64,000 bases of DNA, from NCBI GenBank assembly GCA_016648135.1, contig JADDOH010005094.1, positions 1-64,000 on the forward strand, written 5' to 3'. Positions within the stretch are counted from its first letter, which is position 1. Each line of letters starts with the position of its first letter. The notes beneath the pieces are model-generated. The model searched no databases. It had not been told where the DNA came from and saw only the letters and a list, made by a program, of their open reading frames with translations. Source of the DNA: Agrypnia vestita (Eukaryota > Arthropoda > Insecta > Trichoptera > Phryganeidae). Positions 1 through 64,000 of this stretch are shown here, piece by piece. The position numbers and the translations under genes were made by a program.

Positions 1-235
1 CTACCGCCGAGCCTGCAGGACCGGTCAAAAATACGGTACATATAGGACGCGAAACATTTCATGTTCCGCCAAGCACGATCGCCAGGGTTTACAATAGTAA
101 CATTAACTGCCGGCAGACGAAATATAAAAAAAAGTTCAAATATTTTGGTTAAAGTCATTATTACTATTTCATTTGTGTCGGGTGTAAATAAGTAAACACT
201 TATTCTTTAGGAAGTAAATAAAAACGTAATTTTTG
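1..235 (+). mobile_element. Helitron family 2, internal fragment
   Basis: The stretch aligns by eye with the 3' half of the copy at 1260-1708: both share a GTCAAAAA-ATAC segment, a TTTCAxGTT-CGCC segment, ATTAACTGCCGGC and then an A-rich stretch with GTCGG near 180. The CTAG terminus is missing. The window edge cuts it on the left. Confidence 0.4.
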
Positions 236-310
236 AGGGGTTACTAACTACTATATAGTATATACTATATATGTACTATATATGTAAACTACTATATATG
301 TAAAAAAAAA

Positions 311-360
311 TTATCTCTCTCTGCTCTCTCTCTCTCTCTCTCTCCCTCTCTCATCTCTCT
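311..360. repeat. (CT)n microsatellite
   Basis: A run of TCTCTCTC with few interruptions. The 75 bp before it is a TATATAGTA-rich stretch with short internal repeats. Confidence 0.85.
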
Positions 361-404
361 CGCTTCGTCCCCCCTTTTCCCCAAGAAACGGGAAACCCCG
401 GTAG

Positions 405-625
405 GTGGGGGGTAAGAAGAGTCCAAATGCAGGGAGATGGGAATCAAGGAGACGGGAGAGAAATAGGTTTAGAAGAAGGGGAGGGTGCACAGATTGGTGG
501 TAGGATAACATGGACATGGGAGAGTATGACGAGGGATTGGGAGGAGGAGGCGGAGGGTATGGGTCGGAGGGATGAAAGACTAAGTCTGGGGGATTTAGAG
601 AAGATGGGATATGGGGTGAGGTGAG
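405..625 (+). other. Purine-rich, G-rich tract
   Basis: The plus strand is strongly biased to G and A for about 200 bases. It leaves an open frame at 427-624 (65 codons, rich in Gly, Glu and Arg). I recognise no domain; the open frame is probably a by-product of composition. Confidence 0.4.
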
Positions 626-687
626 AAATCAAGACAAGATAAAGTAGGGGCCGACATGTGTATTAGTAAACATATTTTTCATTTATT

Positions 688-800
688 TAAGGAACGAGTC
701 CCGTAATATTAATAATAACACGCTGTGCGCGAAACACAGAGGTCCGTGGTTCGAATCCAGGTTCCAGCATTTATATATATATATATATATATATAATGTA
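688..800 (+). repeat. tRNA-like sequence followed by (AT)n
   Basis: A perfect B-box-type motif GGTTCGAATCC lies near 749. Before it is a CTGTG/CACAG stem with a 7-base loop. A GGAAC near 691 can pair with GGTTCC near 765, like an acceptor stem. The loop lacks U33 and the T-stem has mismatches, so this is a degenerate tRNA-derived sequence or SINE head, not a working tRNA. An (AT)n run follows. Confidence 0.45.
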
Positions 801-984
801 TGTAAACTAGTATATTAATTAGGTTGACGCGTAACTATTCGTCTTTTTTCGCGACGTATTTATTTTTAAATTTTACGATTTGTCGTAATACATTTCTTTA
901 ATACTTGTAGGGTTAGTAAATTATAATGTACATCGAAAACCATACACGTATTCACAACGTTACAATGTACCACTTTGATAAAGG

Positions 985-1240
985 ATGGAAAATAGTTCAC
1001 GTCCGTGTCAAAGATATTTTTGGCGAATGGGCATGCCGCGAGTGGTTTGTTCGCTTCAAAGCTGGTCACGAAAGGGTCGATTTTCGGACTTTGATGAGCA
1101 GGCCCTTCTAGCGGTTGTGGAAGAGGACGAAAGTTGCGCCCATAGGATCCTGGATGCTGGACACTCTTCGCTGTAGAATTAATTGACCATCTTCCAAGCA
1201 AATGGGAAGCTGTTTTGATATTGATGTTTTGAGTTTGATT
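985..1240 (+). pseudogene. Mariner transposase remnant, internally deleted
   Basis: Two overlapping frames give the N-terminal helix-turn-helix region of a mariner transposase: CREWFVRFKAG in one frame (about 1033-1065), then DEQALLAVVEEDE in another (about 1094-1132). After a stop, DHLPSKWEAV (about 1186-1215) resembles the end of the protein (LPxRWxxV). The whole DDD catalytic region is absent. It is a deletion derivative with a frameshift and stops, and cannot encode a transposase. The identification rests on motif resemblance. Confidence 0.6.
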
Positions 1241-1259
1241 TCATTTTTGGATACCTATG

Positions 1260-1708
1260 TCTAAATATAATAATTTCGTTTTCTGTCCGTCTGTTCCCGT
1301 AACTTCATGTAACGTCCGTAATTTCGTTCGAATTCACGGCTAAAAAAAAACAAATTAAACGGCTGGAGATGGGGGATGAACCGCGGGCAAGCAAACCGGG
1401 ACCAGCAGTTTAACGCATGTTGCCACCGCTGCCTCTCCGTGGGCCGTCAAAAAAATACAATACACTACGCTAGGGCTTAGCAAAGACGCAAACTCTTTCA
1501 CGTTTCGCCCAGAATAATCGTCAGGATTTAAAATAATACCTACCATTAACTGCCGGCGGGGGAAATATAAAAATAATGTTAAAATATTTTGATAAAATTT
1601 GTTATTACTTTTTCATAGGTGTCGGCTATAAATGAGTAAATACGGTAATAAGTAATCCTTAGGAGCCGGCATGTAAAAGTACCATCATTTTCGACGGGTT
1701 GCAGCCAG
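1260..1708 (+). mobile_element. Helitron family 2 copy with tRNA-like insert
   Basis: The 5' end reads TC then TAAATATAATAAT; the 3' end has a small CCxTC/GACGG hairpin and then GTTGCAGCCAG, a variant of the CAGCTAG terminus of related copies. No rolling-circle replicase is encoded, so it is non-autonomous. Between about 1362 and 1437 on the minus strand is a tRNA-like block with a B-box-like GGTTCATCCCC; the same block sits in the copy at 57095-57325. Related pieces lie at 1-235, 7886-8085, 41361-41541 and 59697-59755. Confidence 0.55.
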
Positions 1709-2849
1709 TTAAAATATAAATTTCAAAAAACTACATACAATTATGAATTGAAAAACACTGCTTTATTCCACTGTATTTTGAGTTGAAACGTTTTCAAGGG
1801 ACAACCTTTCATTATCAATAACTTATTTCAATTTAAATTAAAAACAATTAGGGACAGGAGTGAGTGGATAATGGGTGGTATTTTTTTTAATTTTTTTATT
1901 ATGACGTCTATATACATGTGTTTTATTATATTATAAATACATGACATAATAATAATAATATTTATTTTATTTACATACTCTAATATGATCACAATACATT
2001 AATTAATTATTTATAATAATTAAAATTAAAAATTAAATAGCATGTCCCCAAACAGTATTTGAATGTTAATTATGTTTTTATTAATCATCTTATTCTTATA
2101 AATTTGTATGTTTTCTAATATATCTATTTTTAGTCATATTAAATAGTGAGCGAAGCGGCACCCAAAATAATTGGACCTCCAACTTCATACTTAAAATGCC
2201 GCTACTTGAGAGCCGAAGACCGTCAGTTCTCCCGGCCAAGAGGAATTACTAAACCCCTTTGCTCTCCCACCACACGAAAGAAAAAGAAGAAGTCATATTT
2301 AACAATTTTTAAAAATGAATTTCCACAAAGTTTAAGACAAAAAATTTAAAAAGTTAAATAATTATGCATCAACCTTATTAGAACATGCATTAAACAGCAT
2401 TCTTGAACGACTGCTTGACCATTTTAATCAATTTTTGTGCACCATTCACTGAAATAATACTAGATCTATTTTTCATCAGCTGGAGGCTTGATCTCAGTGA
2501 ACGGCTCCGGCACTTTCGTTCTTATCTCAATAGTTTTTTCAATTCTCTAATTCAGTAATTATATTTAATCTGCACCATGCGTACCGATTAAATTAACACT
2601 TAGCCTACTCACCTACTTACTGTGTTTCTTTTTGTTGTATGTAAATCTGAATCGAGTTAAGTGATTTGCTTAATCTTCATTATCGCAAGCATAATTTAAA
2701 CGCCTACACCCGACGTTTGTTATTAGCTACCAGGCCTACACCAAAAACATTTTATAGTTCTAATTAGACATTAGTTGTACACACATAACTACTAGGCATG
2801 TATTTTCAAAAGACAGGAATTTTTTATATTCAGAATAGGACCTGCATGA
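1709..2849. other. Unassigned AT-rich stretch
   Basis: Mostly AT-rich with ATT runs. A more balanced patch at 2140-2290 has an open frame (2146-2349, 67 codons) that I do not recognise. No RNA gene or clear repeat ends seen. Confidence 0.3.
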
Positions 2850-3052
2850 TTAAGATCCATGCCCAGTGATCTGGTGGTCGCGGGTTCGAGCTTCGTTCCT
2901 AATCAGCAAGATAGCCCGCCCTATTTTACATAGCAAAGGCTTACTTTGATAGCAAGAATATTAATGTGATATGTGATAGCGTTTAGCTTACATTGATAGC
3001 AAGAATATTAATATGACTCGTATTCCTTGAACGCAACTCTATTTGAAAAAAT
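2850..3052 (+). mobile_element. tRNA-derived SINE (family S1)
   Basis: The tRNA-like head has CAGTGATCTGGTGGTCGC then GGGTTCGAG (B box). The body has CCTATTTTACATAGCA and an AGCTTA-TTGATAGCAAGAATATTAATG segment that is duplicated in tandem here. The same body follows a tRNA-like head at 7297-7459 and, inverted, at 49486-49668; a tail-only copy is at 50530-50643. It encodes nothing and would move with LINE machinery. Confidence 0.6.
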
Positions 3053-3936
3053 TAACTTCTTCAAATTTTATGAAATCACTTTGTTCATACCATAGATAAT
3101 TTTATTATATCAACATGTTTCAGGAGTTAAGCTCGCAGTCTCCTTACTTTCCCTTTCTCGTGTGTCTCTTAACTAGTAGCAAAATCTTCGGGGAGTTTAC
3201 TTCATTTAATTTTGAATAGATAATAATCATTTCACTTTGGGTGAAACGTTAACAGTTAGGGATATAAGTGACATTAAAGTTAGCATTTTTGTTCAGTATT
3301 TCTGACACATCCTTTGTAAAATGATGAGTCAGTAATAATATAAAATATTAAAAAGTGGAGGAGCGTGTACTCATGTAAGCGCTGTAGAAGTTATACTTGT
3401 TTGGAGTGATCCTAATGATTGATATTTACATATCCATACATATGTTAAAAACTGTATAATATATTAATACAATAATATGTGTAAGGAGATGATTTGTTTT
3501 AAGTGGTACAAATGTAACTATTGGTTTAAGTTTTAGATAGCTAAAATAATAAATAAATGTCATTTACAGCCGCAGCATCGCAGACATATGATGCGACGAA
3601 TCAAAAAACGAGTTCATTTTCAAAAAAAGTTCTAGTGCCTGCCCTTTTTAATACTTTATCGATTTTCAGCCTAAAACGGTTCCATATTCAAAAATGTGAA
3701 TATTTTACAGCCACATTGAATGACAGAATAGATTTTGATAATCTTGTGAATAGAAGCATTTATAAAACGAAAATACTTACAATATTTTTTTCCGACATGA
3801 CCGACTTTCTAAGAGAACAGATGCGTCCGAAAATATTTTGCGTTTTCCATTTCATACATACATACACTCGTAAAAAAATACACATCATCATTTATAAATC
3901 GTTACGCACAGTGAAATCAAGACTCCGTTATCTGGC
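3053..3936. other. Unassigned stretch with an unrecognised open frame
   Basis: A 127-codon open frame on the plus strand (3557-3940) starts with ATG and ends where the adjacent MITE begins. It shows no family motif, its composition matches the surrounding DNA, and nothing supports expression. Confidence 0.25.
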
Positions 3937-3939
3937 TTA

Positions 3940-4084
3940 GGCCCGGTTGTTTCAAGTTCGATTAAAGTAAGCGTTCGATTATAGCATAGATTTTTACGAA
4001 AACGGATCGTCTGATTGGTGGAGAACGTAAAAATCTATGCTTTAAAATAACGCTTACTTTAATCCAACTTGAAACAACCGGCCC
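3940..4084. mobile_element. PIF/Harbinger-like MITE with TTA target-site duplication
   Basis: A 145-bp element whose two halves are near-complementary over about 55 bp each. The left end is GGCCCGGTTGTTTCAAG and the right end reads back as GGGCCGGTTGTTTCAAG. Flanks are TTA at 3937-3939 and 4085-4087, the 3-bp duplication typical of PIF/Harbinger. It encodes no protein. Confidence 0.75.
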
Positions 4085-4377
4085 TTACAGCAATACGTAC
4101 GGCTAGATTAGGCTATTGGCTACAATTGTGGATTGTAATGTAATTTTCACTCTCATTTCATTTCTAATATTAATTTATATTTGGAATTAAACTTATCAAT
4201 TTAATTTCGACAATAATTAACTAAAAATTAATTTAAAAGGTGGGTGTTAAATTAATAAAAAACATAAAATTCTACATTCTTTCATCACTCTTTTAGTCTC
4301 ATTATTATAACACAGAATAGCAAAATGTAAAGTGAATATGACACTTTAGTGGTTAAAAGTGTTCGAGCAGAATACAT
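4085..4377. other. No feature seen
   Basis: AT-rich DNA without recognisable repeats or coding signal. Confidence 0.3.
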
Positions 4378-4690
4378 ACATGAAATTATAGAAGTCTCAC
4401 AGAGACGAAGCAATTAGTATGGAAAACGTATATGGAAGTCTGTATAGGGTGGCCCAGGGCTTATGTCCTGTATAAGCTGACTTAAGTGACCACAGTGAAA
4501 TTTTCACCAATTCCACCGTAAGAACATCCACACATGATCAATTTTTTTTTAAGTTGTGTTTATGTTCAAGATGTTTCTTTACACCTTTCATAGACCAGTA
4601 TATATTTTGAACAATATTTTTATATATATGTTCTGAGAACACAATTACAGAGGTCTCACAGAAACGAAGCTATTTATACGGGAAACATGT
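4378..4690 (+). mobile_element. Repeat family A, diverged copy
   Basis: Contains the family landmarks in order: GTCTCACAGAGACGAAGC, GGAAAxGTATATGGAAGT, AGGGCTTATG-CCTGT, CTTAAGTGA and CACCAATTCCACC. A second start of the unit (GTCTCACAGAAACGAAGC) begins near 4653. Other copies: 10291, 19382, 23223, 37935 and 58018. Confidence 0.6.
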
Positions 4691-5499
4691 TTTATTATCC
4701 AATTTATTGCAAAACATTATATTTGTAACAAAACATATTTATCTTCTAATGCCTTCAAATATCGACATTTATGTATCATTCCTGTTAATATATTTTACGG
4801 GTTTACTGCGGCAACTGGATACACCTAACTAAAACCAAAATGAAAATTAGTTAAAAATGTAAAATTCAAAAGACGATCTCTTACATCCTGCGAACAACTC
4901 TTGCCTCATCTACTGTTCAACGTTTCAACATCAACAGTTGTTAACAAATGATATTTTTCTCAAGAGTAATTATTATGATATTACCAGAATTACCTTCCTG
5001 CTTTTTTAATTTTACTACACCTCTCACTCCTAATTTGTTCATCATTCTCTTTATTGTATATACGTATACCAATACCCCACTGCATTCTTTCTCCATTCAT
5101 TTTAATTTTGTCACTTTTTGAAACCTGATTTGGCAGCGAGAATGGATATTCCGTAATAAAATGAATATCAAAATCAAATTCATTACTAACCATGTTTATA
5201 GAACCGGTTTCGGAAACATGTATATTTATATAATTAAACCAGTCACTGACCCGGTGTAGAGTTGATCTCTAATAATAGTATAATTTTTTAATATTTTTTA
5301 CCGTATTCCTTTATGTAACCGTTGATATATGTACTATATACTCGGTATTAAATAACTGTAGTTCTATAGATTTAATCTCTAATTAGCGACAGAATCTTAA
5401 TCAGTGAAAAAATTGCGTTCATTTTAGAAAATTGAAGAAAATATATTTAGTTACATTTAGTTTTGCCGGTTTTAAGTATCAAATAGACAGTTAACTTCT
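4691..5499. other. No feature seen
   Basis: AT-rich. A minus-strand open frame at 4990-5193 (67 codons) has no recognisable motif. Confidence 0.3.
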
Positions 5500-5680
5500 T
5501 AAAGCCCTCGTGACCCAGTGGGTAGATATGACACTGGCTTCTCACACCGAGGGTTCCGGGTTCGATTCCCGGTGATAATCTATGTGATTTACTCAAACCT
5601 GGGTGTTTTGTGATGTGTTTCGCTCCTGTAATTGGGTCTCCTGACCTATTGAAGCGTAAATAAAATAAATTTTAAAAAGC
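5500..5680 (+). mobile_element. tRNA-derived SINE (family S2)
   Basis: The tRNA-like head spans about 5507-5575, with A-box-like CCCAGTGGGTAGATATGAC and a perfect B box inside CCGGGTTCGATTCCCGG (near 5557), which forms a full T-arm. The body carries TGTGATTTACTCAAACCTGG and ends in an A-rich tail with AATAAAATAAA. A tRNA-like relative is at 11588-11685 on the minus strand. Confidence 0.65.
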
Positions 5681-6034
5681 CCTGTCTGTTTTGTCAAACA
5701 ATCAAAATATATATATTATTCATTAATATATTTTATCGTGACAATAGAATTCGGAGAAATTTACGCACGATTGGAATCCTTTCTATAATGTCACTATGGA
5801 ACTAAACTATCGAAACCTCTAGTAGCTTCCAATACATTCTGGAATACCCTCTCATACTCTGGAATTAGTTATAACATTCGAGGAATGTCAACGGGAACAA
5901 ACTACAACCGTCTGGAATGATCGGAAAACCAACATGTTTCCTATAAAAACGAGGCCGTTTCGTGGCCATAGTTTAGTTTTATTTTGATGTGTTACCAACG
6001 CATGTGTGATACCAGTGACGCGCAGGTAAATTAA

Positions 6035-6924
6035 GGGGGGGGTAAGGTTTTTAACTTTTTTTTTTTGGCATTTCATTTTTAATTTTTTGAATGAATGTAT
6101 AACATCGCAAGAATATTGTGTCAAAATTTCAAGTCAATCGGAGCAAAATTGACGAAATTATTAACATTTGAGCGATACTCAGACTGATTTTCTACACCTG
6201 CTCGGGCAGCTAAGAAACGCGCTCACCTGAGGACTACCGGACGTGCTATTGTATTCGAAGAGTTTTGCGTAGACAAGGACAAAAAGATGCTGATGATGAA
6301 ATCTCTTTGCTGTGTGAACATGTCATCGACGATTATGTGTAAGTATAAAATAAGTGTTGAGTTTTATTTTGAATTTTACAGTGTGCAAAACTTTAAAGCG
6401 TTTTCCCCACATCTCACGTTTTCAAAGTCGGTGTCCATCATAACTTCAAAACTACTACACCGATCTTTTTAAAATTTTGAACACTATTTCTATACATAAT
6501 TTACGAGGTAACGCTGGAGACTTTTTTTCAAATTTGTTATTAATTTATATTTTTAAATAACAAATTAGTCGATATTTTTCCCTTCAAAGTGTTCCAAAAA
6601 ATTGAAAAATTGAAATTTCAAAAAACCCTCCCAGCGTTACCTGAGAAAACATATTATCTAACGAATGAACTTTGATTTTTTGATTTCAGATGATCTAGCA
6701 CCAAGTTATGATGGACACCGCAATTCTACTTTTTTCCGAGACACGTCCGAATAATTGCTGCCATTGCCGTATTTTTTAATATTTCTTCTTGAAAATTTTA
6801 CACAATATTCTTCAAATGTCATACTTTAATGTTCTATTGGTTTTAATAAAGAGATTGTAACTGTGTCGTCACAAAAAATTCACAAAAACATGCCTTTTTT
6901 TGTACGAATTAACCTTACCCCCCC
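6035..6924. mobile_element. Terminal-inverted-repeat element flanked by TTAA
   Basis: The left end is eight G then TAAGGTT; the right end is AACCTTA then seven C. Both are flanked by TTAA (6031-6034 and 6925-6928), as in piggyBac-type insertions, although the G-run is not the canonical piggyBac terminus. Inside, about 6200-6340 is a plausible coding stretch (GRAIVFEEFCVDKD in one frame) ending at a GTAAGT donor-like site, and 6690 has TTTCAG followed by more sequence. No transposase motif is recognisable. Confidence 0.5.
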
Positions 6925-6928
6925 TTAA

Positions 6929-7289
6929 GCGAAATACTTACGTGCGATATTTGAACAAAAATTTCTAGAAATAATTAACTTGCGATATTTAAGAGTTAAT
7001 AGACGAGCGATCAATTGCAAAATAGTGTGATTTAAAAAATGGATGTTTTCATTTGTCTCTCAAAGTCACAACTCATGACAATATAGTTGAAATATTCCTA
7101 CGTACATTGGAAATTGAATTTAGCTGACGGGGGCGTCCTTGTGGATAAACTGTAATCGAGCATAACGCTATCAAAAATGTTAAATAAATAGGTTTAACCA
7201 TTTCATATTCTAGCTGCACTTTTGTTTCGCATCTAAAAATTACAATAAGATTTTTTTACAGGAGATGTGTCGAGTGAGTAGTTTGATGT
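6929..7289. other. No feature seen
   Basis: AT-rich DNA with no coding or repeat signal that I can support. Confidence 0.3.
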
Positions 7290-7296
7290 ATGTGAT

Positions 7297-7459
7297 ATCA
7301 TCACGCTCGCCTAGTGATCTGGTTGGTCGGTGGTTAGAGACCCGTTCCAGGATACTAGTAAGTCGGTCCTATTTTCATAGCACAAGCGTTTAGCTTATTT
7401 TGAAAATAGTAAGAATATTAATGAGAGTATTCCATTTTCGCATAACTCTTTAAAAAAAA
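7297..7459 (+). mobile_element. tRNA-derived SINE (family S1)
   Basis: Head with CTAGTGATCTGGTTGGTCGG; the B box is mutated. Body with GTCCTATTTTCATAGCACAA, GCGTTTAGCTTATTTTGAAA and AATATTAATGAGAGTATTCC, ending in an A-run. It matches the body of 49486-49668 closely. Confidence 0.55.
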
Positions 7460-7885
7460 AGATTTGCAATATCAATTTCCTCATAGTAACGTTTAAAATT
7501 ACAGAAAATTCTAGACTTATATATCGAGAGCATACAAATAGAATGCATTTATTAAGTCAAAATTTGATTATTTTCTATTAAATTGGAAAATTTATATATT
7601 TTTCTGCTCTACACCTCAATTGAACGCACTTTGTCGTAGAATGTCTAGTTTTCAAGTTAATAAAATCATTAAGTCGTATTTCTATTTTTTTCTGACAGAA
7701 AGCTTTAAGTCGTATTATAATGCTCCCTGCTAGTATAATAGCTAGTACTAGTAGTTAGAAGGAAAAATCATAGAAATAGGTATGTTTATTACTGACTACA
7801 CCGTTTCGCTATTATTGCTATTTAAAAGAATTACTATTTTGTTTTACGTTTTTGTAGAATGTTTTTATTCAATTTATTTAATGAC
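7460..7885. other. No feature seen
   Basis: AT-rich DNA without supported features. Confidence 0.3.
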
Positions 7886-8085
7886 AGCTGCAACCCGACA
7901 AAAATGACGGTACTTTTACATGTCGGTTCCTAAGGAATAGGTATTTATTTATTTATATAATAGAATGAAAATTGTATAGAGAAGAAAAAAGGAGAAAAAA
8001 CATTTCCAAACAGAAGTTACGGACGTTGCACGAAGTTACGACGGATGGACGGACAGACAACAAAATTATTATTATTATTGGGATA
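7886..8085 (-). mobile_element. Helitron family 2 fragment
   Basis: Read on the minus strand it ends with a CCGTC/GTCGGG hairpin and GTTGCAGCTG, a decayed CTAG terminus. It begins with a segment that includes GTTGTCTGTCCGTCC and GTAACTTC, as in the copy at 41361-41541. Confidence 0.5.
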
Positions 8086-8229
8086 ATATTTTTCGTGTCT
8101 TTTGCAAAATTAGGGAAGATGAACGCCTTTTCGGGACATTGCGCCCCCAATCCGCCTAGGGTAAGATAACGAAAAAATGACGGTAGTAATTATTTACTTT
8201 AGTAATCCCTTACCTTTTTTTTATCATAC

Positions 8230-8500
8230 TAAGCATGATCACACTAAGAATGGATCATTCTTTTGATATTAATAAGGATTTACAAATTTTACATACAAAT
8301 TATACAGAATCACAGTTTGATTAATAAGAAATTTTGGAAATAAGAAAGAGTGTTAATAGTAAATTGAATGTTATAAATAATCAGGTTCTTTTTGAAATCT
8401 TTTTAATTTATTTTCATGATAAGTAGGTACCTTATATTACTCATTTTCCATATATAACTTTTTTAATATTTTGATTATCTATACTTCGATTTTTAAATTT
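8230..8500 (+). pseudogene. Penelope-like element, GIY-YIG C-terminal remnant
   Basis: The translation contains SFDINKDLQILHTNYTESQF, two stops, then EILEIRKSVNSKLNVINNQV, near-identical to the better copy at 20036-20302. This is the extreme C-terminus of a PLE protein (the region after the GIY-YIG nuclease core). Internal stops make it dead. A hammerhead-like motif follows at 8508. Confidence 0.65.
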
Positions 8501-8507
8501 TATTTTT

Positions 8508-8560
8508 GTTATCCTGACGATGAAGCCATTGGTTTCGAAACATGTTTAATTTTTTCAATA
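8508..8560 (+). ncRNA. Hammerhead-ribozyme-like motif (a)
   Basis: CTGACGA at 8514-8520, one extra T, a stem II of GAAGCC/GGTTTC around ATT, then GAAAC at 8537-8541 and ATGTT. The bases after GAA form ACATGT, a self-complementary stem III. Stem I pairing is weak. It lies just 3' of the PLE remnant, as expected for a PLE terminal repeat. Confidence 0.45.
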
Positions 8561-9570
8561 AAAAAAATGGTGTTTACAAAGTTATTTTATATTAATAATA
8601 ATTATTAACATTTTTTTATACCTTATATTATTTGTTTTGTGTACTAAATCAATAAAAAATTAAAATAATTGGGTTTGTTCTCTTCTTTTTCAATGGAGTT
8701 TATATAAATGCCCAATGAAATAGGTACTGATAAAATGCATTCATGTTAATAGTCACTTTATTTAATTGATACCCAAACTAATTCGTACATTATATCTTCC
8801 CTTCTACTCCCGTCCCACATTCCCCTCCACCCTCACCACTCGCTATTAAAGTAAGTTAAAGTAAATTTTTATATTCAGTGGAAAATTTGTAATTGGCATA
8901 ATTGTAAAAACCATTATTTCATATTTTTAAAATTGTTGTTTTGCTGTTAATTTTCCCCAAAACAAAATAAATAAATAAAATAAATAAATAAATAAATCTT
9001 ATTTGTTTTTAACACCAGTTTTCTATCTTTCTATGTCCCATTCAGATCTAAATCATAGCTACCTCTTCTCCCTTTCGACCAATAACACCAATAATAGGAA
9101 ATCCTCTCCCATTCCACGTGTATGCTTCGACTATGATAACCTTTTGAATTCAATACATATTTTTAATACCAAATACGAAGGCTAGCCTCGTTTGGTGAAG
9201 TCGATACTGTAAATTCGTCACCTTTTGAATTAAATACAAAATATATATTAAACATATTATTACTGTTTACTTTTACATTTACTTCTTAACATTACTGAGT
9301 TTTATCTGTGTCTATTTAATTAATCTTTAATATTATTGCCTTATCTCTGTCGTATAATAACTATGGGAGACATGTTATGTTATTATGTTTTTGTATTATT
9401 TTCATCCGTGTATTTGTGTTTTCCTCTTATAGGATCAAATAAAAAAATCATTTAGCTGTGAACAAATTAGCAAAAACATCTGAATAATATATTTTTTTAT
9501 TAAAAAAATGTAATCTGCTCCTAAATTACCAAAAAAATTAAATATTGGTTTCAGAATATTTATATAATAA
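8561..9570. other. Unassigned AT-rich stretch
   Basis: About 8615-8770 resembles 40360-40500, which also lies downstream of a PLE remnant (shared ACTAAATCAATAAAAA and ACTGAxAAAATGCATT), so it is probably part of the same repeat. An (AAAT)n run is at 8966-9000. Open frame 9003-9185 not recognised. Confidence 0.35.
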
Positions 9571-10259
9571 CTAGCTGTTCATACCCGAAATTGCACGGGT
9601 TAAGGATTAAGTTGAAAATAAATTTGTGGGGGAAAACAAAGGTTCCATTGTTTTGTAAAACAATGTTTCCATTTAATCAAGACTGAGATGGATAGGATGT
9701 CTATGGAAGGAATGTGGCGGGAATATTTTCCGTCGGGAATATGTATGCAAAATTCGGGTCCAATCGGTGAAGCGGTGTAGATGTGTACAGAAATTATATC
9801 TGAGGGAGGGGATGAGATAGAGGGGATGGGGAAATTTAGTCTTTATTACCCGAATGGTCCTAAAGAATAAGTTTCCATATTTTGAGTCCGATCGGTCGAA
9901 TACAGATTTTCATTGAAAATATATGAGTGGTAGGGGAAGGGGTAAAAAGATTTATCAATATTTAAAGGGTAGGTACCTACCGGCACCTTTTTCAAATAAT
10001 TTGTACGAAGTCGAACGCAACGTTGTGTCAAAATTTCAAAGCAGTAGTTGAAGAACTTTAAGAGATTTAAGATTTTGGACAATCGAATATTTACATTTTT
10101 ATTTATATAAATAAATAGTAGGTATATAAAAACAAAGTAGGTGTACAAAAACATCCTCGTATTTAAGTGCAAGGCCGTGCCAAAATTTTAAAGCAATCGG
10201 TGAAGAACTTTCAGAGATAAGCGATTTTGTACAAACATTTAAATTTTTATTTATATAGA
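9571..10259 (-). mobile_element. Non-autonomous Helitron (family 3)
   Basis: Read on the minus strand it starts TCTATATAAATAAAAATT and ends with an ACCCG/CGGGT hairpin, then ATGAACAGCTAG. The flanks are A before TC and T after CTAG, the Helitron A|T insertion pattern. No helicase or replicase is encoded. The middle shows two related ATCGGTGAAGxAC-type segments. Open frames in it are not meaningful. Confidence 0.65.
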
Positions 10260-10290
10260 TATACTAGATTTTATACCCAGAGGGAAATCA

Positions 10291-10651
10291 TTAATCCAGA
10301 TACACTATAGAGTCTCATAGAGTCCAAGCTATTTTTTATATGGGAAATTAGGTATGGAAGTAGTTTTGGATGTTTACAGGGCTTATGACCTATCGTACGG
10401 CTGGCTTAAGTAATCATTTTACACAATGTAACGTTCACCAATTCCACCCACGATAGACTACCAAATCTATCAAATTGTTTGAAGTAGTATATATGTTTAA
10501 TTTGCACACCTTGTTTCATATGTGAGTTATATTTTTATTAACGCCACCTGTGGTCGTAATTTGTCATTCCCACATTCCAATACAGATTCCATACCTACTT
10601 TTCCATATAAAAATAGCTTCGTCTGAGACATCGACAATATATCTTGATTAA
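10291..10651 (+). mobile_element. Repeat family A with inverted ends
   Basis: The left end TTAATCCAGATA, then CTCATAGAGTCCAAGCTA and TATATGGGAAATTAGGTATG, reappears inverted at the right end (about 10584-10651: CCATACCTACTTTTCCATAT, TAGCTTCGTCTGAGACATCG, ATCTTGATTAA). The long imperfect inverted ends give a foldback-like form. The middle has the family landmarks, including GCTTATGACCTATCGTACGG. Confidence 0.6.
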
Positions 10652-10704
10652 TTAAAAAATATTCATTTTTCACCTATTGATGACGTTTTTTCCATTTTAC
10701 GAAG

Positions 10705-10760
10705 TACCTTTAGGTACATCATAGGTAAATTACAATTTACCTATGATGTACCTAAAGGTA
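10705..10760. repeat. Perfect 27-bp palindrome with 2-bp loop
   Basis: The arm at 10705-10731 (TACCTTTAGG to GGTAAATT) is repeated exactly inverted at 10734-10760, separated by AC. It would form a hairpin in either strand. It lies in the ELOVL gene span just 3' of the HxxHH exon. Confidence 0.85.
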
Positions 10761-10927
10761 AACTGTATAACTGCATGCATGTATGTGTCGTATGTTTATA
10801 AAAAATACATTATATAACTTGTGACATTCTCCCGTTACATACACAAGTTCAAACTTTCATCAAATTTGAAAAAGTCAAAAAATGAAATCTTAGAAATAGT
10901 TTTACAAATAATGTAAAGGGCTTTTAC

Positions 10928-11033
10928 CTGGCATGTACTTGGTGGAGCTCCACACGAGCACCACCATGCCGGTGTGGTGGTAGACGTGCAGGAAGGTGAT
11001 TTGGTTATTCTTTTTCCGAAACACGAAAAACAC
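10928..11033 (-). CDS. ELOVL-type fatty acid elongase, exon with HxxHH box
   Basis: Internal exon of a very-long-chain fatty acid elongase, the ER-membrane condensing enzyme of acyl chain elongation. The 106-bp exon opens in phase 0 after a CAG acceptor (11034-11036) and ends one base into a codon before GTAAAAG (10921-10927). It encodes VFFVFRKKNNQITFLHVYHH followed by TGMVVLVWSSTKYMP. The catalytic histidine box HVYHH (HxxHH) and the preceding FxxRKKxxQxxFLH are diagnostic of the family. It follows the exon at 14857-14994 in frame. The next exon, which should encode the C-terminal membrane segments, is not visible between 1 and 10927, so the gene probably continues beyond the left edge. Confidence 0.92.
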
Positions 11034-12176
11034 CTGCAAATATTATTTCATTCATTAACATTTCGGAGTTAAAGAGCTATAACTTGCATTCAAAATCACT
11101 GATTCATTTTATTTTAATCAGTACACCGAGGCCAATTAAAAAATCAATCAAATACAATTATGTTTCATGGTCAAATGTTTAACGTTGGACACAAATCCAT
11201 GATTAAATGATTATTTTACCAAGTAAATTTTGATTTTGGTATCTATTTATATATATATATTTTTTTTAACAAACGGACCATTAACAGCTCTTTGTTGTTG
11301 ACCCTGATAGGTGGTCTTAGAGTGACAGTAGAGTAAACAATATAAATATTTCATGAGGATTTTGAAGATGACATGATATCACACCACACCTTTTTGATAA
11401 AATTAACTAAGAATAAGATTTTAATGATAAAGAGATTATAAATAATGTTTTTATGGTACAGAAATTTTAAAAATTAAAATGTTTTATGAAGTAACTGCTC
11501 AGATTGAATCTTTTCTACTAACACAAATACTGAAACTAAACACATGAAAAAATTACACCATTTTGTGAAAATCACATACATATGTATATATTATGGCTTC
11601 ACTGGGTGACGAACCCACAATCCCCGGTATGAGAAACCAGCGTCGTGCCCACTGAATGGTAAGGGCTATATAGCAAGGGGTATAAAAGCAAATACATGTT
11701 CGAAAAATCCTATCTGTGTATTCTCTAGATAACAATACCGTTTATAATAGACGGTACGTACTTATTTATTAAAGTTTCAATGTAAAATGTCAAGACATCT
11801 GTGTAATGTCAATATTTCTATCATTGTACCGGAAATTTTGAACATTTTGCATAAGAATTATTAAATGTGTGTAAAACAAACTGATTTTTAATATTTTTTA
11901 AAGTAATATTGCTATAGTATTATATTTTATAGTATAATATTCAATACATCAAAATTGACAAACCAATGACAATAGATCCGATTACATTTCAATTTTATTC
12001 AATTTCAATTTTTATTTATTACATAATATGTACATTACAAACTTTATGTTTAATGCATACATATTATGAATTTATACACATATATATACATACACACATA
12101 TACATACCCATATACATATTGTATATTAAAATAACAATTTATTATTAACTAATTAAAAGTGACCTGTACAATCTGG
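11034..12176. other. Intron sequence of the elongase gene
   Basis: AT-rich intron. Apart from the tRNA-like copy at 11588-11685 and a TA/CA-rich run around 12070-12120, no feature is supported. Confidence 0.5.
11588..11685 (-). repeat. tRNA-like sequence related to SINE S2
   Basis: On the minus strand: TTCAGTGGGCACGACGCTGG, TTTCTCATACCGGGGATTGT, then GGGTTCGTCACCCAGTG. The A-box-like and B-box-like parts are spaced as in tRNA, and the order matches the S2 head at 5507-5575. The SINE body is not evident. Confidence 0.5.
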
Positions 12177-12413
12177 TCAGAGGTGTAGGAGAATCCTGCT
12201 TCGGAAAACCCCCTCAGACACATGGAATATATCAATATCCAAAGCGATTTTGTTCAGCATAGCTGTAGCTTTTCCAACAGGCATAACCATCGGCAGGTTG
12301 GTCCTGTATATTGGAATGTGAAACAATCTATGCTGACGATGTCTAAGGTAATTATCAGGAACATACAAACCAATGCTCTGCATATACATATACTTAAAAT
12401 AATAATAAAATAA
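12177..12413 (-). pseudogene. LINE reverse transcriptase, C-terminal fragment
   Basis: One open frame on the minus strand encodes LYVPDNYLRHRQHRLFHIPI and continues with YRTNLPMVMPVGKATAMLN and DIDIFHVSE before a stop. This is the pattern at the very end of Jockey/CR1-type LINE ORF2 proteins (RHxxLFxIPxxRTxxxxxxP, LNxxxxxxDIF). The rest of ORF2 is missing, so it is a 5'-truncated copy in the elongase intron. Confidence 0.55.
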
Positions 12414-12658
12414 CAATCATTATTAGAGGAGGTACAAAAACAAGTACTGTATACTTGTGCTGCAAATAAATGAAAGGTATCCTTCAATTGAAACCAAATG
12501 CCGCATTGGAAATACCTTTATTCGCATGAAAAGGGTTGCAGTCAAGCTCTCAACCTTGGATTGTTTTCAACATGTTTCAATGCCCTCAACATGCCCTCAT
12601 GTTTCAACATAGAGTGGAAACATGAGGGCTTATCAAAAAATTGATTATCAATTAAATA

Positions 12659-13208
12659 AAATAACTATGAATAGAACACAACGTTGTTTACATGATTGGC
12701 AGTTCCCACAGTTAATTTTATTGCCAATCATGCTATATAGGACAAACCGGAAGAAAAATAAAAACGCGAATAGATGAACATTTTAAAGGGATAAAAAATT
12801 TCAATATTAATTCAGAGATGGCAGACCATGTGAGATCAGAGGGACATCACTTCAAGTATGATAACGTGGAGGTGTTGCATGTATGCAAAAAAGGAAAGAA
12901 ATTGGACATTTTGGAAAATATAGAAATTCATCGAAATAATGATAAGGCCTTAAACATACAAACACCACTTATTACATCCCCCCTTCTTACCATACTAGCC
13001 CCTCCCAGCAACCACTTTCACTTTCCGCCTGCCCCTCCCCCACTCCTGACAACTCCCGCCCCTATGTAGTAGATAAAATGTCTTCTAGTCTTAAGTTAGT
13101 ATATTACTGAAGATGATGCAGTAAGCATCGAAAACGTTTTAATTAATTTATTTAATTAAACTGTCATTGTGTGAAGTAAACAACGTTGTGTTCTATTCAT
13201 AGTTATTT
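12659..13208 (+). mobile_element. Penelope-like element fragment between 33-bp inverted repeats
   Basis: The coding part (about 12720-13000) gives CYIGQTGRKIKTRIDEHFKG, then MADHVRSEGHHFKYDNVEVL, KKLDILENIEI and LNIQTPL. The CYIGQTGR and R-EH motifs are the start of a PLE GIY-YIG nuclease, with the usual AxH..GHxF and LExxEI following. The RT domain is absent. A perfect 33-bp inverted repeat (12659-12691, 13176-13208; AATAACTATGAATAGAACAC...) brackets it, as expected of PLE terminal repeats in opposite orientation. Confidence 0.72.
13098..13152 (+). ncRNA. Hammerhead-ribozyme-like motif (d)
   Basis: CTGAAGA at 13107-13113, extra T, stem II GATGC/GCATC around AGTAA, GAAA at 13130-13133, then ACGTTT. 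AACGTT is self-complementary (stem III). Stem I can form from ATTA before the core and TAAT after the cleavage-type site. It sits in the right terminal part of the PLE fragment. Confidence 0.5.
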
Positions 13209-13213
13209 ACAAT

Positions 13214-14856
13214 GAACTTCCACAAAGTTAATCACGAAAATTTCGAAATATGATTATCAATTATCAAAAAATTGATTATCACTTATCAAAAAAGGCGACT
13301 CAAGGCATTCGAGTTGTGGATCTCCAGAAGAATACTTAAAATAAGCTTTACCATTACCATTACACCATTACCCTCAAAATATAATAATAAAAAAATAAAA
13401 TTAAAATGAAAAAAATAGTATATGTAAGCCGTGCGTACGAGGCATATTGTTTCGTTGTGTTGGTGTTTATACCTGTATACCTGTAAACACCAAGAAATCG
13501 AGACTATTATATACAGAATTTAACAAAAATAACACAACTTTCTTAAAATATGGACACATTTTTAAATGCCCCCGATGTTTGTAGTTGGATTTTCAGCGGA
13601 ATTTCAAGTTCATCAGAGTTTAATTTAATATTGAAATGTTCACCTTGTAACAAATGACGACTGATAAATTTTGTGAAAATATTCCTTATGAGATAAATAT
13701 GCAATTTCAATAACGCGGCAACCTTCCTTAAATTTATACGTTTATGTCATTTTTTTATATGACGTACGAGTTCAATCGATCAAAACTCCAATAAAGAGTC
13801 CAAAGAGTCGGGGATCGTCCCAAAACACGGCAAATTGGTTTTAAATAGTAAATACATATTATCTGTCTCTTCTCCACAGCTTCTTCGTATCGTCGCGCGT
13901 AAAGTTTAGAAATAAAATGCAGTTTGTGCTTGAATATTCATTTGCTTAACAAAATCACATTTACCAACTCTTCTCCTCTCCTCTCAATATTTCCGTTACA
14001 ACCGCCCTTCCACCTTACACCTGTAACTCCGGCTCGTTTTGTTATATCTAAGCCATATTTTCTATATTTTAATGTATTGGTTTATTACTTCACCTGTCGA
14101 TGAGAGGTTCTGTCACATCACACCAGCACTCTCGAAACTCGAATTGTATAATTTAAAATGAATTGAACTCGCGTAGAGTAATAACATTAAGTTCCTACTA
14201 AGATAATATTAAGATTTTGACTTTAATTAAGATCACTTTTATTATGGCTTTTGCTTCGAACGGTTGAGTTTACTCGTCAATTTAGGGCAGGATTCAAGAT
14301 AAAAGCTAAAAGGCCTTGAGAATGAGTAATTTTATTTACTCAAAACGTCAAGAATGTAAAAGCTCTTTTCGGGGCTATTTGACGCAGGTTTTCCCGAGAT
14401 GACGAGAATTTTTCTCTATAAAAATCTACACTGTTGACGTTTTGAAATTGACACGTTTGACCCAAATTTTGCATACTTAGCCTTTAGGACCCTACGGAAA
14501 AATAAGGCACATTTCCCTATCCCGCTTTACACTACTCCCGCCCCAGACATTAATATAATACACTCCAAATTAAATTGAATACGAATTTAGATTAATTCCA
14601 AATTGTAGAACGATTCCACTCCCCCTCCCCTTCACTGTACCTCAGTGCTCTGAATGTTTGATGATCCTGCCTCATAATTGATTAGCTTGGCGTTTTAGGA
14701 TTTAAATTTATATTGTTACAACAGTCGTTCATAATTGATAATAACAGTTAAAATATTTCAAGATATTGTTGTGTTATTGAAATTGTGAATACTCCATATT
14801 AATAAAGAAATAGTAACAATTTAGTAACATTTAAGAATTTTGTATGTACAACTTAC
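13214..14856. other. Intron sequence of the elongase gene
   Basis: The repeated TTGATTATCA motif (12640, 13250-13280) links the start of this stretch to sequence before the PLE fragment. The rest is AT-rich with no supported feature. Confidence 0.45.
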
Positions 14857-14994
14857 CGTATCCAATAAGTCCGTAATCTTAATCCACATATAGAGGTAGA
14901 CGATTCCTGCAATATCGATAGCTCTCTTATCGTTCGTGAAGTCCACCGGCTCGCACACCAGCCTGTAGCGACCGCCCCACGCCAGTTTCAGTGA
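14857..14994 (-). CDS. ELOVL-type fatty acid elongase, internal exon
   Basis: Exactly 46 codons in phase 0, between a CAG acceptor (14995-14997) and a GTAAGT donor (14851-14856). It encodes SLKLAWGGRYRLVCEPVDFT, then NDKRAIDIAGIVYLYMWIKI and TDLLDT. The cysteine-proline motif CEPVDF and KITDLLDT, which runs directly into VFFVFRKK of the next exon, are the conserved segment before the histidine box in ELOVL proteins. YLYMWIK is part of a membrane helix. Phase and protein order join it to both neighbouring exons. Confidence 0.92.
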
Positions 14995-15324
14995 CTGAAA
15001 AAATATTCAAATATTACTCAATTACAAATGAAAGCGGTAACAATAAAAATATAATATGTAGTACCAGTGTATGATATGGAGCTTACTAAACTAAATTAAA
15101 CTAAGTGGACTACTAGACCCACTAACCTAAAAATCAGTATCACCACTTAACAAACATCTGAGTAAATCAAGGAATTCATTCAAATAAGTAATAATTAATT
15201 TTTTCGCTTAGTTAATTGATATTGAATTAATACAGATAAAAAGGGTTATTTTATTATTATCTGATGAATTTTTGTATGAAAAAATTGATTTCATTATTTG
15301 TTTATATCTACTTATATTCATTCA

Positions 15325-15358
15325 TTACACCTACATGTTTCGGGAAAACATTTCCATC
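15325..15358 (-). ncRNA. Hammerhead-like remnant (inverted partner of c)
   Basis: On the minus strand: GATGGAAATGTTTTCCCGAA followed by ACATGTAGGTGTAATG. It matches the 15690-15722 motif in stem II, GAAAC, ACATGT stem III and the GTA site with GGTGT. The CTG of the core is lost, so it would be inactive. Confidence 0.4.
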
Positions 15359-15681
15359 GTTTTTATCATGGGTTTTCTGAATTCGCACATCATTTATTAG
15401 AAAATGATCACGGTTTTGATAAATATTTGGGACTTTCTATTTTACACGTAAATAATTTTGGTCTGAAGTTGAATAATTTAGAATCATTAGAAATTAGTAA
15501 AGCATGTAAAAGTAAACAAAATATTATTATTAATCAATTAAATTTAACTTCTAGTCCAATTCTTAATTTTTTCCAATAATTTTGTGTAATCAATCAAGAA
15601 CTTCAGCAATAATATTTTAAAATAATTTAGAAAAACAAAAAACAAAACACACGTTCATTTCGATATTTTGACACTTATAAA

Positions 15682-15720
15682 ACACCCTGATGGAAAGGTT
15701 TTTCCGAAACATGTAGGTGT
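15682..15720 (+). ncRNA. Hammerhead-ribozyme-like motif (c), core-deleted
   Basis: A perfect 5-bp stem I pairs ACACC (15682-15686) with GGTGT (15716-15720). Between them lie CTGATG, a GGAAA/TTTCC stem II, GAAAC (15706-15710) and ATGTA, with ACATGT as a palindromic stem III and GTA as the cleavage-type site. The core lacks the final A of CTGATGA, so activity is doubtful, but the stem I match argues strongly for a hammerhead origin. Confidence 0.55.
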
Positions 15721-15730
15721 AATTAATGAA

Positions 15731-16332
15731 TATTAGTCGATGTAAAAAAAAATAATAACTTTTTTTTTAAATGTCAATCTACAAAGTTGCTCAACCAACT
15801 GAAAAAATAAAAATATTTTTATATAGTTTAAACCATACACCTGCAAATAAGCTACATGTTACATACGCCAGATGAATACGAGACTGCAAATTAAAAATGC
15901 TTTTATTCTAATATTCTGTCGGTTCAGTAACAACATTGAGAAATTTATACAAAAATTGAAACCGTTATAAATGTCGTGATAGAATAAATTTTACCTAGGA
16001 TTTAGTGGGTATTGAAATCTATTTAGCTTTACATTCGAACATTGATTTTTTTTAAATTTCATGTCCATCATTATAAAAATTTCAAAACGCACCCGCTGAC
16101 TACTTTTATACTAACGCTATTGATCGGTTAAATATAAAAACCGGTAATATTTTTATGCAAAGTTTAAGGATCTAGTCTGTGAGTTATTTTAAGTATTATG
16201 TTAATAAGAAAATTATCGTCTATATAGTGAATATTTAAGAAAAATGATAATAAAATAAATCTGTTCCATTAGAGGTAAGTTTTTACCTATCTATTATTAG
16301 AAAAAAATGTAAAAATAGAAAAGATGTAAGAT
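15731..16332. other. Intron sequence, no feature seen
   Basis: AT-rich; no supported feature. Confidence 0.4.
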
Positions 16333-16421
16333 ATTTAAGAATAAATTAAATACTATGTTTTAAACCACTTTATTTGTGTAATAAAGTGGTTTAAAACATA
16401 GTATTTAATTTATTCTTAAAT
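16333..16421. repeat. Perfect 42-bp inverted repeat with 5-bp loop
   Basis: The arm at 16333-16374 (ATTTAAGAATAAATTAAATA... to ACTTTATT) is repeated exactly inverted at 16380-16421, with loop TGTGT. There are no mismatches. It could be a young foldback sequence or a small-RNA precursor; nothing here decides between them. Confidence 0.9.
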
Positions 16422-16672
16422 GTCTTATAATGTTAAGCCACAAAGTGTTTCTTGCTTTGAAAAAAAAAAAATTATTTATACAATTTAATCCTATTTTAAG
16501 TATAATTAGTATAACATAGAGTAAAAATAATAATGAGTTATATAATAATACAGCAACAATTATAAAAATTAAATACATATAATTTTTTTAACGATGTTTA
16601 TTCGGTGGGTACACCGGTTAAATTTGCAATGAAAAGTGGGATAGAAAATTTCGTAACACTCATTACAATATA

Positions 16673-16985
16673 CTAGCTGTGCCCGCGCGACTTCGCACGC
16701 GTAGATTTTTAGTACCTACACTGTTTGGATCGTCAAAGAACTTTCGCGAACCTTTTAGAATATTCTACTTCCAAAACTTTCAAGAAATTTATGGAATGTA
16801 CAGGAACCTTCAAGACACACCGACACATTCCGCCACTCAGTTTAGAACCTTATAGAACTTTAGGGAATTTTCTAGAACCTTCTCCTTCCAGAACTTTCTA
16901 GAGCAGGTTTTTCCGGAACCTTTTAGACTCACCGACACAGTCGGCGCGCCTATTTTGAAACGATCTGAAGCATTTGCGGCCTTCC
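16673..16985 (-). mobile_element. Helitron family 1, 3'-terminal fragment
   Basis: On the minus strand it ends TCTACGCGTGCGAAGTCGCG, CGGGCACAGCTAG. The body repeats TTCTAGAA and GAAGGTTC segments, as at 36696-37190. Homology stops at the CGCAAATGC side (about 16985), so the 5' half is missing and a fragment of the TA-flanked MITE family follows. Confidence 0.65.
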
Positions 16986-17014
16986 AATTTGAAAAAAAAA
17001 TTAAAAATTTGAAA

Positions 17015-17197
17015 AAACCAAAATTATACTTCAATTATTATTATTTTTTAACGAAAATTTCTTCTTGATTGTCGCCACGAGTCTGCTTGCAAAATTTCAG
17101 CTCGATTGGATTACGGGAAAAGGGTTAAAAATCGATCCAAAGTTTTTTTGGCAGACAAGCCGACAAGCAGACGCTAGGAGTTAAAAGAAAGAGAGTA
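17015..17197 (-). mobile_element. TA-flanked MITE family, partial copy
   Basis: Read on the minus strand: TTTACTCTCTTTC, the GCGTCTGCTTGTC segment, TTAACCCTTTTCCCGTAATC and GCTGAAATTTTGCAAGC, matching the element at 60212-60690. The distal half is absent. Confidence 0.55.
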
Positions 17198-17247
17198 AAT
17201 AAAAGTAGTTAATATAACGTTCTTTTATTTTTTTATTTATTTTAAAA

Positions 17248-17312
17248 TAGAGATGTTTTGATGTCATTAGCAACTATGCAGTGCTGCTGTGCTACATTGT
17301 GACATAATATGT
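17248..17312 (-). repeat. Short repeat shared with 20665-20735
   Basis: The TGATGTCATTAGCAACTATG / GTGCTGCTGTGCTACATTGT segment recurs inverted at 20665-20735 (ACAATGTAGCACAGCAGCAT). Not classified. Confidence 0.5.
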
Positions 17313-17329
17313 AGTATGTGTAAGCCGTA

Positions 17330-17940
17330 CGTAGGGTAAGGTGCCTTAAGAGTGCGCGGTTTTAAGAGATATGAGCAAAGTGCGAAAAAAAACCTCGATA
17401 TTCTAATCAAAACCCTTTTAATATTTATTTGTATTCTTAGTCTTCTTACTAAACTTAAAAAATACAACAGAAATAGTAAAATTTAGGATTATATAGGAGA
17501 TAGGATAATATAGGAGAATATAATCATAATTAACAGTGAAGTAGAATGCGTACTCTTTGGACAGTAGTCTCCCAAGAGTGCGCGTTCTACTTCATTGTAA
17601 CATAATCTGTAAAACATTGAGTTCATAGTTTAAATTTATTTGACCAATTCTTTTTCTGTTTCTTCAGAAAATGTAGGCCCGTATCTGCCAAGGAATGTGA
17701 CAGGTGCAGCTCTATGCGTTTTCTCAAACTTGATAACGCCATACTTAATAATTCAGCCACACATCTCTTATTCTTCCCCTTCCCTACCATTTTGCGAGCA
17801 ATTTCAAGATCAAATATTTTGTCTGCTCGTTTCTCATGGTCTTGATTCCATTTGCAACAAAAAGAAACATTAATTATTTTAAAGTTCCGCAAAAGTACGC
17901 ATACGCACTCTTGCTGTGCGCACTCTTGTTACCGACACCA
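17330..17940 (-). pseudogene. Remnant of a DNA transposon with pipsqueak-type HTH
   Basis: On the minus strand, one frame gives EIARKMVGKGKNKRCVAE and, after a frame change, KYGVIKFEKTHRAAPVTFLG followed by RYGPTFSEETEKELV. The LGRYGPxFSEExEKELV segment is typical of the region after the pipsqueak-type helix-turn-helix in pogo/Tigger-like transposases. GGTAAxxxGAGTGCGC-type sequences occur at both sides (17336-17360, and 17910-17933 inverted), consistent with decayed terminal repeats. No DDE domain is present. Confidence 0.45.
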
Positions 17941-18401
17941 TGATTTCAAATAGCCGCACTGGTAACGCCATCTAGTTGACACCGGCATGAATGAATTCTA
18001 TCAGTTGTTTTCCAAGAAAGTATTTTCACCAAACTCCACACAAAATTCTAGTTCCTTTTTAAAACCAATACGTCACACACGTTGCAAAACACAAAAACAT
18101 TTTATCGAAAGTATTAGATTTCAAAAACTGGTGTTTACGGATATAAAAACCAACACAAGGAAACAATGTGCGTCGTACGCACGGTTTACACTTACTAATT
18201 CGATTGTCTTTCTTAAATGGAAAGACACATACATTGATTTTTTTAAGAGAAAATATATTTTTTTTAAATTCAAAAATATTTCAGTTGTTGATTGATTTTA
18301 GTTTTGGTCTCCATATAATACATGCAGTCATCAATCTCATGCTCCGTGGTAGTAATCAGAAAATTCTTTATTAATTTTAATCTTATAGGCACGCGTTTAG
18401 C

Positions 18402-19024
18402 TGTTGTCACTGCGACAGGATAACTATGGAAAATATTTATAATTTATATTACAATAAATATTAATGAAGAATACATTAGAATAAATATTAATAAAGAATA
18501 CGAGGTGGTAAAAGAGATAAGTTACAGAATCTGTCGATGACAATAATAAAATCGTAAACACTAGAAAATAAAAGAAAAAAATATATAACTCGAGAATTCG
18601 AAAGACCAACGTATTGCTTATATAAAGCGGGACCAACAGCTACGCAGATTGAGTTTTGTTTTGACATTTCTTTCGGTGCGATGTCAGCCGCGGGACGATG
18701 GCCGAGGTGTCCAGTCGTAACATAATTGAAGCGACACATTTTAAGCGAATAATCAAGCGAAGTACCTAACTGGAGAAATAAAGAAGTGCAACTTCTGTGT
18801 GCGAGAATTAAATGGAATGTTCTAGCAAGTGATAAATATAGTGTTTCCCAACAATAATAAAGAGTTCATAGTCGAAAGATAAATTGCGTAATTGTGTGAC
18901 TTCGAGACTAGTGTTATATTAAATTCTTGTTAAATGACATTGTCAATTTAATAAAATATGTAATCAACAATTAATAAATCACTCATTAATTTCCCTGGGT
19001 TCTCCCCCGTTTTGTCACGTGACA
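18402..19024 (+). repeat. Candidate solo LTR
   Basis: Starts TGTTGTCAC and ends GTCACGTGACA. Inside are a TATATAAAG box (18619-18627), an AGATTGAGTTTTG segment about 25 bp later, and an AATAAA signal (18856-18861), in the order of an LTR. No target-site duplication is evident, and similar AATAAAGAATAC motifs inside (18480s) and after it (19045) blur the borders. Confidence 0.35.
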
Positions 19025-19368
19025 ATACACAAGAATAAGTATAAATAAAGAATACATAGAATAACGCTCAGCCTTTTATAATGAAGACCAGCTCAGCTTA
19101 TTCAAAAATGCTTTTAAGTTTTGCAATTTCACTTTTTTCACGGCTTAAAAAGACGTCTTGAAAAGTCGCTGAACCGGTTGCGCGCGTCACGTTTGTGTTT
19201 TCGTCAATTTCAATCAATTCGCAAGAGTATCGAGGCGATGCAAAAAGTTTTTCAGGGCGCGGACCTTTGGCCTGTTAACTCCCATACGTTAGGTGGGTTC
19301 CAACGCGAAGATGCACTAACATTGGCTTATTTACACTGCAGCTTAAGTAAGGCCATTTTATGACATGA
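19025..19368. other. Unassigned stretch with open frame 19121-19363
   Basis: An 80-codon plus-strand frame rich in Arg and Leu. It is less AT-rich than its surroundings, but I recognise no domain or splice context. Confidence 0.25.
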
Positions 19369-19381
19369 ATACTTTCTTACA

Positions 19382-19739
19382 ATTAGTGTATATTATAGAT
19401 ATCTCACAGAGACGAAACTGTATTAATTATGGGAAAGTAGGTATAGAAGTCATTTTGGGTGTACACAGGACTTATGACCTGTCTTTTTATGGTTGGCTTA
19501 AGTGATCACTTTACACAATTGTAACATTCGCCATTTCCACCCATGATAGAATATACCATGCTTATTCATTTTTTGGAAGTTGTATATATGTTCAAATTGC
19601 GTGGAAAGCTTTCATATATGAGTTGTAAGCGCCTTTTCCATGCGGCCTGTACAAAGCCATTTTCATTCCCCTAAATCCCCACAGATGTCGCTAATGAGAA
19701 AATCCACATTGATTTTTTATGGAATTTTGAGAGCAATAT
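19382..19739 (+). mobile_element. Repeat family A, young copy with 13-bp target-site duplication
   Basis: A 358-bp unit from ATTAGTGTATATTATAG to GAGAGCAATAT. It is flanked by ATACTTTCTTACA on both sides (19369-19381 and 19740-19752). By eye it is nearly identical to 23223-23584. It encodes nothing. The long duplication is unlike those of the DNA transposons in this window. Confidence 0.75.
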
Positions 19740-20029
19740 ATACTTTCTTACACTCGGTTCGAGTGGAGGGTTCATGTACAATAATCTGACCGTCGTAAAA
19801 ATAGGTCAGACTTTAATCGAATACGTCAGAAAATACAATGCAGGTTAAGTTTGTCACAGGATTGAAGACAGGTATAAGGTATAATAGTATTTTGGCCTCC
19901 TCCCAAGAGGGCTACGTAAGCGAAACGAATCGGCGCACTCAGTCAGTAGCTGGACGTCACGGCTTGTGAAGCACAAGTTCGATCTAGATGAAAAAATAGC
20001 TTACAGACTTTTCTATATTACTTCTTCTT

Positions 20030-20302
20030 CAAATGTAGTAGAAATTTTGAAATTAGAATTAAAGAACACTTAAGGTGTTTAAATAGTAATAATTATTCTG
20101 AATTTGCTAACCATCTTTTGGCTACGGGTCATTCTTTTGATATTAATAAGGGTTTACAAATTTTACATACAAATTATACAGAATCACAATTTGATAAATT
20201 AGAAATTTTGGAAATAAGAAAGAGTGTAAATAGTAAATTGAATATTATAAATAATCAGGTTCTTTTTGCAAGTAGTTATCTTTTAAATTTATTTTCATAT
20301 TA
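20030..20302 (+). pseudogene. Penelope-like element, GIY-YIG C-terminal fragment
   Basis: About 90 codons in one frame: GRNFEIRIKEHLRCLNSNNY, SEFANHLLATGHSFDINKGL, KLEILEIRKSVNSKLNIINN, then a stop after LLNLFSY. The R-KEH, SEFAxHLLxTGHSF and LExxEI pattern marks the end of the PLE GIY-YIG nuclease domain. RT and the nuclease start are missing (5' truncation). It is the best preserved of the copies related to 8230-8500, and is followed by a hammerhead-like motif at 20372. Confidence 0.75.
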
Positions 20303-20371
20303 ATTAGGTACTTTATATTATTATTTTCCATATATAACTTTTGATCTATACTTCGATTTTTAAATATTATT

Positions 20372-20422
20372 TTTGTTTTCCTGATGAAGAAGCCATTGGC
20401 TTTGAAACATGTTGATTTTTTC
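20372..20422 (+). ncRNA. Hammerhead-ribozyme-like motif (b)
   Basis: Intact CTGATGA at 20381-20387, one extra A, stem II GAAGCC/GGCTTT around ATT, GAAAC at 20404-20408, and ATGTT. ACATGT is the self-complementary stem III. Stem I is only 2 bp next to the core, though more pairing is possible further out (TTTTTG with CAATAAAAA). Confidence 0.5.
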
Positions 20423-21284
20423 AATAAAAAGTGGTTTTAAACAAAGTTAATTTATATTAATTATTTTCTATATTAATTTACGATATCTGAGTATGAAGAG
20501 CGAATCGAGATGCTATAAAAATTTTCGGTATTAAGTTCAGTAATGAAATAAGTACAGTAAGTAGCTTACAACCTAACGCTTCTTACACAGAACCATTTTA
20601 TGAGCAAAGGTTCTTATATCGGACCTACTTACTCGCCGCCGGGGTCATTTTAAAGCTACATGGCAAGCATGTTATGTCACAATGTAGCACAGCAGCATTG
20701 CAGCACTGCATGTTGCTAATGACATCAAAATGACAGCTAATTACAAATCAGACATAACAGTATATTAATGGTGATAGACACAATGTAAGTGGAATTATAT
20801 ATAGGGGTAATAAAACATAAAGCCTCGGCGCTTGGCACCGTAAGAGGACAGCGAACGTCATAACATGACCCAAACACTTCTTAAATGAAAAAAACGCTGC
20901 AGAAAAAATGCAATACAATAACACCTCGTTCATTCGAAAACCCCGGCAACTCGGGATTCTGAATAATTTTCAGCCCCTTGCGCCCTAAATCAATACATTT
21001 TAGTTCACATAATTCGGATTTTTTGAAATTTTACAAAATTGAAAAAAATATTTAAATGTTTTTTACCTGTGAGAACAACAAATATATATCAATATCGATT
21101 AATTTAGTAATAGAAATATCGCGATCTTTATAACAGATGATTTCCTGAAATATGCAAAAATAGACGTTTTTCAAAAAATTAACCTGGCTTCTTTCGTATA
21201 GAATTTCGCAATCGCAATTTTTTTCCAAGACGAATAGGAATGAGCGGATATTTTCGAGAACAAAGAGATCCTTATAATTAGCTT
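20423..21284. other. Unassigned intron stretch
   Basis: Contains the short repeat 20665-20735 shared, inverted, with 17248-17312. The rest is AT-rich; open frames here are not recognised. Confidence 0.35.
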
Positions 21285-21685
21285 AAAAAGAAAAGCCTTT
21301 GAATCGTGCATACTGCCAGTGATGACGTATGGAGCGGAGACAATGGCCCTTACAAAGAAAAATCTAGAAAAGCTCAAATGCACGCAACGATCCATGAAGA
21401 GATCCATACTTGGAATAATCCTAAGATATAAATGATGAAATAAGGCGCAGAAGTGGATATCATGGATCGTGCAGCGAATCTAAAATGGCATTGGCCAGGG
21501 CATGTTGCAAGACAGGATGCTACAAAATACTCCCAGAGAATAAAAGAGGCGTCAGAAGACCTCAAAAGAGATGAGCCGTTGTGGGGGAAAGAAATAGCTA
21601 CAATTAGCAAATAACAAGGAAGGATGGAAGGGTATGGAAGAGGCCTATATCCAGCAGTGGAGAGATGAAGGCTGAAGAAAAAGAA
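21285..21685 (+). pseudogene. RTE-like LINE, C-terminal remnant with GAAGAA tail
   Basis: Reads KAFESCILPVMTYGAETMAL, then KLKCTQRSMKRSILGI, stops and frame changes, and finally GMEEAYIQQWRDEG before a stop. CxLPVMTYGAETW-type sequence and EAYIQQW are characteristic of the reverse transcriptase C-terminus of this LINE group. The tail runs into AAGAAGAAAATC. Inactive. Confidence 0.65.
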
Positions 21686-22227
21686 GAAAATCTTTTTTTC
21701 ATTCGTGTCCTTGAATTTCGAATTAAAGGAGTTTTGTATAATTCGAATTATTTGTTTTGGGTCATTTGGATTCGAATTAATGAGGTTCTACGGTATTATC
21801 TGACTATCTGACAGATATCCAATCTACGTAGTTCAGCGAACCAATAGCGGGCGTGCGGGCGACCCGCACCCTCTTCCAGAGCACCACAATGCCTCGAGAT
21901 CTCTGCTGCACCCACGGTCATGTTCTAAGGAATTCTCCGAATAGTCCGAAATTTCTGTTCTGAGTTGAGGACAAGCGAAAAGGGCCAAGGCAAACAGGCA
22001 ACGGATGGAACAGCGTGCGACCGAGGCAACCCCTCCGTTCGTATTTCAAAGTAACAATGATCTGAATATCTAAGTAGAAGAAAAACAGAATACCGTCACG
22101 GGATGTAGCAGTGGGTGACAAATCAAACCCTTGAAATTAATTAAAGTTTTTATTTATCACCAAAGTCACTGGACACGAATTTGATCGGAGCACTATAATT
22201 AATTAAACAACCAGAATCCTAAAGAGT
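21686..22227. other. Unassigned stretch with a GC-richer patch
   Basis: The patch 21835-22110 has normal GC content and no splice-bounded open frame; I cannot assign it. At 22193-22238, ACTATAATTAATTAAACA occurs twice, 33 bp apart. Confidence 0.3.
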
Positions 22228-22238
22228 ACTATAATTAA

Positions 22239-22421
22239 TTAAACACCCTTAATCCTACGGTATAGAAGTGTCCGAACACCTCCCAAAGGTGGTCTGATGA
22301 CATAGTACAGCAAGCAGGAAGAACCTGGATGCGAAGGGGGAGAAACAGAGATGAGTGGAAAAAAAATGGAGGAGGCCTACATCCAGCAGTGGAGGGAAAA
22401 AGGCTGAGGAAGAAGAAGAAG
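22239..22421 (+). mobile_element. RTE-like LINE 3' end with 11-bp target-site duplication
   Basis: Encodes WSDDIVQQAGRTWMRRGRNR and DEWKKMEEAYIQQWREKG before a stop, then GAAGAAGAAGAAG. It is flanked by ACTATAATTAA at 22228-22238 and 22422-22432. A severely 5'-truncated insertion in the elongase intron. Confidence 0.75.
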
Positions 22422-22432
22422 ACTATAATTAA

Positions 22433-22885
22433 AATCACGCAATTTTACACTAATCGTCACTCGTCGGTGGAGTATTTTATACTAGTCTAGAATATTCGCA
22501 TGTCTGTTCACACTCGATAGGTAGGTACTCTCTTAATTTATTATCACTGGTCGCACTGAATCGCCGATTCGCTTTTTATCATTAGTTTCACTTTCTGTGG
22601 TCTCGTCTCGCTTGTCAAAATCAACCGTTGTGTGCAGCGCGTCTTGTGCATAATTTATAACAAGAAAAGTTTCTAGAATGATTAAAAAGAAGAAGAAACG
22701 CTTCTAAAAACTTCTTGCATATTTTGATGCATATTGGTTTCTTCTAAAATATTCCCGTCCAGTTCACCCGGGTACCTTCGGTTACGTGTCATTCTCAACG
22801 ATTTTTTATAATCTTTTGACGATACTAAAAAGATCACTTCGTCCAATTATCGATTAAAAGCTAGTGAACCATGACGAAAACTCAC
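22433..22885. other. Intron sequence, no feature seen
   Basis: No supported repeat or coding feature. Ends at the splice donor ACTCAC (minus GTGAGT, 22880-22885) of the next exon. Confidence 0.4.
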
Positions 22886-23076
22886 CCAATAGACCACGCA
22901 GGAACAGATGATGACCTGACCTGCATTGTAGGCGAGCATTAGTTTCTCAAGTCTGAGCGGCTCCCTGCCGGCCATCATTCTCGGGCCGAGGTTGTTGACG
23001 AAGTATAGATAGAAGCTCAGAATTAGAAATATTGGTATCGGTGATCCTATCAGCAGCCACGAAGCGGTCCTGGGGT
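22886..23076 (-). CDS. ELOVL-type fatty acid elongase, N-terminal-half exon
   Basis: A 191-bp exon between a TTTTAG acceptor (AG at 23077-23078) and a GTGAGT donor (22880-22885). It begins with two bases completing a codon, then PRTASWLLIGSPIPIFLILS, FYLYFVNNLGPRMMAGREPL, RLEKLMLAYNAGQVIICSCV and VYW, ending in phase 0. DPRTxxWxLxxSP, then a membrane helix, then LGPxxMxxRxPxxLxxxxxxYN is the conserved first part of ELOVL proteins. About 20-25 N-terminal residues and the start codon are expected in an upstream exon that I could not find. Spliced to 14857-14994. Confidence 0.92.
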
Positions 23077-23094
23077 CTAAAACACAATAAAAAA

Positions 23095-23222
23095 AAAATT
23101 AAAATTAAATATTCAGAATATTTTGAGTATGCCCAATTTTTTCAAGAACACAATAATGGATTTTATCCCCAGTGGTACATCATTAATCAAGATATAGTAT
23201 AGAAACGAAGCTATATGATTTA
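23095..23222 (+). mobile_element. Repeat family A, outer left module of an older copy
   Basis: ATTCAGAATATTTTGAGTAT, GGATTTTATCCCCAG, CATCATTAATCAAGATATAG and AGAAACGAAGC match 37935-38005 and, inverted, 58605-58730. The copy is interrupted after CTATATGATTTA by the insertion at 23223; its other end resumes at about 23618-23750 inverted. Confidence 0.55.
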
Positions 23223-23584
23223 ATGTATATTATAGATATCTCACAGAGACGTAGCTGTATTTTATTATGGGAAAGTAGGTATATAAGTCATTTGGGTGTA
23301 CATAGGACTTATGACCTATCTTTATGGTTGGCTTAAGTGATCACTTTACACAATTGTAACATTCGCCATTTCCACCCATGATAGAATATACCATGCTTAT
23401 TCATTTTTTGGAAGTTGTATATATGTTCAAATTGCGTGGAAAGCTTTCACATATGTGTTGTAAGCGCCTTTCCATGCGGCCTGTACAAAGCCATTTTCAT
23501 TCCCCTTAATCCCCACAGATGTCGCTAATGAGAAAATCTACATTGATTTTTTACGGAATTTTGAGAGCAATATACTTAAATATT
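23223..23584 (+). mobile_element. Repeat family A, young copy with 12-bp target-site duplication
   Basis: Nearly identical by eye to 19382-19739. It is flanked by CTATATGATTTA (23211-23222 and 23585-23596), so it inserted into an older family member. Confidence 0.75.
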
Positions 23585-23617
23585 CTATATGATTTATTTG
23601 CGAAAGTATGCATATTG

Positions 23618-23750
23618 TTTAAAGTGATCTTATGACTTAAGCCAGCCGTACGATAGATCGTAAGCCCTACGAACACCAAAAAAAGACTTCCACACCTACT
23701 TTCCCATACAAAAAATTAAGCTTCGTCTCTATGAGACATGAATCTTGTAA
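23618..23750 (-). mobile_element. Repeat family A, inverted right end
   Basis: On the minus strand: AGATTCATGTCTCATAGAGA, CGAAGCTTAA, GGAAAGTAGGTGTGGAAGTC, AGGGCTTACGATCTATCGTA. Probably the far end of the interrupted copy starting at 23095. Confidence 0.55.
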
Positions 23751-23755
23751 AATAA

Positions 23756-25650
23756 ATAAGTGAATTCGTTAATCAATGGAGAATAAGATAAATACGAAAG
23801 TTTCGATTCACTTTTATTTTTTCAAGATGTATACACTAATGGCATAAAATTATCTTCCCAATAAAGCCAATGCCTCTATTTAAAAAAAATATACGTCTGA
23901 AGAAAATCTAAATGGCATGTACCTATCTACTTTGGAACAGAACCCGGTCCTGGTTATAGAAAAGCGAATTGTCAATGAAAATTTAAAAATAAATAAATTA
24001 TCCGGTGCTCATTAGAAAAAACGGATCTCTACTATACCGGCTGAAGCACTCACTTTTAACAATATTATATTACGTGACAACAAGAGATGTCGCTGATGTC
24101 AAGTTTATGAACAAATTATATTCGTGCATGATTCGAATTAAATTAAATGTTTGTAATTTATTGAGAGCTCAATTGAAGACTCCTCGGGAAAAACAATGAA
24201 CGTCAAGAAATGTTTATTTAGAGAAAAACAGTTTTTTATATTTTCAAAGTCCATATTTCTTTCAATAATGCTCTTTTTATATAAATATTGAATCAACTTA
24301 TTACTATATACGCATATATATTGACAACGACGTTTTTTTACGTTCGGTGGGCGGTTATTCTTGTTTCTTGCGTTGGATAAACAGATATAAATTTAACTAT
24401 TACAGCGGACCACGACGGTTTTACAACAGATGGCATTAAAAGGTCAGTTTAACAAAAAAGTGACAATTACAATAACAATCGAACAATACCTGTCGGTGGT
24501 CCTCGTTTGGTCTTCAACCATATTCGAATAAAAATGTAGGCAATGTCTGTACAGATTTGGCTCACATAATTTTCGTATTCTATCAAATATTATGGATCTT
24601 TATTGGAATTTTCGATTGAATAATATCCGTTATATCTATATCATTTATACGATCATTTTATGTTAATTCCAAATGTAATAATTTCATAGGCGTGAATAAT
24701 AAATATGTAAAATTCTTGGATATGCAGATTGCTGTCTACATCCTAATTTGCTTAAGACTATATTTAGTTAGAAATGCCTACGTGAATTATATTGATAATG
24801 TGAGTTTTAGCATAAGGTACTGACACACATACTTATTACTTATAGGGGAAGAGAACTGGGGGATATTCAAATCGAAATCTATATTATAATTACCCTAAAA
24901 ACGTTGCAACCATTGCAACCGTTGTAACCGTCGCCGCATGGTCGCTGTCGTAGGATTTTTACCGTGTCCAGTTAAAAAAATATTTTTGAGTATATTAAAA
25001 AAAAATTTAAAATATCCAAATACGAACAAACTGATATTAAAAAACATCAAAATTATGTAAAACTATTGTAAATTGATCGTTGTTTTTTATATATTTTCGT
25101 GGAATATTATCAAATTCCGTGTTTTTATTATCATAGAAAACAGCTAACCATGATACGGAAATTTATTTTTTTGTGCTGGCAATACCGCTTTTTGATGTTT
25201 GACATAAGTATGTTTTGTTTCATATTTCTCTTTTGTTTAATTTTTTGCATTAAACTTACTTCAATAATATATTCTTATACATTCATTTACATTTATTTTA
25301 CATTTATGAAAAAAAAATTAAGATACCTTGTTTTTTAAAAACAGCGAAGTGAGCTTATTATTATGCGTCAATTTTTTCTCCTAATTTACTACTTTGCAAA
25401 GTAAATGGCTGTCATGTTTTACTTGAATATGATTGACATAAATAATCATTTTCTATATTCACAATTGTGAAATGGCCTTGTAGGCCATTGATATATTTTT
25501 TAAATACACATATGTTTTGTCTATCACTGACAGCTACCATAGACATTATTTTTATCTCCGGAATGTTAATGCCATTATCGACTTCTGTTAAAGTTCTAAT
25601 GGATGGAGCGGATTTTTTTAAACATAATTAGTGTTGTATATAATTTATTC
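23756..25650. other. Unassigned AT-rich stretch
   Basis: Nearly 1.9 kb without supported genes or repeat ends. Open frames at 24005-24199 and 25099-25338 show no family motif. If the elongase start lies to the right, this is its 5' intron. Confidence 0.3.
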
Positions 25651-26000
25651 TTCGTTAATAAGATCAGTCCTTAATAGGGTTGTGCTATTGTAGACCACTT
25701 CCATTTTCTTGATATTTTGTAAATTTTATTTTCCGTATTGAAACTTGCCATGTAGCAGACACAATAGATCGCAAAGCGGCTGACGTAGCTCCCGCAGAGA
25801 CTGGCATGCAGCAAACATAATTGGGCACCACGCGGCCAAAATAGCCGCCCGCAGGACCTAGCAGAAAGCAATCGGCGACAACTGATTATTTTCCGTATTG
25901 AAAAATGGAAACTTGCCATGAAGCGGATATAATAGGCCGCGCGGCGGCCAAAATAGCTTCGCCGATTGCTTTCTGCTAGGCCTGCAAGTATGTACATAAA
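25651..26000. repeat. Direct and inverted repeat cluster
   Basis: TTCCGTATTGAAACTTGCCA occurs near 25733 and, in modified form, near 25892; GCGGCCAAAATAGC occurs at 25833 and 25943. The 27-bp segment 25852-25878 (CAGGACCTAGCAGAAAGCAA TCGGCGA) is inverted at 25959-25984 with a 1-base difference in length. Unclassified; possibly a foldback sequence. Confidence 0.55.
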
Positions 26001-26998
26001 TATGCCATAATTATATTCTTTCACGCTACAGATTTGTCAATGTCAACTAAGTTTATTTGAATTTTTACCTAAAAAATTAAATTGATTTGCATCACTAATT
26101 TTTATAATTCTTCAGGACGACGGACAAACTCCGTTGAGACTGTCATTTAATATGCTTACGTCTAGTTGTTGATAAAAACGTAATTGTAGAAAAAAGACTA
26201 GACATGAAACTGCTACATACATGGTACGGGAAATAATATTTATATATTTTTCAAAATTGTTGAAAGAAATCTTTCACATTAATTCGCGGGGTGGAGGTAG
26301 AAGTGGCTTGGAGGTTGGGAGAAGTTTAGATCGGTCAAATGGTGTACAGATGATTGTCAGACAGATACATTCAATTTGATGTATTCATGTATGTAGACTG
26401 AAAAATTCACAAGAATATATTTTGTTTACAGCACTAATTTGTTGAAAATACTAAAATGTTTCAGGTCCAATGATCAATACATAAGTGTTTAAGTAGCAAC
26501 AACTCTTCTCAACTTTTATTCAGTGAACATAAAAAATCATCAAACCAGTTTGTCAGTATTCAGACTCTATGCACTTAATAAACAAAATTAAACGAATCCA
26601 GCAAATACGCCATACTAGAATATCTACTTCCCTAATGTATTAGCCAATAAATGCCGAGAATAAGTTTTTTTAAGTTGCTTTGTTCTTTAATCTTTCCGAT
26701 TAATCTTCCGAAAACATTAAGAGTGCAAATGCTCTGTCACTATTTTTAAAAATGATTAAGGGTATTATAGAATGATATTCAAATGTCTTTGGTATCCATT
26801 TTGTCATAGTCAGCGTGGACACCCAACTTTTGCCGTTTCTTTCCGACACAAAAATATTAGTGAAGGCATTTTTGTCACCTGCATTTGCACAAATACCGAA
26901 CTGCTGAAAACGGGTCATAATTAATTTATTACTCATTAAACTGTTTTTATGTTCACATATATTATTTAATATACGCGAACATACGTATATTTCTTTAG
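26001..26998. other. No feature seen
   Basis: AT-rich; a minus-strand open frame at 26700-26936 is not recognised. Confidence 0.3.
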
Positions 26999-26999
26999 A

Positions 27000-27259
27000 T
27001 ATCGAGGGCAGAAAGCTAAAAGAGCGTTAGTGATTATTTCGAACTTTACAGGAGAGCAAAATAATGTTTTGTCAAGCTGATTTTGTCAATATTGCTTTTA
27101 TTATTAAACGATTTCCACACGTGTTTTGGATTAACAAATATGTAAATCGTTTAATAGTAAAAGAAACTTTGACAAAATCTGATTAACAAATCTTTCTTAT
27201 GCTCTCCTGTAAAGCTCGAATTAATCACTAATGCCCTTTTGGCTTTCTACCCTCGATAT
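27000..27259. mobile_element. Foldback MITE
   Basis: Two arms of about 115 bp are near-complementary. The left begins TATCGAGGGCAGAAAGC and the right ends GGCTTTCTACCCTCGATA; both contain a CAGGAGAGC/GCTCTCCTG segment. No coding capacity. A related right end lies at about 40668-40705. Confidence 0.7.
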
Positions 27260-27260
27260 A

Positions 27261-27544
27261 TTCTTTTTAATTTTGCTTGCTTGCTTTGGTATTCAATAAT
27301 ATCTATATGTTGTTATTATTCATTAATGTGATTCTTTACATACATATATTCTTTTTACTTTCACTATTGCTTTTGTTTTCTTTAATATCTATTGTTTTTA
27401 CTATCCATATTTTATATTTATATCCTCAATTAATTGTTTGATTTTATAGTTATGTAGTATTTTGTTTTACATACAGATGGCCGACTTACCCTTTCTCTAC
27501 AAAGTAGTTAACAACTTAACTTTGGCCTTATTTACTCAAGGGTG
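27261..27544. other. No feature seen
   Basis: T-rich stretch just before the LINE remnant; possibly decayed 5' LINE sequence, not resolved. Confidence 0.3.
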
Positions 27545-29773
27545 ACATTGTTATAATGGAACGTATGATTAAAAATAGATTAGAATGGCATATGGAGTAT
27601 AATTCTTTATTCTCCCAGTTTCAATTTGAATTTAGTAAATCCCTCTCTTGTATCTCAGTATCAGTATCTCAGCATCTTGTATCTCAATCTCAATATTCTG
27701 ATCATATATTTTCATACGGTTATTTTCACAAATAAACAATTTAGAGTTGTTGAATTCATAGATATAAATGCAGCCTACGACAATGTCCACCTACCGCCTC
27801 TTCTAGAAAAAATGAGAATTAATTCTTAATATTTTTGCTGTTCTCATTGACGGCCCAGATGGTGAAATTGAGAGAACGATTTATAGAGGGCTCCCTCAGG
27901 GTTCAGTTCTGAGTCCTTTGCTATTTACCTTGTACATTGCTTACCTAATAAGAAACGTATCAAATCTGTGTAATATTGTTAATTTTGCCGATGACTTTGC
28001 AGTTTATGTCTCCGACATAAATATACAATCTGAGGTTGATAGATTGATTATAGGGTTTACAGACCTGAGCTAGTGGTTAAAGGATAATGGCTTGGAACTT
28101 TCCCCATCGAAATCGCACATAAAGTTCCCTCCTTGTCAGTCGTAGTCGATGGGGGATCAATATTCCGATAACAAATCGAGTAAAATGAATTTGGATAGAA
28201 AGCTTTCGTGGAAGGCGCATATTGATATGATATTATCGAAATGTGAACATAATATTAATATCCTAAGATTGGTTTGTGATCATGAAATTTTTCTATGAAA
28301 CTCTTATACGAAGTCATTTGGACAATAGCAGCTTCTAAATGAAACCTCTCCCAGCTTATCTTCGAATAAAACTCGACAGGATTTAATACAAAAACCTAAG
28401 AATGATAGTTGGGGCTATAAAGTCGTCTCCGATCAATTAACTACAGGTTGAGTGTGTAGAGATGTCTCTCCATATTAGATGACAGTAGGTGTTTAGCCGA
28501 AAGTATTTTTTAAAAAGATTTTAATTTATGTCCCACCATCTTTTTCAAAAGATTATTGCTTTTACTGATTTGATAAATATACGTAGATATCTGCCAAAAA
28601 AACTGATTTATCTAATCTCTTCCTATATACTCGGTCATACATACTGAGACAATCGAGGAACTTGATAAATCAACCCAGTTAAGTAATAATCTTATAAAAA
28701 TTTATTAATAACGTTGAGAAATGGACAAAGTATCTGCATATTTATACCGATTTTTCCAAAATAGACCATGAATGGTGCAGTGATGCAGCGGTTTTCATAC
28801 CCAAAATAAAAATTTGTATGAAATTCTTTTCTTTTATATAAATATGTATCATTCTTATCATAATTTATATTACAAAATTTTATTCTGCTTCCATTTTTAC
28901 GTTTATACTTCTTTACTATTGTAATTTGTTACATAACTATAAAATGAGAATAACTGTCACAGAACAGGTTTTACCTAGTGTTGAGTCATTAGTAACTTAT
29001 ATTAACAAATTTAAAATAAACAATGAAAATAAACAAACAAACAAACAAATTTCGGCTTCCTCCAAACTCATCGATTACTGTGGAATGTTTGGCGATAAAA
29101 GAAGTCCTTGATGTCTGTTAACTTCAGAATTATGATACTCGGTTCTAAAGCAGCTATCGATTCGATCTGTGCGGGTACGAAGGTTTGGATAAATAACGAT
29201 ATTATCAATTCAATCAGAGTTCTTTTATTTAATTTGTTTAAAAATAACAAACACGTGTCTTTCCTATGGATTCCTGCACATCAGGAAATGCAAGGTATCG
29301 AATACGAGTGTGTGGATAAATTAGCCAAAGATGCAACTACAATTTCGGGTATTTCCCCAGTGCTTCTTCTACCCAATGAATGCTAGGCTGAAAAGTATTA
29401 AAAAGCGTTCTAAATACATGTGGATATTATTGTGGAATGACACAAATGATCACAAGGGAAAGCGTTTAAAAAATATACAGACAAATATTCCTAGCAAACC
29501 TTCATTTAGTAATAAAAATCTTTCCAATCTCCGTAATCTCTAAAATGAGAATTGGCCATTGTCTATTAGCTGCTCATTTGTTCAGACAGAATATAGTGGA
29601 CAGTCCGATTTGCGAGTGTGGTTCAGAGGAGAAGACTCTTAATCACATATTTTTTGCCTGCCCATTGCGGAACTCAATGCAAGCGGATCAACACCAAATT
29701 TCAACTCCCAACCAATATTTGCCATCTTCTTGCTTCAAACTTATCTATAATATCAAAATTTCTCCAAATATTT
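27545..29773 (+). pseudogene. RNase H-bearing LINE (I/Jockey-type), degenerate, part 1
   Basis: Reverse transcriptase: MERMIKNRLEWHMEYNSLFS (27556), FIDINAAYDNVHLPPLLEKM, GLPQGSVLSPLLFTLYIAYL (27888), NFADDFAVYVSD (catalytic ADD box, about 27980) and WLKDNGLELSPSKS. RNase H: IMILGSKAAIDSICAG and VSFLWIPAHQEMQG followed by DKLAKDAT (29130-29340). A zinc-binding-like tail: MRIGHCLLAAHLF and ICECGSEEKTLNHIFFACPL (29545-29680). Stops and frameshifts throughout. The ORF is cut at ...KISPNI by the LTR element and resumes at 35136. Confidence 0.8.
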
Positions 29774-30502
29774 TGATACGCACTCGTGGTCATTTCCCAC
29801 TTTTCAGAGGGCAGATCCCCGGCTACGATCGCCGCTCTGACGTGCTATCAAACAATTTGGGGAGCGATGATCACTAAGGGAGTGGTGGTGGGAAAATTTA
29901 AATGAAAACATTCGAGTTTGAATCGTACATATATTTACATAATTGAAATTGGAAATTCATCGTTAAATCTAACCTTATTATCTAACGTTAATTCTACCTT
30001 TCTATCGTCTTGAACGTGGCGACGTCCTGGTCCGGCGACGCGACGCTGTACGCATCACGGAGCGACGATTCCCTCGACGCATGGCGTGAGGCCCATCTCA
30101 CGCTGGTCTCCTTCTGCGCTGGCGGCGGGCTGGTTATCGCCCTGATAACCAGCTGACCATCTCCAATGGTCTTCGGCTCCGCCCTTATCCTCTTCTTCCT
30201 CGTCCGTAACAGCGGCCACGTCAGGCTACATCAATCCACCTGACGCCGCTGTTGGTGGGCTTCAGGCGTCCTCCTCAGCCTGCTTGACTGTCGCCTTGAC
30301 AATCAAGATCACGTCAGACCACCCGGCTCTCCAGGGAGTCTTCTTCCTCCGCTGGGGCTCCTCGGCGTAGTCCTCCCGACTGTCGCTCTGACCAGTCGGG
30401 TTCCCGTCTCTCTTCTTCTCGTTTCTCTTTCTCTCGGCGCTCCTTCCGCGGTTCACTTAATTGATGGTCGGCCGACAGTCATCTCTCACTGCCGGCCGAC
30501 AT
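29774..30502 (-). repeat. LTR copy A, R-U5 part
   Basis: Matches the palindrome arms. Differences from arm B (about fifteen) all lie in the part corresponding to about 34118-34295. It ends at the hairpin GTCGGCCGACAG / CTGCCGGCCGAC (30469-30502), past which arm B no longer matches. The U3 part continues to the right (about 30503-30720 or further); its TG start is not resolved. A TTAAAA sequence lies about 20 bp upstream of the hairpin on the sense strand. Confidence 0.7.
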
Positions 30503-33436
30503 TCTCGCACGACTTTTAACACTCACTACTCACTTCTAGACTTCCAAGTCCCAACTGCTCTTCCAACGATCTACTCCCAACTCTTTCCAAGTCCCAACTC
30601 CCTGTGGGAGTGGCCACGCAGGGTTTTTATACATTTCAGTTTCCCTTCAACGTTTTTGGCCACTACCCTCCTGTCCAACACTTAATCTTATTCGTTAGGC
30701 CTAATATTCGGCCACGCCTCCTAATATTATTTTACTTAACTAATCTTTACTAACAAGAAATAAAAATCTTAAAATTAATACCACTTATAAATAAAAAATT
30801 TTTTCATAAAATTAATTACATTAATAATTAGTCTAATATTAACAAACAATAGATGGAATGAGCGTCAAGGCACAGATGGCTTTTGGACCACCCCGGTTAG
30901 GGGCTATATAATTTATTACCGTTCAAGAATATACGGAAGCAAGGCGAGATTTTTCTACAATAATTGAACGGACTGGCGAACAATGTTAAATGTTGGTTTT
31001 AGAAACTAATAGCTTCCTTAGCACGGATTCGGAGAAAATTTGGTAAAAATCATGTACCCCGTCTCCTTAGAAATTTATGGCTTTCTAACATGTGCAGCTA
31101 CGACCATGAGGGTGTTCTTACGACAAAATTTAAAAATTCGCAGAATTACCCTTGGCTCTGAAATCTTACGGAAAAAAAAACGCGACCACCCCGAAGAGAG
31201 AGAACGAATTTGACGCGTTTTTCACAATAAAATTGATAGGAATACATCACTCGCCCCCTCTTCAAGTTGTGTAAAACGCGACATATTCTAATTAACCCGC
31301 GTCCTCTTATTTATATTTACCCCTCGACGAAATTATGTTAGGTACTTAGGGAAGGTAATAAAAATTAAAATAATCTCAACTTAGGTAATTAACTAAATTA
31401 CTCTGGATCCTAAAAATCTAAATTCGAAAAATAAAAGTAACCTCGCGTACGTGAAAACTATGAAAATATCCACATTGGGGTCTGATCCATCTTGTCATCC
31501 CGTTTTGCGATCGGCTCTCCACGTACCCCCTTCTACTGATTTTACCCACATTTCGGAACCGATGTGTACCTGACTATACCGTTCTTCCGTATATCGCTAC
31601 ATCCGCTATTCCCCTTCGTTTTCCATATACCCTTCCTTCTCGTGGGTTCCAAGTCAGCTCCATTGCCAACACACTAGAACCGTCTTTCGCCGACCCCTGC
31701 ATGGGTGGCTTCCGTGGGTGACTGTCGCCCTGACCAGTCGAGATCCCTCTTCAATTCATCTTCAATTCATCATAAGCTATTATGCAACACCGTCATTTCC
31801 GTGTCAACGCATTTATGACATCGGAACAAACAAATTTCCCCGTCTACTGTATGGTTCAGTACGCAAAAATTCCGAAAAAGAGAAAAAAACATTACCCCCA
31901 TTTTGATAAATTCAAACGAGAAAAAAAATCTACGTAACTTGACAGAAAAATTTATTCGCGAATAACAAAACACTCAACAACTACGTACTATATGCCAGAT
32001 GAGCGGGTCTTATACACGTTCATTCAAAACTATAAAAAAAATAACCTTACATTACAGAACACAAAAAAAACACGTTACTTCACGAAAATCATAACATCAC
32101 ACAACCCAAGAACGAAACGATAACAATTATATCCCTCGACCGTTCCGACTTTAAAATCTACAAAAAAAAATTGGTTAAAGCGAAAGTGCCTTAAAACGCA
32201 TACCATCTATGTAAATACACAATAACGGGAGAGAAAAAACAAAAGTACCATGAACCTTTCCTTCCTACTTCCTGAACGACTACCGTTATTACTGATGTAG
32301 ACAAAAAAAACAGTAAAAATTACACGTAATTTTCAATGAATAACCAACATTAGAACATACCCTAAACTCATTTTTGTTACCGACCATAAACTTGACCTAA
32401 ATATTTTATTTTAAGTTGTACTTTACCGACCTACCCTAATTACTAACAATGGGCACAGTATACTGTGCAATGGGGTACTTATTGCACAATATTGGTCCCT
32501 TAGTTTACTGACCCACTGAGAGATCCGTATTGTTATATTTATCGTTTTTACTCCTGTCATAAGTGCAATCATAAATGACCTTTCTCGGTTCCTTTGTACG
32601 GTACAAAATAATAAAAAAGGTTTGGCCTTATTCATATCTATTAGCCGCCGTAATTTCGTTCTTCTCTCGAAATAATCTATAATTAAGAGAGACATATTTT
32701 ATCCTTACGCGTTAACAGATTTTTAATATTACAGCGTCAACATTTTAAATAACATTGTTTATCTTATATGATTAATAAAAGTCTTCTACATCATCACGGT
32801 AGCTACCAATAACAATTAATCTAATTTATCCCTCGATAACTACTACGTCTATGTCACTTAATCCATTGAATACTATATCATAATTTATATCAACTAAAAA
32901 AAATAGATGTCTTCAAAAACTACTGTTATAAACGATTACTTGTAAGTGCCAAATACCCCCTATCGACACTCAATATCTACAGAGGTATTAACGCTACTAG
33001 GTTCCGCGATGTCTTAATGTTACAAACTTATTACAGAGAGAAATGCGCTATCAAATTTCACAAATCTAATTACTAAAAAAAAAAACCACGCGGCTGATCT
33101 CGCAACTTCCAAAAACCAAATAGGTATAGGTATTTTTCCCGATTCCACTGAGAAATAATACCCTTAAATAATAAAAATGTATATGCCCTACATCTGAGAA
33201 ATAATAACCTTAAATAATAAAAATGTATACGCCCTACATCATATACAAACTGTCCTTCCAATATAAATGGCAATTAAAATTAAAGTATATTATTAACAGC
33301 ATTCCCGATTTTTGAAGGACTTCACTTGCAAAACTACCTACACCTATGATATAAACTACAACACAAATTAATTTAACGAAATCTTGGTAAACATTTTATC
33401 AGTAAAATTGATTATCTACAAATTTTAATTACATAA
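30503..33436 (-). mobile_element. Internal region of the LTR element plus U3, non-coding
   Basis: No open frame above about 90 codons and no retrotransposon protein motifs on either strand. A short piece at 31720-31750 (GACTGTCGCCCTGACCAGTC) resembles part of the LTR (GACTGTCGCTCTGACCAGTC, 34320). A 40-bp unit near 33138-33180 is repeated at 33196-33238. The polypurine tract was not identified. Confidence 0.5.
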
Positions 33437-33715
33437 TTGGGCGCCAAACGATTTTGATTAACCATCAGACAAAATCGTTAAAACCTGGTTTAAAAATCCA
33501 AACTGAAAAAATTCCAACCACCTCCTTGATTTAGTGATCATTGCTAATCTCAGGGTCTTGCGTTCGTCAGACACCATTATCTGAAAAGCACCACGTTCGG
33601 GAGCCAATATGATACGACTCGGCTTATTTTTAATAAGTAAATTAATTGGATCTCAGGGTCGTTTGATCGTCGAGTCTAAACTGATTCGATATGCCCCACG
33701 CTTGGGCCGCCAATA
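33437..33715 (-). promoter_or_regulatory. Three primer-binding-site-like motifs
   Basis: On the sense (minus) strand, directly after the LTR end GTATCA, comes TTGGCGGCCCAAGCGTGG (33693-33713). A second GTATCA-ATATTGGCTCCCGAACGTGG lies at 33588-33614, and a third, CGTTTGGCGCCCAA, at 33437-33450. TGGCGCCC-AACG is a common tRNA primer-binding motif of Gypsy/retroviral-type elements. The region looks like tandem duplications of LTR end plus PBS (unit about 107 bp). Confidence 0.5.
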
Positions 33716-35135
33716 TGATACGCACTCGTGGTCATTTCCCACTTTTCAGAGGGCAGATCCCCGGCTACGATCGCCGCTCTGACGTGCTATCAAACAATTT
33801 GGGGAGCGATGATCACTAAGGGAGTGGTGGTGGGAAAATTTAAATGAAAACATTCGAGTTTGAATCGTACATATATTTACATAATTGAAATTGGAAATTC
33901 ATCGTTAAATCTAACCTTATTATCTAACGTTAATTCTACCTTTCTATCGTCTTGAACGTGGCGACGTCCTGGTCCGGCGACGCGACGCTGTACGCATCAC
34001 GGAGCGACGATTCCCTCGACGCATGGCGTGAGGCCCATCTCACGCTGGTCTCCTTCTGCGCTGGCGGCGGGCTGGTTATCGCCCTGATAACCAGCTGACC
34101 ATCTCCAATGGTCTTCGGCCCCGCCCTCGTCCTCTTCTTCCTCGTCCGTAACAGCGGCCACGTCAGGCTACATCAATCCACCTGACGCCGCTGTTGGTGG
34201 ACTCCAGACGTTCTCCTCAGCCTCCTTGACTGTCACCTTGACAGTCAAGATTACCTTAGACCACCCGGCTCTCCAGAGAGTCTTCTTCCTCTGCTGGGGC
34301 TCCTCGGCGTAGTCCTCCCGACTGTCGCTCTGACCAGTCGGGTTCCCGTCTCTCTTCTTCTCGTTTCTCTTTCTCTCGGCGCTCCTTCCGCGGTTCACTT
34401 AATTGATGGTCGGCCGGCAGTGAGAGATGACTGTCGGCCGACCATCAATTAAGTGAACCGCGGAAGGAGCGCCGAGAGAAAGAGAAACGAGAAGAAGAGA
34501 GACGGGAACCCGACTGGTCAGAGCGACAGTCGGGAGGACTACGCCGAGGAGCCCCAGCAGAGGAAGAAGACTCTCTGGAGAGCCGGGTGGTCTAAGGTAA
34601 TCTTGACTGTCAAGGTGACAGTCAAGGAGGCTGAGGAGAACGTCTGGAGTCCACCAACAGCGGCGTCAGGTGGATTGATGTAGCCTGACGTGGCCGCTGT
34701 TACGGACGAGGAAGAAGAGGACGAGGGCGGGGCCGAAGACCATTGGAGATGGTCAGCTGGTTATCAGGGCGATAACCAGCCCGCCGCCAGCGCAGAAGGA
34801 GACCAGCGTGAGATGGGCCTCACGCCATGCGTCGAGGGAATCGTCGCTCCGTGATGCGTACAGCGTCGCGTCGCCGGACCAGGACGTCGCCACGTTCAAG
34901 ACGATAGAAAGGTAGAATTAACGTTAGATAATAAGGTTAGATTTAACGATGAATTTCCAATTTCAATTATGTAAATATATGTACGATTCAAACTCGAATG
35001 TTTTCATTTAAATTTTCCCACCACCACTCCCTTAGTGATCATCGCTCCCCAAATTGTTTGATAGCACGTCAGAGCGGCGATCGTAGCCGGGGATCTGCCC
35101 TCTGAAAAGTGGGAAATGACCACGAGTGCGTATCA
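33716..35135. repeat. Exact 1,420-bp palindrome (701-bp arms)
   Basis: Arm 33716-34416 and arm 34435-35135 are inverted copies with equal length; everywhere I compared them they are identical. The 18-bp centre (34417-34434) contains GCAG...CTGT and, with the neighbouring GTCGGCCG/CGGCCGAC, forms the same hairpin seen once in LTR A. Both arms carry the variants that distinguish them from copy A. The palindrome ends exactly at the LTR terminus TATCA. Confidence 0.92.
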
Positions 35136-35205
35136 ATTTCATTATTCGAACTACGCAGTCAACAAAATTTAATACTGATCTTCGAAACGCTATTTCGAGT
35201 ATGAA
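35136..35205 (+). pseudogene. LINE, part 2 (C-terminus after the LTR insertion)
   Basis: Joining ...KISPNI (ending 29773) to the base after the duplicated ATTT (35140) continues in the same frame as SLFELRSQQNLILIFETLFR, then V and a stop (TGA near 35204). A short hydrophobic tail after the zinc-binding-like motif is usual for these LINE ORF2 proteins. The 3' UTR follows. Confidence 0.7.
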
Positions 35206-36695
35206 GTTTTAATTAGAATGGCTAGAAAACTTATCTTAAAATTATACTCGAATAGTAAGATAATGAAAAATTTATTAATTTATTAATACTGAACATTTCT
35301 TAATTATTTTGGTACAGATTTATTCATCATCATAACGTTAGCTTTTGACTTGTAAGAAAACGTTTTCTGCGTACAAAATTGATCATTTCTAAGACAATAA
35401 AAACCAATTTTTCGGCTGCAGCCTGTCGAATATTGCTTATATTTCCTTAATAATTGTGAATAGTGTTCAGTTAATTACATTTATATAATAACAAAAATTG
35501 TTACTTTAAAAACTTAGTTATCGTCCTAAAAAAACGTAGTCTAGCATATACATTCTGATATAAATGAATAATAAAAACCAACAATTGCGAAAAAACGCCG
35601 AAAATGTATTTGCAGTGAATTTCCAGCTTTAGTGCCATCTGTCCAGTATCATATTTAAACTCTCGATATGTAGGTAGATGATATAAATGTATTTTTCATC
35701 AAAACCCGGTAGCCTAGTTTGTCATATTTTTTCAACAAATAATTAAATAAATTCAAAACAAAAGATAAACGGGCATAGCGTATATGAGAGGTATAAAAGC
35801 AAAGGCTACAAAATCCAATTAAGGTTGTTCTGAGATAAATACAAAACAACTTGACAGTTGTGACCTGCTCAAGGATTCTACGAAATATGCATTTGCCACT
35901 TCAATTTTCCTCTAATATTCGTGTATAAATAAAAATTTAAAATGTGGATATTGCTATGTTGCTAGCAAATAGTGCAAATTACTGCTTTTTCTAATTATAT
36001 AATCTTTGCTATGATGTTTCATTCTAAAAACGACATCAAATCTCACTTTAGTATGAAGCGACTTTTTTGTCACGTGATAAATCCTTAGGGGTTGATTAGT
36101 TGAAGTGGATATAGATATCTTTGTTTTGAATAGTGATTTGGTAATATGATTTTGAAAGGGATAGATCAATATTTCCTATAAAATCTCGAATTCCGAAAAT
36201 TCCAAATTCCATGGCGACCGTGCATTTAAAAAAAAAATCTTTTGGATATTGCTGCCTTTGCTTTTATATACCTCATATGTAACAGAAAATATGGATAACG
36301 GATGACGAACCTGCTTTTTTCCCCTCGGCATTAATAAATATACGGCACATTTGTTATTATCACTACTGATATCAAAATATTGCCAAATAGGCAATCTGTT
36401 TCAGTGTCGACATTTTTTTTATTATCTTCTAATATATATACAAGTTAAAATTATAACAATATAACAAGTTAGCGCAGCAAATAGCGACCGGATATCCGGC
36501 TATCCAGCCTAGAGGCTCGCCAGATATCCAGTATCCGGCCAAATCACTATCCGTTTCATCTCTAGTTTAGAGACATCGAAAATGTATTAGATATAAATCA
36601 ATCATAATATATTTGTATATTTTAATACGATAAGGAGGATAAATTTTTATATACATTTTTTTCATAGGTATACCAAATTCTAAATAAAATCAATA
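35206..36695. other. Unassigned stretch with an inverted repeat and a GGATATCCGG patch
   Basis: 35779-35804 (ATATGAGAGGTATAAAAGCA AAGGC) recurs inverted at about 36252-36277 with small differences. At 36490-36545, CCGGATATCCGGCTATCC and related pieces repeat. The first part may be LINE 3' UTR. Confidence 0.35.
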
Positions 36696-37190
36696 TCAAT
36701 ATATATATATACAAAAAGAAACCCGTGTTTCCCTATCCGCCAAGTTTTCTCCATAACCAGCCACAACCACCCACTTGTGGTTATGGTGGTGGATAGCCCT
36801 TGGTGTCACATCGAAAATATGCGAGTTTGGTGGGGGTGGCTGTGTGTGGGTGGGAGTGGGTGACGAAAATGTGCTTTCTAGCGCATTGTTTTGTTATGGG
36901 AAGGCCGCAAATGCTTCAGATTGTTTCAAAATAGGCCAGCCGACTGTGTCGGTGAGTCTAGAAGGTTCCGGAAAAACCTGCTCTAGAAAGTTCTGGAAGG
37001 AGAAGGTTCTAGAAAATTCCCGAAAGTTCTAAATGTTCTAAGCTGAGTGGCGGAATTTGTCGGTGTGTCGAAGAATGTACATTCGATAAATTTCTTGAAA
37101 GTTCTGGAAGGAGAATGTTCTAGAAGGTTCGCGAAAGTTCAAATAGTGTACTAAAAATCTACGCGTGCGAAGCCGCGCCGGCACAGCTAG
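36696..37190 (+). mobile_element. Non-autonomous Helitron (family 1), full-length
   Basis: Starts TCAATATATATATAT..., then AAAAAGAAACCCGTGTTTCC. The body has a CCACCCACTTGTGGTTATGG inverted motif, GGTGGGGGTGGCTGTG and repeated TTCTAGAA/GAAGGTTC units. It ends CTACGCGTGCGAAGCCGCGC, CGGCACAGCTAG. Flanks are A and T. No protein; the open frame at 36775-37032 is a by-product. Confidence 0.7.
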
Positions 37191-37934
37191 TACTCATTAA
37201 ATTTAAAATGAAAACTTATTTTTCGTTTCAATACGATTTTTTTGTTTAAGGTAAAGGTCGCGTAACATTAATTGCAAATAACAAATGCGCTATTATTTTT
37301 AACAGCATCGTCGTATTTTTCCTTATATATGTATGAGTTTATATTTTTTTATGTTAATAGTTTTATCATTGTGTTGGATGTAATTATTTATATCTAAAAC
37401 GTTACAACGTTTATACCAACTATGTGTAAACAACAATTTTTTTTAATAACCTCGTATTTACATAACCATCGACATTGTCGTCCACTTCTTCTTTTATAAC
37501 TGGACTTCAATATTCAGTTTAATAAATTATTCACACACATTTTGACAAGGGTATACCATTAATAATTATTCAAATCAAAACACTAAATCTGCCTGAATGT
37601 CGACAATGCAAGTCATGACAGGGCACTGATGTAATAGGAAAGTGCATTGACATTAAGTCGACCAAATTTCATTGCAGCATTCTTAAATGTTCATATTTTA
37701 TGCATGTCTTGTAGTTTATCATATGACTTGACTAGAGGTCAAAGACGCCTCTTCAACGGAACAATGAATAACTTGTTTAATTTAACATAAAAACATTTAT
37801 CATCATAATATTATAATGGAACAGATTCGCCATCGTTGTCCGAGGCATTCGTATAAAAATTCGTGAAATTGGATTGGAATTGAATGTCTCGTTTTGAGTT
37901 TAAAGAAAAACATTATCAAAATGAACTGTTTCTT
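37191..37934. other. No feature seen
   Basis: AT-rich; no supported repeat or gene. Confidence 0.3.
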
Positions 37935-38155
37935 TTTCAGAATATTTTGAGTTTGTCCAAATTTTTCAAGAAAACAGTACTGGATTTTATCCCAGGGGGA
38001 CATCATTAATCAAGGTATATTATAGTAAACTTTATAAGTCTTTTTTTCGAGTGTTCATAGAGCTTACGATCTATCACACGGCTGTCTAAGTGATTACACA
38101 ATATATCGTTCGCCATTTCCACCCACGATAGAATACCACATCCATCAATTATTTT
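37935..38155 (+). mobile_element. Repeat family A, left end with outer module
   Basis: AGAATATTTTGAGTTTGTCC, GGATTTTATCCCAGGGGGAC, CATCATTAATCAAGGTATAT, then the degraded inner part (AGCTTACGATCTATC, CCATTTCCACCCACGATAGA). The right part is lost in a microsatellite. Confidence 0.55.
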
Positions 38156-38159
38156 TTTA

Positions 38160-38290
38160 ATGTTGTGTATAATATATACATATATATATATATATATATA
38201 GAGATATAGAGAAGATATATATATATGTTATTCTATATAGTATATAGCTCTAGATATAGCTAACATTATTATATATATATATATATACGT
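38160..38290. repeat. (AT)n microsatellite
   Basis: Long interrupted TA/AT run with short TATAGAGATATAG islands. Confidence 0.85.
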
Positions 38291-38299
38291 TAGTTCTAA

Positions 38300-38720
38300 C
38301 TACGTTGGGGGTAACCCGCGTCAAATTCTGGTCGTCAGGACCAGTCGTCTGCCGACGTTTCGAACAGATCTCACTGTTCATCTTCAGGGCGCCTTGTCGA
38401 TGAGGTGCTTCTCCAAAAAGCGTACAACCGTTTGGGTCCGGAGCTCACCGTCAAGTGAAAGTTTGAAAAATTCTGCGTCAGGTGTTTGTGGAGGAGTGGG
38501 TTTCTCCAGCGACGCCGTTAATTTGTTTTGCTCGGCTTCTAGTAATCCGTATATTTATTTTATTATCGTCATTATACAACGTTGAAAAGGTTGGATTTTC
38601 TAATTGCTTCGGTGTTTTCATTGTGATTTCTGGTTTAATATTATTAATATTATTTGTATTAGAAATTTGATTATTATTATTAAGAATGTTACTCCATGCG
38701 GTCGGAAGTCGAATGCTATC
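38300..38720 (-). mobile_element. Putative Penelope-like terminal region
   Basis: Contains a hammerhead-like motif (38340-38395, minus). Upstream of it on the minus strand an open frame (stop near 38478, extending past 38690) reads TPKQLENPTFSTLYN and ITRSRAKQINGVAGETHSST. I do not recognise that protein. The PLE assignment rests only on the hammerhead motif. Confidence 0.3.
38340..38395 (-). ncRNA. Hammerhead-ribozyme-like motif (j)
   Basis: On the minus strand: GCC as stem I 5' strand, CTGAAGA (38381-38387), extra T, perfect 6-bp stem II GAACAG/CTGTTC, GAAA (38358-38361), CGTC, then GGC completing stem I. ACGT is the self-complementary stem III and GTC the cleavage-type site. Confidence 0.6.
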
Positions 38721-39155
38721 GTCTATGTATATATATATATATAATAATAATGCTATATATATATATATATATAATATATATAGAAACCCGTGTTTCCCTA
38801 CTCGCCACGTTTTCTCCACAACCAGCCACAACCACCCACCGGTGGTTATGGTGGTGGATAGCCCTTGGTGTCGCATCGAAAATATGCGAGTTTGGTGGGG
38901 GTGGCTGTGCGTGGGTGGGAGTGGGTGACGAAAATACGATTTCTAGCACATTGTTTTGTCTAGAAAGTTCTGGAAGGAGAAGGTTCTAGAAAATTCCCGA
39001 AAGTTCTATAATGTTCTAAACTGAGTGGCGAAATGTGTCAAGAAGGTTCCTGTACATTCGATTAATTTCTCGAAAATTCTGGAAGGAGAATGTTCTATGA
39101 CGATCCAAACAGTGTACAAAAATCTACGCATGCGAAGCCGCGCGGGCACAGCTAG
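38720..39155 (+). mobile_element. Helitron family 1 copy
   Basis: Starts in an (AT)n run (the exact TC is unclear), then AGAAACCCGTGTTTCCCTAC, CCACCCACCGGTGGTTATGG. It ends TCTACGCATGCGAAGCCGCG, CGGGCACAGCTAG. Its 3' end directly abuts the truncated MADF sequence at 39157. The body is shorter than at 36696. Confidence 0.65.
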
Positions 39156-39156
39156 T

Positions 39157-39330
39157 TTTTAATGTAACCTTTGAATCATTCATGTCTTTTAATAAAGTTT
39201 CGTAAACATTATTTCTTGCTATATTATTTTTACACAGCGGTGACCGAGTATTCCACAGACATTCGTGATTCCTATAATAAGTCACGAAAAGTAATGTTTT
39301 GTCATCTCCCCAATGTTTTTCATTCAATGA
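39157..39330 (-). pseudogene. MADF-domain fragment
   Basis: On the minus strand: HWGDDKTLLFVTYYRNHECL, WNTRSPLCKNNIARNNVYET, LLKDMNDSKVTLK, then the Helitron end. FVxxYRxHxCLWNxxSPxxKN and AR-xxYE are the first two helices of a MADF (Adf-1-type DNA-binding) domain. The third helix is cut by the Helitron. A sister copy lies in the Harbinger-like element at 55957-56980. Confidence 0.65.
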
Positions 39331-39639
39331 TACATCGTCTTGTCAATGTCTCACTCTAATTCTCAAATTGAATTAAATACAATAAAACTTATCTCATTTA
39401 ATAATGGATACAGTACACAATTAATTGATAAAATTTAAAAAATTAATTAATGAAAAATATAACCAACCAAGTTTTATACAATTCACAGACAAATATAAAT
39501 AATAATAATGATTGTCGGCGAAGAATTTTATATATTAATACATTTTCAAATCAAATTTCAAAACATGTACTGAAAAATATTAGATCTGCATTTTACACAA
39601 AAAATATAGGAAACTCTTCATAAATTCAAAAGATAAAGA

Positions 39640-40110
39640 TTATATATTTAACAATTCGGGTGTTTATAAACTTTCGTGCAAAGATTATACAACGTTTTAT
39701 ATTTTGGAAAAACCGGCCGAAATTTTAATGTAAGAGTTAAAGAGCATTATTTGAGATAATCATGGTTTTTCTGAATTTTAAAATCACTAGTTAGAAAATG
39801 ATCACGGTTTTGATAAAAACATAGGACTTATTTTACACGTAAATAATTTTGTACTGAAATAAAATAATTTAGAATCATTATAAATTAGTAAAGCATGTAA
39901 TAGTAAATAAAATATTATTAATAATCAATTAAATTTAACTACTAATCCAATTCTAAAAAACCTTCGTTTAATGTTGTGTAATCAAGAACTTTAGCAATAT
40001 TATTTAAAAATATGTTTTTAAATAATATAGAAATCCAAAAAACAAAAGACATCATTCATTTCGATATTTTGACATTTATAAAAGGTTTTTTCGAAACATG
40101 TAGGTGTAAT
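39640..40110 (+). pseudogene. Penelope-like element, degenerate GIY-YIG remnant
   Basis: VYKLSCKDYTTFYILEKPAE, a stop, then HGFSEF, LENDHGFDKNIG, LILHVNNFVLK and NNLESL in shifting frames, parallel to 15300-15730. It ends with GAAACATGTAGGTGTAATTA (40091), the 3' part of motif (c) without its CTGATG core. Confidence 0.6.
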
Positions 40111-40899
40111 TAATAAATATATGTAGATTAAAATAAATAAATAAATTAATTTTTGTAAATGTCAATCTAAGTCAAAGTTATTTTCTTCTTTCAACCAATT
40201 GAAAAGAGTGTTTATTTTAGTCTTTTATCCTATTTTTTAAATTATAATTCACACATTATGCATTTAGATATTATTAAATATTAGTTAGTATAAATATTGT
40301 AATGAGAAAAAATAAATTAGTATCAACTTAAAATATTTAAATGTTTTTTATACTTTATGTTATTTATTTTGTAAACTAAATCAATAAAAATTAATTCGAT
40401 GTTATTTTCTTTTCCAATGGATTTTATGTAATTTATGTAGATTTTATGTAATAGCTACTGACAAAATGCATTGCCTCAGTAGTCACTTTATTAAAAAAAA
40501 TTTAAAATACGTCTAACTCCTTGATTTCAAATAATGTGGCTACCTACACAAAAGACAGTTCTGTTTGATAGGCAATTTTTTTCAAAAATCGTAAATGATT
40601 CTATGAATTTGACTGCATCAAATATTTCAGATCTCTTTAAATGTGATTATCTCAGATTTTTTTTATGACTTAATGCCTTCTGCCGGTATACCCTCGATAT
40701 ATACGTATGCTAAAATTACTATTTAAAAAAAATAATAATAAAAAGGCACCCCGAAAATCGCACGCAAGACAGCTGCGCACGAGGTTAGAGCGCACAGTAC
40801 AAACCCGACAACAGCGTGCAGAACAAAACTACAAAATTAAAAATAACATATACGAAAAAGCTTTTTTAACCTAGTATGACCTGACCTTAGAGGTCTCTA
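40111..40899. other. Unassigned AT-rich stretch
   Basis: 40360-40500 is shared with 8615-8770. 40668-40705 resembles the right end of the foldback MITE at 27000-27259. Otherwise nothing is supported. Confidence 0.35.
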
Positions 40900-40924
40900 A
40901 TAATGGTGCATATTTCGTTAAACA

Positions 40925-41206
40925 TTCCATGAAAAGGTTTCTGGCGTCTGCTTGTCTTCTTGTCTGACGAAAAAGCTTTGGATCCATTTTAAACCCATTT
41001 CCCGTGATCCGATCGAGCTGAAACTTTGCAAGCAGGCTCTTGGCGACGATCAAGAAGATCTATCAAATTTTCGTTAAAAAAATAATAATTATGGTGTAAT
41101 TTAAGATTTTTCAAATTTTTCACGGTTTTTTCATACAATTCAGTACGTTGTATGGAGATTCCGACGCGTATGGTAGACACGAAACCCGAAACTGAGAAAG
41201 GGAGTA
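40925..41206 (-). mobile_element. TA-flanked MITE family, partial copy
   Basis: TCTGGCGTCTGCTTGTCTTC, TGTCTGACGAAAAAGCTTTG, CCCGTGATCCGATCGAGCTG and CAAATTTTCGTTAAAAAAAT follow the order of 60212-60690 on the plus strand. It ends AAAGGGAGTA at 41197-41206. The first terminus is replaced. Confidence 0.55.
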
Positions 41207-41360
41207 TTGTAAAAACAGTATATAGGAGTATTGTGGTTTTTATGGGTTACTTTTTTCCTTGTCAATATATACCCTCGTAGTGTTAAAATAATCGATGCAC
41301 AAACATTTTACTATATTTTTTTATATATCCGATTCACAAAGCATTACATTTATTTAGTTA

Positions 41361-41541
41361 CTAGCTGTAACACGTCGAAAATGACGGAACATTGGTTCGC
41401 GTCTTTGCTACGCCCTAGTATACATAATTAATGCAATGTTATATTTAATTTGTTTTTTAACTGTGAATTCGAGCGAAATTATTGACTCAACACGAAGTTA
41501 CGGACGGACAGGCGGACAGACAACAAAACTATTATATTTGA
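41361..41541 (-). mobile_element. Helitron family 2, short copy
   Basis: On the minus strand: TCAAATATAATAGTTTTGTT at the start, and a CCGTC/GACG hairpin then TGTTACAGCTAG at the end, flanked by A and T. Only 181 bp, so most of the interior seen in 1260-1708 is deleted. Confidence 0.65.
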
Positions 41542-41595
41542 TTATTTACTTTTCAGCTTTGTGAACTACTACTAAATTAAATACATGGGAATTAA

Positions 41596-41728
41596 CTAAC
41601 TAACCAACTAACCATCACGCCGTTTCCCTGCAGGGGTAGGCAGAGAAGATAGAACGCCATGTTCTTCTATCTTGGCAGACCACTTTAGCTTCGGCTACAT
41701 TCATACATCTTCTCATGCAAGCTCCGGG
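41596..41728 (-). mobile_element. RTE-like LINE 3' end with (TTAG)n tail and 15-bp target-site duplication
   Basis: On the minus strand the C-terminal coding end (SAYPCREx-type, TGCAGGGAAACGGCGTGATG) is followed by GTTAGTTGGTTAGTTAGT. It is flanked by ATACATGGGAATTAA at 41581-41595 and 41729-41743. Same family as 45455-46020 and 46784-47049. Confidence 0.8.
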
Positions 41729-41743
41729 ATACATGGGAATTAA

Positions 41744-42929
41744 TTACCTCGTTCACTTTTGTAATGTACGCGTTTTTGTCTTGCACGCAAGTGTCGGAAA
41801 ATAATAATATTATAAATTCGGACCAGCTGGTTTTTTTAAAAAAGTAATAAACTTTTTAATAAATAATCTCCCATCACAAGGTTGTGTCGCACATATAATT
41901 TGTATTGTGCTGACCCTAACATTGATGCAGATATTCTTGCAGACACCTTATCTTCGTTCAAAAATTCACTCATACACAACATCCATTTTCTAAACGATGA
42001 CCTGAACCTGTAGATCCATTAAATCAATCATTCATTAAATACTAATCGCACTACATTCAAACACTAAATATACAATACACATAAATGCACATGTAAAATA
42101 TAATTAATTGCAAAAATACGTGTTACTAGAGCGTGCCGAAGACACTTGTAATTGGGATAATGGGCATAGTCTTCACTATAATGTTTATTATCAGAGTATC
42201 ATGTACCTATTATCCTGTTAGTGTCTCTAATAATAAAAAAAATAATGGAAAAGATCATCAAAATCAATTTCAAAAATCCTAATTCCAATTTTCTCTCGTT
42301 TCATCTTGAAATTCATCAGTTTTAAGATGAATTTGGACCATTCTCCAGTGATTTTTTTCATTAAATAAAGCACCTCGGACATCTCGAAGAGACGTTGAAT
42401 AATGGTCTCGAAGAGTCTGCGAACAAAAAATGTTTACAGAGAGCGGCGATAAATCTACCGGGATTACAGCACAGATTAATTGGCAGAGTGCCGCACGAAG
42501 TAGAAAGAGGTTACCTCAAAATAATGCGATAGAAAGCCGCTCAAAATATTGACCTCAGTTTTAAAATAAACGACATTCAAAACAAATTCAGCAAGCCCGC
42601 TAACTGACTGACTACAGAAGATATAACTATTCTGACATACTACCACAGTATACCCAGAACAGCAGTTTATCTCCGGCCTGTCGGCGAGTTATTAGCCTGC
42701 TCTTGCGTTGACGCTAGGGTTGCCACTTTGTTCTTATGTCTGAGATTCCGACGCATAAGGTAGACACGAAACCCGAAATTTTCTGTAATTAGTATACCTA
42801 GTTTCTGCACTTAAATTGCAAGAACGCTGATTAACATCAACGTAGACTTTTAAAAACTCACAGTCTTTGTGATAATCAACACACGTTTTTAGTAAAGCAC
42901 CACAAACATAAAAAAAGCATTTTTTCTAA
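41744..42929. other. Unassigned stretch
   Basis: 42735-42780 (GATTCCGACGCATAAGGTAG, ACACGAAACCCGAAA) is shared with 41158-41195, so it is probably repeat-derived. No gene supported. Confidence 0.35.
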
Positions 42930-43115
42930 AGCGGTGGCTGCGAGCGCGAATGGCACCGAAGGCGCGGCCCTTACTGCCGCCGCCTTGTGCCCCCATATTC
43001 TGTGTCCATGTGTGCGTCACAGCGCGTGCGTACACGGTGCCGAGCACGCACGCACACATTCTAATGGGTAGCGGCCAGTTTGTATGAAGACGTATTACTG
43101 TTCTTAGTATACTGT
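42930..43115. other. GC-rich patch, probable repeat
   Basis: GCGGTGGCTGCGAGCGCGAA, GGCGCGGCCC and CGAGCACGCACGCACAC are far more GC-rich than the surroundings. No open frame or splice context. Unclassified. Confidence 0.35.
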
Positions 43116-43134
43116 GATACTACTATTCCTTCTT

Positions 43135-43497
43135 CCACTCCTATACATCTTTACTGAGACAAACAGACACCTTACCACAGTTCAAAAAACAACTTAAGAC
43201 GCATTTATTTAGACAATACTATAAAAATCTATAGAATCTGACCACAACAACGCTAGCTAATGTTTTCCACTCCTAGTGTGCACTCTGCAAAAACACCTAA
43301 TTCTTCCAGGCACTCCCAACTATTATAGTATTAAACATTAATTCCATTTCTTGCATGCCACCTAGTGAATAAGTAATAGTAAATAAGTTTTTTTTTAGCA
43401 GTAAGTTGTTTTGTAAAATAATTTTCTGTGTAAAGCGCCCTTGAGGTGAGTATTCGCGAAAACGGCGCTATATAAGTTATCCAAATATTATTATTAT
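43135..43497 (+). mobile_element. CR1/L2-type LINE 3' end
   Basis: Encodes LPQFKKQLKTHLFRQYYKNL then a stop (43170-43232), the usual last residues of CR1/L2-type ORF2. The 3' UTR ends GTAAAGCGCCCTTGAGG, GGCGCTATATAAGTTATCCA and an ATT tandem tail (ATTATTATTATTATT). Confidence 0.65.
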
Positions 43498-43847
43498 TAT
43501 TTGGAGGGTTTGACAGATTTAACTCACTAGTAGACTGTTGATCACCAATTCGTGTGAAAGGAAGAATTCATACCACACTTAGGAGATCTTCCGGTGTTCA
43601 TGGTGTCTCGTGTTATCGTCGTAAGAGAGACACAAGACTCTACCAAAGCATGATGATGTATTTGAGATGATTCAGGTTGATATTGCGTTAGCGTTTCGAT
43701 TTCGGTGTCATGCATACTCGACCCAATACCGTGTTACAAGAGTGTCTAGTCAATCGTTCTGGTAATATCGCTGAGTCGGATGAAATTTGTAGGGTAATAG
43801 ATACTGCATCAATCAATGCGTTCTCAGTTTAACTCTATTATTTTACT

Positions 43848-44163
43848 AGATGAATGAATGATGTTTTACGTAGATCAAATACAAACAGACAGTTGCTCAA
43901 CATAGTAAAGCTCCGTAAAATTTCATACTTTGGTCATATAATGAGAGGCGAAAAGTACTCCATCCTTCAGCTCATCAGGAAGGGGAAGATTGAGGGTCGC
44001 AGAGGGGTCGGAAGGAGGCGGCATTCCTGGCTTGGAAACATCTGAGAGTGGACCGGGATAAGAAGCGTGGAAGAGCTGTTCCGCACTGCCCTGGACAGGG
44101 AAACTTTCTCCCAGATGATCGCCGCGTCGGGGGGACCCGACAGGGCACATGAAGAAGAAGAAG
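43848..44163 (+). mobile_element. RTE-like LINE 3' end with 8-bp target-site duplication
   Basis: An open frame reads KISYFGHIMRGEKYSILQLI, RKGKIEGRRGVGRRRHSWLG, then after a stop WTGIRSVEELFRTALDRETF and MIAASGG. This is the C-terminal end of an RTE-like LINE ORF (FGHxxRGExYxxLxLIxxGKIEGRRGxGRR). The tail is GAAGAAGAAGAAG. Flanked by ATTTTACT at 43840-43847 and 44164-44171. Confidence 0.8.
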
Positions 44164-44171
44164 ATTTTACT

Positions 44172-45234
44172 TGTGCATCTTCATTTTCCTACGGAGACAA
44201 GCTCCGTGGGTGAGTGAAATAAGGTAAGGAGAAATAAACATCCACTCGCAACCCTGACACTCATTCATATCTTACGCCACACATTTCCCTAAAATGTATT
44301 TACTATGAATTAATTGAAATTACACTTATCAGATAAAATGCTTATAGCGGTCGCAAGACCAAGGACGGAATGGCGGGAAAATGTGAACGCGAGCGGCACG
44401 GAGTCGTACTATTCCTTCCTGATCTCTGATTGGTTGGTCGGCTCTCGCATTAGGGCCAATCTAGACAGGTCGCCATAACGGCATCTAGTTATGTCGGACC
44501 TCATTTCAATGTTTTCGATACTTTTTTTAACCTTTTCAAACGAGAATCAAGGAAACAGCGGTGTCGTGTACTAATTAAAATAAAATGATATTGTTATCTT
44601 GGGGCATTTCTTGGATGAGTCTGAGTTTACAAGAATCTCGTGATCAGTTGATGTTACCAAAACGGAAAAATCCAATGCAAAGAAAAAGGACTCATGGAAT
44701 ATAGGAAGGAGAAAGATCCAATCATCCGAAATAAACAAATATAAATATACCTATCGTGAGTATTATATTGTTATACCTCGTGCCTTTCTTACTTGCGTGC
44801 CACACGCTACACTACACCTCTGCACACACATATATAATATAGAAAGATTTCGTAGTTAGAGTCCTAGATTTCTTCCTTTATCACTAAGAAATCATGATTT
44901 TCAACCATTTTAACAAAATATTGGTAAAATGGTTAAAATCATAATTTCTTACTCTAACCGTAAGTTAGCATCGTGCATAAATTTGAACCAGATTTTTCGC
45001 AACATTTTAATCGTGTTATTTGACTTGTATCAAAGCTAACGATTTTTTTTTTTACATTGAACATAAATCACTTTTAACTGTAATTAGTAGCGGATATTTT
45101 ATACGAACCGAATGTTTTTCCGAGAAGCGTTTCTCGACGTATCTTTGAATGCTTATTCACGACGACCTTTATATATCCACTACCAATTGCAGTTGAATAT
45201 GTCTAACTACCGTAATAACAACCTTAACTCTTTA
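44172..45234. other. Unassigned stretch with one imperfect hairpin
   Basis: At 44885-44952, AAGAAATCATGATTTTCAAC CATTTTAAC is followed after about 12 bp by its near-perfect inverse. No gene supported. Confidence 0.35.
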
Positions 45235-45330
45235 ATAAATCACTTTCAAAATTATAACGATTTACAAAAGATAAGTCAGGAATATTGAGAAAAAAATGCT
45301 TAATTTGATGCCTCCTATATACCTAACTGT
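45235..45330 (+). mobile_element. Remnant of the foldback mariner-type MITE family
   Basis: TTTACAAAAGATAAGTCAGG, AATATTGAGAAAAAAATGC and CCTAACTGTTGACA resemble the right arm of 62776-63300 at reduced similarity. Confidence 0.45.
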
Positions 45331-45454
45331 TGACACACCCAAAGTGTGAAGAGTATTTATTACCTATTCAAAATTGAATGAAGATAACTCCCCGAATTTT
45401 TCGCTACTAGCTACGTACCTGTATTGATTTAAATAAAATATAATCAAAACTAAC

Positions 45455-46020
45455 TAACTAACTAACCATCACGCCGTTTCCCTGCAGGGGTAGGCAGAGA
45501 GGATTGAACGCCACACTCTTCTATCCTGGCACACCACTTTTGCTTCGGCCATATTCATACATCTTCTCATACACGTTCTACGATTGTTGCGGCTTTTAAC
45601 AGGGCCATCCTCAAATACTTGTAGTACCTGATCGTGCCAGGTCTTTCGCGTGACAACCGACCTTATCTGTGGACTTCAACTATTCGCCTTATTTATTTTT
45701 TAACCATCCTTTCATCGGTCATTACGATTCCAAGTGACCAAAACCACTCAATGCACCTTCCTTTCTTTATTCGATCTACCACACTACAGCCAGCATTGCA
45801 TTCAACTTCTAATTGTTTCATTCCTCACCTATCGACTTTAAAGTTTTCCACACCAAGCGTATTAGTGACCGCATTTCGAACCGCATTCAGTCTACTTTAC
45901 ATTCCTCTTTTGCATCCAGGCTTCAACCTGTGGTTTTTTTTCATACATAAGGGTTGGCACTAGAACGCCATTATGTACCGCTAGTCTTGCTTCTTTTGAC
46001 AGATGCTTATTGGCCATAAT
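45455..46020 (-). pseudogene. RTE-like LINE C-terminal fragment with (TTAG)n tail
   Basis: On the minus strand: ALNAIMANKHLSKEARLAVH, NGVLVPTLMYEKKPQVEAWM, later RERPGTIRYYKYLRMALLKA, and an end with SLPTPAGKRRDG followed by (TTAG)n. LxVxNGVLVPTLxYGxExW is the RT C-terminal motif of this group. Frameshifts and stops break it. Confidence 0.7.
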
Positions 46021-46253
46021 TGCATTTAGTGCACCATTAATATAATCACTTATATATAATCACTTATCTGAATTTCATAATTAAAGCAGTATCATTCATT
46101 TAATTATTTATAATGCGATTATCGTATAGGTACTTCTCTCCATTACAGGGACGTAAAATATTATTCTTTCGCAAAGCAATATACCTAGACATATTTTCAG
46201 ACTGCAAACCGAAATTAAAAAAAACTAACCCATTAAAACCAAGTTTTCATTAT

Positions 46254-47086
46254 ACTCCCTTTCTTTGTAAAATATAACAACAATTAAAGACGAATTAAAA
46301 CATATAACATAACACTAAACTTACAGTAATTTAATATATTTCTAAAATGTCAGATGTTTTGAGCTTTGATAAGACACTTCGTGCTTGGAAGATTAAATTC
46401 TAAAAACATTTGTAAGTCAATTTAATCAAGATTTTGATAGATTTGTGAATTGTGAATTTTGCTGTCATCTGTGAACCAATTGTCATAAATTTTCGAAATT
46501 CGTAGTGAAGTACCTATTATGTATACCGACGGAGTAATTCAAATTTTAAATATTCCGTGACGTCGTCAGGATGCTGTTGGTAGTAATCAAACATTTGTAT
46601 GGTTTCCAATCTTAAAAAACCATTAAAATTTTAAAAAATCCATAATTATACTAAATTTTTTTTTTTTTAACGAAAATTTTATAGATCATTTTGATCGTCG
46701 CCACGAGTCTATTTGCAAAGTTTCAGCTCAATTGGATCACAGGGAAAGGGTTAAAAATCGATCCAAAGTGTTTTCGTCAGACACAGGTGGTTTGGGCATA
46801 TATAATCCAAGTGTTGACGCCGCCAGAAAGAGAGGGCGACCACGGAAGACATGGCATGACCAGATTAATCAGATACTGGAAGATGGCCCTGTTAGAAGCC
46901 TGAACAACCGTCGAGCTTGCATGCGAAGATGTATGAGTGTAGATGAAGCGAAAGTTGTATGTCAGGACAGAAAAGTATGGCGCTCTATCCTCTCTGCCTA
47001 CCCCCACGGGGAAACGGCGTGATGGTAAGTTAGTTAGTTAGTTAGTTAGCAGACAAGCAGACGCCACGAGTTAAAAGAAAGGAAGT
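46254..47086 (-). mobile_element. TA-flanked MITE (Tc1/mariner-like ends), split by a LINE
   Basis: Ends TACTCCCTTTC (46253) and GGAAGTA (47087), mirroring TACTCCCTTT...AAAGGGAGTA of 60212-60690. 46254-46560 is the inverse of 60440-60690, and 46620-46783 plus 47050-47086 cover the other half. A LINE (46784-47049) sits inside. Confidence 0.65.
46784..47049 (+). mobile_element. RTE-like LINE 3' end nested in the MITE
   Basis: Encodes NPSVDAARKRGRPRKTWHDQ, INQILEDGPVRSLNNRRACM, RRCMSVDEAKVVCQDRKVWR and SILSAYPHGETA before a stop, then GTTAGTTAGTTAGTTAG. Intact over about 85 codons. Flanked by CAGACA at 46778-46783 and 47050-47055. Confidence 0.8.
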
Positions 47087-47430
47087 AAAAATAAATTTTT
47101 CTGCAATTGACAATCTAATCGTTGATGCAACAGATAAAACAACTTCGTTGTTTTACTTTTTGAAATACAATAATGTAAAATAATATTCCTATGTTTGTGC
47201 TAAACTATATATAAAATAAAATAAAATTTGTAATCTTTCTAGTATGGATTTCTTTTTAAAATTATTCTCAGTATTCTCGGCTATAAAACTTTTGCCTCAA
47301 AAAATACATTAAAAATGTTCCCAGGTTTTCACGGCTGTTCAGAATATTGTGTGTGTAGTTTTCTGGAATATTCTGCCGTTTACATGTGAGAAGTCAGATA
47401 TAGACGACAGAATATCCCAGAAAACTGTAA

Positions 47431-47475
47431 AATATAACACAGTAAACAATGAATCATTGTTTACTGTGTTATATT
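47431..47475. repeat. Perfect 22-bp inverted repeat with 1-bp centre
   Basis: AATATAACACAGTAAACAAT GA (47431-47452) is followed by one A and its exact inverse (47454-47475). Confidence 0.85.
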
Positions 47476-47489
47476 CTACGAGAATGCTT

Positions 47490-47633
47490 TTTTTCAGAAT
47501 TTATTTATTTTTGATACATATTACATACATGCATATGCCAAACTGCATAGCAGTTTTACGGCATGGTTACCTTCAATATTGTTTGACAAGTTATTTTTCA
47601 ATATTTTTTATAAGTAATAATTTTTTATGAAGA
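47490..47633 (+). repeat. Repeat R, left part (split by Helitron)
   Basis: ATGCCAAACTGCATAGCAGT, TTTACGGCATGGTTACCTTC and AATATTG match 58350-58460. The right part continues at 48136-48215 (GTAGGTCATTATAGAGT, TTGCATG), as at 58465-58530. Confidence 0.6.
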
Positions 47634-48135
47634 CTAGGTGTGCCCGCGCGGCTTCGCACGCGAAGATTATAAGTACACTGTTTGGATCGTCATAGAATTT
47701 TCGCGAACCTTCTAGAAAATTCTCCTTTCAAAACTTCCAAGAAGTTTATCGAATGTACAGGAACCTTCTAGACACACCGACACATTCCGCCACCCAGTTT
47801 AGAACCTTATAGAACTTTCTAGAACCTTCTCCTTCCAGAACTTTCTAGAGCAGGTTTATCCGGAACCTTCTAGACTCACCGACACAGTCGGCGCGCCTAT
47901 TTTGAAACAATCTGAAGCATTCGCGGCCTTCCCATAACAAAACAATGTGCTAGAAAGCACATTTTTGACACTCACTCCCACACAAGCACAGCCACCCTCA
48001 CCAAACTCGCATATTTTCGATGTGACACCAAGGGCTATCCACCACCATAACCACCGATGGGTGGTTGTATCTGGTTGTGAAGAAAACTTGGCGGATAGGG
48101 AAACACGGGTTTCTTTTTATATATATATGTATTGA
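47634..48135 (-). mobile_element. Non-autonomous Helitron (family 1), full-length
   Basis: On the minus strand: TCAATACATATATATATAAA, AAGAAACCCGTGTTTCCCTA at the start; CTTCGCGTGCGAAGCCGCGC, GGGCACACCTAG at the end; flanks A and T. It interrupts repeat R, whose uninterrupted form at 58350-58530 acts as an empty site. Confidence 0.7.
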
Positions 48136-48215
48136 TTTTGATCATTGAGTAGGTCATTATAGAGTATTGCATGATTTTTACAAATGATACAAGATAATAA
48201 TGAAGTAATGTAAGA

Positions 48216-48800
48216 TTGTACTTTTTTGGATTTGTTTTGTCTTGCATCATCTCGAAGAATTTTTCACCTAACTTATTAAAGATTTCTTGTCACAATATAT
48301 TATCTTTTTCTTTCACCATACACGTTGTTTGTGATTGGTCCTCTCATATGCTTGACTTATCCAATCTCAAAGACGCGACACCAGAGTTTCATCATTTTCA
48401 ACGCGCTTTAAGGTGGAAGAAATGCCGTCCCCAGAGAACTCCTGGCAAGATCAGACTATCGATCAGACAAACGGAAATTCAGACGGAACAATAGTCTCAC
48501 TCACAATCCAGATTGTTGTCTCGCTAAATTATCTCCAGATCATGAGTTAAAATACCTTGGAGTCCAGCCAAACACCATCGGGCCGTGCATCACAAATTAG
48601 TCTGTCCTGACATTGTTGTAAAAAATGACTCAGCGATCTGCCAATAGGCATTTTCTGAAGAGAGTATTTCCATCCGACTGTCGCTGATGATGGACTGTAG
48701 CTCGTCAAGTTCCTCAGGTTATTTCAGTCTCCAGAAGCTGACACAGCTCCGACATGGCAAGAGGTAAATTAATGCATTGGCGTATTCAACTTCATTTCTC
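48216..48800. other. Unassigned, moderately GC-rich stretch
   Basis: 48350-48770 has near-balanced composition and an open frame at 48216-48494, without recognised motif or splice signals. Could be single-copy DNA or an old element. Confidence 0.3.
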
Positions 48801-48840
48801 TTAACAACAGAATGTTAGTAAACTTAGTAAAAACCACTAC

Positions 48841-48900
48841 CAGATTTACCGTCTACCGGTTTCGAGACGTACCCGTCTCTTCGTCAGGACCAACACTACA
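48841..48900 (-). ncRNA. Hammerhead-ribozyme-like motif (e)
   Basis: On the minus strand: GTC before the core, CTGACGA (48881-48887), extra A, perfect stem II GAGACG/CGTCTC around GGTA, GAAA (48860-48863), CCGGTA, then GAC. Stem I is GTC/GAC, ACCGGT is the palindromic stem III and GTA the cleavage-type site. Confidence 0.62.
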
Positions 48901-49065
48901 CTACTATATTCACAACACTATACACCCCAACCATAGTATTGTTAAACTATGTTTCGTCTAATGACTAATGCTTGTCTCTGACAAGAATAACATGCATGTG
49001 ATCAATAGTGGTGATAGTTTTACAAAATTATGGTTGGGGTGTAAAGTGTTGTGAATATAGTAGTG

Positions 49066-49125
49066 TAGTGTTGATCCTGACGAAGAGACGGGTACGTCTC
49101 GAAACCGGTAGACCGTAAATCTGGT
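49066..49125 (+). ncRNA. Hammerhead-ribozyme-like motif (f)
   Basis: CTGACGA at 49077-49083, extra A, stem II GAGACG/CGTCTC, GAAAC at 49101-49105, CGGTA. Same as motif (e) but on the opposite strand. Stem I is GATC with GACC, one mismatch. Confidence 0.6.
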
Positions 49126-49485
49126 AGTGGTTTTTACTAAGTTTACTAACATTCTGTTATTATGTCTAACCACAAAGTTAATGCTTTAAATATTAATAAT
49201 ATCATTTCTCTTACTTATTTAAGTTATCTTCTGTAGCCGCATAGAGGGTAAATTTTTTATTGTAACGGAAGTTTCGCACCCCCAGGTATTCAGGCGGAAA
49301 TGCGTGTAGCGGGAAGCCGAACGTAGCGGGTATGCGAGACCACGAAATGCGCGCGCGTCCATTAAACTGTCAAAAATTTAATATCATTGAAAGATTTGGC
49401 AGATACTTCGTGGTGCAACATTATAATTTAAAATATGTTTTGTTTTACTTTTTAATACACACACAATGTGAGTTATTATTTTTTT

Positions 49486-49668
49486 TAAATAGAGATGCGA
49501 ACACGGAATTCGTGTCACATCAATATTCTTACTATTTTCTATTAAATTAAGCTAAACGCTTGTGCTATGAAAATAGGACTGTCGAATCTCACTATCTGGA
49601 GTGAGATTCGAACCTACGATCGTTGGATCACGAGTCGAGAGTCCTAACCAGAAGACCAACAAGCTACT
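49486..49668 (-). mobile_element. tRNA-derived SINE (family S1), best copy
   Basis: On the minus strand: GTTGGTCTTCTGGTTAGGAC (A-box region), then ATCGTAGGTTCGAATCTCAC (B box), GTCCTATTTTCATAGCACAA, GCGTTTAGCTTAATTTAATA and a tail with GTTCGCATCTCTATTTAAAA. The head has the complete A- and B-box arrangement of a tRNA. Confidence 0.7.
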
Positions 49669-49850
49669 CATTATTAAATTACTACTATAGTTTCGAGAGG
49701 AGCAGTCCCTCTCATCATCAGGTATAGATAATAATCGGATCCCATTGCAGGGTACATCATCAGGGCTGATGTGATGGTGGACCCCGCAATGGGATCCGTT
49801 CGATCTCTCGAAACAATAGTAGTAATTTAATAACTCATATTGTGGGTGTA
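49664..49850. mobile_element. Foldback sequence with hammerhead-like motif
   Basis: TTATTAAATTACTACTATAG (49670) is inverted near 49815-49835, and CGGATCCCATTGCAGGGT (49736) is inverted at about 49781-49798. It looks like another inverted pair of Penelope-like terminal repeats; the right arm's motif is altered. Confidence 0.55.
49680..49730 (-). ncRNA. Hammerhead-ribozyme-like motif (i)
   Basis: On the minus strand: TAC, CTGATGA (49715-49721), extra T, perfect 6-bp stem II GAGAGG/CCTCTC, GAAA (49691-49694), CTATAGTA, GTA. Stem I is TAC/GTA; ACTATAGT is the palindromic stem III; the site is GTA. Confidence 0.62.
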
Positions 49851-50529
49851 AAGTAAAGCATATTTTAAATTAAATGTCAAAATTTTATTCACTCGAAATT
49901 AATGTTCCAGTAATATCATGCACTGTCGACCATCTTGAATCGTGTACCAATCATAAAGGTGCCCAATTCAAAAGATGACGATTGATTGGTTATTGAATTG
50001 AAAATTAGAACTGTTTATTGGATTATGATTTTACGTGTTTTAGGACTTCATGTTTTTGCCGATGTTTTTGCAAAAATTACGTAAATGTCAGATATATGCT
50101 TTCAAAACAAAAAACACATTCAATCATTTGACTTTCAATGCGGCTGTCGAAGTTGTAAAATTTCGAAACTTTTGAATGCGGAACCGTTTTAGGCCGAAAA
50201 TCGAAAAAATGTGAAAGTGCGAGTTGGACTTTTTTGAAAATGCGCACGTTTTTTGATTCTTTGCATCATCGACTTCTAGACCTTTCCAGTAATTTCTCAT
50301 TTACTGTAAAACGGCCAAAGTAGAGATGCAACGAATACGAATATTAGTACATATTTACCGAATTTTCATATTCTCCGAATATCATCACGAATATTAAAAA
50401 CAAACTATTTATAACGGAAAGCAACGAAAATAATTACGGTTTGGCTGTGCAACGTGTATCCGAACACAGCTACGCACTCTATTATCGGGGATTCTCCTAA
50501 CATTGAATGACTGGATTTGTTGAGTTCTC
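49851..50529. other. No feature seen
   Basis: Mixed composition, no supported gene or repeat. Confidence 0.3.
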
Positions 50530-50643
50530 TAGCAAGTTGGTACTTTTTTTTCAAAGCACAAGCATTTAGCTTATTTTGAAAATAGTAGGAAAATTGATGG
50601 AATACGTGTTGATAATCTGTGTTCGCATCTCTATTTAAAAAAA
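50530..50643 (+). mobile_element. SINE S1, tail fragment
   Basis: CAAAGCACAAGCATTTAGCT, TATTTTGAAAATAGTAGG and TGTTCGCATCTCTATTTAAA match the 3' half of 49486-49668; the tRNA-like head is missing. Confidence 0.6.
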
Positions 50644-50744
50644 AAGAAAAATATATTTGCCCCATAATTTTACCGTTCAGGTATAGAAGAATTCATGAAA
50701 TAGGCTAAATCCCACTATGAGATACTTCTCCGTGAAAGAAAAAG

Positions 50745-50805
50745 TGAATCTTGAGGAAACCTTCATGCAGTAGTGGATATAAAATGATGATGATGACGAT
50801 TTCAT
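50745..50805 (+). mobile_element. LINE 3' tail with (GAT)n
   Basis: ACCTTCATGCAGTAGTGGAT, then ATAAAATGATGATGATGACG: the HAVVD-type end of an RTE-like LINE with a GAT-repeat tail. Confidence 0.45.
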
Positions 50806-50814
50806 TTATTTATT

Positions 50815-51300
50815 TATTGAAATTAACGGACACACTCCAATAACATATAATACATAACAATGAACGACATAAAATACATCAGAATAAAAGTTATAGCAAT
50901 TTAAAACAAAAGCAAGGGAAAACGAAAAGTTCTAACAGGACTAAGAAGTCCAGATCCTGTCTTGAGTTTATAAGGTGACATAACCGTGACATGGGAGCAT
51001 GGAATCCATAATTAGTTATGTGATGGCTAAGAAACACCACTTCATTATTTCTACAAGAGGGGATACTGAATAACGAAGGTACATCAGTGTGGCCATTTAA
51101 TATTTTGAAAATGATGATTTTCGTAGATTACAAATTTTTAACATTGACTCAATTTTACTGTAGGAGTAAATAATAATAAATAATAATAATAATTAATAAA
51201 TTATCCTCTATCCGATCATCCATGCATCTTGCGACTTATTTGACTTATATAGAAGGGATTATTTGATTTATATAGAAGAGAGATCAAATCACAGAGGCAT
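50815..51300 (-). pseudogene. Probable LINE C-terminal remnant
   Basis: On the minus strand a mostly open reading shows HTDVPSLFSIPSCRNNEVVF, LSHHITNYGFHAPMSRLCHL and INSRQDLDF, the loose pattern seen at LINE ORF2 ends, and the 5' side of the plus strand begins with TTATTTATTTATTG (A-rich tail inverted). Weak support. Confidence 0.35.
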
Positions 51301-52548
51301 ATTCTAATATAGGACGGACAAGTAAACAGTAAAGAATTTTGGCAGTGTAAATATATGAAATCGGAAGAATATTTATGACACAATACGCAGTGCCTTGATT
51401 AAATATCTAAAATCAGGAATATCGACAAAAATTTTGATTTTTTTTTTGTTTTTATTATAAAGTTATAACATCTATTCTTTTGACTATTGAAGTAAAAAAG
51501 TTGTCAACCATGTAAAAAGGGTTGATAAAAACCCACAAAAAAATAAAATATTTTTAAAAACAGTATTATTTAAAACATAAATTGCATGTAAACGTATTAA
51601 CAGATTTTGCTACAATTGTAATTAATTGAAGATAATTGTTTACTTTGTAATATTATTGAATAAAAAAGATATCTCAACACGCCGTTCAGTCATAAAAGGC
51701 CCACAAAGTGGAGCAATTTTCTTCATTTTTAAAACAACGAAGGTTTGGTAATTTATTAATCAATTATATAATTTAGTTTGTAACATAAAATATTCGTATT
51801 TAAAATATATGGAACCTGATGAATAAATTTTAAAATTAGATATTTCTTTACAAAAATGTGATAAAAAACGCATGAGAATATATAAGAAAAAATGATGATA
51901 TTTGCTCATTCTGCTAGACGATCGCCTTAACAATCGAAATCTGTTAACAGTGCCTAAAAGTTTTAAGGATTTATATACCACACAATCTTCAATGTTGATA
52001 ATGATTAAAGAAATCGACAGTTTGCTACAACGAAACGCATCATTTTCCTTGAAAATTACCCTACGCAAGACGCACGGGACATATAATTATAATATTTATT
52101 CGCTACTTAAGGACTATTTATACATTTAAGAGCCATTTATCCGTTATTTATAAACTGTTTATTTGGGCAAATTTGGCACAAAGTCAGTTTTGTAAATAAA
52201 GTGCTTTTTGCAGGGCGTCATAATTATTAGCCATGCAGGAAGACGTCTAACTAGAGTGGCTGTATTTCTTGAATGTAATTGAGGAAATCATCAAATGCAC
52301 TATCAATTTGTTTATTACCGACGATTTTGGTAATGGAAGCAAACAGAAGCAAAACAAAGATACTTTTGAGTCGTTTTCATCAAATGTGAAGAACTTACAA
52401 AAAAGATGGTAAATGAATGAATTCTTTAAACAAAGTATGTAGAAATTGTTACATAGTGAATGACCAAGAAATGCAAACAAGAATAAATAATAATATAAAG
52501 TGTAAAACAAATACATAGCAGTAGCACAATACTAAAAGATAAATATAA
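51301..52548. other. No feature seen
   Basis: AT-rich; overlapping open frames at 51760-52129 on both strands are not recognised. Confidence 0.3.
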
Positions 52549-53017
52549 TCAATATATATATATATATATAAAAAGAAACCCGTGTTTCCCTATCCGCCAA
52601 GTTTTCTCCACAACCAGGCACAACCACCCACCGGTGGTTATGGTGGTGGATAGCCCTTGGTGTCACATCAAAAATATGCGAGTTTGGTGGGGGTGGCTGT
52701 GCGTGGGTGGGAGTGGGTGACGAAAATGTGCTTTCTAGCGCATTGTTTTGTTATGGGAAGTCCGCTAATGCTTCAGATTGTTTCAAAATAGGCGCGCCGA
52801 CCGTGTCGGTGAGTCTAGAAGGTTCTGGAAAAACCTTCTCTAGAAAGTTCTGGAAGGATAAGGTTCTAGAAAATTCCCGAAAGTTCTATAAAGTTCTAAA
52901 CTGAGTGGCGGAGTGTGTCGGTGAATCTAGAAGGTTCCTGTACATTCGATAAATTTCTTGAAAGTTCTGGAAGGAGAATGTTCTAGATGGTTCACGAAGC
53001 CGCGCGGGTACAGCTAG
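52549..53017 (+). mobile_element. Non-autonomous Helitron (family 1)
   Basis: Starts TCAATATATATATATATATA, AAAGAAACCCGTGTTTCCC; CCACCCACCGGTGGTTATGG; ends TTCACGAAGCCGCGCGGGTA, CAGCTAG. Flanks A and T. Its end lacks the CTACGCGTG half of the terminal hairpin. Confidence 0.65.
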
Positions 53018-53154
53018 TATAAAATAAAAAGAAAGTATATGGCAAAAGTAAAAGCTTTTTAAATAAAGCTTAATAAAATTTAATAAAAGTAAATAAAGCA
53101 CAACATAATAAAAAATACTAAAATAGTAAAAATATAATGTAGACAGCAATAGCA

Positions 53155-54125
53155 CAGGCTTAGAAAAGGATAATATTATAAAAATTCTACATAACCGTTA
53201 GTTATCTGATCCCATCAACATCGTCTTGGCAATTCTGCTGTTTGGTTATCTTTGTCCATTTTTATCTTGTGTCCTAGGTATAAATATTCATCTACTATTT
53301 CAATATTATTATCAATTAACAATCAATCAATCAGTAATGAATACGTATTACTTGGTATTACCATAGATACATTTTTCAAATGGGATATTCAGGTAAATAA
53401 GGTATGTAAGAGGTTGAGAACTGTATTGGGATGTATGCACAAGATTAAATACTATGTTCCGATACAGACTATGAAAACTATATATCAATCTTTAGCGGAA
53501 TCGGTAATAAGGTATGGAATAACTAGCTGGGGTCTAACTTGCAAAACTAACTAGAAAAATTAAAAATATTCAAAATTCGGCTATAAAATTAATAAATAAA
53601 GAAAGTGCTACTAAAGATATACAGGAACTCTTCAAGAAACAAGGCTCTATGCCAATTAATGCTATCTTGTGGTACAAACTAATTACGCGATATCATGAAG
53701 ATGGGACATATAAGCATAGATTGATTCATAAACATAGTACCAGATTTACGGTTAAAGAAGGACTACGAATACCGAAGGTCATAAATAAATATGGACAAAG
53801 AACATTAAAATATGTCATACCAAAAATATTAAATAAAATCCCATGTCGTGTCAAAATGGGTATTAATAAAAAAAGGGCAAAATACAGAATTAATGAATAT
53901 GTTATTAAATAAAAGAGACTTATTTTGATTTTGGTAAAATTTGTATTTTTTCTTGTAATGTTCTATTGTATTGTTGATTTGTATTTGAGTTTATAAGATA
54001 TATTGTAATTAATTAATATTAATGTATTTCTGATAAATACAATTTATTTATATATATATGTATTGATGCACCTACAGACAAATATCAATGTGATGTTTTG
54101 TGGGTCTGAGATGTAAAAAAAAAAA
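53155..54125 (+). pseudogene. LINE (Jockey-superfamily type) ORF2 C-terminal part
   Basis: Frame 1 (about 53290-53554) reads YVLLGITIDTFFKWDIQVNK, RLRTVLGCMHKIKYYVPIQT, MKTIYQSLAESVIRYGITSW. A one-base shift near 53545 leads to KLTRKIKNIQNSAIKLINKE, then the 53649-53912 frame with HEDGTYKHRLIHKHSTRFTV and a normal stop at 53910. LLGIxxDxxFxWxxxV and YxSLxESxIRYGIxxWG are RT-thumb motifs of Jockey-superfamily LINEs. Apart from the frameshift it is well preserved. A 3' UTR runs to an A-rich end near 54115-54150. Confidence 0.75.
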
Positions 54126-54614
54126 ATTAATAAAAATAAAAAAAATAATAATGATGGTGATGACTTTGTTCTCTGCGTAGCATATACTTGTATTTAAGAA
54201 TAACTCATTTGTAGTGCATCATTTACACAATAACTTTAGGTTATGTCGCAAAACCAAAAAATTTGGAAATATTAGTTACTTAGTAGATCTTTAAATCGTC
54301 CGCAAACAACAATATATTATTTTTCCTAGGGTGCCCTATCGGGTCCACTCTGGTGAAGGTCTCCCTGTCCTACGCTGTCTAGAATAGTATGTTTTTTATT
54401 TTTTTTGTTATTTATTTATTAACCAACGCCCTAGTGGGCTTTTACAGTGCAAGAAAATTAAAAGGATTTTTATATACCTAACATAAAATACATTTTACAA
54501 TAAATAATTAAAAAATAATAATATAAATGAAACATATTTAAGATAAATGAACAATATGAAATGTAACAATGTAAAACAATATAAAATAAATTAACAATAG
54601 AAATGAACAATATA

Positions 54615-55153
54615 CAGGGTTATTTGTAAAACATTAATAACCTCGGAGGGCTATATTCCTGCCTTGATTATGAGTCGAAAATGTTCAAGCTATTATGACC
54701 TAATATCAATAGTTAAGGAGATATGCGACATCAAAGTTTGATTTTTTTTTTCAATATTTCTGAGTTATTTTTTGTAAAACGTTGGACTATCGTTACAGTA
54801 ACTCATATAGATTACGAAAAATTCATTCGTTTCAATACAAGTTAAATAAAATGATAAAAACCCTGAAAAAATTCCAATTGGAATGTTTTCCAATTGGAAT
54901 TCGAAGGTTTTTATTTTTTTATTTAACTTGTATTAAAGGGAATGAATTTTTCATATTCGATATAAGTTACTGTAATGATATTCCAATGTTTTACAAAAAA
55001 TAAGTCAGAAATATTGAAAAAAAAATGCAATCTTTGATGTCGCAAATCTCCTTGACTATTGATATTAGGTCAAAATAGCTTCAACATTTTCGACTCATAA
55101 TCAAGGCAGGAATATAGTCCTGCGAGGTTATTAATGTTTTACAAATAACCCTG
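54615..55153. mobile_element. Foldback MITE with TA flanks (mariner-type ends)
   Basis: 539 bp, almost entirely palindromic. The left starts CAGGGTTATTTGTAAAACAT and the right ends ATGTTTTACAAATAACCCTG, with TATA outside both. The centre has AATTCCAATTGGAATG twice. Any open frame inside is an artefact of the palindrome. A second copy is at 62776-63300. Confidence 0.8.
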
Positions 55154-55956
55154 TATATGAACGATGATTAGTACACAAGCAAACAGTATAATTATAAACT
55201 TTTAACAAATTAATAATAGAGCAAAATTATAATTATAAACTTTTAACAAATTAGTAATAGAGTAAAATAAAGATAAGATAACCAATATACCAGATAAATA
55301 AGATAAAATAAACCAAAAAAATATTATAAAAGTTATAATCAAAACATATTTAAAAGGGAAATTAACAATAATTAGGACACTTTAAAATAAATAAATATAA
55401 ATGGGGAATGAAACATAAGTAAAAATTTAGTCCATTAAACTGTAGTTAATTCCATTGGTATATTAATTATTTATTTCACACATTATTATTAAACAATAAA
55501 CAACAAAACAAAAAATAAAATTATTGGAAAAAATCTATCAGGATCATTGAATATATATGCGTTAAGAAATAAAATGAAATAAATTGTATGACAAAACTTT
55601 GCAGTGCTCGGGCCAATTGAAGCATTTAGTAAATCATTTGCATCGCATATAAAGTCTAATAATATATTTAATTGGTGGAGGAAATGTGCAATAAATACCG
55701 GGAACACGTCCGCGCCTGACAAGTTCAGTCGGGCGCTTTTAATGTCCCACAATTTATCTCAGATCGGAGCCAAATCGAATGTTTGCGTATCGCAAAAATA
55801 ATTCGGGGAAATTTATTATTCCGACTGATTGTGACGTTTATGTGTGATGGGTGGCGGTTCTTATTTCGGCATGTTCCAATCATAATCTCAGCTAAAGTGT
55901 CGGAGCTGGTCGTGTCGGGGAATGGTCAGAAATATGAGCAGGAAACTGGATCGTTA
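55154..55956. other. Unassigned stretch with a GC-richer patch
   Basis: 55590-55950 is less AT-rich and has no match elsewhere in the window. The open frames (55604-55801 plus, 55489-55752 minus) have no recognised domain. I cannot tell host single-copy DNA from an old element. Confidence 0.3.
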
Positions 55957-56111
55957 AGCTACTGATACACGTGCTTATTAGTGGCACGTGAGCATGCGAG
56001 GTATCGACCTTCTTTAGGCCTTGCTTATTAGTGGCATGTGTGTACGCACATTGCTAGTAATGAGCATGCCACTTAGTGGCATGCTCAAAAATCAACCGCC
56101 GGTTGATTTAT

Positions 56112-56365
56112 CGTACTTGTATCGTATTTGGGTCATGTGCTCAGAGGAGAAAAATATGAATTGCTCCACCTGATTCTTATGGGCAAGATAGAGGGTCGTA
56201 GAGGTGTTGGAAGGAGACAAATTTCCTGGCTCCGCAATATACGCGACTGGACGGGCATAAGAAGTGTTGGAGAGCTGTTTCGTGCTGCCCAGGACAGGGA
56301 CGCTTTCTCTCGGGTGATAGTCAACGTTGGGGGGACCTGACATGACACCAAAAGAAGAAGAAGAG
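56112..56365 (+). mobile_element. RTE-like LINE 3' end with 11-bp target-site duplication
   Basis: Encodes MGHVLRGEKYELLHLILMGK, IEGRRGVGRRQISWLRNIRD, WTGIRSVGELFRAAQDRDAF and VIVNVGGT before a stop, then AAGAAGAAGAAG. Same family as 43848-44163 and better preserved. Flanked by GGTTGATTTAT at 56101-56111 and 56366-56376; inserted in the Harbinger-like element. Confidence 0.82.
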
Positions 56366-56525
56366 GGTTGATTTATAATCATGCCACTGTCATTCACCAT
56401 GAGAGGGGGTATCTTTTGAGCCTGTGTGAACAGGCTTGCTTATTAAGAGCATGCTTATTTCATTCGCGGGCTTCGCGGCTAGTATTATCAATGCGATCTT
56501 CTCAGTCCCCGACAGATGAAACAAA

Positions 56526-56745
56526 TATGGCGCGTTGGGGAGATGATAAAACATTACCTTTCGTGACTTATTGTAGGAATCACGCATGTCTGTGGAATAC
56601 TCGGTCACCGTTCTGTAAAAATAATACAGCGAGAAACAATGTTTATGAAACTTTATTAAAAGGCATGAATGATTCAAATCTTACAATAAAAATTATAAAA
56701 ACTAAAATCAAAAATGTGCGGATGGAAACTCGGGAACTGTTTTGA
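56526..56745 (+). CDS. MADF-domain protein fragment of the Harbinger-like element
   Basis: Reads MARWGDDKTLPFVTYCRNHA, CLWNTRSPFCKNNTARNNVY, ETLLKGMNDSNLTIKIIKTK, IKNVRMETRELF, then a stop (73 codons). LxFVxxYRxHxCLWNxxSPxxKNxxxRxxxYExL...KxKIxNxR is a nearly complete MADF DNA-binding domain, the type found in Adf-1-like proteins and in the accessory protein of some Harbinger transposons. Here it would bind the crowded GCATGC repeats (inference). The frame is open upstream to 56368, and Met 56526 is chosen because the sister copy at 39157-39330 is homologous only from there. Whether the stop is native or an exon end is unclear. Confidence 0.55.
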
Positions 56746-57094
56746 TTTATTGGTTCACTTGAATTTTCTATTTCAGTTTGCAAAGTTTCCATTTTTAACA
56801 AGAGCTTTTCTATTCTATAACAAGAGCATGCCAGTAATAAGCATGTGTGTTTGATTGTTAGCTTTGAGCATGCTTATTTATGAGCATGCCACTAATAAGC
56901 ATGCTAGTTATGAGCAAGTGTGTACAGTTTTTAGGGCATGCTTATTAGCGGCGTGCTAAAGAGCATGTGTATCTGTAGCTTTACTTCCGTTGGTGACTGC
57001 TTGTATTATATTATCCGTCTCCATCTTGCAATCTTTCGTCATCATATTTCTAGAGTGTTTTATTGTCTTTTTTCTTTTATACTATCTGTTATCC

Positions 57095-57325
57095 GTCAAA
57101 AATGGCCTGCCGGCCGGCAACTGTACTATTCTAAACTCGAGCGATTGGGCGAAACGTGAAATGATTCGCGTCTTTGCTAAATCCTATATGTACTGTATTT
57201 TGCAAGCTCGGAGATGCTTTACACATCCTTCGGGTTTGCTTGTCTGGGGTTCAAGTCCCATCTCCGGCCGCTTAATTTAGTTTTTTTTAGCCGTGAATTC
57301 GAACAAAATTACTTGTGATTTTGTG
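57095..57325 (-). mobile_element. Helitron family 2 fragment with tRNA-like insert
   Basis: CGCGTCTTTGCTAAATCC and TAGCCGTGAATTCGAACAAA match 1260-1708 in inverse order. Between them, 57205-57280 (plus) holds GGTTTGCTTGTCTGGGGTTC, AAGTCCCATCTCCGGCCGCT, a tRNA-like block with a B-box-like GGGTTCAAGTCCC. Confidence 0.5.
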
Positions 57326-57367
57326 ATGTACAAATGATTGTTCATATATTGTAAAATTTATTTAGTA

Positions 57368-57425
57368 TTAAGTATAAACCCTGACGAAGGAACGTCGTTT
57401 CCGAAACCGGTTGGTTTTTACCAAA
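57368..57425 (+). ncRNA. Hammerhead-ribozyme-like motif (g), best copy
   Basis: A perfect 5-bp stem I pairs AAACC (57376-57380) with GGTTT (57413-57417). CTGACGA (57381-57387), extra A, stem II GGAA/TTCC around CGTCGT, GAAAC (57403-57407), CGGTT. ACCGGT is the palindromic stem III and GTT the cleavage-type site. Further stem I pairing follows after a T-T mismatch. Confidence 0.65.
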
Positions 57426-57480
57426 AATTAAGTGGTGATAAACTAAGTAAATTCGTTTAATTATGAACATTTTTTTCTTA

Positions 57481-58017
57481 ATTTTTTTTTCAATGATAGA
57501 CAAACTATTTTAAATACGGATAATTCACGAAAATTAGCAGACTGCTATTTTTACTATTACTCCACGTGTACCAACGTAAACGAGTGATTTTGTCGGTTTA
57601 TTTCCAATCCAGGATAGTAGGCACATAAATATATTGTAAATGTAATCTATTTGCATTTATTTTAATTTTAAGGTATTCCCATTATCTTATCTATTAATTC
57701 ATTGTATCCATGACCACAGGGGTATCATGTATAATTCAATAAATGTTAGAATAACGATTTTGAAGCTGACTTATGGTATTTTGAAGAAACCCATATGAAC
57801 TCTTATATTATCCCGTTACAATAAAAGTGCTTTTCGTGGTGACTTATAGTACAACTAAAGTCGACGAAAAAATGTTCGAGCGATGCGTTTTTCACGAACG
57901 GTGCCTTGATACTTTCTATAGGGAAGTTTTAGAACTCAAATAGTTCTATAAAAAAGTCTGCGACGACATATATGTTAAGGTTAATACACAAATTGATAAA
58001 ATATGACCAAAAGTTAC
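57481..58017. other. No feature seen
   Basis: AT-rich; no supported gene or repeat border. Confidence 0.3.
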
Positions 58018-58345
58018 TAAAAATCTAGATATATTATAGATGTCTCATAGAGACGAAATTATTTTTATGGGAAAGTAGATATGGAAGTATTTGGGTGTTA
58101 TAGGGCTTACGACCTGTCGTACGGCTGGCTTATGTGATCACTTTACACAATGTAATATTTACACCCATGATAGAATACCACATCTATCAAATTTTGAAGG
58201 TTGTATATATATTTAAGTTTCATAACCCGTTTCATACGTATGTTGTAATTAACCTTAGCGCGACTGGAATCCAAAGCTTTTTCATACCCCGTAATTAAAC
58301 ACAGATGTCACTAATGAGATATCTATTATTGATTTTTTTTTAAAT
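58018..58345 (+). mobile_element. Repeat family A copy
   Basis: GATATATTATAGATGTCTCA, TAGAGACGAAATTATTTTTA, TATAGGGCTTACGACCTGTC, GTACGGCTGGCTTATGTGAT and ACAGATGTCACTAATGAGAT in family order. Its inverted right end probably resumes at 58605-58660 after repeat R. Confidence 0.6.
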
Positions 58346-58349
58346 ATAT

Positions 58350-58540
58350 TTATTAATTTTTTTTTGATATTTATTACATTGTGGATATGCCAAACTGCAC
58401 AGCAGTTTTACGGCATGGTTGCCTTCAATATTTGACAATAATTTTTATTTTATAATGAAGATAGTAGGTCATTATCGAGTGTTGCATATTTTTTTACAAG
58501 TGATACATGATATGTAATTATAAATTAATGTAAGATTAGG
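58350..58540 (+). repeat. Repeat R, uninterrupted copy
   Basis: ATGCCAAACTGCACAGCAGT, TTTACGGCATGGTTGCCTTC, GTAGGTCATTATCGAGTGTT. It corresponds to 47490-47633 plus 48136-48215 without the Helitron. Confidence 0.6.
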
Positions 58541-58604
58541 TACATAGCTTTAATATATATTCTTTTAGCTTGTACTTTTTTGAAGCCAATTGGAATTCTT
58601 TAAA

Positions 58605-58755
58605 ATATAATTTCGTCCCTTTGAGACATCTACAATATATCTTGATTAATGATGTACCTGGGACAATATCAAGTGCTGTGTTCTGAAAAATTTGGACAAA
58701 CTCAAAGTATTCTAAACTAAAAATCCACGCGTTCACAGCCGCTGGCACAGCTAGT
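58605..58755 (-). mobile_element. Repeat family A right end and Helitron 3' stub
   Basis: TTTGAGACATCTACAATATA, TCTTGATTAATGATGTACCT is the inverted family A end with its outer module (to about 58715). Then AATCCACGCGTTCACAGCCG, CTGGCACAGCTAG (58720-58755) is a Helitron family 1 terminus. Confidence 0.5.
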
Positions 58756-59570
58756 GGTTTATAAAAAGCAGCGTGTTGTCGCTACGGCTGGAGTATTTAT
58801 TGATGACAGGACAATTTAATATGTGACCAAAGCTCTGAGGCCTGAGAAATCTGTTACCGGTGCTTGTCACAACATTGACGTGATGAAGAGGCGGCGGTGC
58901 TTGTGGAAGACGACTAACATTAGAACTCCTGGAGAATTGGCTATCGAAGCAACGTCAGGCATGCTGGAAGCCGTGAGCTTCAGGTCGGACGGCAGACTTC
59001 GAAGCCATGGACTGTTGCTGCTATAAAAAGAAGTCGACATGGTCAATCGATGCCTCTAATTTTTTATATTTTCGCGAGGAATTATTAAAAACGCTGGGAT
59101 TTAATACAGGATTTATTGAATACCGATTAATTAATTAAACTAACGTACAACGTCGCTTATCACTATTAAATGTAACGCTATTTCTTAAATTAAACTATTT
59201 CTTAAATTTATCACTCGTAAATTGATACTTTATATTCGCTTTGACACTCAATTCACTATTCACTAGAATATTCCATCCTATTTCCGCACTTATTAATTTC
59301 GCTTCGGTTTATCTCGCTACGTAACAACTACCTGTCAACGCGCAAGGAAAACAACTCACTCCTTACTCCCATGTGTCGTATTTATATTGGCTAACGCTGT
59401 TATCCAGACGTTTCCAGTGTTTACTCGTAAATTCCAGATGTTCCTGGAAAGTTGCAGACGTCTCCCGAAAGTCGGAGGTGATTCCAGATCCTTCGGTAGT
59501 ATTGTGCCAACTTCAAATAACTGTCACTTGACAGAAGTGTTATATATATATTATAGTATATACATTTCCC
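58756..59570. other. Unassigned stretch with a GC-richer open frame
   Basis: 58823-59023 is open on the plus strand (67 codons, MTKALRPEKSVTGACHNIDV...) with balanced composition, but shows no domain I know. The rest has LTR-like composition without identifiable ends. Confidence 0.3.
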
Positions 59571-59572
59571 CA

Positions 59573-59625
59573 TCATCCCCTCCTGAGAAAGGGAACTTCG
59601 TTCTCGAAACTTGTAGAGTTGTTTA
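59573..59625 (+). ncRNA. Hammerhead-like motif (h), degenerate core
   Basis: CTC, CTGAGA (one base of the CTGANGA core missing), stem II GGGAAC/GTTCTC around TTC, GAAAC (59606-59610), TTGTA, GAG. Stem I is CTC/GAG and the site GTA. Stem III ACTTGT is not a perfect palindrome. Confidence 0.45.
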
Positions 59626-59696
59626 TTCATCTTGAATAAAGAAAATAAATATATTTAGTGGTGTATACCAAGTCGTGTTTTATTTAATTATTGAAT

Positions 59697-59755
59697 ACTT
59701 ATTCATTAGGAACCGGCATGTAAATACACCGCCATTTTCGACGGGCTACAGCTAG
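59697..59755 (+). mobile_element. Helitron family 2, 3' terminus
   Basis: TAGGAACCGGCATGTAAATA, then CCGCCATTTTCGACGG and GCTACAGCTAG followed by T. Only the last 60 bp are present. Confidence 0.6.
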
Positions 59756-60211
59756 TTTATCAACATTTCTTATAGTTCCTAATGATTATATGCCTGAAAA
59801 GGTATTCGATAAAAAAATATTTTTCCTGAAACAAGATATCATTCTTTGAAATAAGATATTTCCGACACTGGCCGTTTATCCACTGTTCCACCAGATTGCC
59901 TGCAGAGAATTGGTCGATAGTCTGGTTGCCTCAGTCACAACAGTTGTTGGGAACAAGAATAGCCCTCCGAGATGTAATCTTCTCGCTCTACAGAAATAGA
60001 AATGGACCAAACTATATATAGAACACACTCGCCAGCCAAAAACGTACAGAATCGATTCGGATAACATTTATTCACAATTTCGTGTGATTCACTTGTCAAA
60101 TGTCTGAATTCCAACGAATGTATACGCGAGGTTTGATCAAAAAATTCGTGGGAATGTCTGAGTTTAAAGTAAGTAAGATTCTAAGGAAAAGTTTATTGTA
60201 ATAAACTTTTT
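59756..60211. other. No feature seen
   Basis: No supported gene; the open frame 59876-60067 (minus) is not recognised. Confidence 0.3.
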
Positions 60212-60690
60212 ACTCCCTTTATATTAACTCGTGGAGTCTGCTCGATTTTTGACCCTTTTCCCGTGATCCAGTCGAGCTGAAACTTGACAAGCAGACTCGT
60301 GGCAACGATCAAGAAGATCTATCAAATTTTCGTTAAAAAAATAAAATAATTATAGTATAATTTCGGATTTTTAGAAATTTTATTGGTTTTTTCAAATTGG
60401 AATCATTCGAAAAGTTTGATTACTAGCATAGCGGCCCGATAACGTCGGGGAATATTTTCTAAATTTGAATTACTCCGTCAGTATACATAATAGGTACTTC
60501 ACTACGAATGTCGAAAATCTAAATTGACTGACAAATGTTTTTAGAATTTAATCTTCAAAGCATGAAGTGTCTTATCAAAGCTCAAAACATCTGACATTTT
60601 AGAAATATATTAAATTACTGTAAGTTTAGTGTTTTGTTATATGTTTTAATTCGCCATTAATTGTTTTTATATTTTACAAAGAAAGGGAGT
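60212..60690 (+). mobile_element. TA-flanked MITE (Tc1/mariner-like ends), full copy
   Basis: 479 bp from ACTCCCTTT to AAAGGGAGT with TA at each border. Contains GAGTCTGCTCGATTTTTGAC, CCCGTGATCCAGTCGAGCTG, GTGTCTTATCAAAGCTCAAA. It encodes nothing. Partial or split copies: 17015, 40925, 46254 and 63645. Confidence 0.7.
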
Positions 60691-62775
60691 ATAATAAAAA
60701 CTTGTTTTTTATGGGTTACTTTTTATAACTCTTAGAATATTCATCAGTTATTTGCCCACGTAAATATACAGATATATTTTACAGATATCTATGAAAATAT
60801 ATTAAATAGATTCAGAAAAATAAATTATATTTCGTAACTCAGTATGGATGGTGTGGGATAATGTTTTCATTCATAATTTTTATAATAAAAATCTTAAAAA
60901 TGCGCTTCCTTCAAAACGTAATGTGATTGGTCGTGACGTTGTTTGGCAAGAATCAAAGACAAACATACGTGATCTATGGTGTTTGTCACTGTAATTTGTT
61001 TCGTTTCTATGGTAACCGTACTTCTTCGTACATTCTAAATAATACTTGCATTCAAATGATCTTCACAACAAAACAGAGTGGAATAAGAAGAAAGTACTTC
61101 ATTTTTCTTCTCGTCTCGTCTCATCGCACGACACCACTCCTGTCTTAAGGAAGCACTCTTAGGCAGAGTTATAAATAGTATATCGGGAGTTTTATGGGAA
61201 AAATTTCTAAATTTTGGTACCATACAATATTAACAATACTTTTTCCCAGACATTATGGATCAAATACAGAAAAGCCGGCTTGTTTTGTATAAAAACGAAT
61301 GAATGTCTAAATACGCGAATGTGCTGTCACGTGGTAAAAGTCAGATTGACATGAAAACTGCCAAATTACGACACTTGCGAAAATAAACGTTTTGGCGGTA
61401 GTTTAAAATGGTGATTTTCAAAATCGTTTTTTAATATTAATATACATATTTAAAAAAATCTTTTGCTTAAACGTATTTTCTAAATCAAAGTTGTTAAGAT
61501 TTTTTTATTTAAAAAAATGTGTATAGGTAACACGTTGCTAGAATCTAAAGAGTGTAGAAAAAAAACGAGTGAGCCTTACAGTAGTCGCATAAGCTGTGTA
61601 ACGTTTGACATCTCACAATTAAAAATATCAATTGAGCAGCGACAGAAATTAACCTCAAAATTTGAAAAAGCTAATACCTATATATTTTTTAATTAGTAAA
61701 TACAAGGTAAGAAAATGTATGTGCATTTATTTATTATTGAATTTTGCCACACTAGGTAGGTACCGTATATATCTACATACGCATTTTGTTTAGAAATGTG
61801 TTTGGTCAGTTATATGTTTTTATTTATTTTCATATATGGAGGTAGTGCGCCGCCATACATATTGTATGAAATCTTTGAATAAATGTTTAAAAATAATCAC
61901 ATAAATTACATAAAATAGTTATTGCTTACATTAATGTAAAAAAATATTAAGTATTTATTGGGTAGTTTCGAAGATATAAGCCAAAATATATCAAACTTAC
62001 AACATCCACATGCTTGACACGTAACATATATACAAAATCAGAAGCGTTGGCTTTTAGAAGTGCGCGTCTTCGCTATGACGGCATTTCATTCATCATTCTC
62101 ATTATTCTCGATTATTTTATCGAAATTCTTGAAAAGAATTAAAACTCATACTAACAGAAATGTAACAAAACACGGGGCGAAAAAACATTCTTAAATTTAC
62201 GGTTCGCGTCTAAGATGAGTCCTGTTCTTATAGTATATTTTTGGCGGGCTAATTAGAGCAAATTACACTTAACTTAATAGCCGCGTGGTGTAAAGGATTT
62301 TTGATCATCAACGGAAACACGCGAAGGATCGTAAAAGTGTTTTGAAATGCGATATTATTCACAAACGTCTTTAGAATGTTGCATCACGAAGTGTCAACCA
62401 AATCATCTTTTAAAATTGGTAAATAAATTAAGAGAAGAAATATAAATTTGTGTATTTTTTGATCAAACCTCATAATGTATATGTTTTATTTTACCGTGAA
62501 AATTTTTGTTTACGCCAAATTTCTTGGCAAAATAAAGATCACATCTCGACAGATTTGATGCTGAAATGACTATGTAAAAAAATCATATCCAGATATAGAT
62601 TAAAGAACTGATTTCTAAATATTCTTTGATTTATTTTAGATTTGAGTTCCTTTGGGGTCTATGGACATCGCTAAACGATATGTGGTATTTTCTTCAGAGG
62701 ATAGTGCCTCCTGTGACATGGATTCTAAGCTGTCCTTCCATACTTAAATTATTATTAAATATTATATATTTTTAT
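60691..62775. other. Unassigned AT-rich stretch
   Basis: About 2.1 kb in which I see no supported gene, RNA or repeat border. The frame 60927-61148 is not recognised. Confidence 0.3.
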
Positions 62776-63300
62776 AAAGGGTTATTTGTAAAACATTAAT
62801 AACCTCGCAGGACTATGTTTCTGCTTTGATTACGAGTCGAAATTCTTCAAGCTATCATGACCTAATATCAATAGTTAAGGAGATATGCGACATCAAAGTT
62901 TGCATTTTTTTTTCAATATTTCTGACTTATTTTTTGTAAAACGTTGGACTATCATTACAGTAACTCATATCGATTACGAAAAATTCATTCGTTTCAATAC
63001 AAGTTAAATAAAATGATACAAACCCTGAAAAAATTCCAATTGGAATTTGAAGTTTTTTTATTATTTTATTTGACTTGTATTAAAGGAAATGAATTTTTCA
63101 TATTCGATATAAGTTACTGTAATGATAGTCCAACGTTTTACAAAAAATAAGTCAGAAATATTGAAAAGAAAATGCAAACTTTGATGTCGCATATCTCCTT
63201 AACTATTGATATTAGGTCGTAATAGCTTGAACATTTTCGAATCATAACCAAAGCAGGAATATAGTCCTGCGAGATTATTAATGTTTTCCAAATAACCCTG
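62776..63300. mobile_element. Foldback MITE with mariner-type ends, second copy
   Basis: Near-palindromic like 54615-55153: GGGTTATTTGTAAAACATTA at the left and AATGTTTTCCAAATAACCCTG at the right. The left CAGGG has become AAGGG. The centre has a single AATTCCAATTGGAATT instead of two. Confidence 0.78.
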
Positions 63301-63644
63301 TATATTATTATTTCTTTTTATCATTATATGTACATACTTTATTGTATTTCTTTGATTTTGTTATTTATACTTCAATTATTTTGGGTTCCTTTTATTTTTT
63401 ATGTTACTGTTTTATTTCTATGTATTATAATTATGTATTTTGTTTTCAATAAAGACATATCTTAAGGCGGAGACAGTACATGGCCATGCCACTTCGCAAC
63501 GGTTTATACGACCGGTGCGGGGCAGCACGGTCCTGCTTGTAGCTGAAAAAAAAGGTAACCTGGAGACGTTTGAGTAGGACCGATATGGGAGCTTTTGCTC
63601 TCAGAACGGTCCTGGGTAAGCGGTGGGTACCATTCACTGTCCTT
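63301..63644. other. Unassigned stretch with a GC-richer patch
   Basis: 63470-63640 has balanced composition and repeats ACGGTCCTG (63527, 63607) plus an inverse GGACCG (63578). No open frame I recognise. Confidence 0.3.
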
Positions 63645-63945
63645 CCATACTATTTTTACTTCCTTTATATTAACTCGTGGCGTCTGCTTGTCTTCTTGTC
63701 TGACGAAAAAACTTTGGATCCATTTTAAACCCCTTTTCCGTGATCCAATCGAGCTGAAAATTTGCAAGCAGACTCGTGGCGACGATCAAGAAGATCTATC
63801 AAATTTTCGTTAAAAAAAAATTAATAAATTTTTGGATTTTTCAAATTTTGAATGGTTTTTTCATACAACTTTTTAAGTTGTATGAAAATATTTCAACTGT
63901 CTGGTAGACGCGAAACCTGATTATAGTATAATTTTGGATTTTCGG
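63645..63945 (+). mobile_element. TA-flanked MITE family, partial copy
   Basis: Starts TACTTCCTTTATATTAACTC near 63653-63662 (line ACTTCCTTT), then GTGGCGTCTGCTTGTCTTCT, TGACGAAAAAACTTTGGATC and GATCAAGAAGATCTATCAAA. The distal half differs from 60212-60690 and resembles 41100-41180. Confidence 0.55.
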
Positions 63946-64000
63946 AAATGTTTTATTACTCCCTTTCGTAGCGTCGCCCGGCCGAAGCCTAGGTTAAGCG

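Follow-up and report, generated by a model that had tools for sequence, protein, structure and literature searches.

At one end of an LTR-element insertion in Agrypnia vestita lies a perfect palindrome, which is probably the 5' end of a single insertion whose minus-strand strong-stop DNA copied itself at a hairpin in R, took the place of plus-strand strong-stop DNA, and was integrated through two U5 ends. The palindrome is a real and unusual feature of the assembled sequence, known from one locus within the 64,000-nucleotide stretch of DNA that was analysed (the window).

The insertion is 5,362 bp long (29774-35135). Read in its own sense, on the - strand, it ends in a 3' LTR of 1476 bp (LTR A, 29774-31249) that runs from TGATGTATT to TATCA. 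Adjoining the U3 start of LTR A is AAGAGGGGGCGAG (31250-31262, - strand), which I take to be the polypurine tract, and at the other end of the internal region (31250-33715, - strand) lies TGGCGGCCCAAGCGTGGGGC (33693-33712, - strand), presumably the PBS, 3 nt from the U5 end of the first palindrome arm. That arm, B (33716-34416, - strand), delimited by inverted-repeat comparison, is R-U5 in the sense orientation up to the R hairpin. Arm C (34435-35135, + strand) is R-U5 in inverted orientation; its U5 terminus forms the outer end of the insertion, and I interpret the arm as the former minus-strand strong-stop DNA.

Compared directly, arms B and C are reverse complements with 0/701 mismatches and an 18-nt spacer between them. 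If the count is carried into the hairpin, the arms become 706 nt long (33716-34421 and 34430-35135), with one mismatch in the stem (34417/34434) and an 8-nt loop. The inverted symmetry stops at 35135, the LTR terminus TATCA, and none is found further outward, which bears out the original prediction of equal, identical arms ending at this terminus. A second U5-type terminus lies at 29774 and faces the opposite way. Beside the two ends stand exact 4-bp copies of ATTT (29770-29773 and 35136-35139), so the U5-type ends and flanking ATTT first pointed out from the sequence are both there. At the palindrome end U3 is missing, again as first read, and TATAAAA is absent.

Relatives were searched for in the same 1.32-Gb genome, in which the window belongs to contig C4715. 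The arm matches at least 43 places, three of them inside the window (best 40 of 349 candidates scored). The relatives are ordinary LTR copies that carry U3, their LTRs running from TGATGTATT to TATCA as read on the window's - strand, and a PBS-like site and polypurine tract are present where a body adjoins the LTR. The 18 LTR relatives delimited at both ends measure 1843-1957 bp. Exact 4-bp duplications flank 14 of these 18 (all except L007, L009, L012 and L027), the length of the ATTT repeat thus being typical of the family, although L007 and L015 have a common left flank and may not be independent in this count. The 18 are those of the 27 non-window loci with both LTR ends and flanks readable; L008, L011, L013, L020-L024 and L026 were left out because the U3 end was not found, or because one side of the LTR borders on the element's own body or on the edge of the contig. 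Further copies were seen with a target duplication (L040) and without one (L041). The only complete two-LTR relative examined, L042 (C19335:36295-42213), has LTRs of 1895 and 1926 bp and CCCT on both sides.

Another relative, L039 (C19860), has an LTR of 1649 bp, is 86.7% alike over R-U5, and contains pol domains in the order RVT_1, RT_RNaseH, Integrase_H2C2, rve, split over two reading frames in this copy. Judged by this pol order, the TG...CA direct LTRs and the fixed 4-bp duplication, the family is Ty3/Gypsy-like. The window copy itself is classed as non-autonomous, since the longest stop-to-stop frame in its body is 110 aa, and it resembles non-autonomous Ty3/Gypsy elements in its TG...CA LTRs, PBS-like site, polypurine tract, 4-bp duplication and a relative with reverse transcriptase, RNase H and integrase. 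It differs from them at its 5' end, where an inverted R-U5 stands instead of U3 and the 5' portion of R. The right half of its internal region, which has no long frames, is common, mostly in part, to other copies: a search with 32501-33715 gave 24 matches with all 21 candidates scored, and full length was reached only in the window and in C1053 (99%). With two G's beyond those of TGGCGCCCAACGTGGGGC, which L039 has at this position, the window's PBS-like site is no simple copy of a tRNA. Over the window, there was no Rfam match at gathering scores and likewise no tRNA gene.

The palindrome is not the family's normal form. A 40-nt pattern from its centre, allowing up to 3 mismatches, has 30 matches. 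In 29 of them, LTR A included, the symmetry is broken within the pattern, which leaves the window palindrome as the single symmetrical match. In the arm search, an adjacent opposite-strand pair occurs only in the window among the matches listed (best 40 of 349 candidates), and with two other LTR subtypes no adjacent opposite-strand LTR pair occurs among the matches listed (best 40 of 274 and best 40 of 363). The original prediction had proposed looking for intact relatives and for other copies with inverted R-U5 ends. The intact relatives were found, whereas the window palindrome is the only inverted one among the 30 centre matches, with none other among the matches listed.

Elements with inverted ends of another kind were also considered. 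DIRS and foldback elements have inverted terminal repeats at their ends, whereas here the inverted end is found in one copy only. DIRS elements encode a tyrosine recombinase and make no target duplication. A DIRS identity was rejected because the L039 relative encodes an rve integrase and the family makes 4-bp duplications, and a foldback or TIR DNA transposon was rejected because an opposite-strand arm is absent from all 27 non-window loci that match the arm (about 3.7 kb each, L008 shorter).

What gives the palindrome a direction is the hairpin at its centre. The hairpin occurs once in LTR A (30467-30500, - strand, in normal polarity, with a 13-bp stem in the RNA fold) and once at the palindrome centre (34408-34443, - strand), as originally stated. 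On the + strand LTR A reads GTCGGCCG-ACAGTCATCTCTCACTGC-CGGCCGAC, in minus-DNA polarity, whereas the palindrome centre reads GGTCGGCCG-GCAGTGAGAGATGACTGT-CGGCCGACC, its spacer being reverse-complemented relative to LTR A, a detail that the original prediction overlooked. Along the - strand, the order is thus arm C, antisense from its U5 end, the hairpin in minus-DNA polarity leading from arm C into arm B, arm B in sense, the PBS-like site, the body, and U3-R-U5. Barring a separate flip of the loop, this spacer polarity implies that the strand which folded had its start at 35135, the outer U5 end, and ran on through the turn into B. Elsewhere, one place with a flipped loop was found against 125 hits of normal polarity (126 less the palindrome itself), and the flipped loop is absent from all 16 B-type loci examined. 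For a 52-nt B-type minus-sense stretch taken from L001, folding as single-stranded DNA gives -15.2 kcal/mol (z -5.1); a 161-nt stretch of RNA folds unexceptionally overall (z -1.7, 12/200 shuffles as good).

The one flipped place is in L022 (C11339:18616-18640), where the loop of the R hairpin is inverted and the sequence is 9 nt shorter than in L027. It may be the trace of a separate strand switch at this hairpin. Its existence means that the test by spacer polarity is not absolute.

Minus-strand strong-stop DNA would be just such a strand, of minus sense, starting at a U5 end and turning back in R. Every enzymatic step that follows is one I infer. First, on a B-type RNA, a tRNA-primed minus strand would copy U5 and a portion of R, and the 5' end of this strand would set the outer terminus at 35135, as the position and polarity of arm C suggest. 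The 3' end of the strand, ...CGGCCGACC, would then pair with GGTCGGCCG across the loop and prime synthesis in the reverse direction across R and U5, so that B would be copied exactly from C; the identity of B and C and the polarity of the loop are what is seen. The new 3' end, extended into the PBS part of the tRNA if the tRNA was still attached, would anneal to the PBS complement of a minus strand carrying the body and LTR A, which was probably begun on another RNA in the same particle. The self-primed product has the same 3' end as plus-strand strong-stop DNA and could therefore replace it at the second strand transfer. Extension both ways would yield C-B-PBS-body-U3-R-U5, and integrase would then act on the two U5 ends, with the 4-bp ATTT repeat present in the sequence as the result.

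For this self-primed strong-stop origin speak the 701/701 palindrome centred on the R hairpin, an outer end that coincides to the base with the U5 terminus, ATTT beside it and beside the opposite end, and a PBS-like sequence after arm B at the family's usual position. The spacer polarity, the rarity of flipped loops and of palindromic centres, the missing U3, the fold of the L001 stretch and the precedent for self-priming discussed below point the same way. The palindrome and its hairpin centre also support the core of the original prediction, that minus-sense DNA snapped back at a hairpin in the R region. Against it stand the TATA spacing, the unexceptional overall fold of the RNA stretch, the two extra G's of the PBS-like site, the different flanking repeats, a loop that can flip, the U3-U5 pairing described for retroviral integration, and the single locus.

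The spacing concerns the TATAAAA box of LTR A (30625-30631, - strand), which precedes the hairpin by 131 nt in the sense direction and has no counterpart in the palindrome arms. Transcription is expected to start about 30 nt from a TATA box. The position of the box is the reason for placing the hairpin in R, and it suggests a predicted start of R about 100 nt upstream of the hairpin. If so, synthesis stopped early, the end was trimmed, or the start site differs.

The flanks pose a further difficulty. On the left, 29232-29760 is related to a dispersed repeat, presumably LINE-like, up to about 29760 and without the end of that repeat (three relatives); one of its frames, scanned against Pfam, had no match. 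On the right, from 35139 to about 36567, lies a different repeat without its left part (13 relatives), the alignments starting at 35139 in 12 relatives and at 35141 in one, and six of the relatives were shown to continue leftward past 35139. The two repeats therefore meet near the insertion site, and the parts that they lack did not turn up next to the insertion. At 7641-7741 there is a piece about 80% like the left part of the right-hand repeat. A copy spanning the empty site was found neither by a search with the joined flanks (best 40 of 1477 candidates) nor with a 27-nt junction pattern; C7011, a match with 3 mismatches, was rejected because it aligned over only 28 bp (89%). A fusion of the repeats before the insertion, a loss of DNA, and a fusion of two insertions would each account for the junction of repeats, which is a main risk to the self-primed strong-stop explanation.

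It is also what gives some substance to the strongest rival, namely two insertions in opposite orientation, one in the left and one in the right repeat, that were fused by a deletion or a replication switch at their LTR hairpins. The identity of B and C could then be chance, since 3 of 16 B-type copies equal B over 701 nt. However, both breakpoints would have to fall at one position of the same hairpin, and the ATTT on both outer sides would be coincidental (two random 4-mers of the window agree in 0.6% of draws). Because the ATTT repeat has the length usual for the family, it favours one insertion, and I consider a fusion of two unlikely.

In the order of events originally proposed, minus-strand DNA of the full element ran beyond the PBS into U5 and R, turned back at the hairpin, and made a second copy of R-U5, after which the two U5 ends were integrated. 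This accounts for the same palindrome, ends and duplication as does a strong-stop strand that starts from the outer end. However, a strand running from body through PBS and arm B into the fold predicts the spacer ACAGTCATCTCTCACTGC on the + strand, and its reverse complement, GCAGTGAGAGATGACTGT, is observed; the proposal would need a separate flip of the loop, a state with the single other occurrence given above. It also offers no reason for the returning strand to end precisely at the edge of U5 when it could have continued through PBS and body. As an order of events it is therefore quite improbable, although the fold that it placed at the hairpin is retained in the self-primed strong-stop explanation.

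Could the palindrome have arisen in the library or the assembly? Hairpins and palindromes are prone to chimeras, and the structure rests on assembled sequence. Yet a fold-back read would mirror the PBS and body after arm C, and what follows arm C is ATTT and other DNA, which makes an artefact very improbable. Weakest of all is an ordinary insertion whose 5' LTR was later rearranged by inverted template switching during host replication or repair, for although the hairpin is a plausible switch point and L022 has a small flip there, the exact U5 terminus followed by the copy of the duplication is left unexplained, and I give this hardly any weight.

The original prediction also appealed to LTR A, which it saw as separated from B and C by about fifteen variants. 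The count is confirmed: LTR A differs from arm B at 15/701 positions, all within 30178-30350 (- strand), a tract of 15 substitutions in which A is of the C19860 (L039) type, with B-type sequence on both sides. The further claim, that a snap-back explains why A differs, does not hold as a specific argument. The two LTRs of L042 are only 91.3% identical, so a difference between A and B is not diagnostic, and the use of this difference as a sign of two RNAs, and hence of a snap-back, was rejected on account of the 8.7% by which the L042 LTRs differ. The C19860-type tract fits template switching, and later gene conversion would fit as well. The U3 of LTR A is short by about 370 bp or more relative to the 18 measured LTRs, and both this missing U3 and the tract could be reverse-transcription switches. 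At the edge of the deletion, two matches overlap briefly in what may be a direct repeat; in a check for an exact repeat at that edge, each of the LTRs tested had just a single copy.

Self-priming is known from HIV-1. Part of one account links self-priming of minus-strand strong-stop DNA to the R stem-loop (TAR), describes its suppression by nucleocapsid protein, and treats its products as aberrant (PMC4668388), and a passage in another calls it "a suicidal reaction" (PMC3141651). The process proposed here is like TAR self-priming in that a stable R stem-loop lets minus-strand strong-stop DNA serve as its own primer. It is unlike it in that the proposed product sits in a completed, integrated element, and in the apparent position of the hairpin, about 100 nt into R here but at the start of R in HIV-1 TAR. 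In an account of the strand transfers, a section argues that the second can be intermolecular (PMC5651808). Joining an end from one RNA to a body from another in the same particle would resemble the transfer argued for there, except that the normal donor is PPT-primed plus-strand strong-stop DNA and the donor here would be self-primed minus-strand strong-stop DNA. Retroviral integration is described, in the portion of PMC12789967 consulted, as pairing one U3 with one U5 att site, so that a pair of U5 ends would be unusual; the term "U5-U5" in that portion refers to RNA packaging interactions and was rejected as a precedent. No report of an integrated self-primed strong-stop palindrome was found in the part of the literature covered, mostly titles and the starts of abstracts. 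An inverted segment in cloned circular Moloney virus DNA was reportedly described in 1980.

I lean towards the view that self-primed strong-stop DNA is not always a dead end, that it can take over from PPT-primed plus-strand strong-stop DNA, complete reverse transcription and give a U5-to-U5 element, its inverted ends long, that integrase accepts. If the explanation is true, this copy with its intact 4-bp duplication indicates that a self-primed product can be rescued by being joined to a body strand, that it can then be integrated, and that a pair of U5 ends is enough for this step. The signature in a genome would be a palindromic R-U5 that ends in a U5 terminus and a target duplication, with spacer polarity as a test. 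Such palindromes would then be countable fossils, and errors of reverse transcription could be read from genomes.

Finally, two features of the body stand apart from the palindrome. At 33591-33623, about 106-107 bp inside the 5' LTR, is a second U5 end and PBS-like copy, degenerate in the window and also present in L013, L020, L042, L043 and L044, which is possibly an older scar of reverse transcription. At 33148-33239 the body contains a tandem 46-bp repeat in two copies that are 96% alike.
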